This document shows positions 1 through 64,000 of a DNA stretch of 64,000 bases, piece by piece. The notes under the pieces are model-generated. The model was not told where the DNA came from, made no database searches, and saw nothing but the letters and a program-made list of their open reading frames with translations. Origin of the DNA: Kocuria turfanensis (GTDB lineage Bacteria > Actinomycetota > Actinomycetes > Actinomycetales > Micrococcaceae); NCBI RefSeq assembly GCF_001580365.1, contig NZ_CP014480.1, positions 2,605,008 through 2,669,007 on the forward strand, written 5' to 3'. The stretch's first letter is position 1. Every line of letters starts with the position of its first letter. The translations under genes and the position numbers were made by a program.

Positions 1-212
1 TCCTGGTGGCCGAACTGGTCGCAGGGGAATCCGAGCACCACGAAGCCCTCCTGCTTGAAGTCGCGCCACAGCTGCTCGAGGCCCTCGTACTGCGGCGTGA
101 ACCCGCACTGGCTGGCCGTGTTGACCACGAGCACCACCTTCCCGGCGTAGGCGGACAGCGGCTGCTCGCGCCCGTCCAGGGTGGTCGCGGTGAAGTCGTG
201 CAGTGTGGTCAT
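1..212 (-). CDS. Glutathione peroxidase family protein (N-terminal part)
   Basis: Thiol peroxidase of the GPx family, expected to reduce hydroperoxides in the cytoplasm. About 70 residues are visible before the window edge. They include the first active-site segment NTASQCGFTPQYEGLE and the second family block FPCDQFG. The catalytic position is an ordinary TGC cysteine, so this is a Cys-type GPx even though a selenocysteine system lies at the other end of the window. The start ATG has GGGAGG a few bases upstream. The gene runs off the left edge, so the C-terminal Gln/Trp residues cannot be checked. Confidence 0.9.
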   Translation of the reverse strand, partial: MTTLHDFTATTLDGREQPLSAYAGKVVLVVNTASQCGFTPQYEGLEQLWRDFKQEGFVVLGFPCDQFGHQ

Positions 213-288
213 GGGAGGCCTCCCGGGCGTTCGGCGACGACGGTCCGCTCCCATCATGCCCCCGGACCCCCGCCCCGTCCCCGGCCCC

Positions 289-347
289 GCGAGGTTGCGG
301 ACGTCGGCCACGCGGCCGGGCGCGGTGGCCGACGTCCGCAACCTCGC
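289..347. repeat. Dispersed 59-bp palindrome, copy 1
   Basis: An inverted repeat whose arms extend to 25 bp here (286-310 and 326-350) around a 15-nt GC-only loop. The 59-bp core is identical to the copy at 8446-8504. It lies just after the stop codon of the GntR gene and upstream of the peroxidase gene. It could act as a terminator or be a REP/MITE-like element. There is no T-tract. Confidence 0.85.
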
Positions 348-350
348 GGG

Positions 351-1073
351 TCAGCTCCGGGGGCCCCGCATGCGGGCGAGGAAGCGGAAGCGGTCGCCGC
401 GGAACACCGAGCGGGTCCACTCCATGGGGGAGCCGTCCGCCGTGAACCCGAGTCGGTGGATCAGCAGCAGGGGAGCTCCCATCTCGATGTCCAGGAGCCG
501 GACGTCGTCGGGACCGGCGAGCTGGGTCTCCACGGTGTCCTCCGCCTCGACGATTTCGATGCCGTAGTCCTCCCGCAGCGCGGTGTACAGGGACCCGGTC
601 CGGTCGAGGCGCTCCGCCAGGTCGGGCAAGGGGCCGGTGAGCAGGGCGATCTCGTGCGCCAGGGGCTCGCCGTTGATGAACCGGATCCGCTCGACCCGCG
701 CCAGCTCGGTGCCGGTGGGCACGCGGAGGCGGGCCGCGGCGTCGTCGTCGGCGGCCGTGCGGCTCACGCCGAGGACCCTCGAGGAGCTCGCGAGGCCCTG
801 GGCGGCCGCGTCGTCGCTGAACGAGGTCAGCTGGCGCACGTAGGTGAACCGCGGCGGGGCCACGAAGGTCCCGCGGCCCTGGGCCCTGCCCAGGACGCCC
901 TCGGCCACGAGCTCGCCGATGGCCTGGCGGACCGTGGTCCGGGAGGTGGCGTACTGCTCGGCGAGCGCACGCTCCGTGGGGATGAGCGTGCCGGGGGCCG
1001 CGTCTCGCACGAGCGCCCGGATCTGCTCCTTGAGCAGGTAGTACTTCGGGACGGTCCGCGGCTCCGCGCTCAT
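351..1073 (-). CDS. GntR/HutC-family regulator, DasR-like
   Basis: Transcription factor of 240 residues. The N-terminal winged helix-turn-helix spans about residues 10-75 (PTERALAEQYATSRTTVRQA). A UTRA effector domain follows, ending RFLARMRG. DasR/NagR members bind glucosamine-6-phosphate or GlcNAc-6-phosphate and repress amino-sugar uptake and nagA/nagB. The divergent operon here is exactly that set, and a dre-like palindrome sits in the shared promoter region, so that role is inferred. The start chosen is the ATG before SAEPRTVPKYY. The longer in-frame start would overlap the operator, and neither has a strong Shine-Dalgarno sequence. Confidence 0.88.
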   Translation of the reverse strand: MSAEPRTVPKYYLLKEQIRALVRDAAPGTLIPTERALAEQYATSRTTVRQAIGELVAEGVLGRAQGRGTFVAPPRFTYVRQLTSFSDDAAAQGLASSSRVLGVSRTAADDDAAARLRVPTGTELARVERIRFINGEPLAHEIALLTGPLPDLAERLDRTGSLYTALREDYGIEIVEAEDTVETQLAGPDDVRLLDIEMGAPLLLIHRLGFTADGSPMEWTRSVFRGDRFRFLARMRGPRS

Positions 1074-1134
1074 CGGGCCAGCATATCGGGCGGCTCGCCC
1101 GGCACTGCGGGGACCGGCTGCCCGGGTGTGACCA

Positions 1135-1160
1135 TTGACACCCAAATTGGTCTAGTCCAA
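1135..1160 (+). promoter_or_regulatory. Promoter -35 box and dre-like DasR operator
   Basis: TTGACA at 1135-1140 is a perfect -35 hexamer facing the binding-protein gene; no convincing -10 is visible. The near-palindrome TTGGTCTAGTCCAA at 1147-1160 matches the published DasR core TGGTCTAGACCA except for one base. It sits between the divergent regulator and transport genes, as expected for an operator controlling both. Confidence 0.65.
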
Positions 1161-1222
1161 GCTGGGGGCAGCGCAACCCGTGACAAAAGTGAACGGTGCG
1201 GCGAAGGGAAGGGGACATGCAC

Positions 1223-2560
1223 ATGAGTGCACGAACGAGGCGTCGATCGCGGGCCGTGGTCCTGGGGGCCGGTCTGTCGATGACCATGGTGCTGTCCGCC
1301 TGCGCGGGGGGCGGGGAGAGCGCCGCAGGTGACACGGAGGGTGACGGCGTCGTCGAGGTTTGGGCGCACAGTGGTCAGGCGGCCGAGGCCGAGGCGCTCG
1401 AGGCTCTGGTGGAGCAGTACAACGGTTCGCAGGAGGACGTCAGCGTCGAGCTGACCCTCATCCCGGAGGCGGACTACACCAGCACCGTCCAGGCGACCGC
1501 CGCGGAGGACCTGCCCGACGTGATGGAGATGGACGCCCCGACGATGGCGTCCTTCGTCTACGACCGCAAGCTCGTCCCCCTCGACGGCGTGGTCGCGCAG
1601 GAGACCCTCGACAACCGGATCGAGGGCGTGCGGGAGAGCGGGACGTACCAGGACCAGACCTACGCCGTCGGGATGTTCGACGTCGGTCTCGGGCTGTGGG
1701 GCAACCAGCAGCTGCTCGACGCCGCCGGTGTGGACGCTCCGGCAACCGCCGACGAGGCGTGGACGGCGGAGGAGTTCGAGCAGAACCTGCAGAAGCTGGC
1801 GGAGGCCAGCCCGTCGGGCAACGCGATCGACCTGGGGGAGGCCAACGGCTTCGCCGCCGAGTGGGGCACCTTCACCACCAGCCCGATCCTGTGGTCCAAC
1901 GGCGGCACGCTGATCCGGGACGGCGCCGCGGAGGGAGTGCTCAACAGCGCCGAGAACGTCGAGGCGATGGAGGAGTGGGCCTCCTGGAAGGAGCACACGG
2001 ACCCGAACACCAGCGGCACAGCCTTCCCCGACGGGGACGTCGCGCTGACGTGGACGGGCAACTGGATGTACCCCACGTTCAGCGAGGCCCTCGGTGAGGA
2101 CCTCGTGCTCATGCCCCTGCCGGACCTCGGCAACGGCACCAAGGCGGGCCACGGGTCCTGGCAGTGGGGTGTGACGCCGGCGGCCGGGGGAGACCAGGCC
2201 GCGGCCGGGGCCTTCCTCGACTTCCTGCACTCCGACGAGAGCATCGCCAGGATGGTCGAGGCCAACGCGGCGGTGCCCGGCACCACGAGCGCCCTCGAGG
2301 GCAGCGAGCTCTACGGCGCGGGTGGCCCGCTGGAACTGTTCGCGGACAACCTGGCCTCGGCCTGCGGCTCGGAGAACGTGACGCAGGAGTGCATCGCGGT
2401 GGCGCGGCCCATCACCCCGGGCTACCCCACGGTCACGAGCTCCTACGGCGGCGCGCTCGCGGCGATCTGGGGCGGGGCCGACCCCCAGGAGGAGCTCGAC
2501 CGGGCGGCCCGGGCCATCGACGCCGACTTCGAGGACAACAACGGTTACCAGGACGAGTGA
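1223..2560 (+). CDS. Sugar ABC transporter substrate-binding lipoprotein (amino-sugar type)
   Basis: Extracellular solute-binding protein of 445 residues, SBP family 1. It has an Arg-rich N-terminus, a hydrophobic signal and the lipobox LSAC, so it is probably a lipid-anchored receptor. The mature part has the usual two-lobe pattern (VEVWAHSG, DLPDVMEMDAPTMASF, the GNW motif). By context with a DasR-like regulator, nagA and nagB, the ligand is probably GlcNAc or chitobiose (DasA/NgcE role); this is inference. Two ATGs (1217, 1223) are close together. The second is preferred because AGGGG lies 8 nt before it. It is the first gene of the operon. Confidence 0.85.
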   Translation: MSARTRRRSRAVVLGAGLSMTMVLSACAGGGESAAGDTEGDGVVEVWAHSGQAAEAEALEALVEQYNGSQEDVSVELTLIPEADYTSTVQATAAEDLPDVMEMDAPTMASFVYDRKLVPLDGVVAQETLDNRIEGVRESGTYQDQTYAVGMFDVGLGLWGNQQLLDAAGVDAPATADEAWTAEEFEQNLQKLAEASPSGNAIDLGEANGFAAEWGTFTTSPILWSNGGTLIRDGAAEGVLNSAENVEAMEEWASWKEHTDPNTSGTAFPDGDVALTWTGNWMYPTFSEALGEDLVLMPLPDLGNGTKAGHGSWQWGVTPAAGGDQAAAGAFLDFLHSDESIARMVEANAAVPGTTSALEGSELYGAGGPLELFADNLASACGSENVTQECIAVARPITPGYPTVTSSYGGALAAIWGGADPQEELDRAARAIDADFEDNNGYQDE

Positions 2561-2564
2561 TCCA

Positions 2565-2595
2565 CGCGGCGGGGCCGCCCGTCGGCCCCGCCGCG
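2565..2595 (+). terminator. Intercistronic hairpin after binding-protein gene
   Basis: A perfect 12-bp GC stem (2565-2576 with 2584-2595) around a 7-nt loop begins five bases after the binding-protein stop codon. Such stems between receptor and permease genes usually attenuate transcription or protect the upstream mRNA, giving excess receptor. No T-run follows. Confidence 0.6.
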
Positions 2596-2614
2596 CACGT
2601 GCGAGGAGTGCACC

Positions 2615-3598
2615 ATGACCACCACACCGGGCCTCGCGGCCCCACCGTCCCCCGTGCCCGCCCCGGCGGGCCCGGGCGGAGCGGCGCCCCGGAGGGGACT
2701 CCGGCGGGACAACCTGGCCGGGCCCCTGATGGCGGGTCCCGCCGTCCTGTTGCTCGTCCTCTTCGTCGCGGTCCCGTTCTTCGCGGCCGTCGGTTTCTCC
2801 TTCTACAACGTCCGACTCGGAGACCCGCGCGACCCCGCCTTCATGGGGCTGACCCAGTACGCCCGGATCTTCACCGACCCCGACGTGTCCGGCCGCTTCC
2901 TCAGCGCCCTGCTCCACAACCTGGTGTTCGCGGCCGTGGTTGTCCCGGTGCAGACCGCCCTGGCACTCGCCCTGGCCATGCTCGTGCAGAAGAGCGTGCC
3001 CGGGATCGGGATCTTCCGCTCGGTCTTCTTCCTCCCCGTGGTCTTCCCCATCGCTCTGGTGGCGCTGATCTGGCGGCTGATCCTCGCCCGCGGGGACGAC
3101 GGCCTGCTGAACTCCCTCCTCGCGTTCTTCTCGGGCGGGAACTTCGGTGCCCAGGACTGGCTGGGCTCGGAGCTCACGGCGCTGGCCTCGGTCATCGTCC
3201 TGTCCATCTGGCAGGGCGTCGGCTTCCAGATGGTCATCCTGCTGGCGGCCCTGCAGCAGGTGCCGGCCGATCTCTACGAGGCGGCCCGCCTCGACCGGGC
3301 CAACGGGTGGCAGCGGTTCGTGCACGTCACCCTGCCCGGGATCAACACGACCCTCGTCTTCGTGGCGCTGTACACGATGATCCTGTCCCTGCGCGTGTTC
3401 GACCAGATCTACGTCCTGGCGCGCTCCGGCGGCGGGCTCAACGAGGACGCCACCCGCACCGTGATGTACGAGGCCGTGACCTCCGCCTTCGACGAGAACA
3501 ACATCGGGCGTGCGAGCGCCATCTCGGTGGTGTTCTTCGTGATCGTGGTGGTCCTGTCCCTGATCCAGCGCCGCGCCACTCGCGAACGGGAGGACTGA
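2615..3598 (+). CDS. Sugar ABC transporter permease, MalF type
   Basis: Inner-membrane permease of 327 residues with a Pro/Gly/Ala-rich cytoplasmic N-terminus and about six membrane segments. The BPD_transp_1 EAA loop is visible near residue 220 (ADLYEAARLDRANGWQRF, then P-G). That loop contacts the ATPase. GAGGAG lies before the ATG. It pairs with the next permease to form the channel for the binding protein upstream. No ATP-binding subunit is encoded here, so a shared ATPase such as MsiK must serve it from elsewhere (known for this transporter class; inferred here). Confidence 0.9.
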   Translation: MTTTPGLAAPPSPVPAPAGPGGAAPRRGLRRDNLAGPLMAGPAVLLLVLFVAVPFFAAVGFSFYNVRLGDPRDPAFMGLTQYARIFTDPDVSGRFLSALLHNLVFAAVVVPVQTALALALAMLVQKSVPGIGIFRSVFFLPVVFPIALVALIWRLILARGDDGLLNSLLAFFSGGNFGAQDWLGSELTALASVIVLSIWQGVGFQMVILLAALQQVPADLYEAARLDRANGWQRFVHVTLPGINTTLVFVALYTMILSLRVFDQIYVLARSGGGLNEDATRTVMYEAVTSAFDENNIGRASAISVVFFVIVVVLSLIQRRATRERED

Positions 3599-3599
3599 C

Positions 3600-4463
3600 A
3601 TGACGCAGAACGGACCCGCTGCCTCCACCGGGCGCCGGCGCCGGCCGGACGCAGCCCGCTACGCGGCGCTCGTCGTCACCGGCGTCCTCTTCCTGGCGCC
3701 GGTAGCCTACATGGCCGCTGCCTCTCTGGCCCCGGCCTCGAAGACCCTGGCGGGCTTCGAGGTGTTCGACCCCCGCAGGTGGGGGCTGCACAACTACACC
3801 GGGGTCTTCGCGAGCCTGTCCTCGGACAGCACGGGGCACCTGTGGCGGTTCTTCTTCGTGTCCTTCACGGTCACCGTCTCCGTGGTCGGGCTCGGTCTGG
3901 TGGTCAACTCGATGGCGGCCTTCGCGCTGTCACGGCTGCGCTGGGCGGGCAAGAACCTGGTGCTGCTCGGGATTCTGCTGCTGCTGATCGTGCCGTTCGA
4001 AGCCGTGGCCGTCCCGATGTTCTACCTCTACAACGACGCCCGGAACACGCTGTGGATCCAGATCGTGCCCTTCGTGGGCAACGCGCTGTCCATCTTCCTG
4101 TTCTACTCGTTCTTCTCCGGCATCCCCCGCAGCATCGACGAGGCCGCCCGGATGGACGGGGCGGGACCCCTGCGGGTGTTCTGGCAGATCATCGCGCCCA
4201 TGAGCAAGCCCGCCTACGCATCGGTGGCGGTGCTGACCTTCCTCACGCAGTGGGGCTCGTTCCTGTGGCCGGTCCTGATGATCTCCGAACCCGACCTGCG
4301 GCCACTGCCGCTGCAGATCAGCGTCTTCGCGGGCCAGCTGCCCCCGGCCTGGGGCCAGGTGATGGCCTTCGGCGTGCTGCTGGTCGTGCCCGTCGTCATC
4401 GTGTTCCTCGCCTTCCAGCGGTGGTTCATCGAGGGCGTGGCCAGTTCGGCCGTCAAGGGCTGA
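3600..4463 (+). CDS. Sugar ABC transporter permease, MalG type
   Basis: Inner-membrane permease of 287 residues, partner of the preceding MalF-type subunit, which stops 1 nt before this start. Six membrane helices are apparent. The EAA motif is IDEAARMDGAGPLRVFWQI near residue 180, followed by a tail ending AVKG, typical of MalG-like subunits. GGAGG of the upstream gene's last codons serves as ribosome-binding site, so translation is probably coupled. Substrate assignment (amino sugar) rests on neighbouring nagB and nagA. Confidence 0.9.
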   Translation: MTQNGPAASTGRRRRPDAARYAALVVTGVLFLAPVAYMAAASLAPASKTLAGFEVFDPRRWGLHNYTGVFASLSSDSTGHLWRFFFVSFTVTVSVVGLGLVVNSMAAFALSRLRWAGKNLVLLGILLLLIVPFEAVAVPMFYLYNDARNTLWIQIVPFVGNALSIFLFYSFFSGIPRSIDEAARMDGAGPLRVFWQIIAPMSKPAYASVAVLTFLTQWGSFLWPVLMISEPDLRPLPLQISVFAGQLPPAWGQVMAFGVLLVVPVVIVFLAFQRWFIEGVASSAVKG

Positions 4464-4499
4464 ACCGGCCTGTCCCGCCCATCACCGGAAGGAGTCCCC

Positions 4500-5288
4500 A
4501 TGGAAGTGATCGTCCTGCCGACGGCCGCCGACGTCGACGTCCGCGCGGCCGACCTCGTCGCCGAGCAGGTGGTGCACCGGCCGGACACCGTGCTCGGTGT
4601 GGCCACGGGCTCGTCCCCGCTCGGCACCTACCGCGAACTGGCCCGCCGACAGACGGAGGGGTCGCTGGACCTCTCGAAGCTCCTGTGCTTCGCGCTGGAC
4701 GAGTACGTCGGTCTGCCGGCGTCTGACCCGGCCGCCTATGCCGAGGTCCTCGGCCGCGAGGTCGCCGGCCCGTTCGGCCTGCCGCCCTCCCGCGTGCGGG
4801 TGCCCGACGGCTCCCGCCGGGACCTCGAGCAGGCCTGCCGGGACTACGAGGAGGCCATCGGCGCAGCAGGTGGGATCGACCTCCAGCTCCTCGGCATCGG
4901 GGCCAACGGCCACATCGGCTTCAACGAGCCGACCTCCTCACTGTCCTCCCGCACGCGGGTCAAGGCGCTGTCCGCCCGGACCCGGGCCGACAACGCCCGG
5001 TTCTTCGACGACCCCGCCGACGTCCCCTCCCACTGCGTCACCCAGGGGCTCGGCACCATCCTCGAGGCCCGGCAGGTGCTCCTGGTCGCCCAGGGGAAGC
5101 GCAAGGCCGCCGCCGTGGCCGCCGCCGTGGAGGGCCCGGTGGCGGCCATGTGCCCGGCGTCCGTGCTGCAGCTCCACCGCAGCGTCACCGTGGTGATGGA
5201 CGAGGCGGCGGCCGGCGACCTCGCCCTGATCGACTACTACCGCTTCGTGGCCGAGGCGAAGCACCGGCTGCGACAGGAGGACGCATGA
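4500..5288 (+). CDS. nagB: Glucosamine-6-phosphate deaminase
   Basis: Converts glucosamine-6-phosphate to fructose-6-phosphate and ammonia in the cytoplasm, the last step in feeding GlcNAc into glycolysis. The 262-residue length fits the NagB family. Visible blocks are the N-terminal ATGSSPLGTY phosphate loop, CFALDEYVGL with the catalytic Asp, and GIGANGHIGFNEP with the active-site His/Glu region. GGAGT precedes the ATG. The stop overlaps the start of the next gene (ATGA), indicating translational coupling in the amino-sugar operon. Confidence 0.95.
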   Translation: MEVIVLPTAADVDVRAADLVAEQVVHRPDTVLGVATGSSPLGTYRELARRQTEGSLDLSKLLCFALDEYVGLPASDPAAYAEVLGREVAGPFGLPPSRVRVPDGSRRDLEQACRDYEEAIGAAGGIDLQLLGIGANGHIGFNEPTSSLSSRTRVKALSARTRADNARFFDDPADVPSHCVTQGLGTILEARQVLLVAQGKRKAAAVAAAVEGPVAAMCPASVLQLHRSVTVVMDEAAAGDLALIDYYRFVAEAKHRLRQEDA

Positions 5289-6271
5289 CGTTCCGCCTCG
5301 CAGACCACTGGGTCTGGGACAGCTGGGTGGCCGACGACGGGCAGGACTACCACCTGTTCTTCCTGCGGGCCAGCCGGGCCCTGCGGGATCCCGACAAGCG
5401 TCACCACCGGGCCTCGATCGGGCACGCCATGTCACCGGACCTGCGGACGTGGACCCTGCTGCCCGACGCCCTCGTGGCTGGGGACGAGCCGTCCTGGGAC
5501 GACCTTGCCACCTGGACGGGCAGCACCGTCCGCGGCCACGACGGCCGGTGGCACCTGTTCTACACCGGCGTCAGCCGCGCCGAGGGCGGACTGCATCAGC
5601 GCATCGGCTCCGCCGTCTCCGACGACCTGCTCGTCTGGGAACGTACCACCGCAGGACCGCTCGAGGCAGACCCCCGTTGGTACGAGAAGCTCGGGCAGGG
5701 CACCTGGTCCGACGAAGCATGGCGTGACCCGTTCGTCTTCTACGACGACGACACCCGCCGGTGGCAGATGCTCGTCACCGCACGGGCCGCCACCGGAGAC
5801 CCGGCAGCCCGCGCAGTGGTCGGCCACGCCGTGAGCGACGACCTGGAGCACTGGTCCGTCCGCCCCCCGCTGAGCCGACCCGCGGGCTTCGGCGAGATGG
5901 AAGTCATCCAGTCCCACAACGTGGACGGCGAAGGCGTGCTGATCTTCTCCTGCCTCCCGCACCTGGCCCCCGGCATCCCCTTCTCGGAGACGAGCACGGG
6001 GACCTGGATCGCACCCGGTGCCGGCCGGCTCGGGCCGTGGGAGCTCGAACGGAGCTCCAGCTTCTTCCTCCCGGGCGTCTACGCCGCCCAGCTGTTCCGC
6101 CAGCGCGACGGCCAGTGGGTCGTCTTCGGCTTCCAGAACAGCGTGGACGGGCGTTTCGTCGGGGAGATCGCCGACCCCGTACCGCTGGCAGACCTCCTGA
6201 CCGTGGACCGTCGCTTCCTCCTGCACCACCAAACACCCACATCCACCCCCTCCACGAGGAGTACGACATGA
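5285..6271 (+). CDS. GH32/GH68-fold (five-bladed propeller) glycosidase-like protein
   Basis: Cytoplasmic protein of 328 residues, no signal peptide. It shows the three acidic signatures of the GH32/68/43 propeller clan: WVWDSW near residue 9 (nucleophile position), WRDPFVF near residue 150 (RDP motif) and FGEMEV near residue 204 (acid/base position). The substrate is not evident. Sitting between nagB and a secreted enzyme in an amino-sugar operon, it may act on an imported oligosaccharide or sugar derivative; this is inference. It overlaps nagB and the next gene by 4 nt at each end, so it is firmly part of the operon. Confidence 0.7.
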   Translation: MTFRLADHWVWDSWVADDGQDYHLFFLRASRALRDPDKRHHRASIGHAMSPDLRTWTLLPDALVAGDEPSWDDLATWTGSTVRGHDGRWHLFYTGVSRAEGGLHQRIGSAVSDDLLVWERTTAGPLEADPRWYEKLGQGTWSDEAWRDPFVFYDDDTRRWQMLVTARAATGDPAARAVVGHAVSDDLEHWSVRPPLSRPAGFGEMEVIQSHNVDGEGVLIFSCLPHLAPGIPFSETSTGTWIAPGAGRLGPWELERSSSFFLPGVYAAQLFRQRDGQWVVFGFQNSVDGRFVGEIADPVPLADLLTVDRRFLLHHQTPTSTPSTRSTT

Positions 6272-7155
6272 TCAAGGAACTGATGGCCACGGGCTCCGCG
6301 GCCGCACTGCTGGTGACCGCCGGCGTGCTCGGCGCGGCCCCCGCTGCGGCGGCCCCGGGCAAGGCCCCGGACCGGAGCACCGACCTGCGCGTCATGTCCT
6401 TCAACATCCACCACGGCGCGGACAGCGGCGACGTGCTCGACCTCGAGCGCACCGCGGCCGTCATCGAGGCGTCGGGCGCCGAGGTGATCGGACTGCAGGA
6501 GGTCGACAACGCCTGGTCCTCCCGCAGCGACTTCGAGGACCAGACCGCCCGTCTGGCCGACATCCTCGACATGCACTACGTGTACGGCCCGAATCTGGAC
6601 CTCGCCCGCTCCGACGGCGGAGCCGGGAACAGCCAGTACGGCAACGCCATCCTCAGCGAGTACCCGATCATCGACTCCGAGAACCACCTGCTGACCAGCA
6701 TCGAGTACCCGGAGCTGCCCACCGAGCAGCGCGGCCTGCTGGAGGCGGTGATCAACGTGAAGGGCCACCACGTCGGCTTCTACAGCACCCACCTCGACCA
6801 CCAGCGCGCCGAGCAGCGTGAGCTGCAGGCCCAGGAGATCGTGGAGATCACCGGGCAGAGCCGGCGCCCGGCGGTGGTCGTCGGGGACCTCAACGCCGAG
6901 CCCGGCGCCCCGGAGCTGCAGGGCCTCTTCGCAGCGTTCACGGACACCTTCGCGGCCCTGGGCCAGGACGACGACCACACCTTCGCCCCGGACGGGGCCC
7001 CGGTCGAGGACGCGAGCCTGCGCATCGACTACGTCCTGGTGTCGGAGGGCGTGCGGCTGAGGGCCGCGCACGTGGTGCCCACATCGGCGTCGGACCACCT
7101 GCCGATCGTGGTGGACCTCGAGATCCCACGGTCCCCGAACGGACAGGTCCGGTAG
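6268..7155 (+). CDS. Secreted endonuclease/exonuclease/phosphatase (EEP) family protein
   Basis: Metal-dependent phosphoesterase fold, 295 residues. A signal peptide (hydrophobic stretch LLVTAGVLG, then Ala-rich APAAAAPG) ends near residue 32, so the enzyme is probably exported. Family motifs: MSFNIHHG near 42, GLQEVDN (metal-binding Glu), STHLDHQ, GDLNAEPG and the C-terminal SDHLPIVVDL (catalytic His). Members cleave DNA, phosphoinositides or sphingomyelin; the substrate here cannot be told. CGAGGAG precedes the start and the gene overlaps its neighbour by ATGA. Its place between nagB and nagA is unusual. Confidence 0.85.
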   Translation: MIKELMATGSAAALLVTAGVLGAAPAAAAPGKAPDRSTDLRVMSFNIHHGADSGDVLDLERTAAVIEASGAEVIGLQEVDNAWSSRSDFEDQTARLADILDMHYVYGPNLDLARSDGGAGNSQYGNAILSEYPIIDSENHLLTSIEYPELPTEQRGLLEAVINVKGHHVGFYSTHLDHQRAEQRELQAQEIVEITGQSRRPAVVVGDLNAEPGAPELQGLFAAFTDTFAALGQDDDHTFAPDGAPVEDASLRIDYVLVSEGVRLRAAHVVPTSASDHLPIVVDLEIPRSPNGQVR

Positions 7156-7196
7156 GACCGGCCACGTCCCACGTCCGCACCAGCACAAGGAGGCAC

Positions 7197-8426
7197 ATGG
7201 CTGCCGAGGACTCCCCGCGCAGAACGGTCCTCTCGGGCCGCGTGCACACCGGGTACGCCGCGCACGAGGACGGTCTCGTAGTCGTCGAGGACGGCCGCGT
7301 CCACTACGCGGGGCCGCGATCGGGCCACCCCGGCGGCGGCCCGGGGGAGCGCCGCGTCCTGGCGCCCGGGCAGACGGTCCTGCCCGGGCTCGTGGACGTG
7401 CACTGCCACGGCGGCTTCGGGGCGGACTTCTCCTCCTCGGCGGAAGGACCGATCCGTGCCACCCTCGGCTCCTTCCACCGCCAGGGCACGACGACGCTGG
7501 TGGCGAGCCTGGTCACCGCCTCGCGCGAGGACCTGCTGAGCGCCGCGCCACGGCTGGCGGCGCTCACCGAGGAGGGGCTGGTCGCCGGCATCCACCTCGA
7601 GGGCCCGTTCCTGTCCACGGCTCGGTGCGGGGCGCAGGATCCCGCCTGGATGCGGGAGCCGGACCTCGCTCTGGCGGCCGAACTCGTCGACGCCGCGGCG
7701 GGAACGCTCCGCACCATGACCTTCGCCCCGGAGCTGCCCGGCTCCCGCGAGCTGGCCGAACTGCTCGTCGCCCGCGGTGTGGTCCCCTCGCTGGGCCACA
7801 CCGACGCGGACACGGGGACGACCGACGCGGCGCTGCGCCACCTGGAGGCCCTGCTGAGCGCCGTCCCCGGCGGCGGCGCGCCGCGGGTGCCCACGGTCAC
7901 CCACCTGTTCAACGCCATGCCCGTGATCCATCACCGCGCGCCCGGGCCGGTGCCGGCCTGTCTGCGCGCCGCGGCGGAGGGCCGGGCCGTCGTCGAGCTC
8001 ATCGGGGACGGCACCCATCTGGACCCCTTCATCGTCGCGTGGGCGTTCCAGCTCGCGGGCGCGGACAACATCGCGCTGGTGACCGACGCGATGGCCGCCA
8101 CCGGGCTCTCGGACGGCACGTATACGTTGGGCGCGGCCGAGGTGCGGGTCCAGGACGGTGTGGCTTCGCTGGTCTCCAACGGCTCGATCGCCGGTGGCAC
8201 GGCCACGATGCTCGACGTGCTCCGGCAAACGGTCGCCGCAGGAGTGTCCTTCGACGATGCGCTGCGCTCGGCGACCGTGGTCCCGGCCCGTGTCCTGGGC
8301 CTGTCCGGCGAGGTCGGGAGCCTCCGGGCGGGGGCGCTCGCGGATCTTCTGGTCGTCGGGCAGGACCTCGAACTGAGCGCCGTGATGCGTCGGGGGGAGT
8401 GGCTCCCCACAGGGCCGCCCCACTGA
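7197..8426 (+). CDS. nagA: N-acetylglucosamine-6-phosphate deacetylase
   Basis: Removes acetate from GlcNAc-6-phosphate, giving the substrate of NagB. The protein has 409 residues of the amidohydrolase superfamily: LPGLVDVHCHGGFG (metal His pair) near residue 62, GIHLEGPFLS near 130, SLGHTDAD near 200, THLFNAM near 235 and the catalytic Asp in LVTDAMAATG near 295. The ribosome-binding site AAGGAGG is optimal. It is the last gene of the operon; the 59-bp palindrome follows 20 bp after its stop. Confidence 0.95.
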   Translation: MAAEDSPRRTVLSGRVHTGYAAHEDGLVVVEDGRVHYAGPRSGHPGGGPGERRVLAPGQTVLPGLVDVHCHGGFGADFSSSAEGPIRATLGSFHRQGTTTLVASLVTASREDLLSAAPRLAALTEEGLVAGIHLEGPFLSTARCGAQDPAWMREPDLALAAELVDAAAGTLRTMTFAPELPGSRELAELLVARGVVPSLGHTDADTGTTDAALRHLEALLSAVPGGGAPRVPTVTHLFNAMPVIHHRAPGPVPACLRAAAEGRAVVELIGDGTHLDPFIVAWAFQLAGADNIALVTDAMAATGLSDGTYTLGAAEVRVQDGVASLVSNGSIAGGTATMLDVLRQTVAAGVSFDDALRSATVVPARVLGLSGEVGSLRAGALADLLVVGQDLELSAVMRRGEWLPTGPPH

Positions 8427-8445
8427 TGCCGGGTCCGAACAGGCC

Positions 8446-8504
8446 GCGAGGTTGCGGACGTCGGCCACGCGGCCGGGCGCGGTGGCCGACGTCCGCAACC
8501 TCGC
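8446..8504. repeat. Dispersed 59-bp palindrome, copy 2
   Basis: Identical over 59 bp to 289-347, including the 15-nt loop. The stem is 23 bp here (8445-8467 with 8483-8505). It follows the last gene of the amino-sugar operon, so together the two copies bracket that unit. A hairpin this stable after nagA would be expected to stop or slow transcription. Confidence 0.85.
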
Positions 8505-8511
8505 GACCCGA

Positions 8512-8540
8512 GGGGGAGGAGGGGGAGGAGGGGGGAGGGG
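8512..8540 (+). other. G-quadruplex-capable G tract
   Basis: G runs of 5, 5, 6 and 4 bases separated by 1-4 nt follow the palindrome directly, with two further G3-G4 runs to 8559. It lies on the coding strand about 90 nt before the VOC gene. Confidence 0.6.
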
Positions 8541-8629
8541 AGCGACGGGGACGGGTGGGTAACGATCCTCGGGCGGGGCGGTCAGGGGGCGCGGGGCCCG
8601 GCGTACCCTGACCGTGTCGGAAGGAGCCC

Positions 8630-9409
8630 ATGATGACGCAGCACACCGAACCGTGGCCTGCGGGAACGCCCTGCTGGGCGGACCTCGTCGCCTCCGACCT
8701 GGCCCGGACGCAGGAGTTCTACCGGCAGGTCCTCGGCTGGCAGTACGACGACCCGCAGCCCGAGCACGGCGGCTACTGCAACGCCCTCGTGGACGGGGCG
8801 CCCGTGGCCGGGCTGTCGCCCGCGGACCCGGACCGGGCCGGTGCGCCCCCCGTGTGGCAGGTGTACCTGGCCGCGGACCGGCTCGAGCTGTGCGCGCAGC
8901 GGGTCCTGGACGCCGGGGGCACGCAGCTGACGGGTCCCACGGAGGTCGGCGCGCTCGGCCGGATGGGCCTCTGGCGGGACCCCGCCGGAGCCGTCTTCGG
9001 GATGTGGCAGTCCGGTGCGCACACCGGCTTCGCGGCCGTCGACGTCCCCGGCGCCGTGGTGTGGTGCGACCTCACGACGCCCGACCACCACACCACCCGG
9101 GACTTCTACGCGACGGTGTTCGGCTACCACTACGAGGAGACCGGCGGGGAGGGCGTCCCCTACGCCACGTTCACGGTGCCGCGGGGGGACCGCCCGGCGG
9201 GCGGGATCGGCGGGACGGACCCCGCCGCGCAGGACGCGCCCTCGGTCTGGTCCGTGTGCTTCCAGGTGGAGGGCGTCGACGCGGCCGCGGAGCGCGTGCG
9301 CGCCGCCGGCGGATCGGTCGTGGAGGAGCCGTTCGACTTCCCCTACGGGCGGCTCGCGGTGGTGGCGGGCCCGGACCGGGAGTCCTTCGCGCTCATGGCG
9401 CCGGGATAG
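8630..9409 (+). CDS. VOC (glyoxalase/bleomycin-resistance fold) protein, Cfp30B-like
   Basis: Two tandem vicinal-oxygen-chelate domains, about residues 14-125 and 140-259, in a 259-residue protein. Each begins with a PCWADL/WCDL strand followed by a TREFY helix motif, the layout of the mycobacterial 27-30 kDa antigen Cfp30B family. Enzymatic activity is not established for these. AAGGAG lies 4 nt before ATGATG, and TACCCT at 8604-8609 is a possible -10. It stands alone between the amino-sugar unit and cstA. Confidence 0.8.
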   Translation: MMTQHTEPWPAGTPCWADLVASDLARTQEFYRQVLGWQYDDPQPEHGGYCNALVDGAPVAGLSPADPDRAGAPPVWQVYLAADRLELCAQRVLDAGGTQLTGPTEVGALGRMGLWRDPAGAVFGMWQSGAHTGFAAVDVPGAVVWCDLTTPDHHTTRDFYATVFGYHYEETGGEGVPYATFTVPRGDRPAGGIGGTDPAAQDAPSVWSVCFQVEGVDAAAERVRAAGGSVVEEPFDFPYGRLAVVAGPDRESFALMAPG

Positions 9410-9496
9410 CGCCCCGTCCTGGAGGGGTGGTGGGACGGCGGTAGCATTGTGACCCAGCAGACATCCACCGCCACTTCCGCAGAGATAGGGAGCGAG

Positions 9497-11203
9497 ATGA
9501 ACTCCATCGTCCTCGCCGTCGTCGGTGTGGCCATGATGATCCTCGGGTATCTCCTGTACTCGAAGTTCGTGGCCCGCCGGATCTACAAGCTCCAGGACTC
9601 CTTCGTCACCCCGGCCCACGAGCTGGGCGACGGTGTGGACTACGTCCCCACCAACAAGTACGTGCTGTGGGGCCACCACTTCACCTCCGTGGCCGGGGCC
9701 GCGCCCATCGTGGGGCCGGCCATCGCGGTGATCTGGGGATGGGTGCCCGCCTTCCTCTGGGTGACCCTCGGCACCGTCTTCTTCGCCGGCGTCCACGACC
9801 TCGGGGCCCTGTGGGCGTCCAACCGGCACCAGGGCAAGTCCATCGGGTCGCTGTCCGGGAAGTACATCGGCCACCGGGGACGGAACCTGTTCCTGGTCGT
9901 GATCTTCCTCGTGCTGCTCATGGTCAACGCCGCGTTCGCCGTGGTGATCTCCAACCTGCTGGTCGGCACGCCCACCTCGGTGATCCCGACGTGGGGCGCC
10001 ATCGTCGTGGCGCTGCTCATCGGCCAGGCGGTCTACCGCTACCGGTGGAACCTCGCCGTCGTGTCCGTGGTGGGCGTCGTGGCCCTCTACGCCCTGATCC
10101 TGCTCGGCGACCGCTTCCCGGTGGTCCTGCCGGAGACGGTCCTGGGCCTGCCGGCCAACGCGTTCTGGATCGTGGTGCTCTTCGTCTACGCGGGCATCGC
10201 GTCCGTGCTGCCCGTCTGGATGCTCCTGCAGCCCCGCGACTACATCAACGGCCTGCAGCTGTTCATCGCCCTGGGCATCCTCTACGGCGCGGTGCTGATC
10301 TCCGCCCCGACCGTGGTGGCCCCGGCCTTCAACGAGTCCGTGCCCGCGGGCACACCCAGCATCGTGCCCCTGCTGTTCGTGACCATCGCGTGCGGTGCGA
10401 TCTCCGGGTTCCACGGCATCGTGGCCTCGGGGACGTCCTCCAAGCAGCTGGACAAGGAGACGGACGCCCGCTTCGTCGGCTACTTCGGCGCCGTCGGCGA
10501 GGGCCTGCTGGCGCTGGGCGCGATCATCGCCACGACCGCCGGCTTCCGCACGATCGCCGACTGGGAGGCCGTGTACAGCGCGTTCGGCCAGGGCGGCGTG
10601 GCCGCGTTCGTCCAGGGCGGCGCCTCGGTCGTCAACTCCGGCCTGGGCATCCCCCCGTCGCTGAGCGCGACCATCCTCGCGACGATGGCCGTGCTGTTCG
10701 CGGCCACCACCATGGACACCGGCATCCGCCTGCAGCGCTTCGTGGTGCAGGAGGCCGGGCACATCATGGGCGTCACCATCGGCAAGGTGGTCGCCACCCT
10801 GATCGTCCTCGCGGTGGCCATGGGGCTGACCTTCAGCGCCGGTGCGGACGGCTCCGGCGGCATGCTCATCTGGCCGCTGTTCGGCACCTCGAACCAGCTG
10901 CTGGCCGGCCTGACGCTGTCCATGATCGCGGTGATCCTGCTGCGCAAGGGCCGCCCGGTCCTGCCCGTGCTGGTGCCGCTGGTGTTCCTGCTCGTGATGT
11001 CCGTCTACGCGCTGATCGTGCAGCTGGGGCAGTTCTGGGCCGCGGAGAACTGGTTCCTGCTCGTGCTCGACGTGATCATCCTGATCGCGGCCGTGTGGGT
11101 GATCTTCGAGTCCGCGATCGCGATGTCCCAGGCCCGGAAGAACCCGCCGGAGCTCGACGAGGAGCCGCTGCCCAGCACGGCCGGGCGGGACCGCTCCCTG
11201 TGA
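9497..11203 (+). CDS. cstA: CstA family carbon-starvation transporter
   Basis: Integral membrane protein of 568 residues with many hydrophobic helices and CstA blocks: GHHFTSVAGAAPIVGPAIAV near residue 60, FSGFHG-like SGFHGIVASGTSSKQ near 310 and ATTMDTGIRLQR near 405. CstA proteins import peptides or pyruvate during carbon limitation. The ATG before NSIVLAVVG is preferred over a GTG 48 nt upstream because GGGAGCGAG precedes it and TAGCAT (9442-9447), a likely -10, would fall around the GTG. The usual YbdD/DUF466 partner is not present next to it. Confidence 0.88.
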   Translation: MNSIVLAVVGVAMMILGYLLYSKFVARRIYKLQDSFVTPAHELGDGVDYVPTNKYVLWGHHFTSVAGAAPIVGPAIAVIWGWVPAFLWVTLGTVFFAGVHDLGALWASNRHQGKSIGSLSGKYIGHRGRNLFLVVIFLVLLMVNAAFAVVISNLLVGTPTSVIPTWGAIVVALLIGQAVYRYRWNLAVVSVVGVVALYALILLGDRFPVVLPETVLGLPANAFWIVVLFVYAGIASVLPVWMLLQPRDYINGLQLFIALGILYGAVLISAPTVVAPAFNESVPAGTPSIVPLLFVTIACGAISGFHGIVASGTSSKQLDKETDARFVGYFGAVGEGLLALGAIIATTAGFRTIADWEAVYSAFGQGGVAAFVQGGASVVNSGLGIPPSLSATILATMAVLFAATTMDTGIRLQRFVVQEAGHIMGVTIGKVVATLIVLAVAMGLTFSAGADGSGGMLIWPLFGTSNQLLAGLTLSMIAVILLRKGRPVLPVLVPLVFLLVMSVYALIVQLGQFWAAENWFLLVLDVIILIAAVWVIFESAIAMSQARKNPPELDEEPLPSTAGRDRSL

Positions 11204-11207
11204 GCCG

Positions 11208-11483
11208 GTGAGCCTCCCGGAGCGGTGGCGCACCGCGCGGGCCCGCCTCGGGGCGGGCCTGCGCGAGTTCTACGCGGCCCCCTACCGCCGGACCTTCGCC
11301 CGCGCCCAGCGCGACGAGGAGGACCTGTTCATGATGCTGGTGCTCTCCGAGGCGCTCGGGGTGCCCAACCCCGCCAGCTACTACACCGTGGAGCTGCTCC
11401 CCGTGGTCTACGACCGGTTCCACGACTGGCACCGGCGGATGGGCATGGAGCGCTCGCCCCTGGAGCACATCTCATGCTGCTAG
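11208..11483 (+). CDS. Small CC-terminal protein (cory-CC-star type)
   Basis: A 91-residue, Arg- and aromatic-rich protein starting with GTG 5 nt after cstA and ending in Cys-Cys at the C-terminus (HISCC). That ending and the gene order with an ArsA-like ATPase match the uncharacterised actinobacterial family I recall as cory-CC-star. No signal peptide or membrane segment is seen. The last 10 nt overlap the ATPase start, so the two are translationally coupled. The terminal Cys pair suggests metal binding, redox or lipidation; none is shown by the sequence. Confidence 0.7.
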
Positions 11484-12499
11484 AGCTCGCCGCGACCCGC
11501 CGGGTCCTGTTCGTGGGCGGCAAGGGCGGCGTCGGCAAGACCGCCGTCGCCTCCGCCACGGCCCTCGCCCAGGCCCGGGCCGGCCGCCGGGTGCTCGTGG
11601 TCTCGACCGACCCCGCGCACAACCTCGGGCACCTCTGGGAACGCCCGGTGGGGGACCGGATCACCCCGCTGGTCCGGGTTCCCGGCGGCGGCCTGCTCGA
11701 CGGGATCGAGGTGGACCCGCTCGCCACGACCGAGGACCACCTCGCCGCCGTGGGCGCCACCGTCCGCCGGCTCATGCCCGAGCACCTCGCCGGGGAGGTC
11801 GACAAGCACATGCGGCTCGCCCGCGACTCGCCCGGCACCCACGAGTCCGCCGTCCTGGAGCGGGTCGCCGAGCTGGTGGAGACGGGCCTGGAGGACTACG
11901 ACCTCGTGGTCTTCGACACCGCGCCCTCCGGGCACACCGCCCGCCTCATGGCCCTGCCGGAGATCATGTCCGCCTGGACCGAGGGCCTGCTGCGGCGCCG
12001 GGTCCGGGCGGAGCGGTTCGGCGCCGCGCTGCGCGGGCTCGAGGACCGCGACGACGCGGGCGAGAGCATCGTGGGCACCGAGCGCCCCCGGGACCCCCGG
12101 GAGGAGCGCGACCTCGAGATCCGGCGCGTCCTGCTGCGCCGGCGCGCCCGCTTCGAGGCGCTGCGCGAGGTCCTGGTGGATCCCCGGCGCTGCGCCTTCG
12201 TGATCGTCCTGGCCGCCGAGCGGCTGCCCGTGCTGGAGACGGTCGAGCTGCACGGGCAGCTGGTCCGCGCCGGGGTGCACGTGGGGGCGCTGGTGGTCAA
12301 CAAGCGCTCCCCGGCCGACGCCGGGGCCTTCCTCGCCGAGCGTCGCGCCCTCGAGGAGACGCACGTGGCGACCCTGCGCGAGGCGCTGCCGGACCTGCCG
12401 CTGCTGCAGGTCCCGCTGCTGCCGGGGGACGTGGTGGGCGAGGAGGCGCTCGAACGGTTCGCGGCGGCGCTCGCCCAGGCGGGGCACAGGGCCGGCTGA
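11474..12499 (+). CDS. ArsA/GET3-family ATPase
   Basis: Soluble P-loop ATPase of 341 residues. Deviant Walker [13 protein letters not shown] near residue 14, switch region [12 protein letters not shown] near 45, and [11 protein letters not shown] near 150 (A-loop/switch II). No arsenite-binding Cys triad is apparent, and there is no arsenic gene nearby, so this is not assigned to arsenite export. Actinobacterial relatives are of unknown role. The start ATG lies inside the upstream CC-terminal gene, suggesting a two-component unit perhaps handling a membrane or metal client. Confidence 0.82.
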
Positions 12500-12511
12500 G
12501 ATCCTGGCCCC

Positions 12512-14075
12512 ATGACCACCACCTCCACCCGCCCGGACGCCGGAGCGGGACGACGACGCCCCGCCGGGCCCGGCCCGTGGGTCCTGGCCGGTGTGGCCGC
12601 GACGGCCCTCGCCGTGGGGCTGGCGGAGCTGCTGGCCTGGGTCACCGGGGCGGTCGGCGCGCCGCTCACCGCCGTGGGCGGGGTGATCGTGGACACCGTC
12701 CCCGCCCCCGTGAAGGACGCGGCGATCGCCCTGTTCGGCACCGCGGACAAGCTCGTGCTCCTGCTCGTCATGGCCGCCGGCCTCGTGGCGGTCGGCGCCG
12801 GCATCGGGGCCGCCCAGCGCGCCAACCGCCCGATGGGCGCGGTGCTGCTCGGCGTCCTGGGGCTCCTCGGCCTGCTGGCGGTGCTCACCCGGGCGGGGGC
12901 GTCCGCCGCGGACACGGTCCCCGTCGTCGTCGGCACGGCCGCCGGGGCGCTGTTCCTCACCGTCCTCGGCCGCCGGGCCGAGGCGCCGGAGGGCACCCGG
13001 GGCAGCCTCGACCGGCGGGGCTTCGTCCGGGTCTCCGCGGCCGTGGCCGGGCTGGGCGCGGCCGCCGGGGTCACCGGGCGCTGGGCCTCCGCCGCGGCCG
13101 CCCGGGTGCCCGCGGCGCGGGAGATGCTGCGGATCCCCGCCCCGGCGGTGCCGGAGACGATCCCCGCCGGCACGGACCTCGGGGTCCCGGGCGTGGAGCC
13201 GTGGCTGACCCCCGCCGAGGACTTCTACCGCATCGACACCGCCCTGGCCGTCCCGCGGATCGACGTGGCCGAGTGGGAGCTGCGGATCCACGGCATGGTC
13301 GACCGGGAGCTGACGCTGCGCTTCGAGGACCTCACCGGACGGGCGCTGCTCGAGCGCGCCGTGACGCTGGCGTGCGTGTCCAACCCCGTGGGCGGGGACC
13401 TGGTGGGCAACGCGGTGTGGACGGGCGTGCCCCTCCAGGAGCTGCTGGCGGAGGCCGGCGTGCAGCCGGGCGCGGACATGGTCCTGTCCACCTCCCAGGA
13501 CGGGTTCACCGCCGGGACCCCGCTCGAGGCGCTGCTGGACCCGGGCCGCGACGCCCTGCTGGCGGTGACCATGAACGGGGAGCCCCTGCCGTTCGAGCAC
13601 GGCTACCCGGTGCGCATGGTGGTCTCCGGCCTCTACGGCTACGTTTCCGCGACCAAGTGGCTGGTGGACCTGAAGGTCACCCGCTTCGACCGCGACGAGG
13701 GCTACTGGACCCCGCGCGGCTGGTCGGCGCGCGGGCCGATCAAGACCGCCTCCCGGATCGAGGTGCCCCGGGACGGGGACCGCGTGGACGCCGGGGAGGT
13801 CGTCCTCGCCGGCACGGCCTGGGCCCAGGACACCGGGATCGCCGCCGTGCAGGTCAGCGTGGACGGCGGACCCTGGCAGGAGGCGGACCTGGGCGAGGTG
13901 CCCTCCGACGACACCTGGCGGCAGTGGGTGCTGCGCACCGGGCTGCCCGGCGGCCGGCACACCGCGCGGGTGCGGGCGGTGGACCGGGACGGGACCGTCC
14001 AGACCGCCGAGCAGGCCCCCGCCGGCCCCGGACGGGGCCTCCGGGTGGCACGAGCGGACGTTCACGGTGGCCTGA
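12512..14075 (+). CDS. Membrane-anchored sulfite-oxidase-fold molybdopterin oxidoreductase, 3' frameshift
   Basis: The N-terminal about 160 residues contain four or five hydrophobic helices, then a twin-Arg-like DRRGFVRVSAAVAG segment and the sulfite-oxidase fold. ACVSNPVGGDLVGN near residue 290 carries the Moco-ligand Cys, and GYWTPRGWSARG begins the C-terminal dimer domain. Reading frame 12512 does not stop at the gene end but runs on to 14500. The expected ending DGASGWHERTFTVA with TGA at 14073-14075 is in another frame. One extra C in the C-run at 14017-14021 explains it. It may be a real mutation or a sequencing error. Substrate unknown. Confidence 0.8.
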
Positions 14076-14101
14076 CCGTCCCCCGGCCCGTCCGGGCCGA
14101 G

Positions 14102-14133
14102 CGCCCCGGCGCCCCGGGGGACCCGCCGGGGCG
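14102..14133. terminator. Bidirectional terminator hairpin
   Basis: Perfect 10-bp stem, CGCCCCGGCG at 14102-14111 with its complement at 14124-14133, between the convergent oxidoreductase and lacI-type genes. Only TT follows on the plus strand. Confidence 0.6.
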
Positions 14134-14147
14134 TTGCCGGGCCGGGG

Positions 14148-15209
14148 TCAGGGGCCGGCGGAGCCGGGGACCGGACCGGTGGAGGAGCGCACGACGAAGT
14201 GCGCCGGGAGCACCTCGTGCACCGGCTCGCGGTTCGTCCCGCCCAGGTGCTCCAGCAGCCGCTCGACGGCGTGCACCCCCTGCTCCCGGGCGTGCTGGTC
14301 GATGGTGGTCAGCCCGAAGGCCTCCCCGATGGGGTGGGCGTCGACGCCGATCACGGACAGCTCCCCGGGCACGGTCAGGCCGAGGTCGCGCGCCGCCAGG
14401 ATCGTCCCGGCGGCCATCTCGTCGGAGGCCGCGAAGATCGCGGTGGGGCGGTCGGCGGGGTCGGCCAGCAGGTTCTTGGCCCGCTGGTAGGCGTCGGTGA
14501 AGGTGTAGTCCGCGACGACGGACCAGGCCGGGTCGACCGCCAGCCCGGCGGCGGCCATGGCCCCCTCCCAACCGGCGCGGCGGTCGCTGGACATGGGGAA
14601 GTGGCTGCCGAACTCCTCGGCGCCGCCGAGGTGGGCGATCCGGCGGTGGCCGAGCGCGATCAGGTGCTCGGTCGCGCGGCGCCCGACGTCGTGGTCGTCG
14701 ATGCTGATGGTGGGCGCGCCCACCAGGGGCCCGCCCACGCCGAGCACGGGGATCCCGGCGGCGAACAGCTGCCGCGTCTCGGCCGGGTTCAGGTGCAGGG
14801 AGATCGCCACGGCGGCGTCGAGCCGCTTGCGCAGCAGGAAGTCGGTCAGCACCGTCTCCCGGTAGCGGTCGCCCTCGAAGTTGTAGAGGGACAGGTCGTA
14901 CCCGGCTTCCATGAGCGCCCCGGCCACGCCCTCGAGCACCGTGGAGAAGTACCACCGGTCCACGTAGGGCAGCACCACCCCGATGTTGCGGCTGCGCCCG
15001 CTGGCCAGGCTGGAGGCGTGGTAGGACACCACGAAGCCCAGCTCGTGGGCGGCCTGCTGCACCCGCGCCCGGGCCCGGGAGGACACGTGGCCCTTGCCGC
15101 TGAGGGCGCGGGAGACCGTGGCCGTGGACACCCCGGCCCGGGCGGCGACGTCCTGGAGCCGCGGGGGGCTCACGGACCCGTCGTGCCGTGGTCCTCCGTC
15201 TGCAGCCAT
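14148..15209 (-). CDS. LacI-family transcriptional regulator
   Basis: Repressor of 353 residues. The N-terminal LacI helix-turn-helix is about residues 15-60 (LQDVAARAGVSTATVSRAL). A periplasmic-binding-protein-like effector domain follows (GVDAHPIGEAFGLTTI near 290). GGAGGAG precedes the ATG. It is downstream of the GH13 gene, with its first 40 nt overlapping that gene's end, so the two share a transcript. It very probably controls the divergent maltooligosaccharide transporter through sites around 16927-17008; effector identity is inferred. Confidence 0.9.
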   Translation of the reverse strand: MAADGGPRHDGSVSPPRLQDVAARAGVSTATVSRALSGKGHVSSRARARVQQAAHELGFVVSYHASSLASGRSRNIGVVLPYVDRWYFSTVLEGVAGALMEAGYDLSLYNFEGDRYRETVLTDFLLRKRLDAAVAISLHLNPAETRQLFAAGIPVLGVGGPLVGAPTISIDDHDVGRRATEHLIALGHRRIAHLGGAEEFGSHFPMSSDRRAGWEGAMAAAGLAVDPAWSVVADYTFTDAYQRAKNLLADPADRPTAIFAASDEMAAGTILAARDLGLTVPGELSVIGVDAHPIGEAFGLTTIDQHAREQGVHAVERLLEHLGGTNREPVHEVLPAHFVVRSSTGPVPGSAGP

Positions 15210-16897
15210 ATGCACTCCTCCGGGTTCAGGACGTGGGGCGCGGACGTCCCGGGACGGCTGCGCAGCAGCACCGGCAGGTCCGGCAGCTCCACCGCGGTGG
15301 CCCCGGTGTTCAGCATCACCAGGACGTCGTTGTTGACCAGGCCGAGGCAGCCCGGCCCGCCGAGGTCCTCCACCCAGGCCAGCGAGCCCGACCCGAGCCC
15401 GTGCGCCCGCCGCAGCGCCAGGGCGGCGCGGTAGAGGGACAGCGTGGAGGCCGGGTCCTCCCGCTGCGCCTCGCGCGAGAGCTCCGCCCAGCCCTCGGGC
15501 TGCGGGAGCCAGGACCTGCCGTTGGCACTGTAGCCCAGGGACGCGCCGGAGCGGGTCCACGGCAGCGGCACCCGGCAGCCGTCGCGGCCGAGCCGCGCCC
15601 CGCCGGTGCGGTGGTAGGTGGGGTCCTGGCGGACCTCGGCGGGCAGGCCCGTGTGGTCCGGCAGCCCGAGCTCCTCCCCCTGGTACAGGTAGACGCCGCC
15701 CGGCAGCCCGAGCATGAGCAGGGAGGCGGCGTCCGCCCGCCGGGCACCGCGGGCGTGGTCCGGCTGCTCGTCCTCGGGGCCGATGCCGTCGCCGGGCCGG
15801 GCCGGGTTCCCGCCCAGACCGAGACGGGTCGCGTGGCGCACCACGTCGTGGTTGGACAGCACCCAGGTGGTCGGGGCCCCGACGGCGTCGAAGGCCTCGA
15901 GGGAGGAGGTGATGATCCGCCGCAGCTGCGCCGTGTCCCAGGGCGCGGCCAGGTAGGAGAAGTTGAAGGTCTGGTGCATCTGGTCCGGGCGCACCCAGTC
16001 GGCCAGCCGGCTCAGCGGCTCCACACTGGCCTCGGCGCAGAGGATCCGCTCGCCGTCGTACTCCGCCAGCACCTCGCGCCAGCGGCGGTAGATGTCGTGG
16101 ATCTGCGGCTGGCCGAACATCGGGGCGTCGGTGAAGGGGTAGCCGGGGACGCTGCCGCCGTCGGCGCGCCCGCCCCAGTCGGGCAGGCCCTTCGCCTTGA
16201 TCAGCGCGTGGGCCACGTCCACCCGGAAGCCGGCGACACCGCGGTCGAGCCAGAAGCGCAGGATCCGCTCGAACTCCTGCCGGACGAGCTCGCTGTCCCA
16301 GTCGAAGTCCGGCTGGGAGGAGTCGAACAGGTGCAGGTACCACTGTCCGGGGGCTCCGCCGGGCTCCGTCACCCGGGTCCAGGCCGGGCCCCCGAAGTGG
16401 GACTGCCAGTTGTTCGGGGGCAGCTCCCCGGACGCGCCCCGGCCGTCCCGGAAGACGAACAGTCCGCGCTCGGGGCTGCCCGGCCCCGCCGCCAGGGCCC
16501 GCTGGAACAGCACGTGCTCGGTGGAGCAGTGGTTGGGGACCAGGTCGACGATCACCTTCACGGACAGCGCGTCCGCCGCGGCCACCAGGGCGTCGAAGTC
16601 GGCCAGGGTCCCGAGGGCGGGGTCGACGTCGCAGTAGTCGCTCACGTCGTAGCCGCCGTCGCGCTGCGGGGACGGGTAGAAGGGCGAGAGCCACAGGGCG
16701 TCGATGTCGAGCTCGGCCAGCTGCCCCAGCTCGGCGGTGATGCCGGCGAGGTCGCCGAGGCCGTCCCCGTCGAGGTCCCGGAAGGAGCGCGGGTACACCT
16801 GGTAGATCACCGAGGAGCGCCACCACTTCGGCTCCCGGTCGCGGTCGTGGAGAGGGGTGAGGCGCAGGGACGGCAGCGCACCTGAGGTCGTCAGCAT
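15170..16897 (-). CDS. GH13 alpha-glucosidase (oligo-1,6-glucosidase type)
   Basis: Cytoplasmic TIM-barrel enzyme of 575 residues that should release glucose from alpha-glucosides. GH13 blocks: VIYQVYPRSFRDLDGDGLGD near residue 25, DLVPNH near 115, GFRVDVAHAL near 210 (nucleophile Asp), ILCAEASVEP near 275 (acid/base Glu) and VLSNHDVVRHATR near 345. No signal peptide, so it acts on imported sugar. The ATG at 16897 lies where transcription from the putative promoter would begin, so the message may be leaderless; MPH at 16906 is an alternative start. Confidence 0.9.
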   Translation of the reverse strand: MLTTSGALPSLRLTPLHDRDREPKWWRSSVIYQVYPRSFRDLDGDGLGDLAGITAELGQLAELDIDALWLSPFYPSPQRDGGYDVSDYCDVDPALGTLADFDALVAAADALSVKVIVDLVPNHCSTEHVLFQRALAAGPGSPERGLFVFRDGRGASGELPPNNWQSHFGGPAWTRVTEPGGAPGQWYLHLFDSSQPDFDWDSELVRQEFERILRFWLDRGVAGFRVDVAHALIKAKGLPDWGGRADGGSVPGYPFTDAPMFGQPQIHDIYRRWREVLAEYDGERILCAEASVEPLSRLADWVRPDQMHQTFNFSYLAAPWDTAQLRRIITSSLEAFDAVGAPTTWVLSNHDVVRHATRLGLGGNPARPGDGIGPEDEQPDHARGARRADAASLLMLGLPGGVYLYQGEELGLPDHTGLPAEVRQDPTYHRTGGARLGRDGCRVPLPWTRSGASLGYSANGRSWLPQPEGWAELSREAQREDPASTLSLYRAALALRRAHGLGSGSLAWVEDLGGPGCLGLVNNDVLVMLNTGATAVELPDLPVLLRSRPGTSAPHVLNPEECIWLQTEDHGTTGP

Positions 16898-16903
16898 GTG
16901 AGG

Positions 16904-16944
16904 CATCTTACGGTCCGGAGCGCCGTTGTGGAAACGCTTGCACA
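16904..16944 (-). promoter_or_regulatory. Putative leaderless promoter of the GH13 gene with LacI-type operator
   Basis: On the minus strand TCCACA (16927-16932), a 17-bp spacer and TAAGAT (16904-16909) place the transcription start near the ATG. The imperfect palindrome TGTGGAAACGCTTGCACA (16927-16944) covers the -35 and has the CG-centred look of LacI-family operators. Confidence 0.4.
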
Positions 16945-16979
16945 CGTTCTGTGCTGGCCAGTGGCGGGACCGAGTGCTG

Positions 16980-17008
16980 TGGACAGAGATCGTGATATCG
17001 CTTACAGT
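16980..17008 (+). promoter_or_regulatory. Promoter of the maltooligosaccharide transport operon
   Basis: TGGACA (16980-16985), 17-bp spacer and TACAGT (17003-17008) make a good sigma-70-type promoter. ATCGCTTACA overlapping the -10 repeats the CGCTT of the nearby LacI-type site, so repression at this point is plausible. Confidence 0.55.
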
Positions 17009-17136
17009 AGTGACCTGTCTCACTCAGCGCGGTGCGAGCGCCGCACCGGAGCCCCGGTGACCGGCAGCTCCCGGCCCGCGCCGCCCCGTCGCCGACCGGA
17101 CGCCCCGATCGCGCCCGACCCCGAGGAACCCCCACC

Positions 17137-18369
17137 ATGAAACGCATCCCCCGGACGGCCGTCGCGGCCGCGGCCGTGCTCCTGCTCGCCGGGTGCTCCT
17201 CCGCGCCCACGGCCGGAGTCGCCGGTCTGGCCGGCGGGCCCGGCAGCATCAGGATCCAGGCCGGCGACGACGAGATCCCGGCCCTGCGCGAGATCGCCGC
17301 GGACTTCACCGCGGACTCCGGGGTGGAGGTGGAGTTCGTCCAGCGGGAGGTCAACGCGCAGGCGATCTCCAACTTCATCTCCCAGTCGCCCACGGGGCAG
17401 GCCCCGGACATCATCGTCTCGCCGCACGACAACCTCGGCCAGCTGGCCTCCAACGGCGTGGTGGTCCCGGTGGAGCTGGGCGAGCGCGCCGGGGACTTCT
17501 CGGCGAACGCCCGCGACGCCGTGGTCTACGACGGCGTCAGCTACGGGGTGCCCTACGCGATCGAGAACGTGGCGCTGCTGCGCAACAACGCGCTCACCAC
17601 CGAGGACCCGGCCAGCTTCGACGAGCTGCGGGCCGTCGGCCACCGGCTCATGGACGAGCAGGGCATCGAGTACCCGTTCACGGTCAGCCAGTCCGCGGAG
17701 GCCGGGGACCCGTACCACCTGTACGCCCTGCAGACCTCCTTCGGCGCCGAGGTGTTCGAGCGCACCGAGGAGGGGGAGTACACCGGCACCCTGACCATGG
17801 GCGGCGCGGACGGGCACGCCTTCGCCCGCTACCTGCAGGACCTCGGGGAGACCGGGGACCTGCGCACGTCCATGAGCCCGGACATCGCCAAGGAGTCCTT
17901 CCTCACCGGGGAGTCCGCCTTCCACCTGGGCGGGCCCTGGGAGCTGACCGACGTCGAGGCCGCCGGGATGGACGTGAGCGTCCTGCCCGTGCCCCCGGCC
18001 GGGGACGAGCAGTCCCGCCCGTTCGTGGGCGTCCAGGCGTTCTTCGTCAACGCCCACGCCGCCAACCCGGTCGCCGCCCAGGACTTCGCCGCCAACTACC
18101 TCACCCGCCCCGAGGCCCAGACGGCCCTGTACGAGAGCACGGGCCGGCCGCCGGCCAGCCAGGTGGCCGTCGACCGGATGCAGGGCGACCCCCTGCGCTC
18201 GGCCTACGCGCGGATCGCCGAGTCGGGCCTGCCCATGCCGGCCATTCCCGAGATGGGCGCCGTGTGGAGCTTCTGGGGCACCACCGAGAACGCCGTCGTG
18301 GACGGGCGCGGGGACCCCGTGCAGCTGTGGGACCGCATGATCGACAACATCGAAGGACAGATCTCATGA
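17137..18369 (+). CDS. Maltose/maltooligosaccharide-binding lipoprotein, MalE-like
   Basis: Substrate receptor of 410 residues with a lipoprotein signal (LLLAGCSS, Cys near residue 20). MalE-type features include DIIVSPHDNLGQLASNG, YGVPYAIENVALLRNN and the C-terminal block MPAIPEMGAVWSFWG, which lines the ligand cleft in maltodextrin receptors. GAGGA precedes the ATG. It is the first gene of the transport operon, facing the GH13/LacI genes. The stop overlaps the next start (ATGA). Confidence 0.9.
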   Translation: MKRIPRTAVAAAAVLLLAGCSSAPTAGVAGLAGGPGSIRIQAGDDEIPALREIAADFTADSGVEVEFVQREVNAQAISNFISQSPTGQAPDIIVSPHDNLGQLASNGVVVPVELGERAGDFSANARDAVVYDGVSYGVPYAIENVALLRNNALTTEDPASFDELRAVGHRLMDEQGIEYPFTVSQSAEAGDPYHLYALQTSFGAEVFERTEEGEYTGTLTMGGADGHAFARYLQDLGETGDLRTSMSPDIAKESFLTGESAFHLGGPWELTDVEAAGMDVSVLPVPPAGDEQSRPFVGVQAFFVNAHAANPVAAQDFAANYLTRPEAQTALYESTGRPPASQVAVDRMQGDPLRSAYARIAESGLPMPAIPEMGAVWSFWGTTENAVVDGRGDPVQLWDRMIDNIEGQIS

Positions 18370-19997
18370 GCACGAGCACCACCACCCGGGACGGGACGGC
18401 CGCCGCCGGGACGACCGGCGGGGACACCGGGCCCGGCGCCCCCCGCGAGCGCCGGCACGCCCACTCCCGGGGGTTCGGCCCGGGCTTCGTGGTCAAGCTG
18501 GTCCTGATGGCGCTGATCAACGCCATCGGCCTCTTCGGCATCCTGGCGGCCTGGGCCGCCGGCAGCTGGGGCATCCTGGTGTTCCTCGTCGCGGCCCTCC
18601 TCGCCGCCGATCTCGTGTACTTCCTGCCGGCCCGGAAGCTGCTGCCCGCCAAGTACCTGTTCCCCGGGCTCGTCTTCCTGCTGGTCTTCCAGGTCTTCGT
18701 GCTGGTCTACACCGCCGCCACGGCGTTCACGAACTACGGGGACGGGCACAACGCCACCAAGGACGCGGCGATCACCCAGCTCACCACCACGTACGAGCAG
18801 CGGGTCGAGGGCTCGGAGGCGTACGCCGTCACGGTGCTCGAGGGCCCCGACGGGCTGGCGCTGGCCGCCGTGCAGGACGACCGGGTGCTCGTGGGCGCGG
18901 CGGACCGGCCACTGGCCCCGCTCGAGGGGGCCGCGGTCACGGACGGGCGCGTCGTCGAGGCGCCCGGCTACGAGGTGCTCTCCTACGGGGAGGTCGTCGG
19001 CGCCCAGGACGAGCTCGGGGAGCTGCGGGTCCCGGTGAGCGGGCAGGCCGAGGACGGTGCGCTGCGCACCGACGACGGCCGCACCGCCTACGCCTACGAG
19101 CCCACGCTCACCTACGACGAGGCCGCCGACGCGATGGTCGCCGCGGACGGCACCGTCTACGCCGACAACGGCGAGGGCGCGTTCGCCGGTCCCGACGGCG
19201 AGGCCCTGCGCCCCGGCTGGCGGGTGTTCGTGGGCCTGGACAACTTCGGGGCGATCTTCGACCCGGCCGTCCTGGGCGGGCCGTTCGTCGCCGTGACCCT
19301 GTGGACCTTCGCCTTCGCCGTCCTCTCGGTGGCGCTGACCTTCTTCCTGGGCCTGCTCCTGGCGATCCTGTTCAACGACGAGAAGCTGAGGTTCCGCAAC
19401 GTCTACCGCGCGATCGTCTTCCTGCCGTACGCCTTCCCCGCGTTCCTGTCCATCCTCATCTGGGCCGGCCTGCTCAACACGGACTTCGGCTTCGTCAACG
19501 AGGTCCTGCTGGGCGGGACGGGGGTGCCCTGGTTGGAGAACCCCTGGCTGGCCAAGCTCTCGCTGCTGCTGGTCAACCTGTGGCTGGGCTTCCCGTACAT
19601 GTTCCTCGTGACCACCGGGGCCCTGCAGGCCATCCCCGGGGAGCTCTACGAGTCGGCGGAGATGGACGGGGCCGGCCCGGTGCGCCAGTTCGGCTCGATC
19701 ACCCTGCCGATGCTCATGGTGGCCGTGGGTCCGCTGCTCATCGCGTCCTTCGCCATGAACTTCAACAACTTCAACGTGATCTACCTGCTCACCGGCGGCG
19801 GCCCGCAGGACCTGGAGTCCACCACCGGGGTGGGCGCCACGGACATCCTCATCTCGTTCGTCTACAAGATCGCGTTCGCCGGGGGCACCAACGACTACGG
19901 TCTGGCCTCGGCCCTGTCCATCCTCATCTTCATCATGGTGGCCGTCGTCTCCGCGCTGACGTTCCGCCGCAGCAAGGCTCTCGAGGAGATCAGCTGA
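18366..19997 (+). CDS. Maltose ABC transporter permease, MalF with large periplasmic loop
   Basis: At 543 residues this is much longer than the 327-residue MalF-type protein of the amino-sugar system. After three membrane segments (to about residue 115) comes an insert of about 180 residues rich in Asp, Glu and Val, then the transport core. The insert corresponds in position to the P2 loop of E. coli MalF, which grips the binding protein. The EAA loop is ELYESAEMDGAGPVRQFGSI near residue 430. Its start overlaps the receptor stop. Confidence 0.9.
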   Translation: MSTSTTTRDGTAAAGTTGGDTGPGAPRERRHAHSRGFGPGFVVKLVLMALINAIGLFGILAAWAAGSWGILVFLVAALLAADLVYFLPARKLLPAKYLFPGLVFLLVFQVFVLVYTAATAFTNYGDGHNATKDAAITQLTTTYEQRVEGSEAYAVTVLEGPDGLALAAVQDDRVLVGAADRPLAPLEGAAVTDGRVVEAPGYEVLSYGEVVGAQDELGELRVPVSGQAEDGALRTDDGRTAYAYEPTLTYDEAADAMVAADGTVYADNGEGAFAGPDGEALRPGWRVFVGLDNFGAIFDPAVLGGPFVAVTLWTFAFAVLSVALTFFLGLLLAILFNDEKLRFRNVYRAIVFLPYAFPAFLSILIWAGLLNTDFGFVNEVLLGGTGVPWLENPWLAKLSLLLVNLWLGFPYMFLVTTGALQAIPGELYESAEMDGAGPVRQFGSITLPMLMVAVGPLLIASFAMNFNNFNVIYLLTGGGPQDLESTTGVGATDILISFVYKIAFAGGTNDYGLASALSILIFIMVAVVSALTFRRSKALEEIS

Positions 19998-19998
19998 C

Positions 19999-20907
19999 AT
20001 GCCCATCCCCACCACACCCACCACACCCACCACGCCCCCGCGCCCGAAGCTCTCCGCGGGCCGGCGCTTCGCCCGCGGCGGGTGGAAGCACCTGGCCGCG
20101 GTCGCCGCGTGCGTCTTCGCCCTCTTCCCGCTGGTCTACGCCTTCTCCGCGTCGCTGTCCGCCTCGGGGTCCCTGCTGGGGTCCAACCAGCTGTTCTCGG
20201 ACATCACGGGGGCCAACTACGCCAACCTGCTCAGCGACCCGCAGAACCCCTACCTGACCTGGTTCGGGAACTCGCTGTTCGTCTCGGTCAGCACGGCCGT
20301 GGGCACGGTGCTGATGGGCGCGGCCGCGGCCTACGCGTTCTCCCGCTTCCGCTTCCGCTCCCGCCGGGGCGGGCTGCTGGCCCTGCTGGTGATCCAGATG
20401 TTCCCGCAGCTGCTGGCGTTCGTGGCCATCTTCCTGCTGCTGTTCGCGATCTCCGAGGTCTACCCGGTCCTGGGCCTGAACTCCCGGCTGGGCCTGGTCG
20501 CCGTCTACCTGGGCGGGGCGCTGGGGGCCAACACGTTCCTCATGTACGGCTTCTTCAACACGATCCCCAGGGACCTGGACGAGGCCGCGGAGCTCGACGG
20601 CGCCTCCCACGCCCAGATCTACTGGACCATGATCCTGCCGCTGGTCACCCCCATCCTCGTGGTGGTCGGGATGCTGTCCTTCATCGCGTCCTTCTCGGAC
20701 TTCCTGCTCGCCCAGATCGTGCTGCAGGACCCGGAGAAGTACACGCTGGCCGTGGGGCTCTACCAGTTCGTCTCCGTGCAGTTCGGGGAGAACTGGGGCG
20801 TGTTCACCGCCGGGGCGATCCTGGCGGCGATCCCGGTGGTCGTGCTGTTCCTGTTCCTGCAGCGCTACATCGTCTCCGGGCTCACCGGCGGCGCCGTGAA
20901 GGGCTGA
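19999..20907 (+). CDS. Maltose ABC transporter permease, MalG type
   Basis: Inner-membrane permease of 302 residues, starting 1 nt after the MalF stop with GAGGAG upstream. Six helices; EAA motif LDEAAELDGASHAQIYWTM near residue 195; MalG-like C-terminus SGLTGGAVKG, which in E. coli MalG reaches into the ATPase/MalE cycle. Like the other importer in the window, the operon has no ATPase gene. Confidence 0.92.
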   Translation: MPIPTTPTTPTTPPRPKLSAGRRFARGGWKHLAAVAACVFALFPLVYAFSASLSASGSLLGSNQLFSDITGANYANLLSDPQNPYLTWFGNSLFVSVSTAVGTVLMGAAAAYAFSRFRFRSRRGGLLALLVIQMFPQLLAFVAIFLLLFAISEVYPVLGLNSRLGLVAVYLGGALGANTFLMYGFFNTIPRDLDEAAELDGASHAQIYWTMILPLVTPILVVVGMLSFIASFSDFLLAQIVLQDPEKYTLAVGLYQFVSVQFGENWGVFTAGAILAAIPVVVLFLFLQRYIVSGLTGGAVKG

Positions 20908-20962
20908 GCCCGGACCCTGCCATGATGGGGCGGGACCCGGAACGGACGGAAGGCGGTGCGCG

Positions 20963-21979
20963 GTGACGCTGGTGGACAACGCGGTGTACGTGGGCGGGGT
21001 GCGGACCTCCAGCCCGCGCGACCTCGACGCGACCTACGCGGCCCTGCGCGCCCGCGGCGGCATGGCGTGGATCGGTCTCTACCGCCCCGGGACCGCCGAG
21101 GTGCAGTCCGTGGCCCAGGAGTTCGGCCTGCACCCCCTCGCCGTCGAGGACGCCCTCAAGGGCCACCAGCGCGCCAAGCTGGAGCGCTTCGGGGACACCC
21201 TCTTCGTGGTGCTGCGCCCGGCCCGCTACCTGGACGACGTGGAGAAGGTGGAGTTCGGGGAGCTGCACGTCTTCGTGGGCGCCGACTTCGTGGTCACCGT
21301 CCGGCACGCCGAGTCCCCCGACCTGGCCGCGGTGCGCCACCGGCTGGAGACCTCGCCGGAGCTGCTGCGGATGGGGCCGCAGGCGGTGCTGTACGGGATC
21401 CTCGACGAGGTGGTCGACCGCTACCTGCCCGTCCTGGCGGGGCTGGAGAACGACATCGACGAGATCGAGGACGAGATCTTCGCCGCGGACCAGGACGTCT
21501 CCCGCCGCATCTACGAGCTCTCCCGCGAGGTGATCGAGTTCCAGCGCGCCGTGCACCCGCTGGTGCACATGCTCGACGCCCTGCAGCGCGGCTCCGAGAA
21601 GTACGGCCTGGACGCGGAGCTGCAGACCCGGCTGCGGGACGTGCAGGACCACGCCATCCGCGCCGCGGACCGCGCCGACTCGTTCCGTGCGCTGCTGCAG
21701 AACGCCCTCACGGTGCACGCCACCCTGGTGGGGCAGCGGCAGAACGACGAGATGCAGCGGCTCACCGAGTCCGCCCTGGCGCAGAGCGAGGAGGTCAAGC
21801 GGATCTCCTCCTGGGCGGCCATCCTCTTCGCCCCCACCCTGGTGGGCACGGTGTACGGCATGAACTTCGAGCACATGCCGGAGCTCGCGTGGCCGCTGGG
21901 CTATCCGTTCGCGCTGCTGGCCATGCTCGGCATGGGCGTGGCGCTCTACGGGGTGTTCAAGTGGAAGAAGTGGCTGTGA
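20963..21979 (+). CDS. corA: CorA family magnesium/cobalt transporter
   Basis: Homopentameric divalent-cation channel, 338 residues, soluble N-terminal domain then two C-terminal helices. The selectivity signature YGMNFEHMPE follows the first helix near residue 295. The last residues KWKKWL form the basic ring. It starts with GTG, with AAGG upstream. It is not obviously linked to its neighbours. Confidence 0.95.
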   Translation: MTLVDNAVYVGGVRTSSPRDLDATYAALRARGGMAWIGLYRPGTAEVQSVAQEFGLHPLAVEDALKGHQRAKLERFGDTLFVVLRPARYLDDVEKVEFGELHVFVGADFVVTVRHAESPDLAAVRHRLETSPELLRMGPQAVLYGILDEVVDRYLPVLAGLENDIDEIEDEIFAADQDVSRRIYELSREVIEFQRAVHPLVHMLDALQRGSEKYGLDAELQTRLRDVQDHAIRAADRADSFRALLQNALTVHATLVGQRQNDEMQRLTESALAQSEEVKRISSWAAILFAPTLVGTVYGMNFEHMPELAWPLGYPFALLAMLGMGVALYGVFKWKKWL

Positions 21980-21982
21980 ACG

Positions 21983-22005
21983 GCGCCGGGGGACCGTCCC
22001 GGCGC
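21983..22005. terminator. Bidirectional terminator hairpin
   Basis: GCGCCGGG at 21983-21990 pairs perfectly with 21998-22005 around a 7-nt loop, between convergent corA and the ABC exporter permease. Confidence 0.6.
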
Positions 22006-22019
22006 GCGCACGGCGGGCC

Positions 22020-22853
22020 TCAGATGCTGTGGCGCATCGCGCGGATCCCCACGGCCAGCCCCAGGGCGGCCAGCGCGGCCGCCGCGAGCGCGCCCGCCGC
22101 CACGGCGGGGTCGGCGAACCGGCCGTTGAACAGGGCCCGCTCGGCGTCGACCATGTAGGTGAGCGGGTTGAACCGGGAGAGCACCTGCATCCAGCGCGGG
22201 CCGGCCTCGAGCGGCAGGAGCATCCCGGAGAGCAGCATGAGCGGGAACAGCAGCCCCTGCTGCACGGTCCAGAACATCCAGTCCCGGTTCCTGGAGACGA
22301 TGGCCAGGGCGTAGCTCAGCGCGCCCAGCCCCACCCCGAAGACCGCGAGGATCGCCAGGCCGACCATCATCCCGGGCAGGGACGGGCGGAAGCCGAAGAG
22401 CGCGGCCACCCCGCAGAGCACCAGGGCCTGCAGCACCAGCGGCACCATCTCCTTGCACGCCCGCCCCACCATGAGGGACGAGCGGGTCACCGGGGCCACG
22501 AGCATCCGTTCGTGCGCCCCGGACTGGATCTCGAACAGCAGGTTCGATCCGGTCATCGCGGTGCCGAACAGCGCGATCATCACCACGATGCCCGGCACGA
22601 ACCACTGGAACGCCTGGTCGAGGGGCAGCCCGGTCATCCCGCCCAGGAGCGGGCCGAAGAGGGCCAGGAACATCAGCGGCTGCACGAGCGAGAAGACCAC
22701 GCTGAAGGGGTCGCGGACCACCGGGCGCAGCTCGCGGACGAAGACGCTGACGGAGTCGTGCAGCACCCCGGCCGGGCGGGCCTGGGCGGTGCCGCCGGTG
22801 ACGCCGGCGGAGGCGCCGGCGGACGGCTCGCGGGGAGGCGGAACGGCGGTCAC
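22020..22853 (-). CDS. ABC-2 type exporter permease (DrrB-like)
   Basis: Membrane protein of 277 residues with six helices (first near residue 45, SVVFSLVQPLMFLALFGPLL). ABC-2 motifs ERMLVAPVTRSSLMVGR and a C-terminal PLTYMVDAERALF are typical of the daunorubicin-resistance permease family. The GTG start overlaps the ATPase stop (GTGA), so subunits are co-translated. Drug or lipid export is likely; the substrate is unknown. Confidence 0.9.
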   Translation of the reverse strand: MTAVPPPREPSAGASAGVTGGTAQARPAGVLHDSVSVFVRELRPVVRDPFSVVFSLVQPLMFLALFGPLLGGMTGLPLDQAFQWFVPGIVVMIALFGTAMTGSNLLFEIQSGAHERMLVAPVTRSSLMVGRACKEMVPLVLQALVLCGVAALFGFRPSLPGMMVGLAILAVFGVGLGALSYALAIVSRNRDWMFWTVQQGLLFPLMLLSGMLLPLEAGPRWMQVLSRFNPLTYMVDAERALFNGRFADPAVAAGALAAAALAALGLAVGIRAMRHSI

Positions 22854-23899
22854 GGGGTCGCTCCCACGCTCGGGGCCTCGGCGGCCGGGTCGGCCTCGGG
22901 CGGGCTCGGGTCCTCCTCGCGCAGGCTCCGGCCGGTGAGCCGCAGGAAGACGTCGTCGAGGGTGGGACGGGCCAGCTCCGCGGTCCGCGCCGGGTGGCCG
23001 TTGCGGTCGAGCTCGCGCAGCAGGCCCGGCAGCACGCGCTCGCCGTGGTCGACGGCGACGACGACGCGCGTGCCCGCCCCGGACGCGGTCGCCTCCGGCT
23101 CGGCGGCGGCGGCCCCGGCGGCGCGGGCCGCGGCCCGGACCACCGCCGTCGCCGCGTCCGGGGCGGCGTCCACGGTCAGGGTGATCCGGTCGCCGGCGAG
23201 GTCGCTCTTCAGCCGGGACGCGGTGTCGTCGGCAATGATCCGGCCCCGGTCCACGACCATGACCCGCTCGGCGAACTGGTCCGCCTCGTCCAGGTAGTGG
23301 GTCGTGAGGAACAGGGTGGAGCCGTAGCGCCGGCGCAGCTCGAGGATGTGCTCCCACAGGTTCGCCCGCGACTGCGGGTCCAGCCCGGTCGTGGGCTCGT
23401 CGAGGAAGAGCAGCTGGGGGCCGGGGATCAGGCCCAGGGCGATGTCCACGCGCCGGCGCTGGCCGCCGGAGAGCTTCATGGTGGGCCGGCGGACGAGCTC
23501 CCCGAGGCCGAGCACCTCCACGAGCTCGTCCACGCGGCGCCGGGTCTCCGCCCGGCCCAGCCCGTAGAACGCGCCCTGGCTGAGCAGCTCGTCGCCCACC
23601 CGCTGGTACTGCCCGGCCCCGTTCTTCTGCCCGATGTAGCCGATGCGGGCGCGCACCTCCGCCGGTTGCCGGGCGACGTCGAACCCGCAGACGGTGGCGG
23701 TGCCGCCGGTGGGCCGCAGCAGCGTGGTGAGCATGCGCAGGGACGTGGACTTGCCCGCCCCGTTGGGCCCCAGGAACGCGGTCAGCGTTCCGGGCGCCAC
23801 GTCCATGGTCAGGTCGCGCACCGCGTCGACGATCCGGCCGCCGGGCCCGCGGAAGCTCTTGCTCAGCCCCCGGGCGCTGATGATGGGTGGGGTGCTCAT
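22850..23899 (-). CDS. ABC exporter ATPase (DrrA-like)
   Basis: Nucleotide-binding subunit of 349 residues: Walker A GPNGAGKST near residue 40, signature LSGGQRRRVDIALGL near 140, Walker B LLFLDEPTTGLDP near 165, switch His TTHYLDEAD near 200. The C-terminal about 100 residues form the extra domain of DrrA/NodI-type proteins. The start chosen is the ATG before STPPIISARGLSKSF. It is divergent from the MFS gene with 71 nt between. Confidence 0.93.
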   Translation of the reverse strand: MSTPPIISARGLSKSFRGPGGRIVDAVRDLTMDVAPGTLTAFLGPNGAGKSTSLRMLTTLLRPTGGTATVCGFDVARQPAEVRARIGYIGQKNGAGQYQRVGDELLSQGAFYGLGRAETRRRVDELVEVLGLGELVRRPTMKLSGGQRRRVDIALGLIPGPQLLFLDEPTTGLDPQSRANLWEHILELRRRYGSTLFLTTHYLDEADQFAERVMVVDRGRIIADDTASRLKSDLAGDRITLTVDAAPDAATAVVRAAARAAGAAAAEPEATASGAGTRVVVAVDHGERVLPGLLRELDRNGHPARTAELARPTLDDVFLRLTGRSLREEDPSPPEADPAAEAPSVGATP

Positions 23900-23970
23900 G
23901 GGTCCACGGTAGAAGGCTTTCCGGCCGGATGGTGGCCGCACCGGGGCGGACAGCCCATAGAGTTCAGGGC

Positions 23971-25263
23971 GTGACCCTCCAGACCACCACCTTCGACCCC
24001 GCGCGGGTCCGGCGCGCCCGGATCGCGGTGTCCGCCTTCTTCCTCACCAACGGCGCCCTCTACGCGAACCTCCTGCCCCGCCTGCCGGAGGTCAAGGAGG
24101 CGTTCGGCCTCTCCAACACCCTGTACGGGTTCCTCGTGGTGGCGTTCCCCCTCGGGGCGATCCTGGTGGGCGCCCTCCCGGCCCGGGCCATCCGCCGCTT
24201 CGGCTCCGGGCACGTCGCGGCGCTGGGCACCGTGCTGCTCTCCGTGTGCCTGGCCGCCGCCGGGGCCGGCGCCGGCCTGGGCGCCGGAACGCAGGCCGGG
24301 GTGGTCGTGTTCCTCGCGGCCATGTTCCTGGGCGGGGCGCTGGACGCCCACGTGGACACCGCCCAGAACGCCCAGGGGATGGAGGTGCAGCGGGCCCGGG
24401 GCCGCTCGATCATCAACTCCCTGCACGCCCTCTGGAGCCTGGGCGCGGTGCTCGGCGGGCTGATGGGCGCCGCCGCGCTGGCCCTCGGCGTCCCGCTCGG
24501 GTGGCACCTCCCGGTGAGCGGGCTCGTCTGGAGCGCGGTCGCCCTGGTGGCGCTGCGCTCCGCCCTGACCCCAGCCGAGGGCACGGCCCTGCGCACGGTG
24601 GACCTCCCGGCGGAGCCGGAGACCGGGGACCCGGCGGACGCCGCGCCCCACCGGCAGCAGCGGCGCGCCGGGACCGGGCACCGGTCGGCGGGGCGCATCG
24701 TCGTCGTCAGCCTCCTGCCCGTGGCCGTGATCGCGATGGCCGGGGTCATGGTGGAGGACGCGGGGATGAACTGGTCGGCGGTCTACCTCAACGCCGAGCT
24801 CGGCGCCCCGCTGGCCACCGCCGGGCTGGGCCTGGTGGCGCTGATGGCCGCCCAGTTCGTGGGCCGGATGCTCGGGGACCCCCTGACCGACCGCTGGGGC
24901 CGGGTCGCCGTGGCCCGGGCCGGCGCCGCCCTGAGCGCGCTCGGCCTGCTCCTGGTGGTCCTCGCCCCGGTCCCGGCCGTGGCGGTGGCCGGCTTCGCGG
25001 TGGCCGGCTTCGGCTGCGCGACCCTCGTGCCCGCCGCCTTCCACGCCGCCGACGACATCCCGGGCCTGCGCACCGGGACGGGCCTGGCGCTGGTCAGCTG
25101 GCTGATGCGGATCAGCTTCCTGAGCCTGTCCCCGGCCATCGGGGTGCTCTCCGACGCCGTGGGGCTGCGGGCCGCCCTCGTGGTGGTGCCGGTCTTCGCC
25201 CTCGTCGCGGCGCTGACGGCCGGGGTGCTGCGCGACGGGCCGGCGGCCTCGCCCCGGGACTGA
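23971..25263 (+). CDS. MFS transporter
   Basis: Twelve-helix major facilitator protein of 430 residues. The N-terminal half shows NGALYANLLPRLPEVKEAFGLSN, and a cytoplasmic His/Gln/Arg-rich loop near residues 205-245 separates the halves. An acidic TM motif AGVMVEDAGMNWSAVYL starts the second half. Substrate unknown. The GTG start has no ribosome-binding site, and TAGAGT lies 8 nt upstream, so a leaderless transcript is possible. Confidence 0.85.
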   Translation: MTLQTTTFDPARVRRARIAVSAFFLTNGALYANLLPRLPEVKEAFGLSNTLYGFLVVAFPLGAILVGALPARAIRRFGSGHVAALGTVLLSVCLAAAGAGAGLGAGTQAGVVVFLAAMFLGGALDAHVDTAQNAQGMEVQRARGRSIINSLHALWSLGAVLGGLMGAAALALGVPLGWHLPVSGLVWSAVALVALRSALTPAEGTALRTVDLPAEPETGDPADAAPHRQQRRAGTGHRSAGRIVVVSLLPVAVIAMAGVMVEDAGMNWSAVYLNAELGAPLATAGLGLVALMAAQFVGRMLGDPLTDRWGRVAVARAGAALSALGLLLVVLAPVPAVAVAGFAVAGFGCATLVPAAFHAADDIPGLRTGTGLALVSWLMRISFLSLSPAIGVLSDAVGLRAALVVVPVFALVAALTAGVLRDGPAASPRD

Positions 25264-25321
25264 TCGGGGGCCTATCCTGGCTGCACCAGGCACCACCACT
25301 TCTTCCGCTGACGGGTCCCGC

Positions 25322-25381
25322 GTGCCCGCCGCCGCACCCGCCGCGGCGGGCTCTCGCCCTGCCCACCCGTCCCCGTCCTGA
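25322..25381 (+). promoter_or_regulatory. Possible leader peptide and hairpin before the ABC-F gene
   Basis: In the 164-nt leader a GTG-initiated 19-codon frame rich in Pro and Ala ends at TGA 46 nt before the ABC-F start. A perfect 9-bp stem (25324-25332 with 25343-25351) lies inside it. Resistance ABC-F genes are often controlled by such leader attenuators. No clear ribosome-binding site for the leader is seen, so this is tentative. TATCCT at 25272-25277 could be the -10. Confidence 0.3.
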
Positions 25382-25427
25382 GGAGCCCGGCCCGTCCGGC
25401 CGCGCGGCTCCGCCACCCGGAGGAAGC

Positions 25428-27053
<1,626 letters not shown>

Positions 27054-27062
<9 letters not shown>

Positions 27063-27145
27063 CCTGAAGCCGCCGAGCCTCCCGGTCCTGTGGTCTGCAT
27101 GCGCCGAGTCCCCCAGTCCCGTGGTCTCAATGCGCCGAGTCCCCC
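27054..27145. repeat. Three-copy 31-bp tandem repeat
   Basis: Units start at 27054, 27085 and 27116, exactly 31 bp apart. The second and third match at about 27 of 30 positions (TGGTCT..ATGCGCCGAGTCCCCC); the first is degenerate (about 22 of 30) and contains the ABC-F stop codon. The last 13 bases recur inverted at 27214-27226, giving a long-range stem, with a small TTCCCCC/GGGGGAA hairpin (27158-27181) inside. Confidence 0.7.
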
Positions 27146-27318
27146 GTCCCGCGTCGGTTCCCCCTGATTGTTCCGGGGGAATTGACGTGGGATGGGGGAT
27201 TGGGCGGCCACATGGGGGACTCGGCGGTGGGGTGGTGGGGCGTCGACGGCCGAGTGCGGAGTGGGTGGTGGGGGTGGCGGACGACTGGGTGATGAGGGGG
27301 CGGGGTGACGAGGGGGGG

Positions 27319-27993
27319 TCAGTCGATCCGGACCTCGCGCGCCCCGCGCTCGAGACCGCGCTCCAGGGCTGCGATGACGTCGTCGATGTTGTGCCCGGGG
27401 GGCAGCGCGGGCGGGAGCCCGGCCAGCGCCCGGTCCACGAGGCCGGTGTCCATGTGGGGCAGGCGGGCGTCCACCACGGCGATCCGGCGGGACCGCAGCT
27501 CCCGCCGCAGGGAGCCCAGCCACGAGGCCATGGCGGCCTTGCTCGCGGCGTAGGCGCCCATCCCGGCCAGCGGCAGCTCCGCGACCACGCCGGTGAGGAC
27601 CGCCACCGCGCCGCCGTCCACGAGGTGCGGCAGCGCGGCGCGGACCACGGCCATCGGGCCGAGGGCGTTGACCTCGAAGAGCTCCTCCACGACCGCCTCG
27701 TCCTCCTCGGCGGCCGGGCCGAACGCGGCGACGCCCGTGGCGATCACCACGGCGTCGAGCCCGCCGAGCTCCTCCGCCGCCGTGCGCACCACCGCGGCGG
27801 CCGCGTCGTGGTCCACGAGGTCCAGGGCGTGGGCGGCGCGTGCCCCGAGCCGGGCACGCAGCTGCTCCGCGTCGGCGGCGGAGCGGCCCGTCACCACGAG
27901 ATTGCCGGTGTGCTCGCTCAGCCGCTCGCACAGCCGCTGTCCCAGGACGCCGGTCGCGCCCACCACGAGGATCCGTGCGCCGTTCAGGTCCAT
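27319..27993 (-). CDS. Short-chain dehydrogenase/reductase
   Basis: NAD(P)-dependent oxidoreductase of 224 residues, shorter than the usual 250. Rossmann motif VVGATGVLGQRL near residue 10, acidic or phosphate-selecting TGRS near 36 (suggests NADP), VIATGVA near 80 and the catalytic YAASK near 150. The upstream catalytic Ser position reads TGVVAEL, so the canonical Ser is not obvious. AGGAGA precedes the ATG. Substrate unknown; it converges with the ABC-F gene. Confidence 0.85.
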   Translation of the reverse strand: MDLNGARILVVGATGVLGQRLCERLSEHTGNLVVTGRSAADAEQLRARLGARAAHALDLVDHDAAAAVVRTAAEELGGLDAVVIATGVAAFGPAAEEDEAVVEELFEVNALGPMAVVRAALPHLVDGGAVAVLTGVVAELPLAGMGAYAASKAAMASWLGSLRRELRSRRIAVVDARLPHMDTGLVDRALAGLPPALPPGHNIDDVIAALERGLERGAREVRID

Positions 27994-28148
27994 GGTCGTT
28001 CTCCTGCCCTCTCGAGGGGCCCGGGCCGGGGCCGTGACCCCGAGCGTACCGATCCGCCCCGACACCGCCCAGGGCCCGGCCTTGTCGTCGTCGCGCCCGT
28101 GCCGGATGTGCATTCGACAACGATGTGGCGACGACATCCGCCGAGCCG

Positions 28149-28178
28149 TTGCCGTCGGTGTCCGGGCCTGCGTAGATT
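28149..28178 (+). promoter_or_regulatory. Putative promoter of lipoprotein gene
   Basis: TTGCCG (28149-28154), 18-bp spacer, TAGATT (28173-28178), about 70 nt before the lipoprotein start. Confidence 0.4.
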
Positions 28179-28247
28179 GCGGTCCTCGGAGCCGTGCCGG
28201 GCGAGACCGTCCGCGGTGCACGCGCTCCACGAACGGGGGTTCGGCAG

Positions 28248-29144
28248 ATGTCCTCGAGAACGCCACGACCGGCCCGGGCGCTGAGCGCCGCGGCGGCCCT
28301 CCTGCTCCTGGCCTCCTGCGGGGCCCCCGCGGGGGAGGAGCCGGCGGGGGAGGGCGCGGGTCCGGCCGCCGGCGTGACGGCCACCGCGGCAGAGTCCCCG
28401 GCGGGTCCGGGCCCCGCCTCGGAGGGCCCCACGACCGGCCCGGCGGAGAGTCCCGCGGCGTCAGGGTCCCCGGCCGACCCGGGGACGGAGGCGCCCACCG
28501 GAGGCCCGACGGCCTCGGCGACCCCGGTCGAGACCCCCACGGCCGGCAGCCCCACGGGTGGACCGGCCGCTCCGGGGGAGCTGGTGACGTACGCGGGCAC
28601 GGCCGCCGACGCGGCGTTCGCCTTCGAGCTGCCCGCGACCTGGACGGTGGACGGGCAGTTCTCGGACGTCGGCGGCACGGTGACGGTGCTCGGACCGGAC
28701 GGGACCCCGGTCGGCCAGCTGTCGGTCCTCGTCGCCTGGGGCGCCGAGTGCGGGCCCGACTGCACCCAGCCGGCTGTGGTCCACCTCGGCGACGTCCCGG
28801 GCACCGTGCCGCTGTCCAGCAGCGGGCCGTTCGTGGTGCGCTCCGTGGCCATGGACCTGACCGGCTCACCCCGGCTGCGCGAGATCAACGGCTGGCAGGA
28901 CCACGTGCGGCTGACGACCTCGCTGACCGACGCCGACGTCCCACCGCCCACCACCATGCTCCCGCACGTCCTGTACGGCCTGGGGCTGGTCGAGACCGGG
29001 GTGGTCGCGCCCAACGGCATCACGTACCGCACGGTCATCTTCAGCTCCGTCCACGACTTCCCCACCGTTGCGGCGGCCGAGGCGTACGCCGCGACGGAGG
29101 AGCACCGGCAGGTCCAGGCGATGATCGCCTCGTTCCGCGCCTGA
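28248..29144 (+). CDS. Putative lipoprotein, unknown function
   Basis: A 298-residue protein with lipobox LLASCG near residue 23. A Pro/Thr/Gly/Ser linker of about 80 residues (28-110) probably spans the cell wall. It carries a globular C-terminal domain (about 115-298) starting AFAFELPATWTVDG, with a Cys pair in GAECGPDCTQP. The layout resembles mycobacterial LpqN-type surface lipoproteins, but I do not recognise the domain with certainty. It stands alone with its own likely promoter. Confidence 0.65.
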   Translation: MSSRTPRPARALSAAAALLLLASCGAPAGEEPAGEGAGPAAGVTATAAESPAGPGPASEGPTTGPAESPAASGSPADPGTEAPTGGPTASATPVETPTAGSPTGGPAAPGELVTYAGTAADAAFAFELPATWTVDGQFSDVGGTVTVLGPDGTPVGQLSVLVAWGAECGPDCTQPAVVHLGDVPGTVPLSSSGPFVVRSVAMDLTGSPRLREINGWQDHVRLTTSLTDADVPPPTTMLPHVLYGLGLVETGVVAPNGITYRTVIFSSVHDFPTVAAAEAYAATEEHRQVQAMIASFRA

Positions 29145-29325
29145 GCCCGGGGGCGCCGCCGGAGCGCGGGACCGATGGACGGGGCCGGGGCGAGACCTGC
29201 GGGCCGGATCGGCCCGTGCACCCGGTCCGCGACCGGCGTGCACCGACACCTCGTGGCCCGGGATGGCCTAGGGTCACTGGTCAGGCGGTGGCACCGCAGC
29301 CACCCGTGACCCGAGAGGCCCTCCC

Positions 29326-29643
29326 GTGCACAAGATGATCGTTCTCTACCCCGAGCCCGAGGACCGGGCGGCGTTCGTGAGCTACTACGAGTCCACCCAC
29401 CTGCCCCTGGTCCAGCAGCTGCCCGGGCTGCTGGACTGGCGCTACAGCGTGGAGGTCGACGCCGCCGGCGGCCGCTCACCGTACTTCGCGGTGTTCGAGG
29501 CCGACTTCGAGGACGCCGAGGCCATGCGCGCGGCCCTGGCCTCGCCGGAGGGCGCCGCCGTCGGCGCGGACGTGCCCCACTACGCCACGGGCGGGGCCGT
29601 GGTGCTCGACTACCCGGTGAGCGGTCCCGCCCCGGCGTCCTGA
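29326..29643 (+). CDS. EthD-family small protein
   Basis: A 105-residue ferredoxin-like (dimeric alpha-beta barrel) protein. The EthD pattern is clear: MIVLYPEPEDRAAFVSYYESTHLPLV near the start and FEADFEDAEAMRAALASPEG near residue 50. Such proteins accompany oxygenases and other catabolic enzymes, often without known activity. The GTG start follows CGAGAGG loosely. It converges with the IclR gene 20 nt away. Confidence 0.75.
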   Translation: MHKMIVLYPEPEDRAAFVSYYESTHLPLVQQLPGLLDWRYSVEVDAAGGRSPYFAVFEADFEDAEAMRAALASPEGAAVGADVPHYATGGAVVLDYPVSGPAPAS

Positions 29644-29663
29644 CGACGACGGCGCGGGCCCTC

Positions 29664-30509
29664 CTACTCGGGCTTGTCGACGGGCACGTAGCCCATGCGC
29701 CCGCTGACCCGCTCGCCGGCCTCCCTGAGCTCCTCGACGAGGTCGGTCATCTTCTCCTCGGTGAACCGGAACGCCGGACCCGAGACGCTGATCGAGGCGA
29801 TGACCGTGCCCAGATGGTCGCGCACGGGCACGGCGACGGAGTTCAGCCCGATCTCGAACTCCTCGCACACGGTGGCGTAGCCCTGCGCGGCCACATCGAT
29901 CAGCTGCCGCTCCAGCTGCTTCCGCGACGTGATCGTGCGGGCGGTGAGGGCCGGCAGCCCCCGGGTGCGGAGGACACGGGCTCGCTCGTCGGACGACAGG
30001 CCGGCCAGCAGGACCTTCCCGCTGGCTGTGGCGTGCAACGGGGTCAGGCTGCCGATCCAGTCGTGGGTCGCGATCGAGGAGGGGCCCATCTCCTGGTCCA
30101 CGTTGACGGCCTGGCCCTCGCGCAGCACCGCCAGGTTGACCGTCTCGGAGTGGGTTCTCGCGAGGCGGCGGATCTCGTCGCGTGCCTCGGCGACCACGCT
30201 CAGACGGCCGGGAATCGCGTGGGCCAGCCGCAGGATGCCGAAGCCGAGCTCGTACCGGCTGCCGTCGCTGGGGTGGTGCACCAGGCCCCGGGCCTCCAGC
30301 GCACCGAGCAGCCGGGACGCCGTGGACTTGTGCACGCCCAGCTCCGCGGCCACCTCGGTCACCGTGGAGCCGCCGGTGCGGGCGAGGACCTCGAGCACCG
30401 TGATGGCGCGGTCGACGGACTGGACACCGCCCGGGGTCACCCCGTCGGTGGTGGTCTGCTCCTTCGAGGCATCGGACGCGATCAGAGGTCTGGGATCGGA
30501 GGAGGACAT
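29664..30509 (-). CDS. IclR-family transcriptional regulator
   Basis: Regulator of 281 residues: about 30 polar residues, IclR winged helix at about 35-100 (TVTEVAAELGVHKSTASRLLGAL), then the effector domain to the end (SASGKVLLAG-like TASGKVLLAG near 180, EFEIGLNSVAVPV near 230). It lies directly downstream of the BCCT transporter on the same strand but after a strong terminator, so it is probably expressed separately. It is the natural candidate to control the betaine-type cluster and the GTTGC sites upstream. GGAG precedes the ATG. Confidence 0.88.
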   Translation of the reverse strand: MSSSDPRPLIASDASKEQTTTDGVTPGGVQSVDRAITVLEVLARTGGSTVTEVAAELGVHKSTASRLLGALEARGLVHHPSDGSRYELGFGILRLAHAIPGRLSVVAEARDEIRRLARTHSETVNLAVLREGQAVNVDQEMGPSSIATHDWIGSLTPLHATASGKVLLAGLSSDERARVLRTRGLPALTARTITSRKQLERQLIDVAAQGYATVCEEFEIGLNSVAVPVRDHLGTVIASISVSGPAFRFTEEKMTDLVEELREAGERVSGRMGYVPVDKPE

Positions 30510-30549
30510 GACTCCATGGTAGCCAATAGCAGATGTCACGCTCCGGGCG

Positions 30550-30587
30550 CGACTCCGGCCGCCGAGCGGTCTCGGCGGCCGGAGTCG
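30550..30587 (-). terminator. Strong hairpin terminator after BCCT gene
   Basis: A perfect 17-bp stem (30550-30566 with 30571-30587) capped by a CGGT tetraloop, between the BCCT stop and the IclR start. No T-run, as is common in high-GC genomes. Confidence 0.75.
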
Positions 30588-30633
30588 TGCGAGGAGCTGC
30601 CGGGCCGGTCTGGTGCCCCGGGCCGGCACATGG

Positions 30634-32619
30634 TCAGGACGGGTTGCTCTCCTTCTTCCGGCCCCGGCTGGTGTGCCCGTTCTGCCCGTTCTGGGGGGCG
30701 TAGATCGGCTGACCGGCGGCGGTGGCGTCCACGGCCCGGAACTGGGCCGTGGGCGGATCCGTGCTCTCCTGGGTGGCCAGGGTGAACTTCTGGTGCCCGT
30801 ACCGGTCCACGGCCGTCCGCACGGTGCGCCGCATGACGGAGTCCGACAGGCGCTGGCGCAGCCACATCGGGTCGGCGGCCAGATCGCGGGTCAGGGCGAT
30901 GCAGAGCAGGAACATCACCAGCACGAACGGCAGGGCGGCCACGATGGTCATCCGCTGCAGTCCGCCCAGCGCCTCGGCAGGCGTGTTCCCGCCGGCCAGC
31001 AGCATCACGGCCGCGACCCCGCCCATCAGCACGCCCCAGAAGATCACGACGGGCTTGGACGGCTCCAGGCTGCCGCGGGAGCTGAGCGAGCCCATCACGA
31101 TGGACGCGGAGTCGGCGCCGGTGACGAAGAAGATCGCGGTCAGGACCATCGCCAGCACGGCCAGCCCGACGGTGAGGAACTGCGGGGCGCCGAGGCCGTT
31201 GAACATGTCGTAGATGGCCCCGTCGAAGGAGATGGTGGGAACGCCGTCCACGAGGGTCGCGATCCCGTCCCCGGTGTCGGGGGTGGCCTCCGCGGTCTGC
31301 TGGATGTGGATGGCGGTGCCGCCGAACACGGCGAACCACAGCAGGGACACCAGGGAGGGTACGAGCAGCACCCCGGTGACGAACTGGCGGATGGTGCGGC
31401 CGCGGCTGATGCGGGCGATGAACATGCCCACGAACGGGGTCCAGGAGATCCACCACGCCCAGTAGAAGACCGTCCAGCTGGACAGCCACGCCCGCATCGA
31501 CTCGTCGCCGACCGCCTCGGTGCGGGCCGCCATCTCCGGCAGCTGCTGGAAGTAGGAGCCGATCGCCGAGGGGATGAGGTTGAGGATGAACAGGGTCGGA
31601 CCCACCACGAAGATCACCACGGCCAGGAGCACGGCCAGCACCATGTTCGTGTTGGCCAGGAACTGGATGCCGCGCTCGATCCCGGACACCGCCGAGGCCA
31701 CGAAGCAGAACGTGAGCACCGCGATGATCAGCACCAGCATCGGGGTGGCGACCTGTCCCACGACCCCGTTGAACTGCAGGCCGCTGCCGATCTGCAGGGC
31801 GCCGAGCCCCAGCGAGGCGGCGGAGCCGAAGAGGGTGGCGAAGATGGCGAGGATGTTGATGACCTTCCCCCCGATCCCGTCGACCGCACGGCGCCCGAAG
31901 AGCGACACGAACGCCTCCGAGAGCAGGTTCTTGCGGCCCAGCCGGAACGTGCTGTAGGCGATGGCGATGCCCAGCACCGCGTACATGGCCCACGGGTGCA
32001 GGGTCCAGTGGAACAGGGACGTGGCCATCGCGGTCTCGATGGCTTCGGCGGTGCTGGCGTCCACCGTGGACGGGGGTGGGGAGATGTAGTGGAACAGGGG
32101 CTCGGCCACTCCGTAGAACATCAGGCCGATCCCCATGCCGCAGGCGAACATCATCGAGATCCACGAGGCGGTCCTGAACTCGGGCCGCTCCCCGTCCTTG
32201 CCCAGCGGGATGGTGCCGAAGCGGCCCAGGGCAAGCCACAGGACGTAGACCACGAACAGGGAGGACAGCAGCACGAAGATCCACCCGGTGTTCTCCAGCA
32301 CCCAGCCCAGGGCCGTCGTCGAGACGGCGGACAGGTTCTCGGTGCCGACGAAGCCCCAGATCACGAAGGCGACGACCAGGGCGCCGGTCACGACCATGAT
32401 GCCCTTGTCCAAGCCCTTCAGCCCGTGCAGGGCCGCGGGGAAGGACCCTCGCCGTTCGATCACGCCCTCTCGGAGCTCCCCGAGGATCTTCGTCTCCTCG
32501 GCCTCCGCCTCGTGCAGCATCGTCGTGTCGTCCACCGGCGGCATCGCGGGCGGCTCCCCTGGCGGGGTCGTGGCCCCGGTGGCGGACGAAGGATCGATGT
32601 GGTGGTCGTCGTGGCTCAA
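30634..32619 (-). CDS. BCCT family betaine/carnitine/choline transporter
   Basis: Secondary transporter of 661 residues. About 90 cytosolic N-terminal residues precede twelve helices. The family signature SWTVFYWAWWISWTPFVGMFIARISRGRTIRQF (given here by its core WWISWTPFVGMFIA) lies near residue 390. The C-terminal about 90-residue polar tail may sense osmotic state as in BetP. A TTG start is preferred: GGGGGAG lies just before it and it overlaps the Rieske stop (TTGA). Coupling to a demethylating oxygenase suggests uptake for catabolism rather than osmoprotection alone. Confidence 0.9.
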   Translation of the reverse strand: MSHDDHHIDPSSATGATTPPGEPPAMPPVDDTTMLHEAEAEETKILGELREGVIERRGSFPAALHGLKGLDKGIMVVTGALVVAFVIWGFVGTENLSAVSTTALGWVLENTGWIFVLLSSLFVVYVLWLALGRFGTIPLGKDGERPEFRTASWISMMFACGMGIGLMFYGVAEPLFHYISPPPSTVDASTAEAIETAMATSLFHWTLHPWAMYAVLGIAIAYSTFRLGRKNLLSEAFVSLFGRRAVDGIGGKVINILAIFATLFGSAASLGLGALQIGSGLQFNGVVGQVATPMLVLIIAVLTFCFVASAVSGIERGIQFLANTNMVLAVLLAVVIFVVGPTLFILNLIPSAIGSYFQQLPEMAARTEAVGDESMRAWLSSWTVFYWAWWISWTPFVGMFIARISRGRTIRQFVTGVLLVPSLVSLLWFAVFGGTAIHIQQTAEATPDTGDGIATLVDGVPTISFDGAIYDMFNGLGAPQFLTVGLAVLAMVLTAIFFVTGADSASIVMGSLSSRGSLEPSKPVVIFWGVLMGGVAAVMLLAGGNTPAEALGGLQRMTIVAALPFVLVMFLLCIALTRDLAADPMWLRQRLSDSVMRRTVRTAVDRYGHQKFTLATQESTDPPTAQFRAVDATAAGQPIYAPQNGQNGHTSRGRKKESNPS

Positions 32620-33782
32620 CGGACTCCCCCTTGGCTCTGCAGCGCGGACTGGGTCGGGAGGGTGTCGCCGACTTTTTCGGTGATCCAGTCGTGGAAGGCG
32701 CCGATGTGGTGTTCGGAGGGGACGAGGACGCCGCCGGTGGCGTAGATCTTGGAGGCCATGGCGGGTTGGCAGCGTTCGCAGGCGTCGAAGTCCTGCTGGT
32801 TGACGCGGTGGAACAGTTCCACGGAGGCGGAGACGTCCTTGCCGGATTCCACGACCGAGGGCAGGTAGAGCCAGTCGCACTCGACGATGGTGTGGTCGGC
32901 GGCCATCGGGAACATGCGGTGGATGATCACGTGGTCGGGGACGAGGTTGACGAACACGGTGGGTTTGATGGTGATCGCGTAGTAGCGGCGGTCGTGGTCC
33001 TCGTCGACGCCGGGGAGCTTGTCGAGGCCTTCGGAGCCGTCGACGGTGAAGCCGGCGACGTTCTCGCCGAACTCGGCGCCGTGGCCGACGAAGTACTGGG
33101 CGGCGAGGCCGTCGGCGAACTCGGGGAGGACCTCGGTGAGTTCGGGGTGGATGGTGGCGCAGTGGTAGCACTCCATGAAGTTCTCGATGATGAGCTTCCA
33201 GTTGGCCTTCACGTCGTAGGTGATCCGCCGGCCCAGGGCGAGGTTGGCGATGTCGTAGCCCTCGATGGCCTGGGTGTCGCCGAGGCGTTCTTCGATGTCG
33301 CCCATCACGTCGTCCTCGAAGGAGGGGGGGTTCTCGGCCAGGCAGACCCAGACGTAGCCGAGGTACTCGCGCACCGGGATGGTGACCAGCCCGTATTCCT
33401 GGCGGTCGATGTCGGGCATCTTGGTGAGGTTGGGGGCGGCGATGAGCTTGCCGTCGAGGTCGTAGGTCCAGGCGTGGTAGGGGCACTGGAAGGAGCGGTT
33501 GGCCTGTCCGGTGTCCTCCATGCACAGTTTCACGCCGCGGTGGCGGCAGATGTTGTAGAAGGCGCGGATGCCGTGCTTGCGGTTGCGGGTGATGATGATC
33601 GATTCCCGGCCGATCTGCACGGTGCGGAAGGCTCCGGGCTTGTCGAGGTCGGCCGCGCGCACGGCGCAGAACCACATCTGCTCGAAGATCCGTTCCTGCT
33701 CGGCGCGGAAGACGGCCTCGTCCACGTAGCTGGATCCGGGCAGGGTGGAGATCAGGGACTCCGAGACAACATTGGTCGACAA
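32616..33782 (-). CDS. Rieske non-heme iron oxygenase, GbcA-like (glycine betaine/quaternary amine)
   Basis: Oxygenase alpha subunit of 388 residues. The Rieske [2Fe-2S] motif is CRHRGVKLC...CPYH, with Cys-X-His near residue 80 and Cys-X2-His about 18 residues on. The catalytic-domain motif ENFMECYHCATIHPEL near 205 holds the bridging and iron-ligand residues. It most resembles enzymes that N-demethylate glycine betaine, carnitine or stachydrine; betaine is favoured by the BCCT gene coupled to it. The TTG start is supported by AAGGAG 6 nt upstream. Product would be a dimethyl amine plus formaldehyde. Confidence 0.85.
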   Translation of the reverse strand: MSTNVVSESLISTLPGSSYVDEAVFRAEQERIFEQMWFCAVRAADLDKPGAFRTVQIGRESIIITRNRKHGIRAFYNICRHRGVKLCMEDTGQANRSFQCPYHAWTYDLDGKLIAAPNLTKMPDIDRQEYGLVTIPVREYLGYVWVCLAENPPSFEDDVMGDIEERLGDTQAIEGYDIANLALGRRITYDVKANWKLIIENFMECYHCATIHPELTEVLPEFADGLAAQYFVGHGAEFGENVAGFTVDGSEGLDKLPGVDEDHDRRYYAITIKPTVFVNLVPDHVIIHRMFPMAADHTIVECDWLYLPSVVESGKDVSASVELFHRVNQQDFDACERCQPAMASKIYATGGVLVPSEHHIGAFHDWITEKVGDTLPTQSALQSQGGVR

Positions 33783-33833
33783 TTCGTACTCCTTACGACG
33801 TACTGCGGAACGGGTGGGGCGGGTGGAACGGTT

Positions 33834-35135
33834 TCATGCCCCGGCCGCGGCGACCGCCGCGGTCGGGGAGGCGGCGGTGGCGGTGGCGGCGGCGGCGGCC
33901 GGGGACGCGGCGGCGACAGCGGCGGCCACGGACTGGGCAGCCTCGTGCGGCGGGGCAGGGGTGCGGGCGGCAGCGGAGATCTTCTCCAGGGTCTTGCGCC
34001 AGCGGCCGAAGAGCTTGATCTGGTTCCAGCCCAGCACCGCGACCGGTTCCTCCCCGGCGTAGTAGACGGCCAGCAGGGAGTCCTCGCCGGGGCCGCCGTG
34101 CTCGTAGGCCACCCGATCGGCGCGGGAGGCGTCGCCGGCGAACTGCAGGCGGGTGCCGTACTGGTCGGACCAGAAGTAGGGAGGCTTCACCGCCGGCAGG
34201 GTCGCCGGGTCGGCGCCCAGCAACGCGGACACGGCCACGCCCGGGCGCTGGGCGGCCCCCGTCCAGTGCTCCACCCGCTGGTGGCGCCCGGTGACCGGCT
34301 CCCACCAGGCGGCGCAGTCACCGACCGCGACGACCCCCGGGAGGCTGGTGCCCCCGACCGCGTCGCAGACCACACCGTTGCCCAGCTCGATCCCGGAGCC
34401 TTCCAGCCACCCGGTGTTGGGGATCGCCCCGATGCCCACGACCACGACATCGGCGGGCAGCACCCGCCCGTCGGCCAGGTGCACCGCGCTGACGGATCTG
34501 TCGGTGCGGGTGAAGTCGGCGATGTCGGCCCCGCAGATCAGCTCGACCCCGGCGGCCTCGTGCAGCCCGGCGACGACCGCGCCCAGCTGGGCCCCCAGCG
34601 GCCCGCACAGCGGGGTGGGGGACTTCTCCAGCACGGTGACCTCCATGCCCAGCGCGTGGGCGGTGGAGGCGACCTCGGCGCCGATGAACCCGGCCCCGAT
34701 CACCACCATCCGGCCACCCGCGCGCACCAGCTCGCGCAGCTTCTGCGCATCGGCGATGGTGCGCAGGCTCACCACGTTGGTCGCGTCGGCGATCTGGGGC
34801 AGGGTCCGGGGGGAGGCGCCGGTGGCGATCACCAGGGCGGGGGCGTGCACGGTGGTGCCGTCGGCCAGGTGGACCGTGCGGGTGGACGGATCGAAGGAGA
34901 CCGCCCGGGTCCCGAGAATCCACTCCGCGTCCAGGGCCTCCGTGTCGGTCTCCAGGGTCAGATCCGCAACCTCGATCCGCCCGGCCAGGAAGTCCTTGGA
35001 CAGCGGCGGACGGTCGTAGGGACGCTGCAGCTCATCACCGATGATCACCACACGCCCGCCGAACCCGAGGCTGCGAGCCGCCCGCGCGGCCGACAGACCG
35101 GCCAGCGAGGCTCCGACAATGACGAGGGACTCCAT
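33834..35135 (-). CDS. FAD-dependent ferredoxin/rubredoxin-type reductase
   Basis: Electron-transfer flavoprotein of 433 residues: FAD motif IVGASLAGLSAARAARS at the N-terminus, RPYDRPPLSKDF near 40, NAD motif VVIGAGFIGAEVAS near 145 and FAD motif VVAVGDCAAWW near 270. It would supply electrons to the Rieske oxygenase but carries no iron-sulfur domain, so a separate ferredoxin is needed and none is encoded nearby. The last about 43 residues are an Ala-rich low-complexity tail beyond the normal end of the family. AAAGGGG precedes the ATG. Confidence 0.88.
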   Translation of the reverse strand: MESLVIVGASLAGLSAARAARSLGFGGRVVIIGDELQRPYDRPPLSKDFLAGRIEVADLTLETDTEALDAEWILGTRAVSFDPSTRTVHLADGTTVHAPALVIATGASPRTLPQIADATNVVSLRTIADAQKLRELVRAGGRMVVIGAGFIGAEVASTAHALGMEVTVLEKSPTPLCGPLGAQLGAVVAGLHEAAGVELICGADIADFTRTDRSVSAVHLADGRVLPADVVVVGIGAIPNTGWLEGSGIELGNGVVCDAVGGTSLPGVVAVGDCAAWWEPVTGRHQRVEHWTGAAQRPGVAVSALLGADPATLPAVKPPYFWSDQYGTRLQFAGDASRADRVAYEHGGPGEDSLLAVYYAGEEPVAVLGWNQIKLFGRWRKTLEKISAAARTPAPPHEAAQSVAAAVAAASPAAAAATATAASPTAAVAAAGA

Positions 35136-35569
35136 GAAGGACCCCTTTCAGATCAGTGGGTGCGGGAACAGCAGTGCGGCGCCGGGCGGGTGGACCTCTC
35201 GGCTCGTTGCCGCGTACTGCGCAACGTGCTTCATATTGTGAGGTTCAGCGTGATGCGTCCCACATTGGCCTGTCAAGCATTCCGGTCGACTTTTCCTGCG
35301 CGCGTCCCGGGGAGGCCGCGATTCCCGACAGCACGGCGGACCCGCCGGACAATGTTGCGCACTGTGACCCACGTTGCACAGGGCAGGACGTCTGCCCGTT
35401 CCCCGGCTCCTTCCGGCGTCGAGGGCGCGAAGCACACTGGCCCAGGAAGGCGGCGTCGACGGCATGAGCGGGTGCACGCCGACGGAGCTCGAGGAGGACC
35501 TCATGTCACCGGTGCGGCGGTGCTCCGCGAGGTGCTCCGTGAGGTGATCCGCGGGCCCGGGAGGGGTGC
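35136..35569. promoter_or_regulatory. Regulatory intergenic region with GTTGC sites
   Basis: No gene is seen here. It holds the palindrome CGTTGC-N10-GCAACG (35205-35226), a direct repeat ATGTTGCGCA / ACGTTGCACA with 19-bp spacing (35352-35380), and TTGACA on the minus strand (35271-35276). These lie upstream of the FAD reductase gene and are candidate operators for the IclR protein. Confidence 0.5.
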
Positions 35570-36655
35570 TCAGCGTTCGAGGTCGCCGCGGATGAAGGCC
35601 TCCAGGTTCGCCCGGGCGGTGTCGTCGGCCTGCTGCTCGGGCGGGAACTTCATGAAGTACGCCGCCGCCGAGGTCAGCGGCCCGCCGATCCCGCGGTCCA
35701 GGCCGATCTTCGCCGCCCGGATCGCGTCGATGATCACCCCGGCCGAGTTCGGGGAGTCCCACACCTCCAGCTTGTACTCCAAGGAGATCGGGGCGTTGCC
35801 GAAGCCGTGGCCCTCCAGCCGCACGAAGGCGAACTTGCGGTCATCCAGCCACGGCACGTGGTCGGAGGGGCCGATGTGCACGTCCTGGGTGCCGAACTCC
35901 CGCACCACGTTGGAGGTCACCGCCTGGGTCTTGGAGATCTTCTTGGACTCCAGCCGGGTGCGCTCGAGCATGTTCATGAAGTCCATGTTCCCGCCCACGT
36001 TGAGCTGATAGGTCCGGTCCAGCACGTAGCCGCGGTCCTCGAAGAGCTTGGCCAGCACCCGGTGGGTGATCGTCGCCCCGATCTGGGACTTGATGTCGTC
36101 CCCCACGATCGGCACCCCCGCGGCCGTGAACTTCTCCGCCCACTCCTCGGTGGAGGCGATGAACACCGGCAGGGCGTTGACGAAGGCCACCCCCGCGTCC
36201 AGGGCGGCCTGGGCGTAGAACCGGTCGGCGGCCTCGGAGCCCACCGGCAGATAGGACACCAGCACGTCCACCTGCGCCTCCCGCAGCGCCTGCGCGACGT
36301 CCACCGGCTCGGCGTCCGACTCCTGGACCATCTCCCGGTAGTAGGCCCCCAGCCCGTCCAGGGTCGGCCCGCGCTGGACGGTCACCCCGGTGTGCGGGAC
36401 CGGGGCGAAGACCATGGTGTTGTTCTGCCCGGCGGTGATCGCCTCGCACAGATCGACCCCGACCTTGGCGGCGTCGACGTCGAAGGCGGCCACGAACTGC
36501 ACGTCGGAGACGTGGTAGTCGCCGAAGACCACGTGCATCAGCCCGGGCACGGTCTCGCCCGGGTCGGCGTCGGCGTAGAAGTGCACGCCCTGGATCAGGG
36601 ACGAGGCGCAGTTGCCGACACCGGCCACGGCCACTCGGATCGGATGGTGGGACAC
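35570..36655 (-). CDS. ino1: Inositol-3-phosphate synthase
   Basis: Converts glucose-6-phosphate to 1L-myo-inositol-3-phosphate, the first step to mycothiol and phosphatidylinositol. The 361-residue length is that of the actinobacterial form. N-terminal NAD motif [31 protein letters not shown] near 190; [14 protein letters not shown] near 220; [16 protein letters not shown] near 300. GTG start with AAGGAGA upstream. It sits between a betaine demethylation cluster and an MBL hydrolase of the mycothiol type. Confidence 0.93.
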
Positions 36656-36752
36656 GATTCTCCTTCGTCGTGAGGCCGGACGCAGCCGCCGTGGCGGCGT
36701 GCGGCCGACCTCTCGGGGTGTGGGGGTGAGGGGCGGGTGACGTGGTGATGTG

Positions 36753-36792
36753 CGCCCCGGGGGCCGCCGCGGGTCGCGCCGGCCCCGGGGCG
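36753..36792 (-). terminator. Terminator after MBL gene
   Basis: A GC hairpin with one bulged G (36753-36765 with 36780-36792) starts at the base after the MBL stop codon. Confidence 0.6.
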
Positions 36793-37533
36793 TCAGTGGC
36801 CGCGGTCGATCCACTCCTGCAGGTGGGGGGCCTCGGCGCCGATCGTGGTGGGGTCCCCGTGGCCGGTGAGGACCTCGGTGGCCGGCGGGAGGGTGAGCAG
36901 CCGGGTGCGGATGGACTCGATGATGGTGCCGAAGTCGGAGTAGGACCGTCCGGTGGCTCCGGGTCCGCCCCGGAACAGGGTGTCGCCGGAGAACAGCACT
37001 CCGTGTCCCCCGAGCTCCGGGGCGGAGAAGCACACCGAGCCGGGGGAGTGCCCGGGGGTGTGGAGGGCCACCAGGCGTGTGCCGGCCACCGTGATGCAGT
37101 CGCCGTCGGCGATCTCGGTGTCGAAGCCGGTGCCCGGGTGGACCTGTTCCCAGAGCATCGCGTCCGCCGGATGCAGGTGCACGGGCGCGCGGAGGGCCTC
37201 GGCCACCTCGAGCACGGAGCGGATGTGGTCGTCGTGGCCGTGGGTCAGGAGGACGGCGCGGGTGTCACGGGCCCCCACGGCCGCGGTCACGGCGTCGGCG
37301 TCGTGGGCGGGGTCGATGACGACGCACTGCTCGTCGTCGCCGACGATCCACACGTTGTTCTCCACCTGCCACGTGCCTCCGTCCAGGGAGAAGGTCCCGG
37401 AGGTCACCAGGCGCTCGACCCGGGTCCGCCCGGCGGAGTCGGCCGCACCGCCCGGAGGGGTGGCGGCCGGTCCCTGCTCCTCGCGGCCCGCGCCCGGCAC
37501 CGGAAGCTGCCCGGACACGCAGCCGGCGCTCAT
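36793..37533 (-). CDS. Metallo-beta-lactamase-fold hydrolase, mycothiol/formaldehyde-pathway type
   Basis: Glyoxalase-II-like hydrolase of 246 residues. Zinc motif THGHDDHI near residue 95, [12 protein letters not shown] near 160, [11 protein letters not shown] near 185 and the C-terminal [10 protein letters not shown]. The opening [24 protein letters not shown] is what I recall of the hydrolase usually paired with S-(hydroxymethyl)mycothiol dehydrogenase. An S-formyl-mycothiol hydrolase role fits the formaldehyde made by the nearby oxygenase (inference). A 40-residue N-terminal extension is present, but AGGAGG before this ATG supports the start. Confidence 0.82.
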
Positions 37534-37640
37534 CGTGCTGCCTCCTGGGGCCGGCCGGCCACGGGAACCGGCGCGGGGGCTGTCTGCCTGCGCCACCTCC
37601 GACTCCTGTCCGGGGACACCGCGCGGTCGACTCGGCGCAT
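37530..37640 (-). CDS. Possible 36-residue Arg-rich leader ORF
   Basis: ATG preceded by GAGGAAG at 5-nt spacing, 36 codons, ending in a TGA that overlaps the MBL start (ATGA). The product is Arg/Pro/Ala-rich with no recognisable domain. It could be a coupling leader or chance. Confidence 0.3.
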   Translation of the reverse strand: MRRVDRAVSPDRSRRWRRQTAPAPVPVAGRPQEAAR

Positions 37641-37893
37641 CGCGTCTTCCTCTCTGCCTGGGTGGCGGCCACTGCCATCGGTGGCCGAGGAGCATCGGCC
37701 GGAAGCTCCGACCTGCTCACCCTCTGCAACACGTAGCGCATTACGCAACGTCATGGGTGGGGAAAGTCTCCGCGAGAGGACCCCTCCTGTCAAGGGACGG
37801 CGTCGGCGTGCCCCCTCCGGGTGCGCCCGCCGCCGCGCCCGGTCCGCCCGCGTCCGGACAGCCCGCCCCGCGGAAGGCGCGACGGCCTCGGCG
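37641..37893. promoter_or_regulatory. Upstream region with GTTGC direct repeat
   Basis: No larger gene is seen. On the minus strand GTTGC occurs at 37745-37749 and 37726-37730, spaced 19 bp exactly as in 35352-35380. The sequence between is somewhat AT-richer than its surroundings. It lies about 190 nt upstream of the MBL start and probably contains its promoter. Confidence 0.4.
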
Positions 37894-38739
37894 TCACCGG
37901 TGACGGCGGCTCTCCTCGTGGCCGGTCTCGTCGAACTGCATCTGCTGCAGGATCATGGCCGAGATCTCCTCGACGGACATGGAGGCGGAGCTGACGTGCG
38001 GGATGCCGTTCAGGACGTACATCTCCTCGGCGTTGCGCAGCTCGTACGAGCACTGCGCGAGGGAGGCGTAGACCGTTGCGGGTCGTCGTTCCTGGCGGAC
38101 CTGGCTCAACCGCATCGGGGAGGAGGTGAGCCCGAAGCACTTGCCGGCGTAGGGCGCAACGGGTGCGGGCAGGGAGTGCTGCTCGAAGTCCTCGTCCACC
38201 AGGGGGAAGTTGGCGGCGCGGATGCCGTGCTGCAGGGCCAGGTACATGCTGGTGGGGGTCTTGCCGCAGCGCGACGGGGCGATGAGGATCAGGTCCGCCC
38301 GCTCGAGGGCCCGGATGGACTGGCCGTCGTCGTGCTCCATGGCGTACTCCACCGCCGACATCCGCCTCTGGTAGTGGATGGCGTCGCCCAGGCCGTGGGC
38401 TCTGCCCGGCTGCAGGCTGGCCGTGGCGTGCAGCGCGGTCTCGAGCTGGGGGATGTGGGTGCCGAACAGGTCCACGAAGAAGCCGCGGCTGCCGGCGAGG
38501 ACGCCACGGATGTCCGGGTCGACGACGGTGGAGAACACCACCGGCACCCGCCCGGTGGCGGCCACGGCGTCGATGCGGGCCGCCACCTGCCGGGCACGCT
38601 CCACGGTGACGACGAACGGCACGGTGTGGCGCTCGAAGGGCTGGTCCGGGAACTGCGTGATCAGGGTGCTGCCCAGGGTCTCGGCGGTGATGCCGGTGCT
38701 GTCCGAGACGAAGAACGCCACGGGGCAGGTGTCGGTCAT
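37894..38739 (-). CDS. ppsR: PEP synthase regulatory kinase/pyrophosphorylase (PSRP, DUF299)
   Basis: Bifunctional regulator of 281 residues that phosphorylates (with ADP) and de-phosphorylates PEP synthase or pyruvate-phosphate dikinase. Opening FFVSDSTGITAETLG and the P-loop-like APSRCGKTPTSMYLA near residue 155 are diagnostic. Adjacent ppsA points to PEP synthase as the target. The start ATG has only a weak AGG upstream. A strong hairpin separates it from ppsA. Confidence 0.92.
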   Translation of the reverse strand: MTDTCPVAFFVSDSTGITAETLGSTLITQFPDQPFERHTVPFVVTVERARQVAARIDAVAATGRVPVVFSTVVDPDIRGVLAGSRGFFVDLFGTHIPQLETALHATASLQPGRAHGLGDAIHYQRRMSAVEYAMEHDDGQSIRALERADLILIAPSRCGKTPTSMYLALQHGIRAANFPLVDEDFEQHSLPAPVAPYAGKCFGLTSSPMRLSQVRQERRPATVYASLAQCSYELRNAEEMYVLNGIPHVSSASMSVEEISAMILQQMQFDETGHEESRRHR

Positions 38740-38775
38740 GCGCTTGCGTACCTGTCTCTCGTCGTGCGCACCGCG

Positions 38776-38810
38776 GTCCCGTCCCGGCGCGCGGGGCGCC
38801 GGGACGGGAC
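38776..38810 (-). terminator. Strong hairpin between ppsA and ppsR
   Basis: A perfect 15-bp stem, 38776-38790 with 38796-38810, starting 3 bases after the ppsA stop codon. It should reduce read-through into ppsR or stabilise the ppsA message. Confidence 0.7.
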
Positions 38811-38813
38811 GTC

Positions 38814-41213
<2,400 letters not shown>

Positions 41214-41225
41214 CGGAATCGTGCT

Positions 41226-41231
41226 CCTAGG
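41226..41231. repeat. IS target-site duplication (left)
   Basis: CCTAGG, duplicated at 42350-42355. It fits the NCTAGN preference described for IS481. Confidence 0.8.
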
Positions 41232-42237
41232 TGTAAGAGGGCGTGACGTTATTGACTCGGGCCGGGGTGCGTGAGGCCGGGGGCTGATCGCCGCAGGCGG
41301 TGTGGGGCCGATGGTAATTGAAGTGATTCACCCAGACCGCGATGGCGTCCCGGCGGGCCTGCTCGCTGGCGTAGGGGCGGACGTAGAGCACCTCGTCGGC
41401 CAGCAGCCGGTTGAACCGTTCGACCTTCCCGTTGTGCCGGGGCGTGTAGGGGCGGATGCGCTGGTGCCGGCCGGCGAGGGCCTCCACGGTGCGGGTGAAG
41501 TCGCGGGCCTTGTAGTTGGCGCCGTTGTCGGTGACCACCCGGTGCAGCCGGGTGATGCCGTGGGCGGCGAAGAACGCCCGGGCTCGGCAGAAGAATCCGA
41601 TCGTCGTCACCGCCTTCTCATCGGCCAGAGCCTCGGTGTAGGCCAGCCTCGAGAAGCCGTCCACGGCCGAGTGCAGGTAGGTGTAGCCGACCTTCGCCCC
41701 GGGTCCGCGCTTGGCCGCCTTCGCCGCCGTACTGCCGCGGCCGTGGGCGCGCCAGCCGCCGCCGTCGGGGATCCGCCCGACCTTCTTCACATCCAGGTGG
41801 ACCATGTGCCCGGGCCAGGCGGCACGGATCCGCTGGGGTGGGCGTCGCAGGTCGTCCCCCGCCGGGGTGAGGTCGCGCAGCCGGGAGATGCCCAGGCGGG
41901 CCAGCCAGCGACCGACCGTGCGCAGGTGCATTTCATGGCCGAGACCGAGCAGGTGGCGGTGGATGCGTCGGGCGGACCATTTCCGGTCTCGCCGGAGGGA
42001 CTCGATGAGCTCCACGACGGCCGCCGGGGTGCGCTGAGGGCTGCGCCGGGGAGTCGAGGGCCGGTCGGCCAACCCAGCTTCGCCGGATTCGAGGTAGCGG
42101 GCCACCCACGTGGCCACCGTGGGTCGGCTGACGCGGAACTCGGTGGCCACGTGGGCCTTGGGGATCCCGTCGTCGAGGTGGCGCAGGACCATGCGCAGCC
42201 GGCCGGTCGGGGTCAGGGGTGCGTTAACGTGGGGCAT
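41227..42237 (-). CDS. IS481-family transposase
   Basis: DDE transposase of 336 residues. Helix-turn-helix domains occupy about residues 10-120 ([22 protein letters not shown]). The catalytic core has Asp in HLDVKKVG near 147, Asp in VVTDNGANY near 237 and Glu in [11 protein letters not shown] near 275. The TAG stop codon lies in the flanking target duplication, not in the element. It reads toward ppsA, whose start is 13 nt beyond the stop. Confidence 0.93.
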
Positions 42238-42349
42238 GAACGGGCTCTCTTGCTGCGGACGGACGGTGTAGGAACTTCCATCCTGTGGCGAGGAGCCCGT
42301 TCCTCATCTCACCGGCACACCCGTGGCAAGAACCTCATGCCCCACAACA
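41232..42349 (-). mobile_element. IS481-family insertion sequence, intact
   Basis: A 1118-bp element bounded by TGT...ACA with imperfect terminal inverted repeats of about 29 bp (TGTAAGAGGGCGTGACGTT against TGTTGTGGGGCATGAGGTT, about 20 matches). It is flanked by 6-bp CCTAGG direct repeats and carries one uninterrupted transposase, so it looks recent and functional. Confidence 0.88.
42238..42302 (-). promoter_or_regulatory. Hairpin over transposase start
   Basis: GAACGGGCTC (42238-42247) and its perfect complement (42293-42302). On mRNA entering from outside, the stem would reach the base before the transposase ATG and bury its AAGAGAG ribosome-binding site. Confidence 0.45.
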
Positions 42350-42355
42350 CCTAGG
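42350..42355. repeat. IS target-site duplication (right)
   Basis: CCTAGG, the second copy of the duplication at 41226-41231. Confidence 0.8.
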
Positions 42356-42854
42356 CTGCGCTGGGTCGGAGGTCGGTCGTGTCGTTGCGGGAGCTGGGTG
42401 CTGGATCCTGCGGGGCCCGAGGCGGGCAGGGGCCACGATCGGCCGGACCCGGCGCGTGAGGTGTGGCGTCGGCGTTGTCGATGGGTGGGGCGATCTGCTG
42501 ATCGGCGCCGATCCGATCGGCGTCGCTGCGGATCAGGAGAGCTGCCGCCGGAGCACGGCCGCCGGATCCGGTCCTGGATCGCCACGGTCCGCCCTGGGTT
42601 CATGGCTCCTGGGGCCCGTGAAGCTGCTGCGTCGTTGTCGTCAACAGATATATCACCTATATACGCAATGCGGAAGCGTTTTACGGCGTTGTTCCCGCCC
42701 CGGGCGCGGGCGGTGCTGCGGTCCGCGATCTTCGACAGGCCGGGCCCCTCCGCAGCGGGCGTCGGCGCCGAGGGGGAGTCCCTGCGGCGGGCCGCCGACG
42801 AGAGGACGCCGACTGCGGCCGGACGTCGGTGGGCGCGGTCGGCGTCGTCGCTGC
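42356..42854. promoter_or_regulatory. Former ppsA upstream region, no gene
   Basis: I see no supportable gene. A conspicuous AT-rich patch at 42645-42665 includes a minus-strand promoter candidate: TTCCGC (42670-42675), 17-bp spacer, TATATC (42647-42652). Without the IS it would lie about 300 nt upstream of ppsA, so it is probably the displaced native promoter. Confidence 0.4.
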
Positions 42855-42888
42855 CGTCCGCGGCCACCGGGACGGTCGGCCGCGGACG
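42855..42888 (-). terminator. Terminator after acyl-CoA dehydrogenase gene
   Basis: A perfect 11-bp stem (42855-42865 with 42878-42888) directly after the stop codon. Confidence 0.65.
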
Positions 42889-44070
42889 TCACCCGGTGGA
42901 GGCCGCGTCCCGCCCGATCGTCTCCCGCAGGATCTCGCTCGTGCCCCCGAAGATCGTCAGCAGCCGGGAGGCGAGGTAGGCCTGGGCCACCGGGTAGTCG
43001 AGGATGTAGCCGTAGCCGCCGTGCAGCTGCAGGCACCGGTCCGTGACGGCCTTGGCCCGCTCGCTCGCCCAGTACTTGGCCTTGGAGGCCCCGACGACGT
43101 CGAGCGTCCCGGCGTTGAAGGCGTGCACGGCCCGCTGGACGTAGGCCTCGGTGACCTCCACCTCGACCGTCAGCTCCGCGACCTCGAACCGGGAGTGCTG
43201 GAAGTCCAGCACCCGGGAGCCGAAGGCCGTGCGCTCCCGGGTGTAGTCCAGGGTGGACTCCAGCGTCGCGCGCGCCACGGCGCTCGCGGCCACGGCGACC
43301 GCCAGCCGCCCCTGGGGCAGCAGCTGCTGGATCTGCCGCAGCCCACCGCCCTCGGCGCCGACCAGGTTCGCACCGGGGACGCGGACGTCCTCGAAGAACA
43401 GCTCGGCGGTGTCCGAGGCCCGCACGCCCATCTTGTCCAGCTGCTTGCCGACCGCGTAGCCGGGGGAGTCCGCCTTGTGCACCAGGAAGAGGCTGAAGCT
43501 GTCCTCCCCGGCGCGCTCGGCGCGTCCGTCCGTGCGGGCCAGCACCAGGGCGGCGTCCCCGCTGATCCCGTTGCCGATGAAGGTCTTCTGGCCGTTGAGC
43601 ACCCAGTCCTCGCCGTCGCGCACGGCCCTCGTGCGCACCCCGCGCAGGTCGGACCCGGCGCCCGGCTCGGTCCAGGCCACCGAGGTGACCAGCTCTCCGG
43701 TGAGGATCCGCGGCAGCCACCGCTGCTGCTGCTCCGCGGTGCCGTGGGCCAGCAGGTGGGGCAGCACCCAGTCGTCGCCGAGGTGCAGCGCCAGGGCCAC
43801 GCCGAGGGCTCCGCCGCGGACCAGCTCCTCGTCGAGCACGGCGCGGAACCGGTAGTCGGTCAGGCCCATGCCGCCGTGCTCCTCCGGCACGGCGAGGCCG
43901 AGCAGGCCCGCCTCGCCGGCGGCGCGCCACATGCTGCGCGGCATCAGGTGCTCGGCGTCCCACTGCGCGTAGTGGGGGGCGACCTCGCGCGCCACGAACT
44001 CGCGGGCGACGTCGCGGAACTCCTCGTGCTCCTCCTCGAAGAAGGGCTGGACGGCCGGGGTGGGGGTCAC
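42889..44070 (-). CDS. Acyl-CoA dehydrogenase
   Basis: FAD enzyme of 393 residues that oxidises an acyl-CoA to the 2-enoyl-CoA, passing electrons to ETF (encoded at 51192-53036). Family blocks: VPEEHGGMGLTDY near 60, VAWTEPGAGSDLRGVRT near 125, QLHGGYGYILDYPVAQAYLASR near 345 and the terminal FGGTSEILRETIGRD. Chain-length specificity cannot be read. The GTG start overlaps the TetR stop (GTGA) with AGGAGG upstream, so regulator and enzyme are one operon. Confidence 0.92.
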   Translation of the reverse strand: MTPTPAVQPFFEEEHEEFRDVAREFVAREVAPHYAQWDAEHLMPRSMWRAAGEAGLLGLAVPEEHGGMGLTDYRFRAVLDEELVRGGALGVALALHLGDDWVLPHLLAHGTAEQQQRWLPRILTGELVTSVAWTEPGAGSDLRGVRTRAVRDGEDWVLNGQKTFIGNGISGDAALVLARTDGRAERAGEDSFSLFLVHKADSPGYAVGKQLDKMGVRASDTAELFFEDVRVPGANLVGAEGGGLRQIQQLLPQGRLAVAVAASAVARATLESTLDYTRERTAFGSRVLDFQHSRFEVAELTVEVEVTEAYVQRAVHAFNAGTLDVVGASKAKYWASERAKAVTDRCLQLHGGYGYILDYPVAQAYLASRLLTIFGGTSEILRETIGRDAASTG

Positions 44071-44780
44071 GGGGTGCCTCCTGTGCTGGTGGGATCCGGG
44101 TCGCCGGTGGGGCCTGGGTCGCCGGTGGGGTCCGGGTGGAACGCGGTGCGCAGCGCGGCCCAGGCCATCTCCTCGAGGGCGGCCCGGGCGGCGTCGAGCC
44201 GCTCCGCCTCCTGCGGGGTGCGCAGCCGCTGCGCGGCCCGCAGGGAGTGCGGGGTGGAGTTGATCAGCCCGAAGGCGGCCTGGGCGCGCAGGGTGAGGTC
44301 GGCGACCTCGCGCGCGGGGGCGAACTCGCGCAGGGCCTCGACCCACAGGGTCACGTAGCCGCGCTGGAGCACGCGCACCGTGCGGCGGTCCTCGGCCGTG
44401 AGGTTGGGCAGCTCCCGGTCCTGCACCACGATCACGGCGGGGCGGTGCAGGGCGAAGTCGACCTGGAAGCGGATCAGGTCCCGCAGCCGCCGCTGCGGGT
44501 CCGGGGCGTGCCGGGCCACCTCGCGGCCGCGCTCGAGCAGGTCGTGGCTGACCTCGAGCAGCACCGCGCCCAGGACGGCCTGCTTGCTCGCGAAGTGCCG
44601 GTAGACCGCGGGGCCGCTGACGCCCGCGGCCGCGCCGATGTCGTCGATCGAGACCCCGGCGAAGCCCCGCTCGGCGAAGAGCGTGGCGGAGGCGGCGAGC
44701 AGGTCCTGCCGGCGCCGGGCCTTCGCCTGCCCGCGCACCGTGGTGGGCGGCGGGCTCGGTCTGCGGTCGGTCTGCGGCAT
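44067..44780 (-). CDS. TetR-family regulator of acyl-CoA genes
   Basis: Repressor of 237 residues. The TetR helix-turn-helix is near residues 20-65 (VSIDDIGAAAGVSGPAVYRHF), followed by a helical ligand domain. The tail repeats Pro-Thr-Gly-Asp. The ATG chosen has AAGGA at 5 nt; an alternative 42 nt upstream has no ribosome-binding site but could be leaderless. Two palindromes between it and the divergent carboxylase operon are its likely operators, making it an autoregulated switch of both units, probably responding to an acyl-CoA. Confidence 0.88.
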   Translation of the reverse strand: MPQTDRRPSPPPTTVRGQAKARRRQDLLAASATLFAERGFAGVSIDDIGAAAGVSGPAVYRHFASKQAVLGAVLLEVSHDLLERGREVARHAPDPQRRLRDLIRFQVDFALHRPAVIVVQDRELPNLTAEDRRTVRVLQRGYVTLWVEALREFAPAREVADLTLRAQAAFGLINSTPHSLRAAQRLRTPQEAERLDAARAALEEMAWAALRTAFHPDPTGDPGPTGDPDPTSTGGTP

Positions 44781-44823
44781 GCGGTCCTTCTTCCGGCGAC
44801 GGGGCGGGGCGTTCCTGGACATT

Positions 44824-44869
44824 TTAGTGAGTCGCCACTAACCTGACGACCAAGTTAGTCGAGACTAAC
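44824..44869. promoter_or_regulatory. Two TetR-type operators
   Basis: TTAGTGAGTCGCCACTAA (44824-44841) and GTTAGTCGAGACTAAC (44854-44869). Both are palindromes with TTAGT...ACTAA arms, lying between the divergent tetR and carboxylase genes. Confidence 0.7.
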
Positions 44870-44915
44870 CGAAATGGCATCCCGGACCCGGGGCCGGATC
44901 GGGACGGAGGAACGG

Positions 44916-46523
<1,608 letters not shown>

Positions 46524-46528
46524 GCCCC

Positions 46529-48613
46529 GTGACTCCCAGCACGCCCCCGCGCCGCTTCGACGTCGTCCTCGTCGCCAACCGCGGCGAGATCGCCCGCCGG
46601 ATCCTGCGCACCCTCAAGGCGCTGGGCATCCGCTCGGTCGCGATCTACAGCGAGGCCGACCGCGACGCGGTGCACGTGCGCGAGGCCGACGTGGCCGTGT
46701 GCGTGGGCCCGGCCGCCCCGGCGCAGAGCTACCTGCGCATCGACGCCGTGGTCGAGGCCGCCCGCGCCACCGGGGCGCAGGCGGTCCACCCCGGCTACGG
46801 GTTCCTCTCCGAGAACGCCGGCCTGGCCCGCGCGTGCGCCGCGGCCGGCATCGCCTTCGTCGGCCCCGGCGCCGAGGCCCTGGAGATCATGGGGGACAAG
46901 ATCCGCGCCAAGCGGCACGTGGCCGCCGCCGGGGTGCCCACCGTGGCCGGGGTCTCGGACCCGGGCCTCGACGACGACGCCCTGGTGGCCGCCGCCGCCG
47001 GCATGGACTACCCGCTGCTGATCAAGCCCTCGGCCGGGGGCGGCGGCAAGGGCATGCACGTGGTCGAGGCCCCCGAGCGGCTGCCCGAGGCCCTCGCCAC
47101 GGCCCGCCGGGTCGCGGCCGCCGCGTTCGGGGACGACACCCTGTTCCTGGAACGGCTCATCGAGTCCCCCCGGCACATCGAGGTCCAGGTCCTCGCCGAC
47201 ACGCACGGGACCGTGGTGCACCTGGGCGAGCGCGAGTGCTCGCTGCAGCGCCGGCACCAGAAGGTGATCGAGGAGGCGCCCTCGCCGCTGCTGGACCCCG
47301 CCACCCGGGAGCGGATCGGGCAGGCCGCCTGCCAGGTGGCCCGCTCGGTGGGCTACGCGGGCGCCGGGACCGTGGAGTTCCTCGTGGCCGCGGACCGGCC
47401 GGAGGAGTTCTTCTTCATGGAGATGAACACCCGCCTGCAGGTCGAGCACCCGGTGACCGAGCTGGTCACCGGCGTGGATCTCGTGGCGCACCAGCTCCGC
47501 GTCGCCGCGGGGGAGCCGCTCGCGCTGGCCCAGCAGGACGTGGTGCTCACCGGCCACGCGGTGGAGGCGCGGGTCTACGCCGAGGACCCCGCGCGCGGCT
47601 TCCTGCCCACCGCCGGCACCGTGCTGGCGCTCGAGGAGCCCTCCGGCCCCGGGATCCGCGTGGACTCCTCGCTGGCCCAGGGCCTCACGGTGGGCTCCGA
47701 CTACGACCCCCTGCTGGCCAAGGTGATCGCCTGGGGCGAGGACCGCGAGCAGGCCCTGGACCGGCTGGACTCCGCCCTGGCGGACACCGTGGTGCTGGGG
47801 GTGGGCACGAACACCGAGTACCTGCGCGCCCTGCTCGCCGATCCCGCCGTGCGCGCCGGGGCGCTGGACACCACCCTCATCGAGCGGCGCCTGCCGGAGC
47901 TGGAGTTCGCCGCCCCGGACGAGACCCACTTCGCCGCCGCGGCCGCCTTCCTGCGGGCCCGGGCCGGCGCGCCTGAGTCCGGGCCCGAGCCCGGTTCCGG
48001 GCCCTGGGCCCGCGCCGAGGGCTGGCGGCCCACCGGCCGGGCCCGGCCCGCCGTGGACCTCGCCCACGGGCTGGAGCAGCCCCGCCGCACCGTCGTCGAC
48101 GACGGCGTGCGCCTGGTGCCCCTGCCCGGCCGGACGGCCGCGCACCTGCTGGAGGCCGGCGGGGCCGCCCGCGTCGTCCACGTCGCGGCCGGGGCGGGCA
48201 GCGTCTGGGTGGGCGAGGACGGGTTCGCCGTCGAGCTCCACGTGCTGACCCGCGAGGAGCGGCTCGAGCGGGCGCTGGCGGCCCTGGAGCGCACGGCGGG
48301 GCCCGCCGCGCCCGAGCTGCACTCGCCCATGCCCGGCACCGTCGTCGCGGTCCCCGCGGCGGAGGGGGAGCGGGTCGCGGAGGGGCAGACCGTGGTGGTC
48401 GTCGAGGCCATGAAGATGGAGCACCGGCTGACCGCCCCCACCGCCGGGACCGTCGAGCTGTCCGTGCGGGCCGGGGAGCAGGTCACGCTGCACCAGCTGC
48501 TCGCCCGCGTGGTGCCCGACGCCCCCGCCGCCGCACCCGGTGCCGACCCGGCGGCGCCCGGGCCCGGGACCCCGCCGGCCACCGATCCGACCAGTCAGGA
48601 GCACAGCGCATGA
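46529..48613 (+). CDS. Acyl-CoA carboxylase alpha subunit (biotin carboxylase plus carrier, AccA1-like)
   Basis: Biotinylated subunit of 694 residues: biotin carboxylase domain 1-450 ([10 protein letters not shown] near 18, [10 protein letters not shown] near 170, [13 protein letters not shown] near 300) and the biotin carrier domain with VEAMKMEH near 630, whose Lys carries biotin. It ends in a Pro/Ala-rich tail. With the preceding beta subunit it forms methylcrotonyl-CoA carboxylase. GTG at 46529 is chosen; GTG at 46520, overlapping the previous stop, is equally in frame. Confidence 0.92.
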
Positions 48614-49770
48614 ACTTCGAGCTCGACGAGGAGTACCAGGACCTCTCCGACACCGTCCGGGAGTTCGCCGACGAGGTGATCGCCCCCGTCTCGGCCCGCT
48701 ACGACCGGGACCACGCGTTCCCCTACGACATCGTGGCGCAGATGGGCGAGCTGGGCCTGTTCGGCCTGCCCTTCCCCGAGGAGTACGGCGGGATGGGCGG
48801 GGACTACTTCGCCCTGTGCCTGGCGCTGGAGCAGATCGCCCGGGTGGACCAGTCCGTGGCCATCACCCTCGAGGCCGGGGTGTCGCTGGGCGCCATGCCG
48901 ATCTTCCGCTTCGGCACCGAGGAGCAGAAGCAGCAGTGGCTGCCCGACCTCGCGACGGGCCGGGCGCTCGCCGGCTTCGGGCTCACCGAGCCGGAGGCCG
49001 GCTCCGACGCCGGCGGCACCCGAACCACCGCGAGGCGGCAGGACGGGCAGTGGGTGGTCGACGGCGCCAAGGAGTTCATCACCAACTCCGGCACGGACAT
49101 CACCCGCCTGGTCAACGTCACCGCGGTCACCGGCACCACGCAGCTGCCGGACGGGCGGGTCAAGAAGGAGATCTCCACGATCATCGTCCCCACGGACACC
49201 CCCGGCTTCCGCGCCGAGAAGGCCTACGACAAGGTCGGCTGGAACGCCTCGGACACCCACCCGCTGTCCCTGCAGGACGTGCGGGTCCCGGAGGACCACC
49301 TGCTGGGCGAGGAGGGGCGCGGCTACGCCAACTTCCTGTCCATCCTCGACGAGGGCCGCATCGCCATCGCGGCCCTGGCCGCCGGCGCGGCCCAGGGCTG
49401 CGTCGAGGAGTCGGTGCGCTACGCGGGCGAGCGCACCTCCTTCGGCCGGCCCATCGGGGAGAACCAGGCGATCTCCTTCAAGATCGCCCGCATGCAGGCC
49501 CGCGCGCACACCGCCCGCCTGGCCTACTACGACGCCGCGTCCCGGATGCTCGCCGGCCGGCCGTTCAAGACGCAGGCCGCGATCGCCAAGCTCGTGGCCG
49601 GGGAGGCCGCGATGGACAACGCCCGGGACGCCACCCAGGTCTTCGGCGGCTACGGGTTCATCAACGAGTCCCGGGTGGCCCGCCACTACCGCGACTCCAA
49701 GATCCTCGAGGTCGGCGAGGGCACCACCGAGGTGCAGCTGATGCTCGTCGCCCGCGAGCTGGGACTGTGA
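48610..49770 (+). CDS. Acyl-CoA dehydrogenase (FadE19/isovaleryl-CoA-like)
   Basis: FAD enzyme of 386 residues coupled to the carboxylase gene by ATGA. Blocks: [15 protein letters not shown] near 55, [18 protein letters not shown] near 120, [16 protein letters not shown] near 340 and [13 protein letters not shown] with the catalytic Glu region near 365. The gene order carboxylase beta, alpha, dehydrogenase, MaoC, CitE is that of Mycobacterium tuberculosis accD1-accA1-fadE19-Rv2499c-Rv2498c. A branched short-chain acyl-CoA (isovaleryl-CoA) is therefore the likely substrate. Confidence 0.92.
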
Positions 49771-49780
49771 GGGGGCGGCC

Positions 49781-50269
49781 GTGAGCGCACCGCGCAAGGT
49801 GGTCCGCCAGCGCGGGCTGTGGTTCGAGGAGTTCGAGGAGGGCACCGTCTACGAGCACGCCCCGGGCCGCACGGTGACCGAGGCGGACAACGTCCTGTTC
49901 ACCACCCTCACCATGAACACCCAGTCCCTGCACCTCGACGCCGCGTGGGCCGGGCGCCAGCCCTTCGGGCAGCGGCTGGTGAACTCGATGTTCACGCTCT
50001 CCACCCTCGTGGGGGCCTCCGTGGCGCAGCTGACCCAGGGCACCATCGTCGCCAACCTCGGCTTCGAGGAGGTGCGGTTCCCGCACCCGCTGCACCACGG
50101 GGACACCCTGTACTCGTCCTCCGAGATCCTCGGCGCCCGCCCGTCCTCCTCCCGGCCCGGACAGGGCATCGTGCGCCTCAAGCACGTCGGGCGCAACCAG
50201 GACGGCGTGGTGGTCGCCGAGTGCACCCGCTCCGTGCTCATGTGGTCCCGCGACGCCGCCCCGCAGTGA
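49781..50269 (+). CDS. MaoC-family dehydratase/hydratase
   Basis: Hot-dog-fold protein of 162 residues with the hydratase-2 signature: GRTVTEADNVLFTTLTMN near 28 and DAAWAGRQPFGQRLVNS near 50, which provides the Asp/His dyad region. As the Rv2499c counterpart it should hydrate the glutaconyl- or mesaconyl-type CoA ester made by the carboxylase branch. GTG start 10 nt after the dehydrogenase. Confidence 0.88.
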   Translation: MSAPRKVVRQRGLWFEEFEEGTVYEHAPGRTVTEADNVLFTTLTMNTQSLHLDAAWAGRQPFGQRLVNSMFTLSTLVGASVAQLTQGTIVANLGFEEVRFPHPLHHGDTLYSSSEILGARPSSSRPGQGIVRLKHVGRNQDGVVVAECTRSVLMWSRDAAPQ

Positions 50270-50327
50270 CCCCGGCGCCCGAGACCCCTCCCGCGCCCGC
50301 CGCGCCACCCGACCGAAGGAGCCGCCC

Positions 50328-51149
50328 GTGACCGACGACCCCGCCCTCGGCCCGGCCCTGCTGTTCTGCCCGGCCGACCGCCCCGACCGCTACGCCAAGG
50401 CCGCCGCGCGGGCCGACACCGTGATCCTCGACCTCGAGGACGCCGTGGCCGGGCCGGACAAGCCCGCCGCCCGGGACGCCCTCGTGGCCACGCCCCTGGA
50501 CCCGGCCCGCACCGTCGTGCGGGTCAACGCCCAGGACACCGAGGACTTCGCCCACGACCTCGTCGCCCTGCGGCACACCGCGTACACCACCGTGATGCTG
50601 CCCAAGGCCGCCTCCGCCGAACGGCTCGCCGTCGCCGCGGAGCTGGGCCTGGACCGGGTGATCGCCCTGTGCGAGACCGCCGAGGGCGTGGTGCACGCGG
50701 CCGGGATCGCCCGCGCCCCCAACGTGGTGGCGCTGATGTGGGGCGCCGAGGACCTGGTCGCCTCCCTGGGCGGCAGCTCGTCCCGCCACCCGGACGGCGC
50801 CTACCGGGACGTCGCCCGGCACGCCCGCTCCGCGGTGCTGCTGGCCGCCGGCGCCGCCGGCAAGCCCGCCGTCGACGCCGTGCACCTCGACATCGCCGAC
50901 CTCGACGGGCTGCGCGAGGAGGCCCTCGACGCCGTGGCCTCCGGCTTCGCGGCCACCGCCTGCATCCACCCCGGCCAGGTGGAGACCGTCCGCGCCGCCT
51001 ACCGCCCCGCCGAGGAGGAGGTCGCCGCCGCCCGGGAGCTGCTCGCGGCCGCCCGGGACGCCGCCGGCGTCTTCACGTTCCGCGGGCGGATGGTCGACGA
51101 GCCCCTGCTCCGCCACGCCGAGCGGCTCGTGCGCCGCGCCGGCGGCTGA
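50328..51149 (+). CDS. CitE-like beta-hydroxyacyl-CoA lyase (HpcH/HpaI family)
   Basis: TIM-barrel lyase of 273 residues. Opening LLFCPADRPDRYAKAA, Mg-site motif VILDLEDAV near 33, RVNAQDT near 67, LCETAEGVVHA near 110 and the C-terminal CIHPGQVETV near 215. The M. tuberculosis counterpart Rv2498c has been reported to cleave HMG-CoA and citramalyl-CoA, linking leucine and itaconate breakdown; the same position here suggests the same role. GTG start with AAGGAG upstream. Confidence 0.88.
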   Translation: MTDDPALGPALLFCPADRPDRYAKAAARADTVILDLEDAVAGPDKPAARDALVATPLDPARTVVRVNAQDTEDFAHDLVALRHTAYTTVMLPKAASAERLAVAAELGLDRVIALCETAEGVVHAAGIARAPNVVALMWGAEDLVASLGGSSSRHPDGAYRDVARHARSAVLLAAGAAGKPAVDAVHLDIADLDGLREEALDAVASGFAATACIHPGQVETVRAAYRPAEEEVAAARELLAAARDAAGVFTFRGRMVDEPLLRHAERLVRRAGG

Positions 51150-51191
51150 GCCCCCGTGCCCGTGTCCCGCCCACCCCGTCCGGAGGAGACC

Positions 51192-52016
51192 ATGAACCGG
51201 CCCCTGACCCTCGTCGTCCCCGTCAAGCACGTCCCCGACGCCCAGGGCGAGCGCGTCCTCAGCGGCGACCCGCCCGTGCTCGAGCGCGGCCCCGGGATCC
51301 TCTCCGAGCTCGACGAGTACGCGCTCGAGGCCGCCCTCCAGCTCGTCGAGGCCTCCGGCGGGGCGGAGGCCGGTCACCGGGTCCTCGCCCTCACCGTCGG
51401 CCCCGCGGACGCCGCGGCCGCCCTCAAGCGCGCCCTCCAGCTGGGCGCCGACGCCGGGGTGCACGTGCTCGACGACGCCCTGGCCGGCTCGGACGCCTGG
51501 GTCACCGCCCGGGTGCTCGCCGCCGCGGTCGAGCGGATCGCCGAGGAGGAGTCCCGGCCGGTGGACCTCGTGCTCACCGGCATGGCGTCCACGGACGGGG
51601 AGACCTCCCTGGTCCCCGGTCAGCTGGCCGATCGGCTCGGCCTGGCCCACGTCGGCTTCGCGAGCTCGCTGGCCCTCGCCGAGGACGGCGCCACGCTCAC
51701 CGCCACCCGGCACACCGGGACCGAGGTCCTCGAACTCGTCGCGCCGCTGCCGGCCCTCGTGGCCGTCACCGACCGGGCCAACACCCCGCGCTACCCGAAC
51801 TTCAAGGCGATCATGGCGGCCAAGAAGAAGCCCGTGCGCACGTGGTCGGCCGCCGACCTCGGGCTCGGCCCGGGCGACGTCGGCCTGGCCGGCTCCCTCA
51901 CCCGCGTGCTCGAGGCCGTGCCCCGCCCGCCGCGCACCGCCGGGGAGGTCGTGGTGGACGAGGGCGAGGGCGGGATCCGCCTCGCCGAGTTCCTCGTGGC
52001 CCGGAAGCTCGTCTGA
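51192..52016 (+). CDS. etfB: Electron transfer flavoprotein, beta subunit
   Basis: AMP-binding subunit of ETF, 274 residues, which takes electrons from acyl-CoA dehydrogenases. The beta signature VAVTDRANTPRYPNFKAIMAAKKKP (core PRYPNFKAIMAAKKK) is near residue 200; the N-terminus LVVPVKHVPD and the DLVLTGMASTDGETSLVPGQLA block fit. GGAGGAG precedes this ATG, which is preferred to one 36 nt upstream. Confidence 0.93.
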   Translation: MNRPLTLVVPVKHVPDAQGERVLSGDPPVLERGPGILSELDEYALEAALQLVEASGGAEAGHRVLALTVGPADAAAALKRALQLGADAGVHVLDDALAGSDAWVTARVLAAAVERIAEEESRPVDLVLTGMASTDGETSLVPGQLADRLGLAHVGFASSLALAEDGATLTATRHTGTEVLELVAPLPALVAVTDRANTPRYPNFKAIMAAKKKPVRTWSAADLGLGPGDVGLAGSLTRVLEAVPRPPRTAGEVVVDEGEGGIRLAEFLVARKLV

Positions 52017-52076
52017 CCCCACCGCGTCCCGCCCGATCACGTCTCGCCCGGGTCCCCGGGCAGGAGGAGGACCCTG

Positions 52077-53036
52077 ATGACCACGACCCTGGTGGTGCTG
52101 GACACCACGGAGCGGCTGCGCCGCGGCGACCGGGAGCTGCTCGTGCTCGCGCGCAGCCTGGGCGAGGCGCATGCCGCGCTCCCCGCGGCCCCCGGGGACG
52201 GGCTGCTCGACGAGCTGGCCGGCCACGGGGTGGCCGCCGTGCACGTCCCGGCGGCCGGCCCGGGCGACCGGCTGACCACCCCCGCCGTCGCGCTCGCGGC
52301 GGCCGCGGCCCGGGCCGGCGGCGCCCGGACGGTGCTGCTGCCCAACACCCCGGAGGCCAAGGACGTCGCCGCACGCCTGGGCGTGCGGCTCGAGGCGGGA
52401 GTGATCACCGACGCGGTGGGCCTGGACACGGACCTGGTGGCGACCAAGTCCGTCCTCGCCGGCGGCTGGACCACCCGGTGCCGGGCCACGAGCCCGGTGC
52501 TGGTCGCCACCGTCCGGCCCAACTCGGTGGAGCTCCCGGCCGAGCTCCCGACGGAGCTCCCGGCCGGGGCGGACCGCCCGGCGGTGCACGTCCACGAGGT
52601 CGAGGACACGGTCCCCGCCGCCCGCGTGGTCGGCCGCACCGAGCTGCCCGCCTCCGGGCGGCCGGCCCTGGGCGAGGCGCGCGTGGTCGTGGCCGGCGGC
52701 CGCGGCACGGGCGGGGACTTCGGCCCGCTCGAGGAGCTCGCGGACGTCCTCGGCGGGGCGATCGGCGCCTCCCGCGCCGCGGTGGACGCCGGGTGGATCG
52801 GCCCCGAGGCGCAGGTGGGGCAGACCGGCCGCACCGTCTCCCCGCAGCTCTACGTCTCCTGCGGGATCTCCGGGGCCGTGCAGCAGCGGGCGGGCATGCA
52901 GACCGCCCGGGTGATCGTGGCGGTCAACAAGGACGAGCAGGCGCCCGTCCTCGAGATCGCCGACCTCGGGATCGTGGGCGACCTCAAGAAGGTGCTGCCC
53001 CAGGCCGTCGAGCACCTGCGGTCGCTGCGCGGATAG
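52077..53036 (+). CDS. etfA: Electron transfer flavoprotein, alpha subunit
   Basis: FAD-binding subunit of 319 residues. N-terminal adenine-nucleotide-like fold, then the C-terminal FAD domain with AGGRGTGG near 205, [11 protein letters not shown] near 235, [29 protein letters not shown] near 255 (core [14 protein letters not shown]) and [10 protein letters not shown]. It completes the electron path from the two dehydrogenases nearby to the quinone pool. GGAGGAGG precedes the ATG. Confidence 0.95.
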
Positions 53037-53065
53037 CCGCCGCCGCGGGCCGGCCCGGCAGGGCC

Positions 53066-53094
53066 CGCCCCCGATCCGGGCCGGGCCGGGGGCG
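53066..53094. terminator. Bidirectional terminator hairpin
   Basis: CGCCCCCG (53066-53073) pairs with CGGGGGCG (53087-53094) between convergent etfA and the aldo/keto reductase gene. The surrounding 100 bp is extremely GC-rich and has other competing stems. Confidence 0.5.
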
Positions 53095-53145
53095 GATCGA
53101 CCCGGGCGCCGACCGGCCGGGGCGCCGGCCCCGGGGCCGGGCGGC

Positions 53146-54129
53146 TCAGAACCCGGAGGGGTTCCGGGGGGTGTAGGCCTCCTCGAAGCGGCGGACCTCC
53201 TCGTCCGTCAGGTCCAGCTCGACGGCGGCCGCGGCGTCGTCGACGTGCTGCTCCCGGGTCGCGCCGACGATCGGCGCCGTCACGGCGGGCCGGCCGGCGA
53301 CCCACGCGAGGGCCACCTGGGCCATCGGCACGCCGCGCTCGCCGGCCACGGCCGCGACCGCGTCGACGATCGCCCGGTTCGCCGCCACGTCCTGCGTGTA
53401 GAGGCCCTGGCCGAACGCGTCGGTGCTCTCCCGGGTGCCGGAGCCTGCGGCGCCCCAGGGCCGCGCGAGACGGCCGCGGGCGAGCGGGCTCCACGGCAGC
53501 ACGCCCACCCCGGTCGCCCGGCAGAACGGGTGCATCTCCCGCTCCTCCTCGCGCTCGAGCAGGTTGTACTGGTCCTGCATCGAGACGAACTTCGTCCAGC
53601 CGTGCAGCTCGGCGGTGTGCTGCAGCTGCGCGAACTGCCACGCCCACATGCTCGAGGCCCCGAGATAGCGGGCCTTGCCGGCCTTCACGACGTCGTGCAG
53701 GGCCTCCATGGTCTCCTCGACGGGGGTGCGGGGGTCGAACCGGTGGATCTGGTACAGGTCGACGTAGTCGGTCCCCAGCCGCTGCAGCGACGCGTCGATC
53801 TCGTGCATGATCGCGGCCCGGCTGAGACCGCCGCCGTTGCGCGCGTCCCGCATCCGCCCGTGCACCTTGGTGGCGATCTGGAGCTCCTCGCGCGGGGCGA
53901 TCTCGCGGAGCAGCGTGCCGGTGATCTCCTCGCTGGAGCCCAGCGAGTAGACGTTGGCCGTGTCGAACGTGGTGATCCCGGCCTCGTAGGCGCGGCGCAC
54001 GAACGGGCGGGCCTCGTCGAGGCCCACGCTCCACGCGTGCGATCCCTTGGCGGGATCCCCGTAGCTCATCATGCCCAGCACCACGGCGCTCAGCTCGAGG
54101 CCGGAGCTCCCCAGACGGACGGTTCTCAT
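53146..54129 (-). CDS. Aldo/keto reductase
   Basis: NADPH-dependent reductase of 327 residues, TIM barrel. Catalytic tetrad visible as FDTANVYSLGSSEE (Asp, Tyr) near 55, IATKVHG (Lys) near 85 and YQIHRFDPRT (His) near 125. The sequence is close to the AKR group of YajO/PdxI-like proteins. The start is the ATG after a long unlikely Arg/Pro-rich extension, with AAGGGGA upstream. Substrate unknown. Confidence 0.9.
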   Translation of the reverse strand: MRTVRLGSSGLELSAVVLGMMSYGDPAKGSHAWSVGLDEARPFVRRAYEAGITTFDTANVYSLGSSEEITGTLLREIAPREELQIATKVHGRMRDARNGGGLSRAAIMHEIDASLQRLGTDYVDLYQIHRFDPRTPVEETMEALHDVVKAGKARYLGASSMWAWQFAQLQHTAELHGWTKFVSMQDQYNLLEREEEREMHPFCRATGVGVLPWSPLARGRLARPWGAAGSGTRESTDAFGQGLYTQDVAANRAIVDAVAAVAGERGVPMAQVALAWVAGRPAVTAPIVGATREQHVDDAAAAVELDLTDEEVRRFEEAYTPRNPSGF

Positions 54130-54270
54130 GACGGTTCCCCTTCTGCACGACGGACGATGGCAGGACGGACGGCGGCGCGACGGACGGCGGCACGGAGCCA
54201 CGGCGACGGCGAGGTCACGGGCCCGCTCCCGATCCTAGGAGAACCCGACCCGACCGACCGGACCGCGGGC

Positions 54271-56025
54271 TCAGCGCGCCACGGTCCGGTGCCCGGCGTC
54301 CAGCCGCCGGGTCCAGCCGCGCGCGTCCAGGTGCTCCAGCAGCGGGATCGCCACGCGCCGCGTGGTGCCCAGCGCCTGGCGCGCCTGGCTCGTGGTGAAG
54401 GGCTGCGGCAGCCGGGCGAGCTCGCGCATGGCCAGGGCGGGGGCCGTGGGGAGCAGCACCACGCCCTCCCCGATCCGGAGCAGCCGCCCGACGCGCTCGG
54501 CGGCGGCGAGCTCGCGGACGCCCAGGCGCAGCGCCGTCAGGTCCTCGGCCTCCGGGGCGCGGAAGGGCTCGGCCGCGAGCCGGTGCTCCAGCCGGCGCAC
54601 GGCGGGCTCGTGCGCGCCGAGGCCGCCCCGGTGCTGCGGGGAGCGGATGTGCCCGCCCTCCTGCGCCAGGCCGGCGCCGCGGACCACCGGGTCGACCAGG
54701 GCCGCGTCGGGCAGCGCGAGCAGGTCGCGGGCAGCACCCCGGGACAGGCCCGCCGCCAGGGGGTCACGGGCGTGCAGCTCCTCCACGGCGGTGCGCAGCC
54801 GCTCCTGCCAGTCGTCGAGCACGGGGGCGTGCACCCACCAGCCGCCGACCGCGCGCACCCCCGCGGGCGCGGCGGCGTCCGCGGCGGGCAGCAGGCCGAG
54901 CCGGTGCAGGCGCTCGGCCGGCACCGCGCCGCGCCGGGCCACCTCGGCCCGCACGTCCCCGCCGGCGTCCAGCCCGGCAAGGCGCGCGGCCCGGCGCGCC
55001 CGGTCGCCGCGACGCCGCAGTGCGGGCGGGTCGGCGTCGAGGACCAGGGCGCCGCCGAGCACCGAGCGGCTGCCGGGATCGCGCAGCACCACGCGGTCCC
55101 CGAGGACGAGGGGCAGCGGGCGGTCGAGGGCCAGCCGCGCGTGGTCGTCGTCGAAAGGGCTGAGCCGGGCCGGGACCGCCGCGGTGCCGGCGTGCACCAC
55201 GAGGTGCTCGGCCACGAGCGGGAACGCGGAGCCGGTGGTGCGGCGGACGTCGAGGACGTCGGTGACCGGCCACGCGCCGGGGGTGACCAGGGCGTCGCCG
55301 CGGTGCACGTCGTCGGCCGGCACCCCGCGCAGGTTCACGGCCACCCGGGCGTGGGGCTCCAGCGACGTGGCCGGCCGGTTGCGGCTGTGCAGCCCGCGCA
55401 CCGCCACCGGCCGGGCCCCGCCGGAGCCGAGCAGCTCCAGCCGGTCGTCCTGCCGGAGGGTGCCCGCGGTCAGGGTTCCGGTCACCACCGTGCCGGACCC
55501 GGTGATCGTGAAGGAGCGGTCCACCCACAGCCGCAGCCGCCCGCCGGCGGGCGCGGGCGGGCCCGTGCCCTCGAGGGCCGAGACGGTGACCGCGGGCGCG
55601 TCGCGCAGGCCCGTCCCGGCCAGCTCCGCCCGGACCTGCGCGAGCACCTCCTCGGCGCGCCCGGGCGCCCGGTCCGCCCGGGTGAGCACCACCACGCCGC
55701 GCTCGATGCCCAGGGCCGCGACCGCGTCGCGGTGGTCCGCGGACTGCGCCTGCCAGCCCTCGTCGACCGCGACGACGAAGCACACCACCGGGGCCGGGCC
55801 GAGCCCGGCGAGCATGTTGCCGAGGAAGCGCTCGTGGCCGGGGACGTCCACGAAGGCCACGTCCCGCCCGGAGGGCAGCGTGGTCCAGGCGTAGCCCAGG
55901 TCGATGGTCAGCCCGCGGCGGCGCTCCTCCTCCCACCGGTCGGGCTCCATGCCGGTGAGGGCCCGCACCAGGGTGCTCTTGCCGTGGTCGACGTGCCCGG
56001 CCGTGGCGACGACGTGCACGCTCAC
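54271..56025 (-). CDS. selB: Selenocysteine-specific elongation factor SelB
   Basis: GTPase of 584 residues that carries Sec-tRNA to UGA codons marked by a SECIS hairpin. G1 ATAGHVDHGKSTL near residue 6, G3 DVPGHERFLGNM near 55, G4 LTRAD near 112; EF-Tu-like domains 2-3 to about 330; then winged-helix domains to the C-terminus (RQALGTTRRVAIPLLEHLDARGWTRR), which bind the mRNA hairpin. The GTG start overlaps the selA stop (GTGA). Confidence 0.95.
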   Translation of the reverse strand: MSVHVVATAGHVDHGKSTLVRALTGMEPDRWEEERRRGLTIDLGYAWTTLPSGRDVAFVDVPGHERFLGNMLAGLGPAPVVCFVVAVDEGWQAQSADHRDAVAALGIERGVVVLTRADRAPGRAEEVLAQVRAELAGTGLRDAPAVTVSALEGTGPPAPAGGRLRLWVDRSFTITGSGTVVTGTLTAGTLRQDDRLELLGSGGARPVAVRGLHSRNRPATSLEPHARVAVNLRGVPADDVHRGDALVTPGAWPVTDVLDVRRTTGSAFPLVAEHLVVHAGTAAVPARLSPFDDDHARLALDRPLPLVLGDRVVLRDPGSRSVLGGALVLDADPPALRRRGDRARRAARLAGLDAGGDVRAEVARRGAVPAERLHRLGLLPAADAAAPAGVRAVGGWWVHAPVLDDWQERLRTAVEELHARDPLAAGLSRGAARDLLALPDAALVDPVVRGAGLAQEGGHIRSPQHRGGLGAHEPAVRRLEHRLAAEPFRAPEAEDLTALRLGVRELAAAERVGRLLRIGEGVVLLPTAPALAMRELARLPQPFTTSQARQALGTTRRVAIPLLEHLDARGWTRRLDAGHRTVAR

Positions 56026-57359
56026 CGGGTCCCCCCGGTCCCGTCGTCCGTCCCGTCGAGGGCGGTCAGGGCGGTGCGCACCGCGGCGAGCAGACGGTCG
56101 TCGTCGGGCTCGGGCACGCAGCGCAGGTCGAGCAGGCAGGCGTGGTCGTGGACCCGGGGGAGCACGGCGGGACGGCCGGCGCGCAGCGGCGCCGCCGCCG
56201 CCTCGGGCAGCCGGACCGCCCACCCCGGCAGCGGCACACCGGGAGCGCCGCCGCCGCCGACCCGGCCGTCGTGGGGGACCACCGGCGCGCCGACGGCCGC
56301 GGCGAGCCGCTCGGCGCGGGCGCGGAGCCGGTCGGGGTCCGCGTGCAGCGCCTGGACCACGGGGGTGGGCCCGCCGGCGAGCGTGGCCTCCAGCGCGGCG
56401 AGCGCGAGCTTGTCGGCGCGCACCGCGCGGGCGAGGGGGTGGCCGGCCAGCCGGGCGACGACCTCCGCGCGGCCGAGCAGCAGTCCGGCCTGCGGACCGC
56501 CGAGCAGCTTGTCGCCGCTGGCGATGACGAGGTCCGCACCGCCCGCCAGGGCGGAGGCGGCGTCCGGCTCCTCCGGCAGGTACGGGTCGGGGGTCAGCAG
56601 CCCGCTGCCCAGGTCGGCCACCAGGGGCACGCCGTGGGCGCGCGCCAGCGGCCGCAGCTGCTCCGCCCCGACGCCCGAGGTGAAGCCCTCCACCCGGAAG
56701 TTGCTCGGGTGCACCTTGAGCAGGCACCCGGTCTCCGGGCCGATCGCCTCGGCGTAGTCGCGCAGGTGCGTCCGGTTGGTCGTGCCCACCTCGCGCAGCC
56801 GGGCGCCGGTCGACTCGATGAGCTCCGGCAGCCGGAAGCCGGCCCCGATCTCGACGAGCTCGCCGCGGCTGATCACCACCTCGCGGCCGGCCGCCAGCGC
56901 CGTGGTGGCCAGCACCAGCGCGGCCGCGCCGTTGTTGACCGCCAGCGCGTCCTCGGCGGGCGGGCAGGCGGTGAGCAGGGCCGCCCGGGCCCCGGCGCCG
57001 CGGCGGGACCGGGTGCCGGTGCGCAGGTCCAGCTCCACGTCGACGTACCCGGCCGCCGCGACCAGCGCCTCGGTCGCGGCCGCCGACAGCGGCGCGCGGC
57101 CCAGGTTGGTGTGCACGACCACCCCGGTGGCGTTGAGCACCGGGGTCAGGGTCGACGCGGAGCGCGCGGCGAGCGCGCCCAGCACCGCCGGTTCGACCTG
57201 ATCGGGGGCGAGCTCGCCGCGCCGCGCCCGCTCCTGGGTCTCGCGCACCAGGGAGCGGACGACCTCCTCGCTCAGCCGCTCGCGGGCCCGGCGGACGGCC
57301 GGCAGGCCCATGAGCTGGTCGGTGCGCGGGATCAGGCGACGCGGATCGTCCTGGGCCAC
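56022..57359 (-). CDS. selA: L-seryl-tRNA(Sec) selenium transferase SelA
   Basis: PLP enzyme of 445 residues converting Ser-tRNA-Sec to Sec-tRNA-Sec with selenophosphate. N-terminal tRNA-binding segment (PRTDQLMGLPAV near 12), NATGVVVHTNLGRAPL near 75, VADLGSGLL near 245 and the PLP lysine in IASGDKLLGGPQAG near 285. GTG start with GAGGAGG upstream. It lies about 85 nt downstream of the tRNA-Sec gene on the same strand and is coupled to selB. Confidence 0.95.
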   Translation of the reverse strand: MAQDDPRRLIPRTDQLMGLPAVRRARERLSEEVVRSLVRETQERARRGELAPDQVEPAVLGALAARSASTLTPVLNATGVVVHTNLGRAPLSAAATEALVAAAGYVDVELDLRTGTRSRRGAGARAALLTACPPAEDALAVNNGAAALVLATTALAAGREVVISRGELVEIGAGFRLPELIESTGARLREVGTTNRTHLRDYAEAIGPETGCLLKVHPSNFRVEGFTSGVGAEQLRPLARAHGVPLVADLGSGLLTPDPYLPEEPDAASALAGGADLVIASGDKLLGGPQAGLLLGRAEVVARLAGHPLARAVRADKLALAALEATLAGGPTPVVQALHADPDRLRARAERLAAAVGAPVVPHDGRVGGGGAPGVPLPGWAVRLPEAAAAPLRAGRPAVLPRVHDHACLLDLRCVPEPDDDRLLAAVRTALTALDGTDDGTGGTR

Positions 57360-57408
57360 AGTTCCTCCTCGGCGAGCCGGGCGCGTGACAGACGGTGACG
57401 GAGGCAGA

Positions 57409-57448
57409 CGCCAGCGGAAACAGAAGCTGGCGGAAACAGAAGCTGGCG
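57409..57448 (-). repeat. 16-bp tandem repeat and hairpin behind tRNA-Sec
   Basis: CGGAAACAGAAGCTGG occurs twice head to tail (57415-57430, 57431-57446); the second copy contains the encoded CCA end of the tRNA. CGCCAGC (57409-57415) pairs with GCTGGCG (57426-57432), so a stem can form between the tRNA and selA. It may be a processing or termination signal. Confidence 0.65.
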
Positions 57449-57538
57449 GAGGCGGACGGGAATCGAACCCGCCAGACCGAGGTGCTCGGTCTCACCGGTT
57501 TTGAAGACCGGGGGGCCCACCAGGACCCGGACGCCTCC
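57444..57538 (-). tRNA. selC: tRNA-Sec, anticodon TCA
   Basis: A 95-nt tRNA with all marks of selenocysteine tRNA: 6-bp D stem (GGGTCC/GGGCCC, 4-nt loop), anticodon loop CTTCAAA with TCA, 7-bp long variable arm (AGACCGA/TCGGTCT), T loop TTCGATT and an encoded GCCA end. Acceptor plus T helix totals 13 bp, but reads most simply as 7+6 with an unpaired T8, rather than the usual bacterial 8+5. It is charged with serine, then converted by SelA just downstream. Confidence 0.95.
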
Positions 57539-57583
57539 GCTGACCAACCTAGCACCGCCGCCACCCACCACTAGGCTGTCGAC

Positions 57584-58603
57584 ATGGAACAGACCCGCAC
57601 GCCGCATCCGCCCCTGCCCGAGACCGGCGCGGTCCGGCTGACCGGCTTCGCCCACGGCGGCGGCTGCGCCTGCAAGATCCCGCCCGGGGAGCTCGAGGAC
57701 GCGGTCCGCGGTCTCACCGGGCAGGCGGGGGCCGGCGTGCTGGTCGGCCTCGACGACGGCGACGACGCCGCGGCCGTCCTGGTGCGCGAGGACCTCGCGG
57801 TGCTCTCCACCGCCGACTTCTTCACCCCGGTCGTCGACGACGCCTACGACTGGGGCCGGATCGCCGCCGCGAACGCCCTGTCGGACGTCTACGCCATGGG
57901 CGGGCGCCCGGTCATGGCGATCAACCTGGTGGGCTGGCCGCGCGAGGTGCTCCCGATGGAGCTGCTGACCGAGGTGCTGCGCGGCGGCCTGGCGGTGGCC
58001 TCCGAGGCGGGGTGCCCGGTGATCGGGGGCCACTCCATCGACGACCCGGAGCCGAAGTACGGCATGGCGGTGACGGGCGTGGCCGATCCCGCCCGGCTGC
58101 TGCGCAACGACGCCGCCGCCCCCGGGCTGCCCCTGACCCTCACCAAGCCGATCGGCGTGGGGCTGCTCAACAACCGGCACAAGGCGACCGGTGAGGTCTC
58201 CGCCGAGGCCGTGGCCACGATGACCCGGCTCAACCGGGACGGCGCCGAGGCCGCGCTGGCGACCGGGGCCCGGGCGGCCACGGACGTCACCGGGTTCGGG
58301 CTGCTGGGGCACCTGCACAAGATGTGCCGTGCCTCCGGGGTCGGCGCGGTCCTCGACCGGGCGGCGGTGCCCCTGGTCGAGGGGGCGCAGGAGGCGCTGC
58401 GGGACGGCTTCGTCTCCGGGGGCACCCGCCGCAACCTCGACTGGGTGCGCCCCCACCTGCGCGCCGCGGCCGGCGTCACGGAGGAGGACCTGCTGCTGCT
58501 GGCCGACGCGCAGACCTCCGGCGGGCTGCTCGTCGTCGGCGAGCTGCCCGGGTACCCGGTGGTCGGCCACACGGTGGCCGGGTCCGGCATCGAGGTGCGC
58601 TGA
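57584..58603 (+). CDS. selD: Selenide, water dikinase SelD
   Basis: Makes selenophosphate from selenide and ATP, 339 residues. The active-site loop is HGGGCACK near residue 24, with Cys rather than Sec at the catalytic position. ATP-binding motifs are DDAAAVLV near 61, ANALSDVYAMGG near 95, GGHSIDDPEPKYGMAV near 145 and TDVTGFGLLGHLHKM near 230. TAGGCT at 57572-57577 lies 6 nt before the ATG and no ribosome-binding site is present, so the message may be leaderless. It is divergent from selC-selA-selB. Confidence 0.95.
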   Translation: MEQTRTPHPPLPETGAVRLTGFAHGGGCACKIPPGELEDAVRGLTGQAGAGVLVGLDDGDDAAAVLVREDLAVLSTADFFTPVVDDAYDWGRIAAANALSDVYAMGGRPVMAINLVGWPREVLPMELLTEVLRGGLAVASEAGCPVIGGHSIDDPEPKYGMAVTGVADPARLLRNDAAAPGLPLTLTKPIGVGLLNNRHKATGEVSAEAVATMTRLNRDGAEAALATGARAATDVTGFGLLGHLHKMCRASGVGAVLDRAAVPLVEGAQEALRDGFVSGGTRRNLDWVRPHLRAAAGVTEEDLLLLADAQTSGGLLVVGELPGYPVVGHTVAGSGIEVR

Positions 58604-58635
58604 GCGCCGTCCCGGGGCGGCGCCGGGCGCTCAGC
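58599..58635. terminator. Shared terminator spanning both stop codons
   Basis: GCTGAGCGCC (58599-58608) and its perfect complement (58626-58635) contain the stop codons of the convergent selD and nrfD-like genes. Confidence 0.6.
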
Positions 58636-59725
58636 CGGCCGTGGTGATCGAGTCGTCGACGACGCCGGCGGCCCGCCGGGCGGCCAGGCGCGCCTTCTGC
58701 GGCTCGATCGTGTAGCGGGGGTCCTGGGCCGAGTGGATCCCGGCCTCCAGCACGCCGAACCGCGTCAGTGCGGAGGAGGTCAGCAGCGCCAGGCCCGACA
58801 CCGCGGCGACCGCCCGGTGCCGTCCGCCCAGCAGCGTGCCGAGGCCACCGGCGACCGCCAGCCGCTCGCTCCACCGCAGCATGGTCCCGGCCGGTCCGTG
58901 GTGCAGCGGCTCGGCCGCCACGGGGTGCATCCGCCGCTCCATCAGCTTCGTGGCGACCAGCTCCCCGGCCACGCCCAGCACGGCGAGCCGGCGGGCGGGG
59001 CCGGCCTGGCCGACCGACGTGGTGACCATCGCCAGACCGCCCGAGGCGAGGCTCGCCGAGCTCACGAAGACGAACGCCAGGTGCTCGCGGGCGTCGTTCC
59101 AGGTGGGGGTCGCCGTGTCGGAGAGCAGGACCGCGGTGTAGGCGGCCAGCGGCCCGGCGAACACGGCGGCCTCGACCCCGGCCGGTCCCTCCACCGCGCG
59201 CAGCACCGGGCGCAGCGGCCCCAGGGGCAGGCGCGCCCCGGTCATCCGGTCGACCTCGGCCACGGCCGCGGTCCCCATGCCGGCGCCGAACGCGCTGAGG
59301 ATCCAGGAGCCCACGCTCATGGGGGACGTCACCTTGAACGTGCGCAGCATGTTGAAGAAGCGCTCCGGCCGGCCGAGGTCGGCGACCAGGGCCACCGCGC
59401 CGGCGCCGAGGGCGGCCACCGAGCCCAGCCGGGCGTTGCGGCGCAGCTCGTCCCGGCCGGTGAGCTGACCGCCGAGGGCGAGCAGCGCCGAGCCGCCGGC
59501 CACGCCGCCGAGGAACAGGTACGCGGCGACCTCGTGGCCCCACGGCGCCGGCTTGACCACCGGCCGCCCGTAGTAGGACGTGAACTCCGCCTCCGGGACC
59601 ATCGGCGTCTCGCGCGAGCCGTCGCCCCCGCCGCCCTGTCCGGGGCCTCGGCGGCGCGGGCCGCTGCGCCGCCGGCGGCGCGGCTGCTCGGGGGGACGGT
59701 AGCTGTCGAACTCGGAGAGGCTCAC
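58631..59725 (-). CDS. NrfD-like membrane subunit of formate dehydrogenase
   Basis: Quinone-interacting membrane anchor of 364 residues. The cytoplasmic N-terminus holds an Arg/Gly/Pro-rich stretch (residues 10-40), then eight to nine helices beginning VAAYLFLGGVAGGSALLALGG. The NrfD/PsrC pattern DLGRPERFFNMLRTFKVTSPMSVGSW (core DLGRPERFFNMLR) is near 115. It replaces the cytochrome b FdnI used in E. coli. The GTG start overlaps the FdhB stop, with GGGAGG upstream. Confidence 0.88.
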   Translation of the reverse strand: MSLSEFDSYRPPEQPRRRRRSGPRRRGPGQGGGGDGSRETPMVPEAEFTSYYGRPVVKPAPWGHEVAAYLFLGGVAGGSALLALGGQLTGRDELRRNARLGSVAALGAGAVALVADLGRPERFFNMLRTFKVTSPMSVGSWILSAFGAGMGTAAVAEVDRMTGARLPLGPLRPVLRAVEGPAGVEAAVFAGPLAAYTAVLLSDTATPTWNDAREHLAFVFVSSASLASGGLAMVTTSVGQAGPARRLAVLGVAGELVATKLMERRMHPVAAEPLHHGPAGTMLRWSERLAVAGGLGTLLGGRHRAVAAVSGLALLTSSALTRFGVLEAGIHSAQDPRYTIEPQKARLAARRAAGVVDDSITTAG

Positions 59726-60720
59726 GAACGGCCTCCCGCGAAGGCCACGGCGGCGGCGGCGAGCATGCCCGCCGCGGCCAGGCCGGCCCGCCGGTACATC
59801 TGGGGCAGGTCGGCGGTCGGCACCCGCGGGTCCGGCGGCAGCCCGTACACCTCCGGCTCGTCGAGCAGCAGGAACACCGACCCGGTGCCGCCCACGCCGT
59901 CGAGCTCGTTGGCGCCGTAGAGCCTCGCCTCGGTGCGCCCCTGGGCGTGCAGCTCCGCGACCCGCTCCCGGGCCTGGTCCACCATGTCGTCGTGCTCGCC
60001 GTACTTGATGGAGGTGGTGGGGCAGGTCTGCGCGCAGGCGGGCGTCTGGTCGTCCACCATGCGGTCGTAGCACAGGGTGCACTTCTGGGCGATGCCCACG
60101 TTCGGCACCTCGGGCCGGGCCCCGGGCTGCTCGCCCCGCTTCGTGCGCGGCGCGGCCGTGCCGTCGGTGCGCCGCTCGATCACGCCGAACGGGCAGCCGG
60201 CCACGCAGGTGCCGCACCCGTTGCACACGTCGTCCTGCACCACCACGGTGCCGTGCTCGGTGCGGAACAGCGCTCCCGTGGGGCACACGTCGAGGCACCC
60301 GGCGTGCGTGCAGTGCTTGCAGACGTCGGAGGACATCAGCCAGCGGAACTCCTCGGTGTCCGGCGGGGTGGTGTCCTCCGCCGCCGTCCGCGGGCGCGTC
60401 TCGGGGGGCCCGACCTTGGGCATGCCGAGGCTCACGAGCTTGCGCCCGGACTCCCGGGCCTCCTCGATGCGCTCGCTGTCCTGCTCGACGAACGCCACGT
60501 GCCGCCAGGTGCTCGCGCCCAGGGAGCCGGTGTTGTCGTAGGAGGACTCCAGCAGCCGGAGGTCCCCGTCCTGGGGGTTCTGGTTCCACTCCTTGCAGGC
60601 CACCTCGCAGGCCTTGCAGCCGATGCAGATCGAGGTGTCGGTGAAGAAGCCCTTCCGCGGGTGCTGGTGCTCCCAGTGCGCGTCGGCGGTGGGGTCGGTC
60701 GGTCCGGCCAGCTGGCCCAT
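59722..60720 (-). CDS. fdhB: Formate dehydrogenase iron-sulfur subunit
   Basis: Electron-transfer subunit of 332 residues with four [4Fe-4S] Cys groups: CIGCKACEVACKEWN near 32, CKHCTHAGCLDVCP near 130, CNGCGTCVAGCP near 165 and CTLCYDR...CAQTCP near 210. A single C-terminal hydrophobic helix (AAGMLAAAAVAFAGG) would dock it to the membrane subunit. The ATG shares one base with the FdhA stop (TGATG). Confidence 0.93.
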   Translation of the reverse strand: MGQLAGPTDPTADAHWEHQHPRKGFFTDTSICIGCKACEVACKEWNQNPQDGDLRLLESSYDNTGSLGASTWRHVAFVEQDSERIEEARESGRKLVSLGMPKVGPPETRPRTAAEDTTPPDTEEFRWLMSSDVCKHCTHAGCLDVCPTGALFRTEHGTVVVQDDVCNGCGTCVAGCPFGVIERRTDGTAAPRTKRGEQPGARPEVPNVGIAQKCTLCYDRMVDDQTPACAQTCPTTSIKYGEHDDMVDQARERVAELHAQGRTEARLYGANELDGVGGTGSVFLLLDEPEVYGLPPDPRVPTADLPQMYRRAGLAAAGMLAAAAVAFAGGRS

Positions 60721-63700
60721 CAGTTCTCCCTCAGGGGTTCGGTGCTCGGATCGGTGGGCGGGTCGACCCGGGTGTTGCCGGTCGCCACGGTGGCGCCCGC
60801 GCGCGCCTGGTAGTCCGCGACGAGCTCGAGCAGCGCGGCGCCCTGCGGGCGGCGGCCCGGCCGGATGTGGCAGGAGCCGACCTTGGAGTCCTGGATCTGC
60901 ACGTTGGGCTCGAGCGTGAGGCCCAGCAGGTCGTTGGCGGAGTCGCCGCTGACCACCGCGTCGTCGCCCACACCCCAGTGGTAGGGCAGCCCGATCTGGT
61001 GCACGGTCCGTCCGCGCACCACCAGCGGGGTCATCCGGTCGGTGACGAGCACCCGCGCCTCGATCGCCGCCCGCGGCGAGACGATCGTGGCCCAGCCGTA
61101 GGGCTCCAGCCCGCACTCGGCGGCGAGCTCGGGGGAGACCTCGCAGAACATCTCCGGCTGCAGCTCCGAGAGGTACGGCAGCCACCGGCTCATGCCGCCG
61201 GCGGTGTGGTGCTCGGTGAGCCGGTAGGTGGTGAACACGTAGGGGTACACGTCCGCTCCCGGCTCCCCGGCGCTCGGGGCGCTGAGGTTGTCCGGGCGGG
61301 CGAACAGCACCCGGGACGGGTTGCGCTGCTGGGTGTACAGGGCGTTGTCGACCGGCGACTCCTGCGGCTCGTAGTGCGTGGGCAGCGGCCCGTCCAGCAC
61401 ACCCTTGGGCGCGTAGAGCCAGCCCTTGCCGTCGGCCTGCATGATGAACGGGTCGTCGCCGGCCAGTGCGGCCGCGCCCCCGGCGTCGGGGTCCGGACGG
61501 GTGCCCGGGGCGAGGTGGAGCGGGAAGTCGGGCACGTCGTCCCCGACCCACCGGTCCTGCTCCTCGTCCCACCACACGAGCTTCTTGCGCTCGCTCCAGG
61601 GCCGGCCCTCGGGGTCGGCCGAGGCGCGGTTGTAGAGCAGGCGGCGGTTGGCCGGCCACGCCCAGCCCCACTCCAGCGCGGCGGCGTCCTGCTCCTGGCC
61701 GGGCCGGCGCAGGGCGGCGCGGTTGACGCCGTCGGCGTAGACCCCGGTGTAGATCCAGCAGCCGCCGGAGGTCGAGCCGTCCGCGCGCATCTCGGTGTAC
61801 GACGACAGCGGTCTCCCGGCGTCCGGGCCGGTGAGGTGACGGCCGTTGATCTCGGCCAGCACCGCCTCGGGGTCCGGCTCGCCGTGCTCGTCCACGGGGT
61901 AGTCCCAGGTGAGATCCAGCAGCGGGCGGTCGCGCTCGTCGTCGGAGCCGGCCAGCTGCTCCCGGATCCGCCGGCCCAGCTCGAAGAAGAACTGCAGCTC
62001 GCTCTGGCACTCGCCCGGCGGCGCCACGGCCTGGTGGCGCCACTGCAGCAGCCGCTGGGTCTGGGTGAACGTGCCCGACTTCTCCACGTGCGTGGCCGCG
62101 GGCAGGAAGAACACCTCGGTCTCGATGTCCTCGGTGCGCAGCTCGCCCGAGGCGATCTCCGGGCCGTCCTTCCACCAGGTCGCCGACTCGATGAGGTTGA
62201 GGTCGCGCACCACCAGCCACTTGAGGTGCGACATGGCCATCCGCTGCATCCGTCCGTTGGAGGAGCCCACCGCGGGGTTCTGGCCGAGCAGGAAGTAGCC
62301 GTCCACCTCGTCCTCGAGCATCTTCGTCAGCGTCTGGAAGGTGCCGTGGGCGCCGGTGAGGCGCGGGAGGTAGTCGTAGGCCCAGTCGTTGTCCGCGGTC
62401 GCGGCGTCCCCCCACCAGGCCTTGAGCAGGCTGGTCGTGTAGGCGTCGGCCTCGGCCCAGTAGCCCTTCTGCTTCTTCGACGCGATCGCGGCCAGGTAGT
62501 CCTCGAACGTGTCGTGGGTGCCGGCCACCGGCATCGGCAGGTAGCCGGGCAGCAGGTTGAACAGCGTGGGGATGTCGGTCGAGCCCTGGATGCTGGCGTG
62601 CCCGCGCAGGGCCATGATGCCCCCGCCGGGGCGGCCCATGTTGCCCAGCAGCAGCTGCAGGATCGAGGCGGTGCGGATGAACTGCGCGCCCAGACTGTGC
62701 TGGGTCCAGCCGACGGCGTAGGCGAAGCAGGTGGTCCGATCGCGCCCGGAGTTCTCGGTGACGGAGCGGGCCAGGTACGCGAAGTCCTCCGGGGAGATGC
62801 CGCACACCTCCTGCACCATCTCGGGGGTGTAGCGCGCGAAGTGCCGCTTGAGGATCTGGAACACCGTCCGGGGATCCTGCAGGGTGTCGTCGCGCTGCAT
62901 GCGGGCGTGCTCCATGGGGGCGCCGCCGCTGCCGAGCTGCTGGCCGGCGGCCTCTTCCACGGCCTCTTCCGCGTCCTCGGCCCCGTCCTCGGGGTCGCCC
63001 TCGGGCGCGTCCACCTTGCCGTCGTCGTTCCCGGAGCCGTCCTCGTTCTCGGCGTAGGCCCACGTGGACATGTCGTACTGGCCGGTCCCGGGGTCGAACC
63101 CGGAGAACAGCCCGTCGAGGTCCTCGGCGTCCCGGTAGTCCTCGTTCACGATCGTGGCCGCGTTGGTGTACGCCCGCACGTACTCCTCGAACCACAGGTC
63201 GTGGGCGAGCACGTGGTTGATCAGCGCGCCGAGCAGGACGATGTCCGAGCCGGCCCGGATCGGGACGTGCTTGTCAGCGACGGCCGAGGTGCGGGTGAAG
63301 CGCGGGTCGACGTGGATGATCCGGGCGCCGCGCGCCTTGGCCTCCGTGACCCACTGGTAGCCCACGGGATGGCACTCGGCCATGTTGGAGCCCTGGATGA
63401 CGATGCAGTCGGCATTGGCCATGTCCTGCAGGGACTGCGTCGCGCCACCGCGACCGAACGAGGCTCCCAGACCGGGAACCGTGGCGGAGTGTCAAATACG
63501 GGCCTGGTTCTCGATCTGGATCGCTCCCGCGGCGGTGAAGAGCTTCTTGATCAGGTAGTTCTCTTCGTTGTCCAGCGTCGCGCCGCCCAGTGCGGCGAGG
63601 CCCATCGTGCGGCGCAGCGGCCGGCCCTGCTCGTCGGCGTCCTGCCACCCGCTGCGGCGGGCCTCGAGGACGCGGTCGGTGATCATGTCGACGGCGGTGT

Positions 63701-63980
63701 CCAGGTCCAGGTGCTGCCACTCGGTGGCCCGGGGCGCGCGGTAGAGCACCCGGGTCTGCCGGCCGGGCGCGTTGACGAGCTGCTCGCTGGCCGAGCCCTT
63801 GGGGCAGAGGCGGCCGCGGGAGATCGGCGAGTCCGGGTCCCCCTCGATCTGGACGACCTTCTCGTCCTTGACGAACACCCGCTGCCCGCAGCCCACCGCG
63901 CAGTACGGGCACACGCTCTGCACCACGCGGTCCGCGGTGCTGGTGCGCGGGGCCTTCTCCCGGGTGCGCTCGGAGGTCAC
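60720..63980 (-). CDS. fdhA: Formate dehydrogenase catalytic subunit, selenocysteine-containing
   Basis: Molybdopterin enzyme oxidising formate to CO2, 1086 residues counting Sec. N-terminal [4Fe-4S] CPYCAVGC...RLCPKG (residues 24-60). Codon 163 is TGA (63492-63494) in NQARI-U-HSATVPGLGASFGRGG, exactly where E. coli FdnG/FdhF have Sec, and a SECIS hairpin follows. The frame continues to 60720 with bis-MGD motifs such as VIQGSNMAECHPVG. A very acidic insert (about residues 300-335) is unusual. GTG at 63980 lacks a ribosome-binding site; the true start could lie beyond the window. Confidence 0.93.
63462..63494 (-). promoter_or_regulatory. Sec UGA codon and bacterial SECIS element
   Basis: After the UGA (63492-63494) come 11 nt, then a 7-bp stem GGUUCCC/GGGAGCC (63474-63480 with 63462-63468, one G-U pair) with loop GGUCU. 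E. coli fdhF has the same 11-nt spacing, a GGUU start to the stem and the same GGUCU loop, the SelB contact. Confidence 0.92.
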
Positions 63981-64000
63981 GGCCGGGCCGCGACCGAGCA

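Follow-up and report, generated by a model that had tools for sequence, protein, structure and literature searches.

The window, a 64,000-nucleotide stretch of DNA from Kocuria turfanensis (genome G000), contains an amino-sugar unit with a long palindrome at either end, as follows:

286..350, no strand assigned: palindrome copy 1 (nagL), 3' of gntR; 26-bp stem, 13-nt loop; model R1 E = 5.7e-16
351..1145, minus strand: GntR/UTRA regulator (Pfam PF00392, PF07702)
1196..2560, plus strand: ABC transporter solute-binding protein (PF13416)
2615..3598, plus strand: ABC permease (PF00528)
3600..4463, plus strand: ABC permease (PF00528)
4500..5288, plus strand: NagB-like glucosamine-6-phosphate isomerase family protein (PF01182)
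5285..6271, plus strand: GH32/GH43-like glycosidase (PF00251, PF04616)
6349..7155, plus strand: endonuclease/exonuclease/phosphatase-fold protein (PF03372)
7197..8426, plus strand: NagA-like amidohydrolase (PF01979)
8444..8505, no strand assigned: palindrome copy 2 (nagR), 3' of nagA and upstream of a glyoxalase-family gene; model R1 E = 5.7e-16

The gene downstream of copy 1 we take to encode a glutathione-peroxidase-like protein (gpx). The initial annotation described two palindromes identical over 59 bp, loop included, lying 8.1 kb apart and just after the outer stop codons of the gntR...nagA unit. This description was borne out, with the identity in fact extending over 62 bp (window positions 287-348 and 8444-8505), a start-to-start spacing of 8157 bp, and distances of 2 nt from the gntR stop codon (minus strand) to copy 1 and 18 nt from the nagA stop codon (plus strand) to copy 2. 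The stem of copy 1 spans 26 bp (286-311/325-350, 100% paired), that of copy 2 comprises 24 perfect base pairs inside a 27-nt arm of 96% complementarity, and the loop is 13 nt long in both. Predicted RNA folding is far stronger than that of shuffled sequences (z = -5.65 and -6.43). Perfect stems of at least 20 bp (loop 3-16 nt) occur in the window only at these two sites, the next longest being 17, 15, 13 and 12 bp, and the 23-nt arm, with up to three mismatches allowed, was found at four sites in the window, all in the nag copies (expected 0.00).

In direct register, the identity of the nag copies ends at the palindrome edges. Aligned in inverted register, the copies match beyond these edges, their flanks (C-rich in copy 1, G-rich in copy 2) lengthening the match to 91 nt at 77% complementarity, which may reflect composition alone. 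Identity of this kind could arise from misassembly at hairpins that are hard to sequence, and four contig ends in the sister species G013 do fall at palindromes of the same family. We consider this explanation extremely improbable, as the window lies within a 3.74-Mb contig of a five-contig assembly, the direct-register flanks differ, and the nine other copies found in G000 all differ.

A search for further copies in this genome and its relatives, as the initial annotation had proposed, established that the palindromes are not confined to the nag unit. A covariance model accepted 39 loci, comprising 11 in G000, a lower bound with 150 of 26,731 candidates scored, and 12, 5 and 11 in its sister species G013, G003 and G016, respectively; the same search of 23 other congeners found no convincing set. 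The 37 intact copies are 54-62 bp long, mostly 61 bp, and share 12 invariant columns. Several candidates were rejected: three in G000 at 1418478 (E = 0.003) and 3618671 (E = 0.15), both within called genes, and at 906000 (E = 1.0); two G000 BLAST matches at 1747k and 2763k that appeared non-palindromic by eye; a match on contig C12 of G008 with E = 5e-7 but a different arm sequence; and weak matches in eight further congeners (E = 4.5e-4 to 0.009).

Beyond these four hairpin-bearing genomes, 197 genomes of the bacterial family searched at E 1e-4, a draw whose printed list includes 12 of the other congeners and is without G003, G013 and G016, gave matches in G000, G186 and G200 only. The latter two belong to another genus, and the sequence matched in G186 is a terminator with A/T flanks whose core resembles that of the palindromes, rather than a family member. 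Against plasmids, the 62-mer matched 33 records, of which two covered at least 80% of its length (77-80% identity, E = 0.4); among the 20 matches listed, the best E value was 9e-3 and 14 lay inside annotated genes. None of 294 phage records covered 80% of the 62-mer, and the 20 listed matches were all inside helicase genes. An 18-nt arm pattern matched 73 stretches in a species-genome collection from which near genomes may be excluded, once in each, which indicates that no exact two-arm palindrome is present in that collection. Rfam searches of window positions 1-12000 returned a sub-threshold microRNA match as the sole match (26.6 bits versus a gathering score of 90), and at 12 loci no palindrome match but two riboswitch matches, both in locus L198.

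The presence of 62-bp direct repeats on either side of an 8.1-kb unit raises the possibility, put forward in the initial annotation, that a transferable amino-sugar cassette has its recombination boundaries there. In G013, a gene together with a second palindrome takes up 1.2 kb at the point where G000 and G016 each contain a single palindrome, which would fit such a process. However, 9 of the 11 G000 copies are located outside the nag unit, 7 of them solitary at other genes, and in all four hairpin-bearing species the unit keeps its location and its neighbours gpx and cstA. In G003 one side has decayed and the unit is retained, and in G021 nagA adjoins gpx while the rest of the unit is absent (14 kb examined) and no palindrome was accepted. 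Joint gain or loss of the nag unit and both repeats, by which a cassette would be recognised, was not found. The cassette reading is therefore very improbable, and the locus serves as a caution that identical repeats flanking a gene unit need not be the ends of a mobile cassette.

What the accepted loci have in common is their position at gene ends. In G000, each of the 11 is faced by a stop codon no more than 30 nt away, and across the four genomes this distance is at most 31 nt for 33 of 39 loci, 60 nt for 38 and 81 nt for all 39. Of random intergenic 61-mers in the window, 6.1% come as close as 30 nt to such a stop codon, a background that may be too low because the rough gene caller missed real genes there. 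This placement accords with the terminator proposed in the initial annotation, but a U-tract is absent after both nag copies, with no T among the 10 nt that follow the stem as gntR or nagA is read and at most three on the opposite strand. The nag copies do not conform to the canonical intrinsic terminator, a GC-rich stem followed by a U-tract, and a terminator pattern scan, with a loop range of 3-8 nt only, lists neither. Both do have the features of U-tract-less (I-shaped) terminators, namely a strong stem within ~50 bp of the stop codon and no U-tract. As described in PMC8269248 and PMC12288462, I-shaped terminators and HS-U-lack ends of GC-rich actinobacteria likewise consist of GC-rich post-stop stems without a U run. 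The palindromes differ from these in sharing sequence across unrelated loci and in having perfect stems of 24-26 bp, whereas the window's other perfect gene-end stems of at least 12 bp measure 13 and 15 bp.

We judge it likely that the palindromes are a low-copy, REP-like dispersed family of ~61-bp hairpins that lack U-tracts, closely follow stop codons, serve the individual genes they adjoin, and are patchily homogenised. As RNA, a palindrome would form a strong 3'-end hairpin that works in either orientation for whichever gene reads into it, either as a terminator that dispenses with a U-tract or as a stem that blocks 3' exonucleases once Rho has terminated transcription. The hairpin of the gntR transcript would then be copy 1 and that of the nag operon copy 2, making the nag palindromes two gene ends rather than both ends of one cassette.

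A different role, as sites for a DNA-binding protein such as a chromosome organiser or regulator, would place selection on the conserved arm motif. The 12 columns invariant across 37 copies are consistent with this, and the copies lean towards the origin: 5 of 5 lie within 942 kb in G003, whose sequence starts at dnaA, and 9 of 11 lie within 623 kb in G000, where the origin was placed by hand from synteny. The origin test was, however, post hoc (KS p = 0.007 across 11 copies and 0.04 across 9 loci). Nor was dnaA found in the stretch of G000 tried: a first guess for the origin there, 2480-2499 kb, matched nothing in the origin region of G003. Tight post-stop placement better fits a role at RNA 3' ends, and a 17-nt arm pattern with two mismatches has 20 genome matches against 5 for a reversed control, several of them the family arms themselves. 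We regard the binding-site reading as decidedly improbable. DNA uptake sequence hairpins, which possibly function as terminators (PMC2267715), offer a parallel in their shared motif, inverted pairs and location at gene ends, but here the single-arm repeat is not abundant, as the 20 matches attest.

Whatever their role, the family arms covary, with pairing preserved through two-sided changes. The covariation score of 0.249 compares with an average of 0.128 in shuffles and with no more than 0.064 when partners were slid, and 88 cells had two-sided changes versus 46 in shuffles; the number of pairs with such changes was not in excess (11 versus 10.3).

The origin and perfect pairing of intergenic hairpins are usually discussed for single loci. 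Here, both nag palindrome positions are common to G000 and its sister species, and the G000 copies match each other at 100% but their best orthologues at only 84% and 82%, from which it follows that one copy probably overwrote the other after the split from these relatives. In G013 the nag copies are 90% identical to each other and 84% and 79% to orthologues, and G013_nagL matches a G003 copy from a different locus just as closely (90%) as it does its partner. An identical 13-nt loop occurs in two G003 copies that belong to separate loci, and two G013 copies have identical arms and different loops. Among the 31 copies that could be compared, after exclusion of 6 without a usable orthologue, 15 were closer to a copy in the same genome, 13 to an orthologue and 3 were tied, and homogenisation thus appears patchy. 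Two-sided changes and matching arms are also seen in hairpins formed or maintained by template switching (PMC8794818), but because copies at separate loci here resemble each other beyond their orthologues, switching within a hairpin alone does not suffice.

At the 3' end of a hisF-like gene, G000 has about 95 additional nt after the TGA that are absent from G003, G013, G016, G014 and G021, and comparison with these five empty sites identifies the hairpin as a lineage-specific gain in G000. The DNA folding of this insertion is not unusual (z = 0.75). At the end of an isochorismatase-family gene, G000 has the family palindrome, and G003, G016 and G013 appear by eye to have a different GC-rich inverted repeat in its place. 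One palindrome, at a permease gene, is present in G013 alone and was first read as a second clean gain; given an apparent single-arm remnant in G000 and a tight stop-start overlap in G003 and G016, loss is as likely as gain. Judged from these comparisons, the family most likely spreads rarely, loses copies by deletion, and has some copies overwritten by others. New gene ends would be seeded only rarely, and copying could proceed via template switching or short-tract gene conversion. The initial annotation's suggestion of a mobile or gene-converted hairpin is upheld in part by the 11 G000 loci, the hisF-like gain and the identical nag pair with differing orthologues.

The RAYT-type transposase domain is the supposed driver of REP spread, and a transposase acting in trans might likewise recognise the hairpin and copy it to gene ends, as in REP or MITE types of element. 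Dispersal through G000, the gain at the hisF-like gene and the abrupt end of identity at the palindrome edge are in keeping with this, as is REP-like placement (PMC3733652). We nonetheless think it unlikely: the Y1 transposase domain PF01797 was found in 0 of 27 congeners, with 5 of 14 control genomes positive, no clear target duplication was seen by eye at the hisF-like site, and 11 of 16 family positions are common to two to four species, which implies that movement is rare.

Repetitive extragenic palindromes (REPs) of the GTAG/CGTC superfamilies are described in PMC3733652 as high-copy elements of 20-40 bp, dispersed downstream of coding regions, mostly between tandem or convergent genes. 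Placement and dispersal agree with the REP/MITE-like element suggested in the initial annotation; the length (54-62 bp), the copy number (5 to 12 accepted per genome, 11 in G000) and the lack of PF01797, the Y1 tyrosine transposase (RAYT) domain of GTAG types, among the 27 congeners do not. An unpaired GTAG or CGTC tag at one end was not apparent by eye in the 15-nt flanks. A hairpin family is thus present in a lineage where the REP-linked transposase domain was not found. Since copies that are orthologous, gained, lost and apparently overwritten occur in four close species, their origin, symmetry repair, inter-locus copying and loss can be traced. As a bolder and tentative possibility, the family could be a self-propagating terminator that has no dedicated transposase, seeds gene 3' ends, replaces ordinary hairpins, and overwrites its sisters via template switching or short-tract conversion over kilobases; if so, bacterial terminators would evolve in concert, in the fashion of a repeat family.

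On contig C11 of G013, a gene enclosed by two palindromes had no Pfam match at E 1e-4. An RNA gene was considered for the interval between a close pair near 2406 kb in G000 and rejected: there was no Rfam match, and the G013 counterpart of this interval holds an MT0933-like antitoxin gene (PF14013).

Two identical 59-bp palindromes just after the outermost stop codons of the amino-sugar (nag) unit had been described in the initial annotation; this was borne out, with the identity extending over 62 bp:

287-348: copy 1 (nagL), 2 nt after the stop codon of the GntR/UTRA regulator gene (gntR)
8444-8505: copy 2 (nagR), 18 nt after the stop codon of nagA

Both are perfect hairpins with a 13-nt loop, and the identical stretch stops at the palindrome edge. 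The genes enclosed encode an ABC transporter, a NagB-like protein, a GH32/43-like glycosidase, a protein of the endonuclease/exonuclease/phosphatase fold and a NagA-like protein. The 23-nt arm does not occur again in the window with up to three mismatches allowed, and no U-tract follows either copy when read in the direction of gntR or nagA, respectively. Further perfect gene-end hairpins of 13 and 15 bp, also without a U-tract, are found at window positions 2565-2595 and 38776-38810, and stems of this U-less kind may be commonplace in the genome.

The search for other copies proposed in the initial annotation was run by BLAST using the 62-mer, and recovered palindromes both in the K. turfanensis genome (G000; two exact copies plus two degenerate full-length palindromes) and in congeners, chiefly G013 and G003. 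A covariance model built from 14 copies located 14 distinct places in G000 at E ≤1, of which 11 were accepted (E ≤3.4e-4). Across the genus, 13 of 27 genomes gave a match at E ≤0.01, and accepted sets were obtained only in G000 and the sister species G013, G003 and G016, with 11, 12, 5 and 11 loci, counts that are lower bounds because 150 candidates were scored per genome. Two G013 loci were each counted as one, as inferred from flanks and loops, although split over two contig ends; contigs C3, C18, C11 and C42 of this genome end at family palindromes, and the contig-end pairs look like two halves of one palindrome. The single match in another congener, G008, was left out of the family for its different arm sequence, as were eight other congeners with weak matches only. 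Among 197 genomes drawn at the level of the taxonomic family, matches at E 1e-4 were confined to G000 and two genomes of another genus; the printed list of this draw lacks G003, G013 and G016, which were seemingly omitted. In G186, from another genus, a bidirectional terminator-like hairpin (L260, near 1500) is flanked by A and T runs, one on each side, and the core of its stem is similar to the family arm.

For each of the 11 G000 loci, a gene reads into the palindrome and its stop codon is no more than 30 nt away. Over the four genomes, the distance to the facing stop is at most 31 nt at 33 of 39 loci, 60 nt at 38 and 81 nt at all 39 (that from nagA in G003 being taken from an alignment), and at three loci the stop codon is inside a palindrome arm. 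Random intergenic 61-mers of the window fall within 30 nt in 6.1% of cases, a background that is only a guide because gene calls are rough. The genes served have no function in common: their Pfam families include His_biosynth (probably hisF), ILVD/EDD dehydratase, adenylosuccinate synthetase, isochorismatase-family, M13 peptidase, sortase and a chorismate-binding/aminotransferase fusion.

Pairing within the palindromes is maintained. Among the 37 intact copies, which give 36 distinct rows, pairing holds in 87.4% of cells and twelve columns are invariant; the covariation score is 0.249, compared with 0.128 when shuffled and no more than 0.064 when partners are slid, and 88 cells are changed on both sides versus 46 in shuffles. 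The number of pairs with two-sided changes shows no excess (11 versus 10.3 shuffled). The arms agree at 13 to 22 of 22 positions (mean 87%), so that some copies are not near-perfect.

Placement and pairing point to a hairpin at the 3' end of RNA, where each palindrome would form a U-less stem-loop that terminates or protects the message of the gene reading into it. Efficient termination is at odds with the title of a reference, by which mycobacterial RNA polymerase reportedly needs a U-tract. For GC-rich actinobacteria, passages of two papers (PMC8269248, PMC12288462) describe U-less stem-loop 3' ends that could be either I-shaped terminators or transcript ends left after Rho termination. In parts of a 13-genome study (PMC8355165), hairpins predicted to terminate transcription lie near stop codons, and a section heading calls poly A/U trails unnecessary.

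Most positions are inherited, as flanks place them in two to four species: nagL is common to three species, nagR to four and nine more positions to two to four, and five loci occur in one species only. Both gain and loss seem to occur. Directly after the stop of the hisF-like gene, approximately 95 nt with a palindrome are present in G000 alone; G003, G013, G016 and two other congeners, G014 and G021, share an empty arrangement, and G008 has a different extra sequence. At the isochorismatase-family gene end, G000 has a family member where, by eye, G003, G016 and G013 seemingly have another GC-rich inverted repeat. Beside a permease gene stand a palindrome in G013, an apparent single-arm remnant in G000 and, in G003 and G016, a stop codon closely overlapping a start. 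In the G003 spacer between gntR and the glutathione-peroxidase-like gene (gpx), apparently only the palindrome's outer end is left; in G021, nagA adjoins gpx, and the 14 kb fetched hold no transporter genes. On G013 C11 (L156:2428-3654), a 325-aa gene without a Pfam match and a second family palindrome stand where G016 and G000 carry a single palindrome, a gene gained or lost beside it. An MT0933-like antitoxin gene (G013 L154:3131-3397) lies between two palindromes approximately 420-450 bp apart, with an equivalent region near G000 C1:2406 kb; this stretch is conserved in four species, G003 lacking the palindrome on one side.

The G000 nag copies are 100% identical to each other. Their best orthologues reach 84% and 82%, and no copy from another genome exceeds 85%. 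Within the G013 pair identity is 90%, versus 84% and 79% to orthologues, but its nagL copy matches a G003 copy at a different locus equally well (90%). In G003, one 13-nt loop is common to the nagA-side copy and a copy near 3882 kb; two G013 copies on separate contigs share all arm bases and differ in their loops. Of 31 copies compared, 15 are closer to a copy in their own genome and 13 to the orthologue, the remaining 3 being ties (6 of the 37 copies, having no usable orthologue, were left out). From these comparisons, some copies probably derive from another locus, and at other sites no such copying is seen. The mobile or gene-converted hairpin proposed initially fits the identical nag pair with its differing orthologues and the gain at the hisF-like gene, but homogenisation is patchy (15 versus 13).

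Template switching, which according to parts of PMC8794818 can create stems and restore pairing, could have generated and repaired the palindromes as DNA; spread to separate loci would further need conversion or transposition. RAYT-driven spread is disfavoured because the Y1 transposase domain PF01797 is found in 0 of 27 congeners, compared with 5 of 14 control genomes. The nearest known kind is the REP element, likewise an extragenic palindrome downstream of genes in the passages of PMC3733652 consulted, and to this extent the initial REP/MITE-like reading stands; the family differs in size, copy number and RAYT, and is therefore not classed as REP. By eye, no REP tag (GTAG or CGTC) was seen in the flanks. 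Among the literature matches listed, subscription papers aside, we found no earlier description of the family.

Family members tend to lie near the replication origin: on G003 C1, all 5 copies are at most 942 kb from dnaA, and on G000 C1, 9 of 11 are no more than 623 kb from an origin that was positioned manually using synteny (KS test applied post hoc, p 0.007 with 11 copies and 0.04 with 9 loci). A plasmid contig of the G000 assembly shows 88% identity over 15 kb to plasmids of Kocuria rosea, which makes Kocuria the probable genus. Near 1719 kb in G000, one palindrome has a SAM-IV riboswitch in its vicinity, together with a weaker match to a SAM riboswitch on the opposite strand (L198:2341-2455 and 3920-4023), and a tRNA-Sec gene is predicted at window positions 57444-57538.
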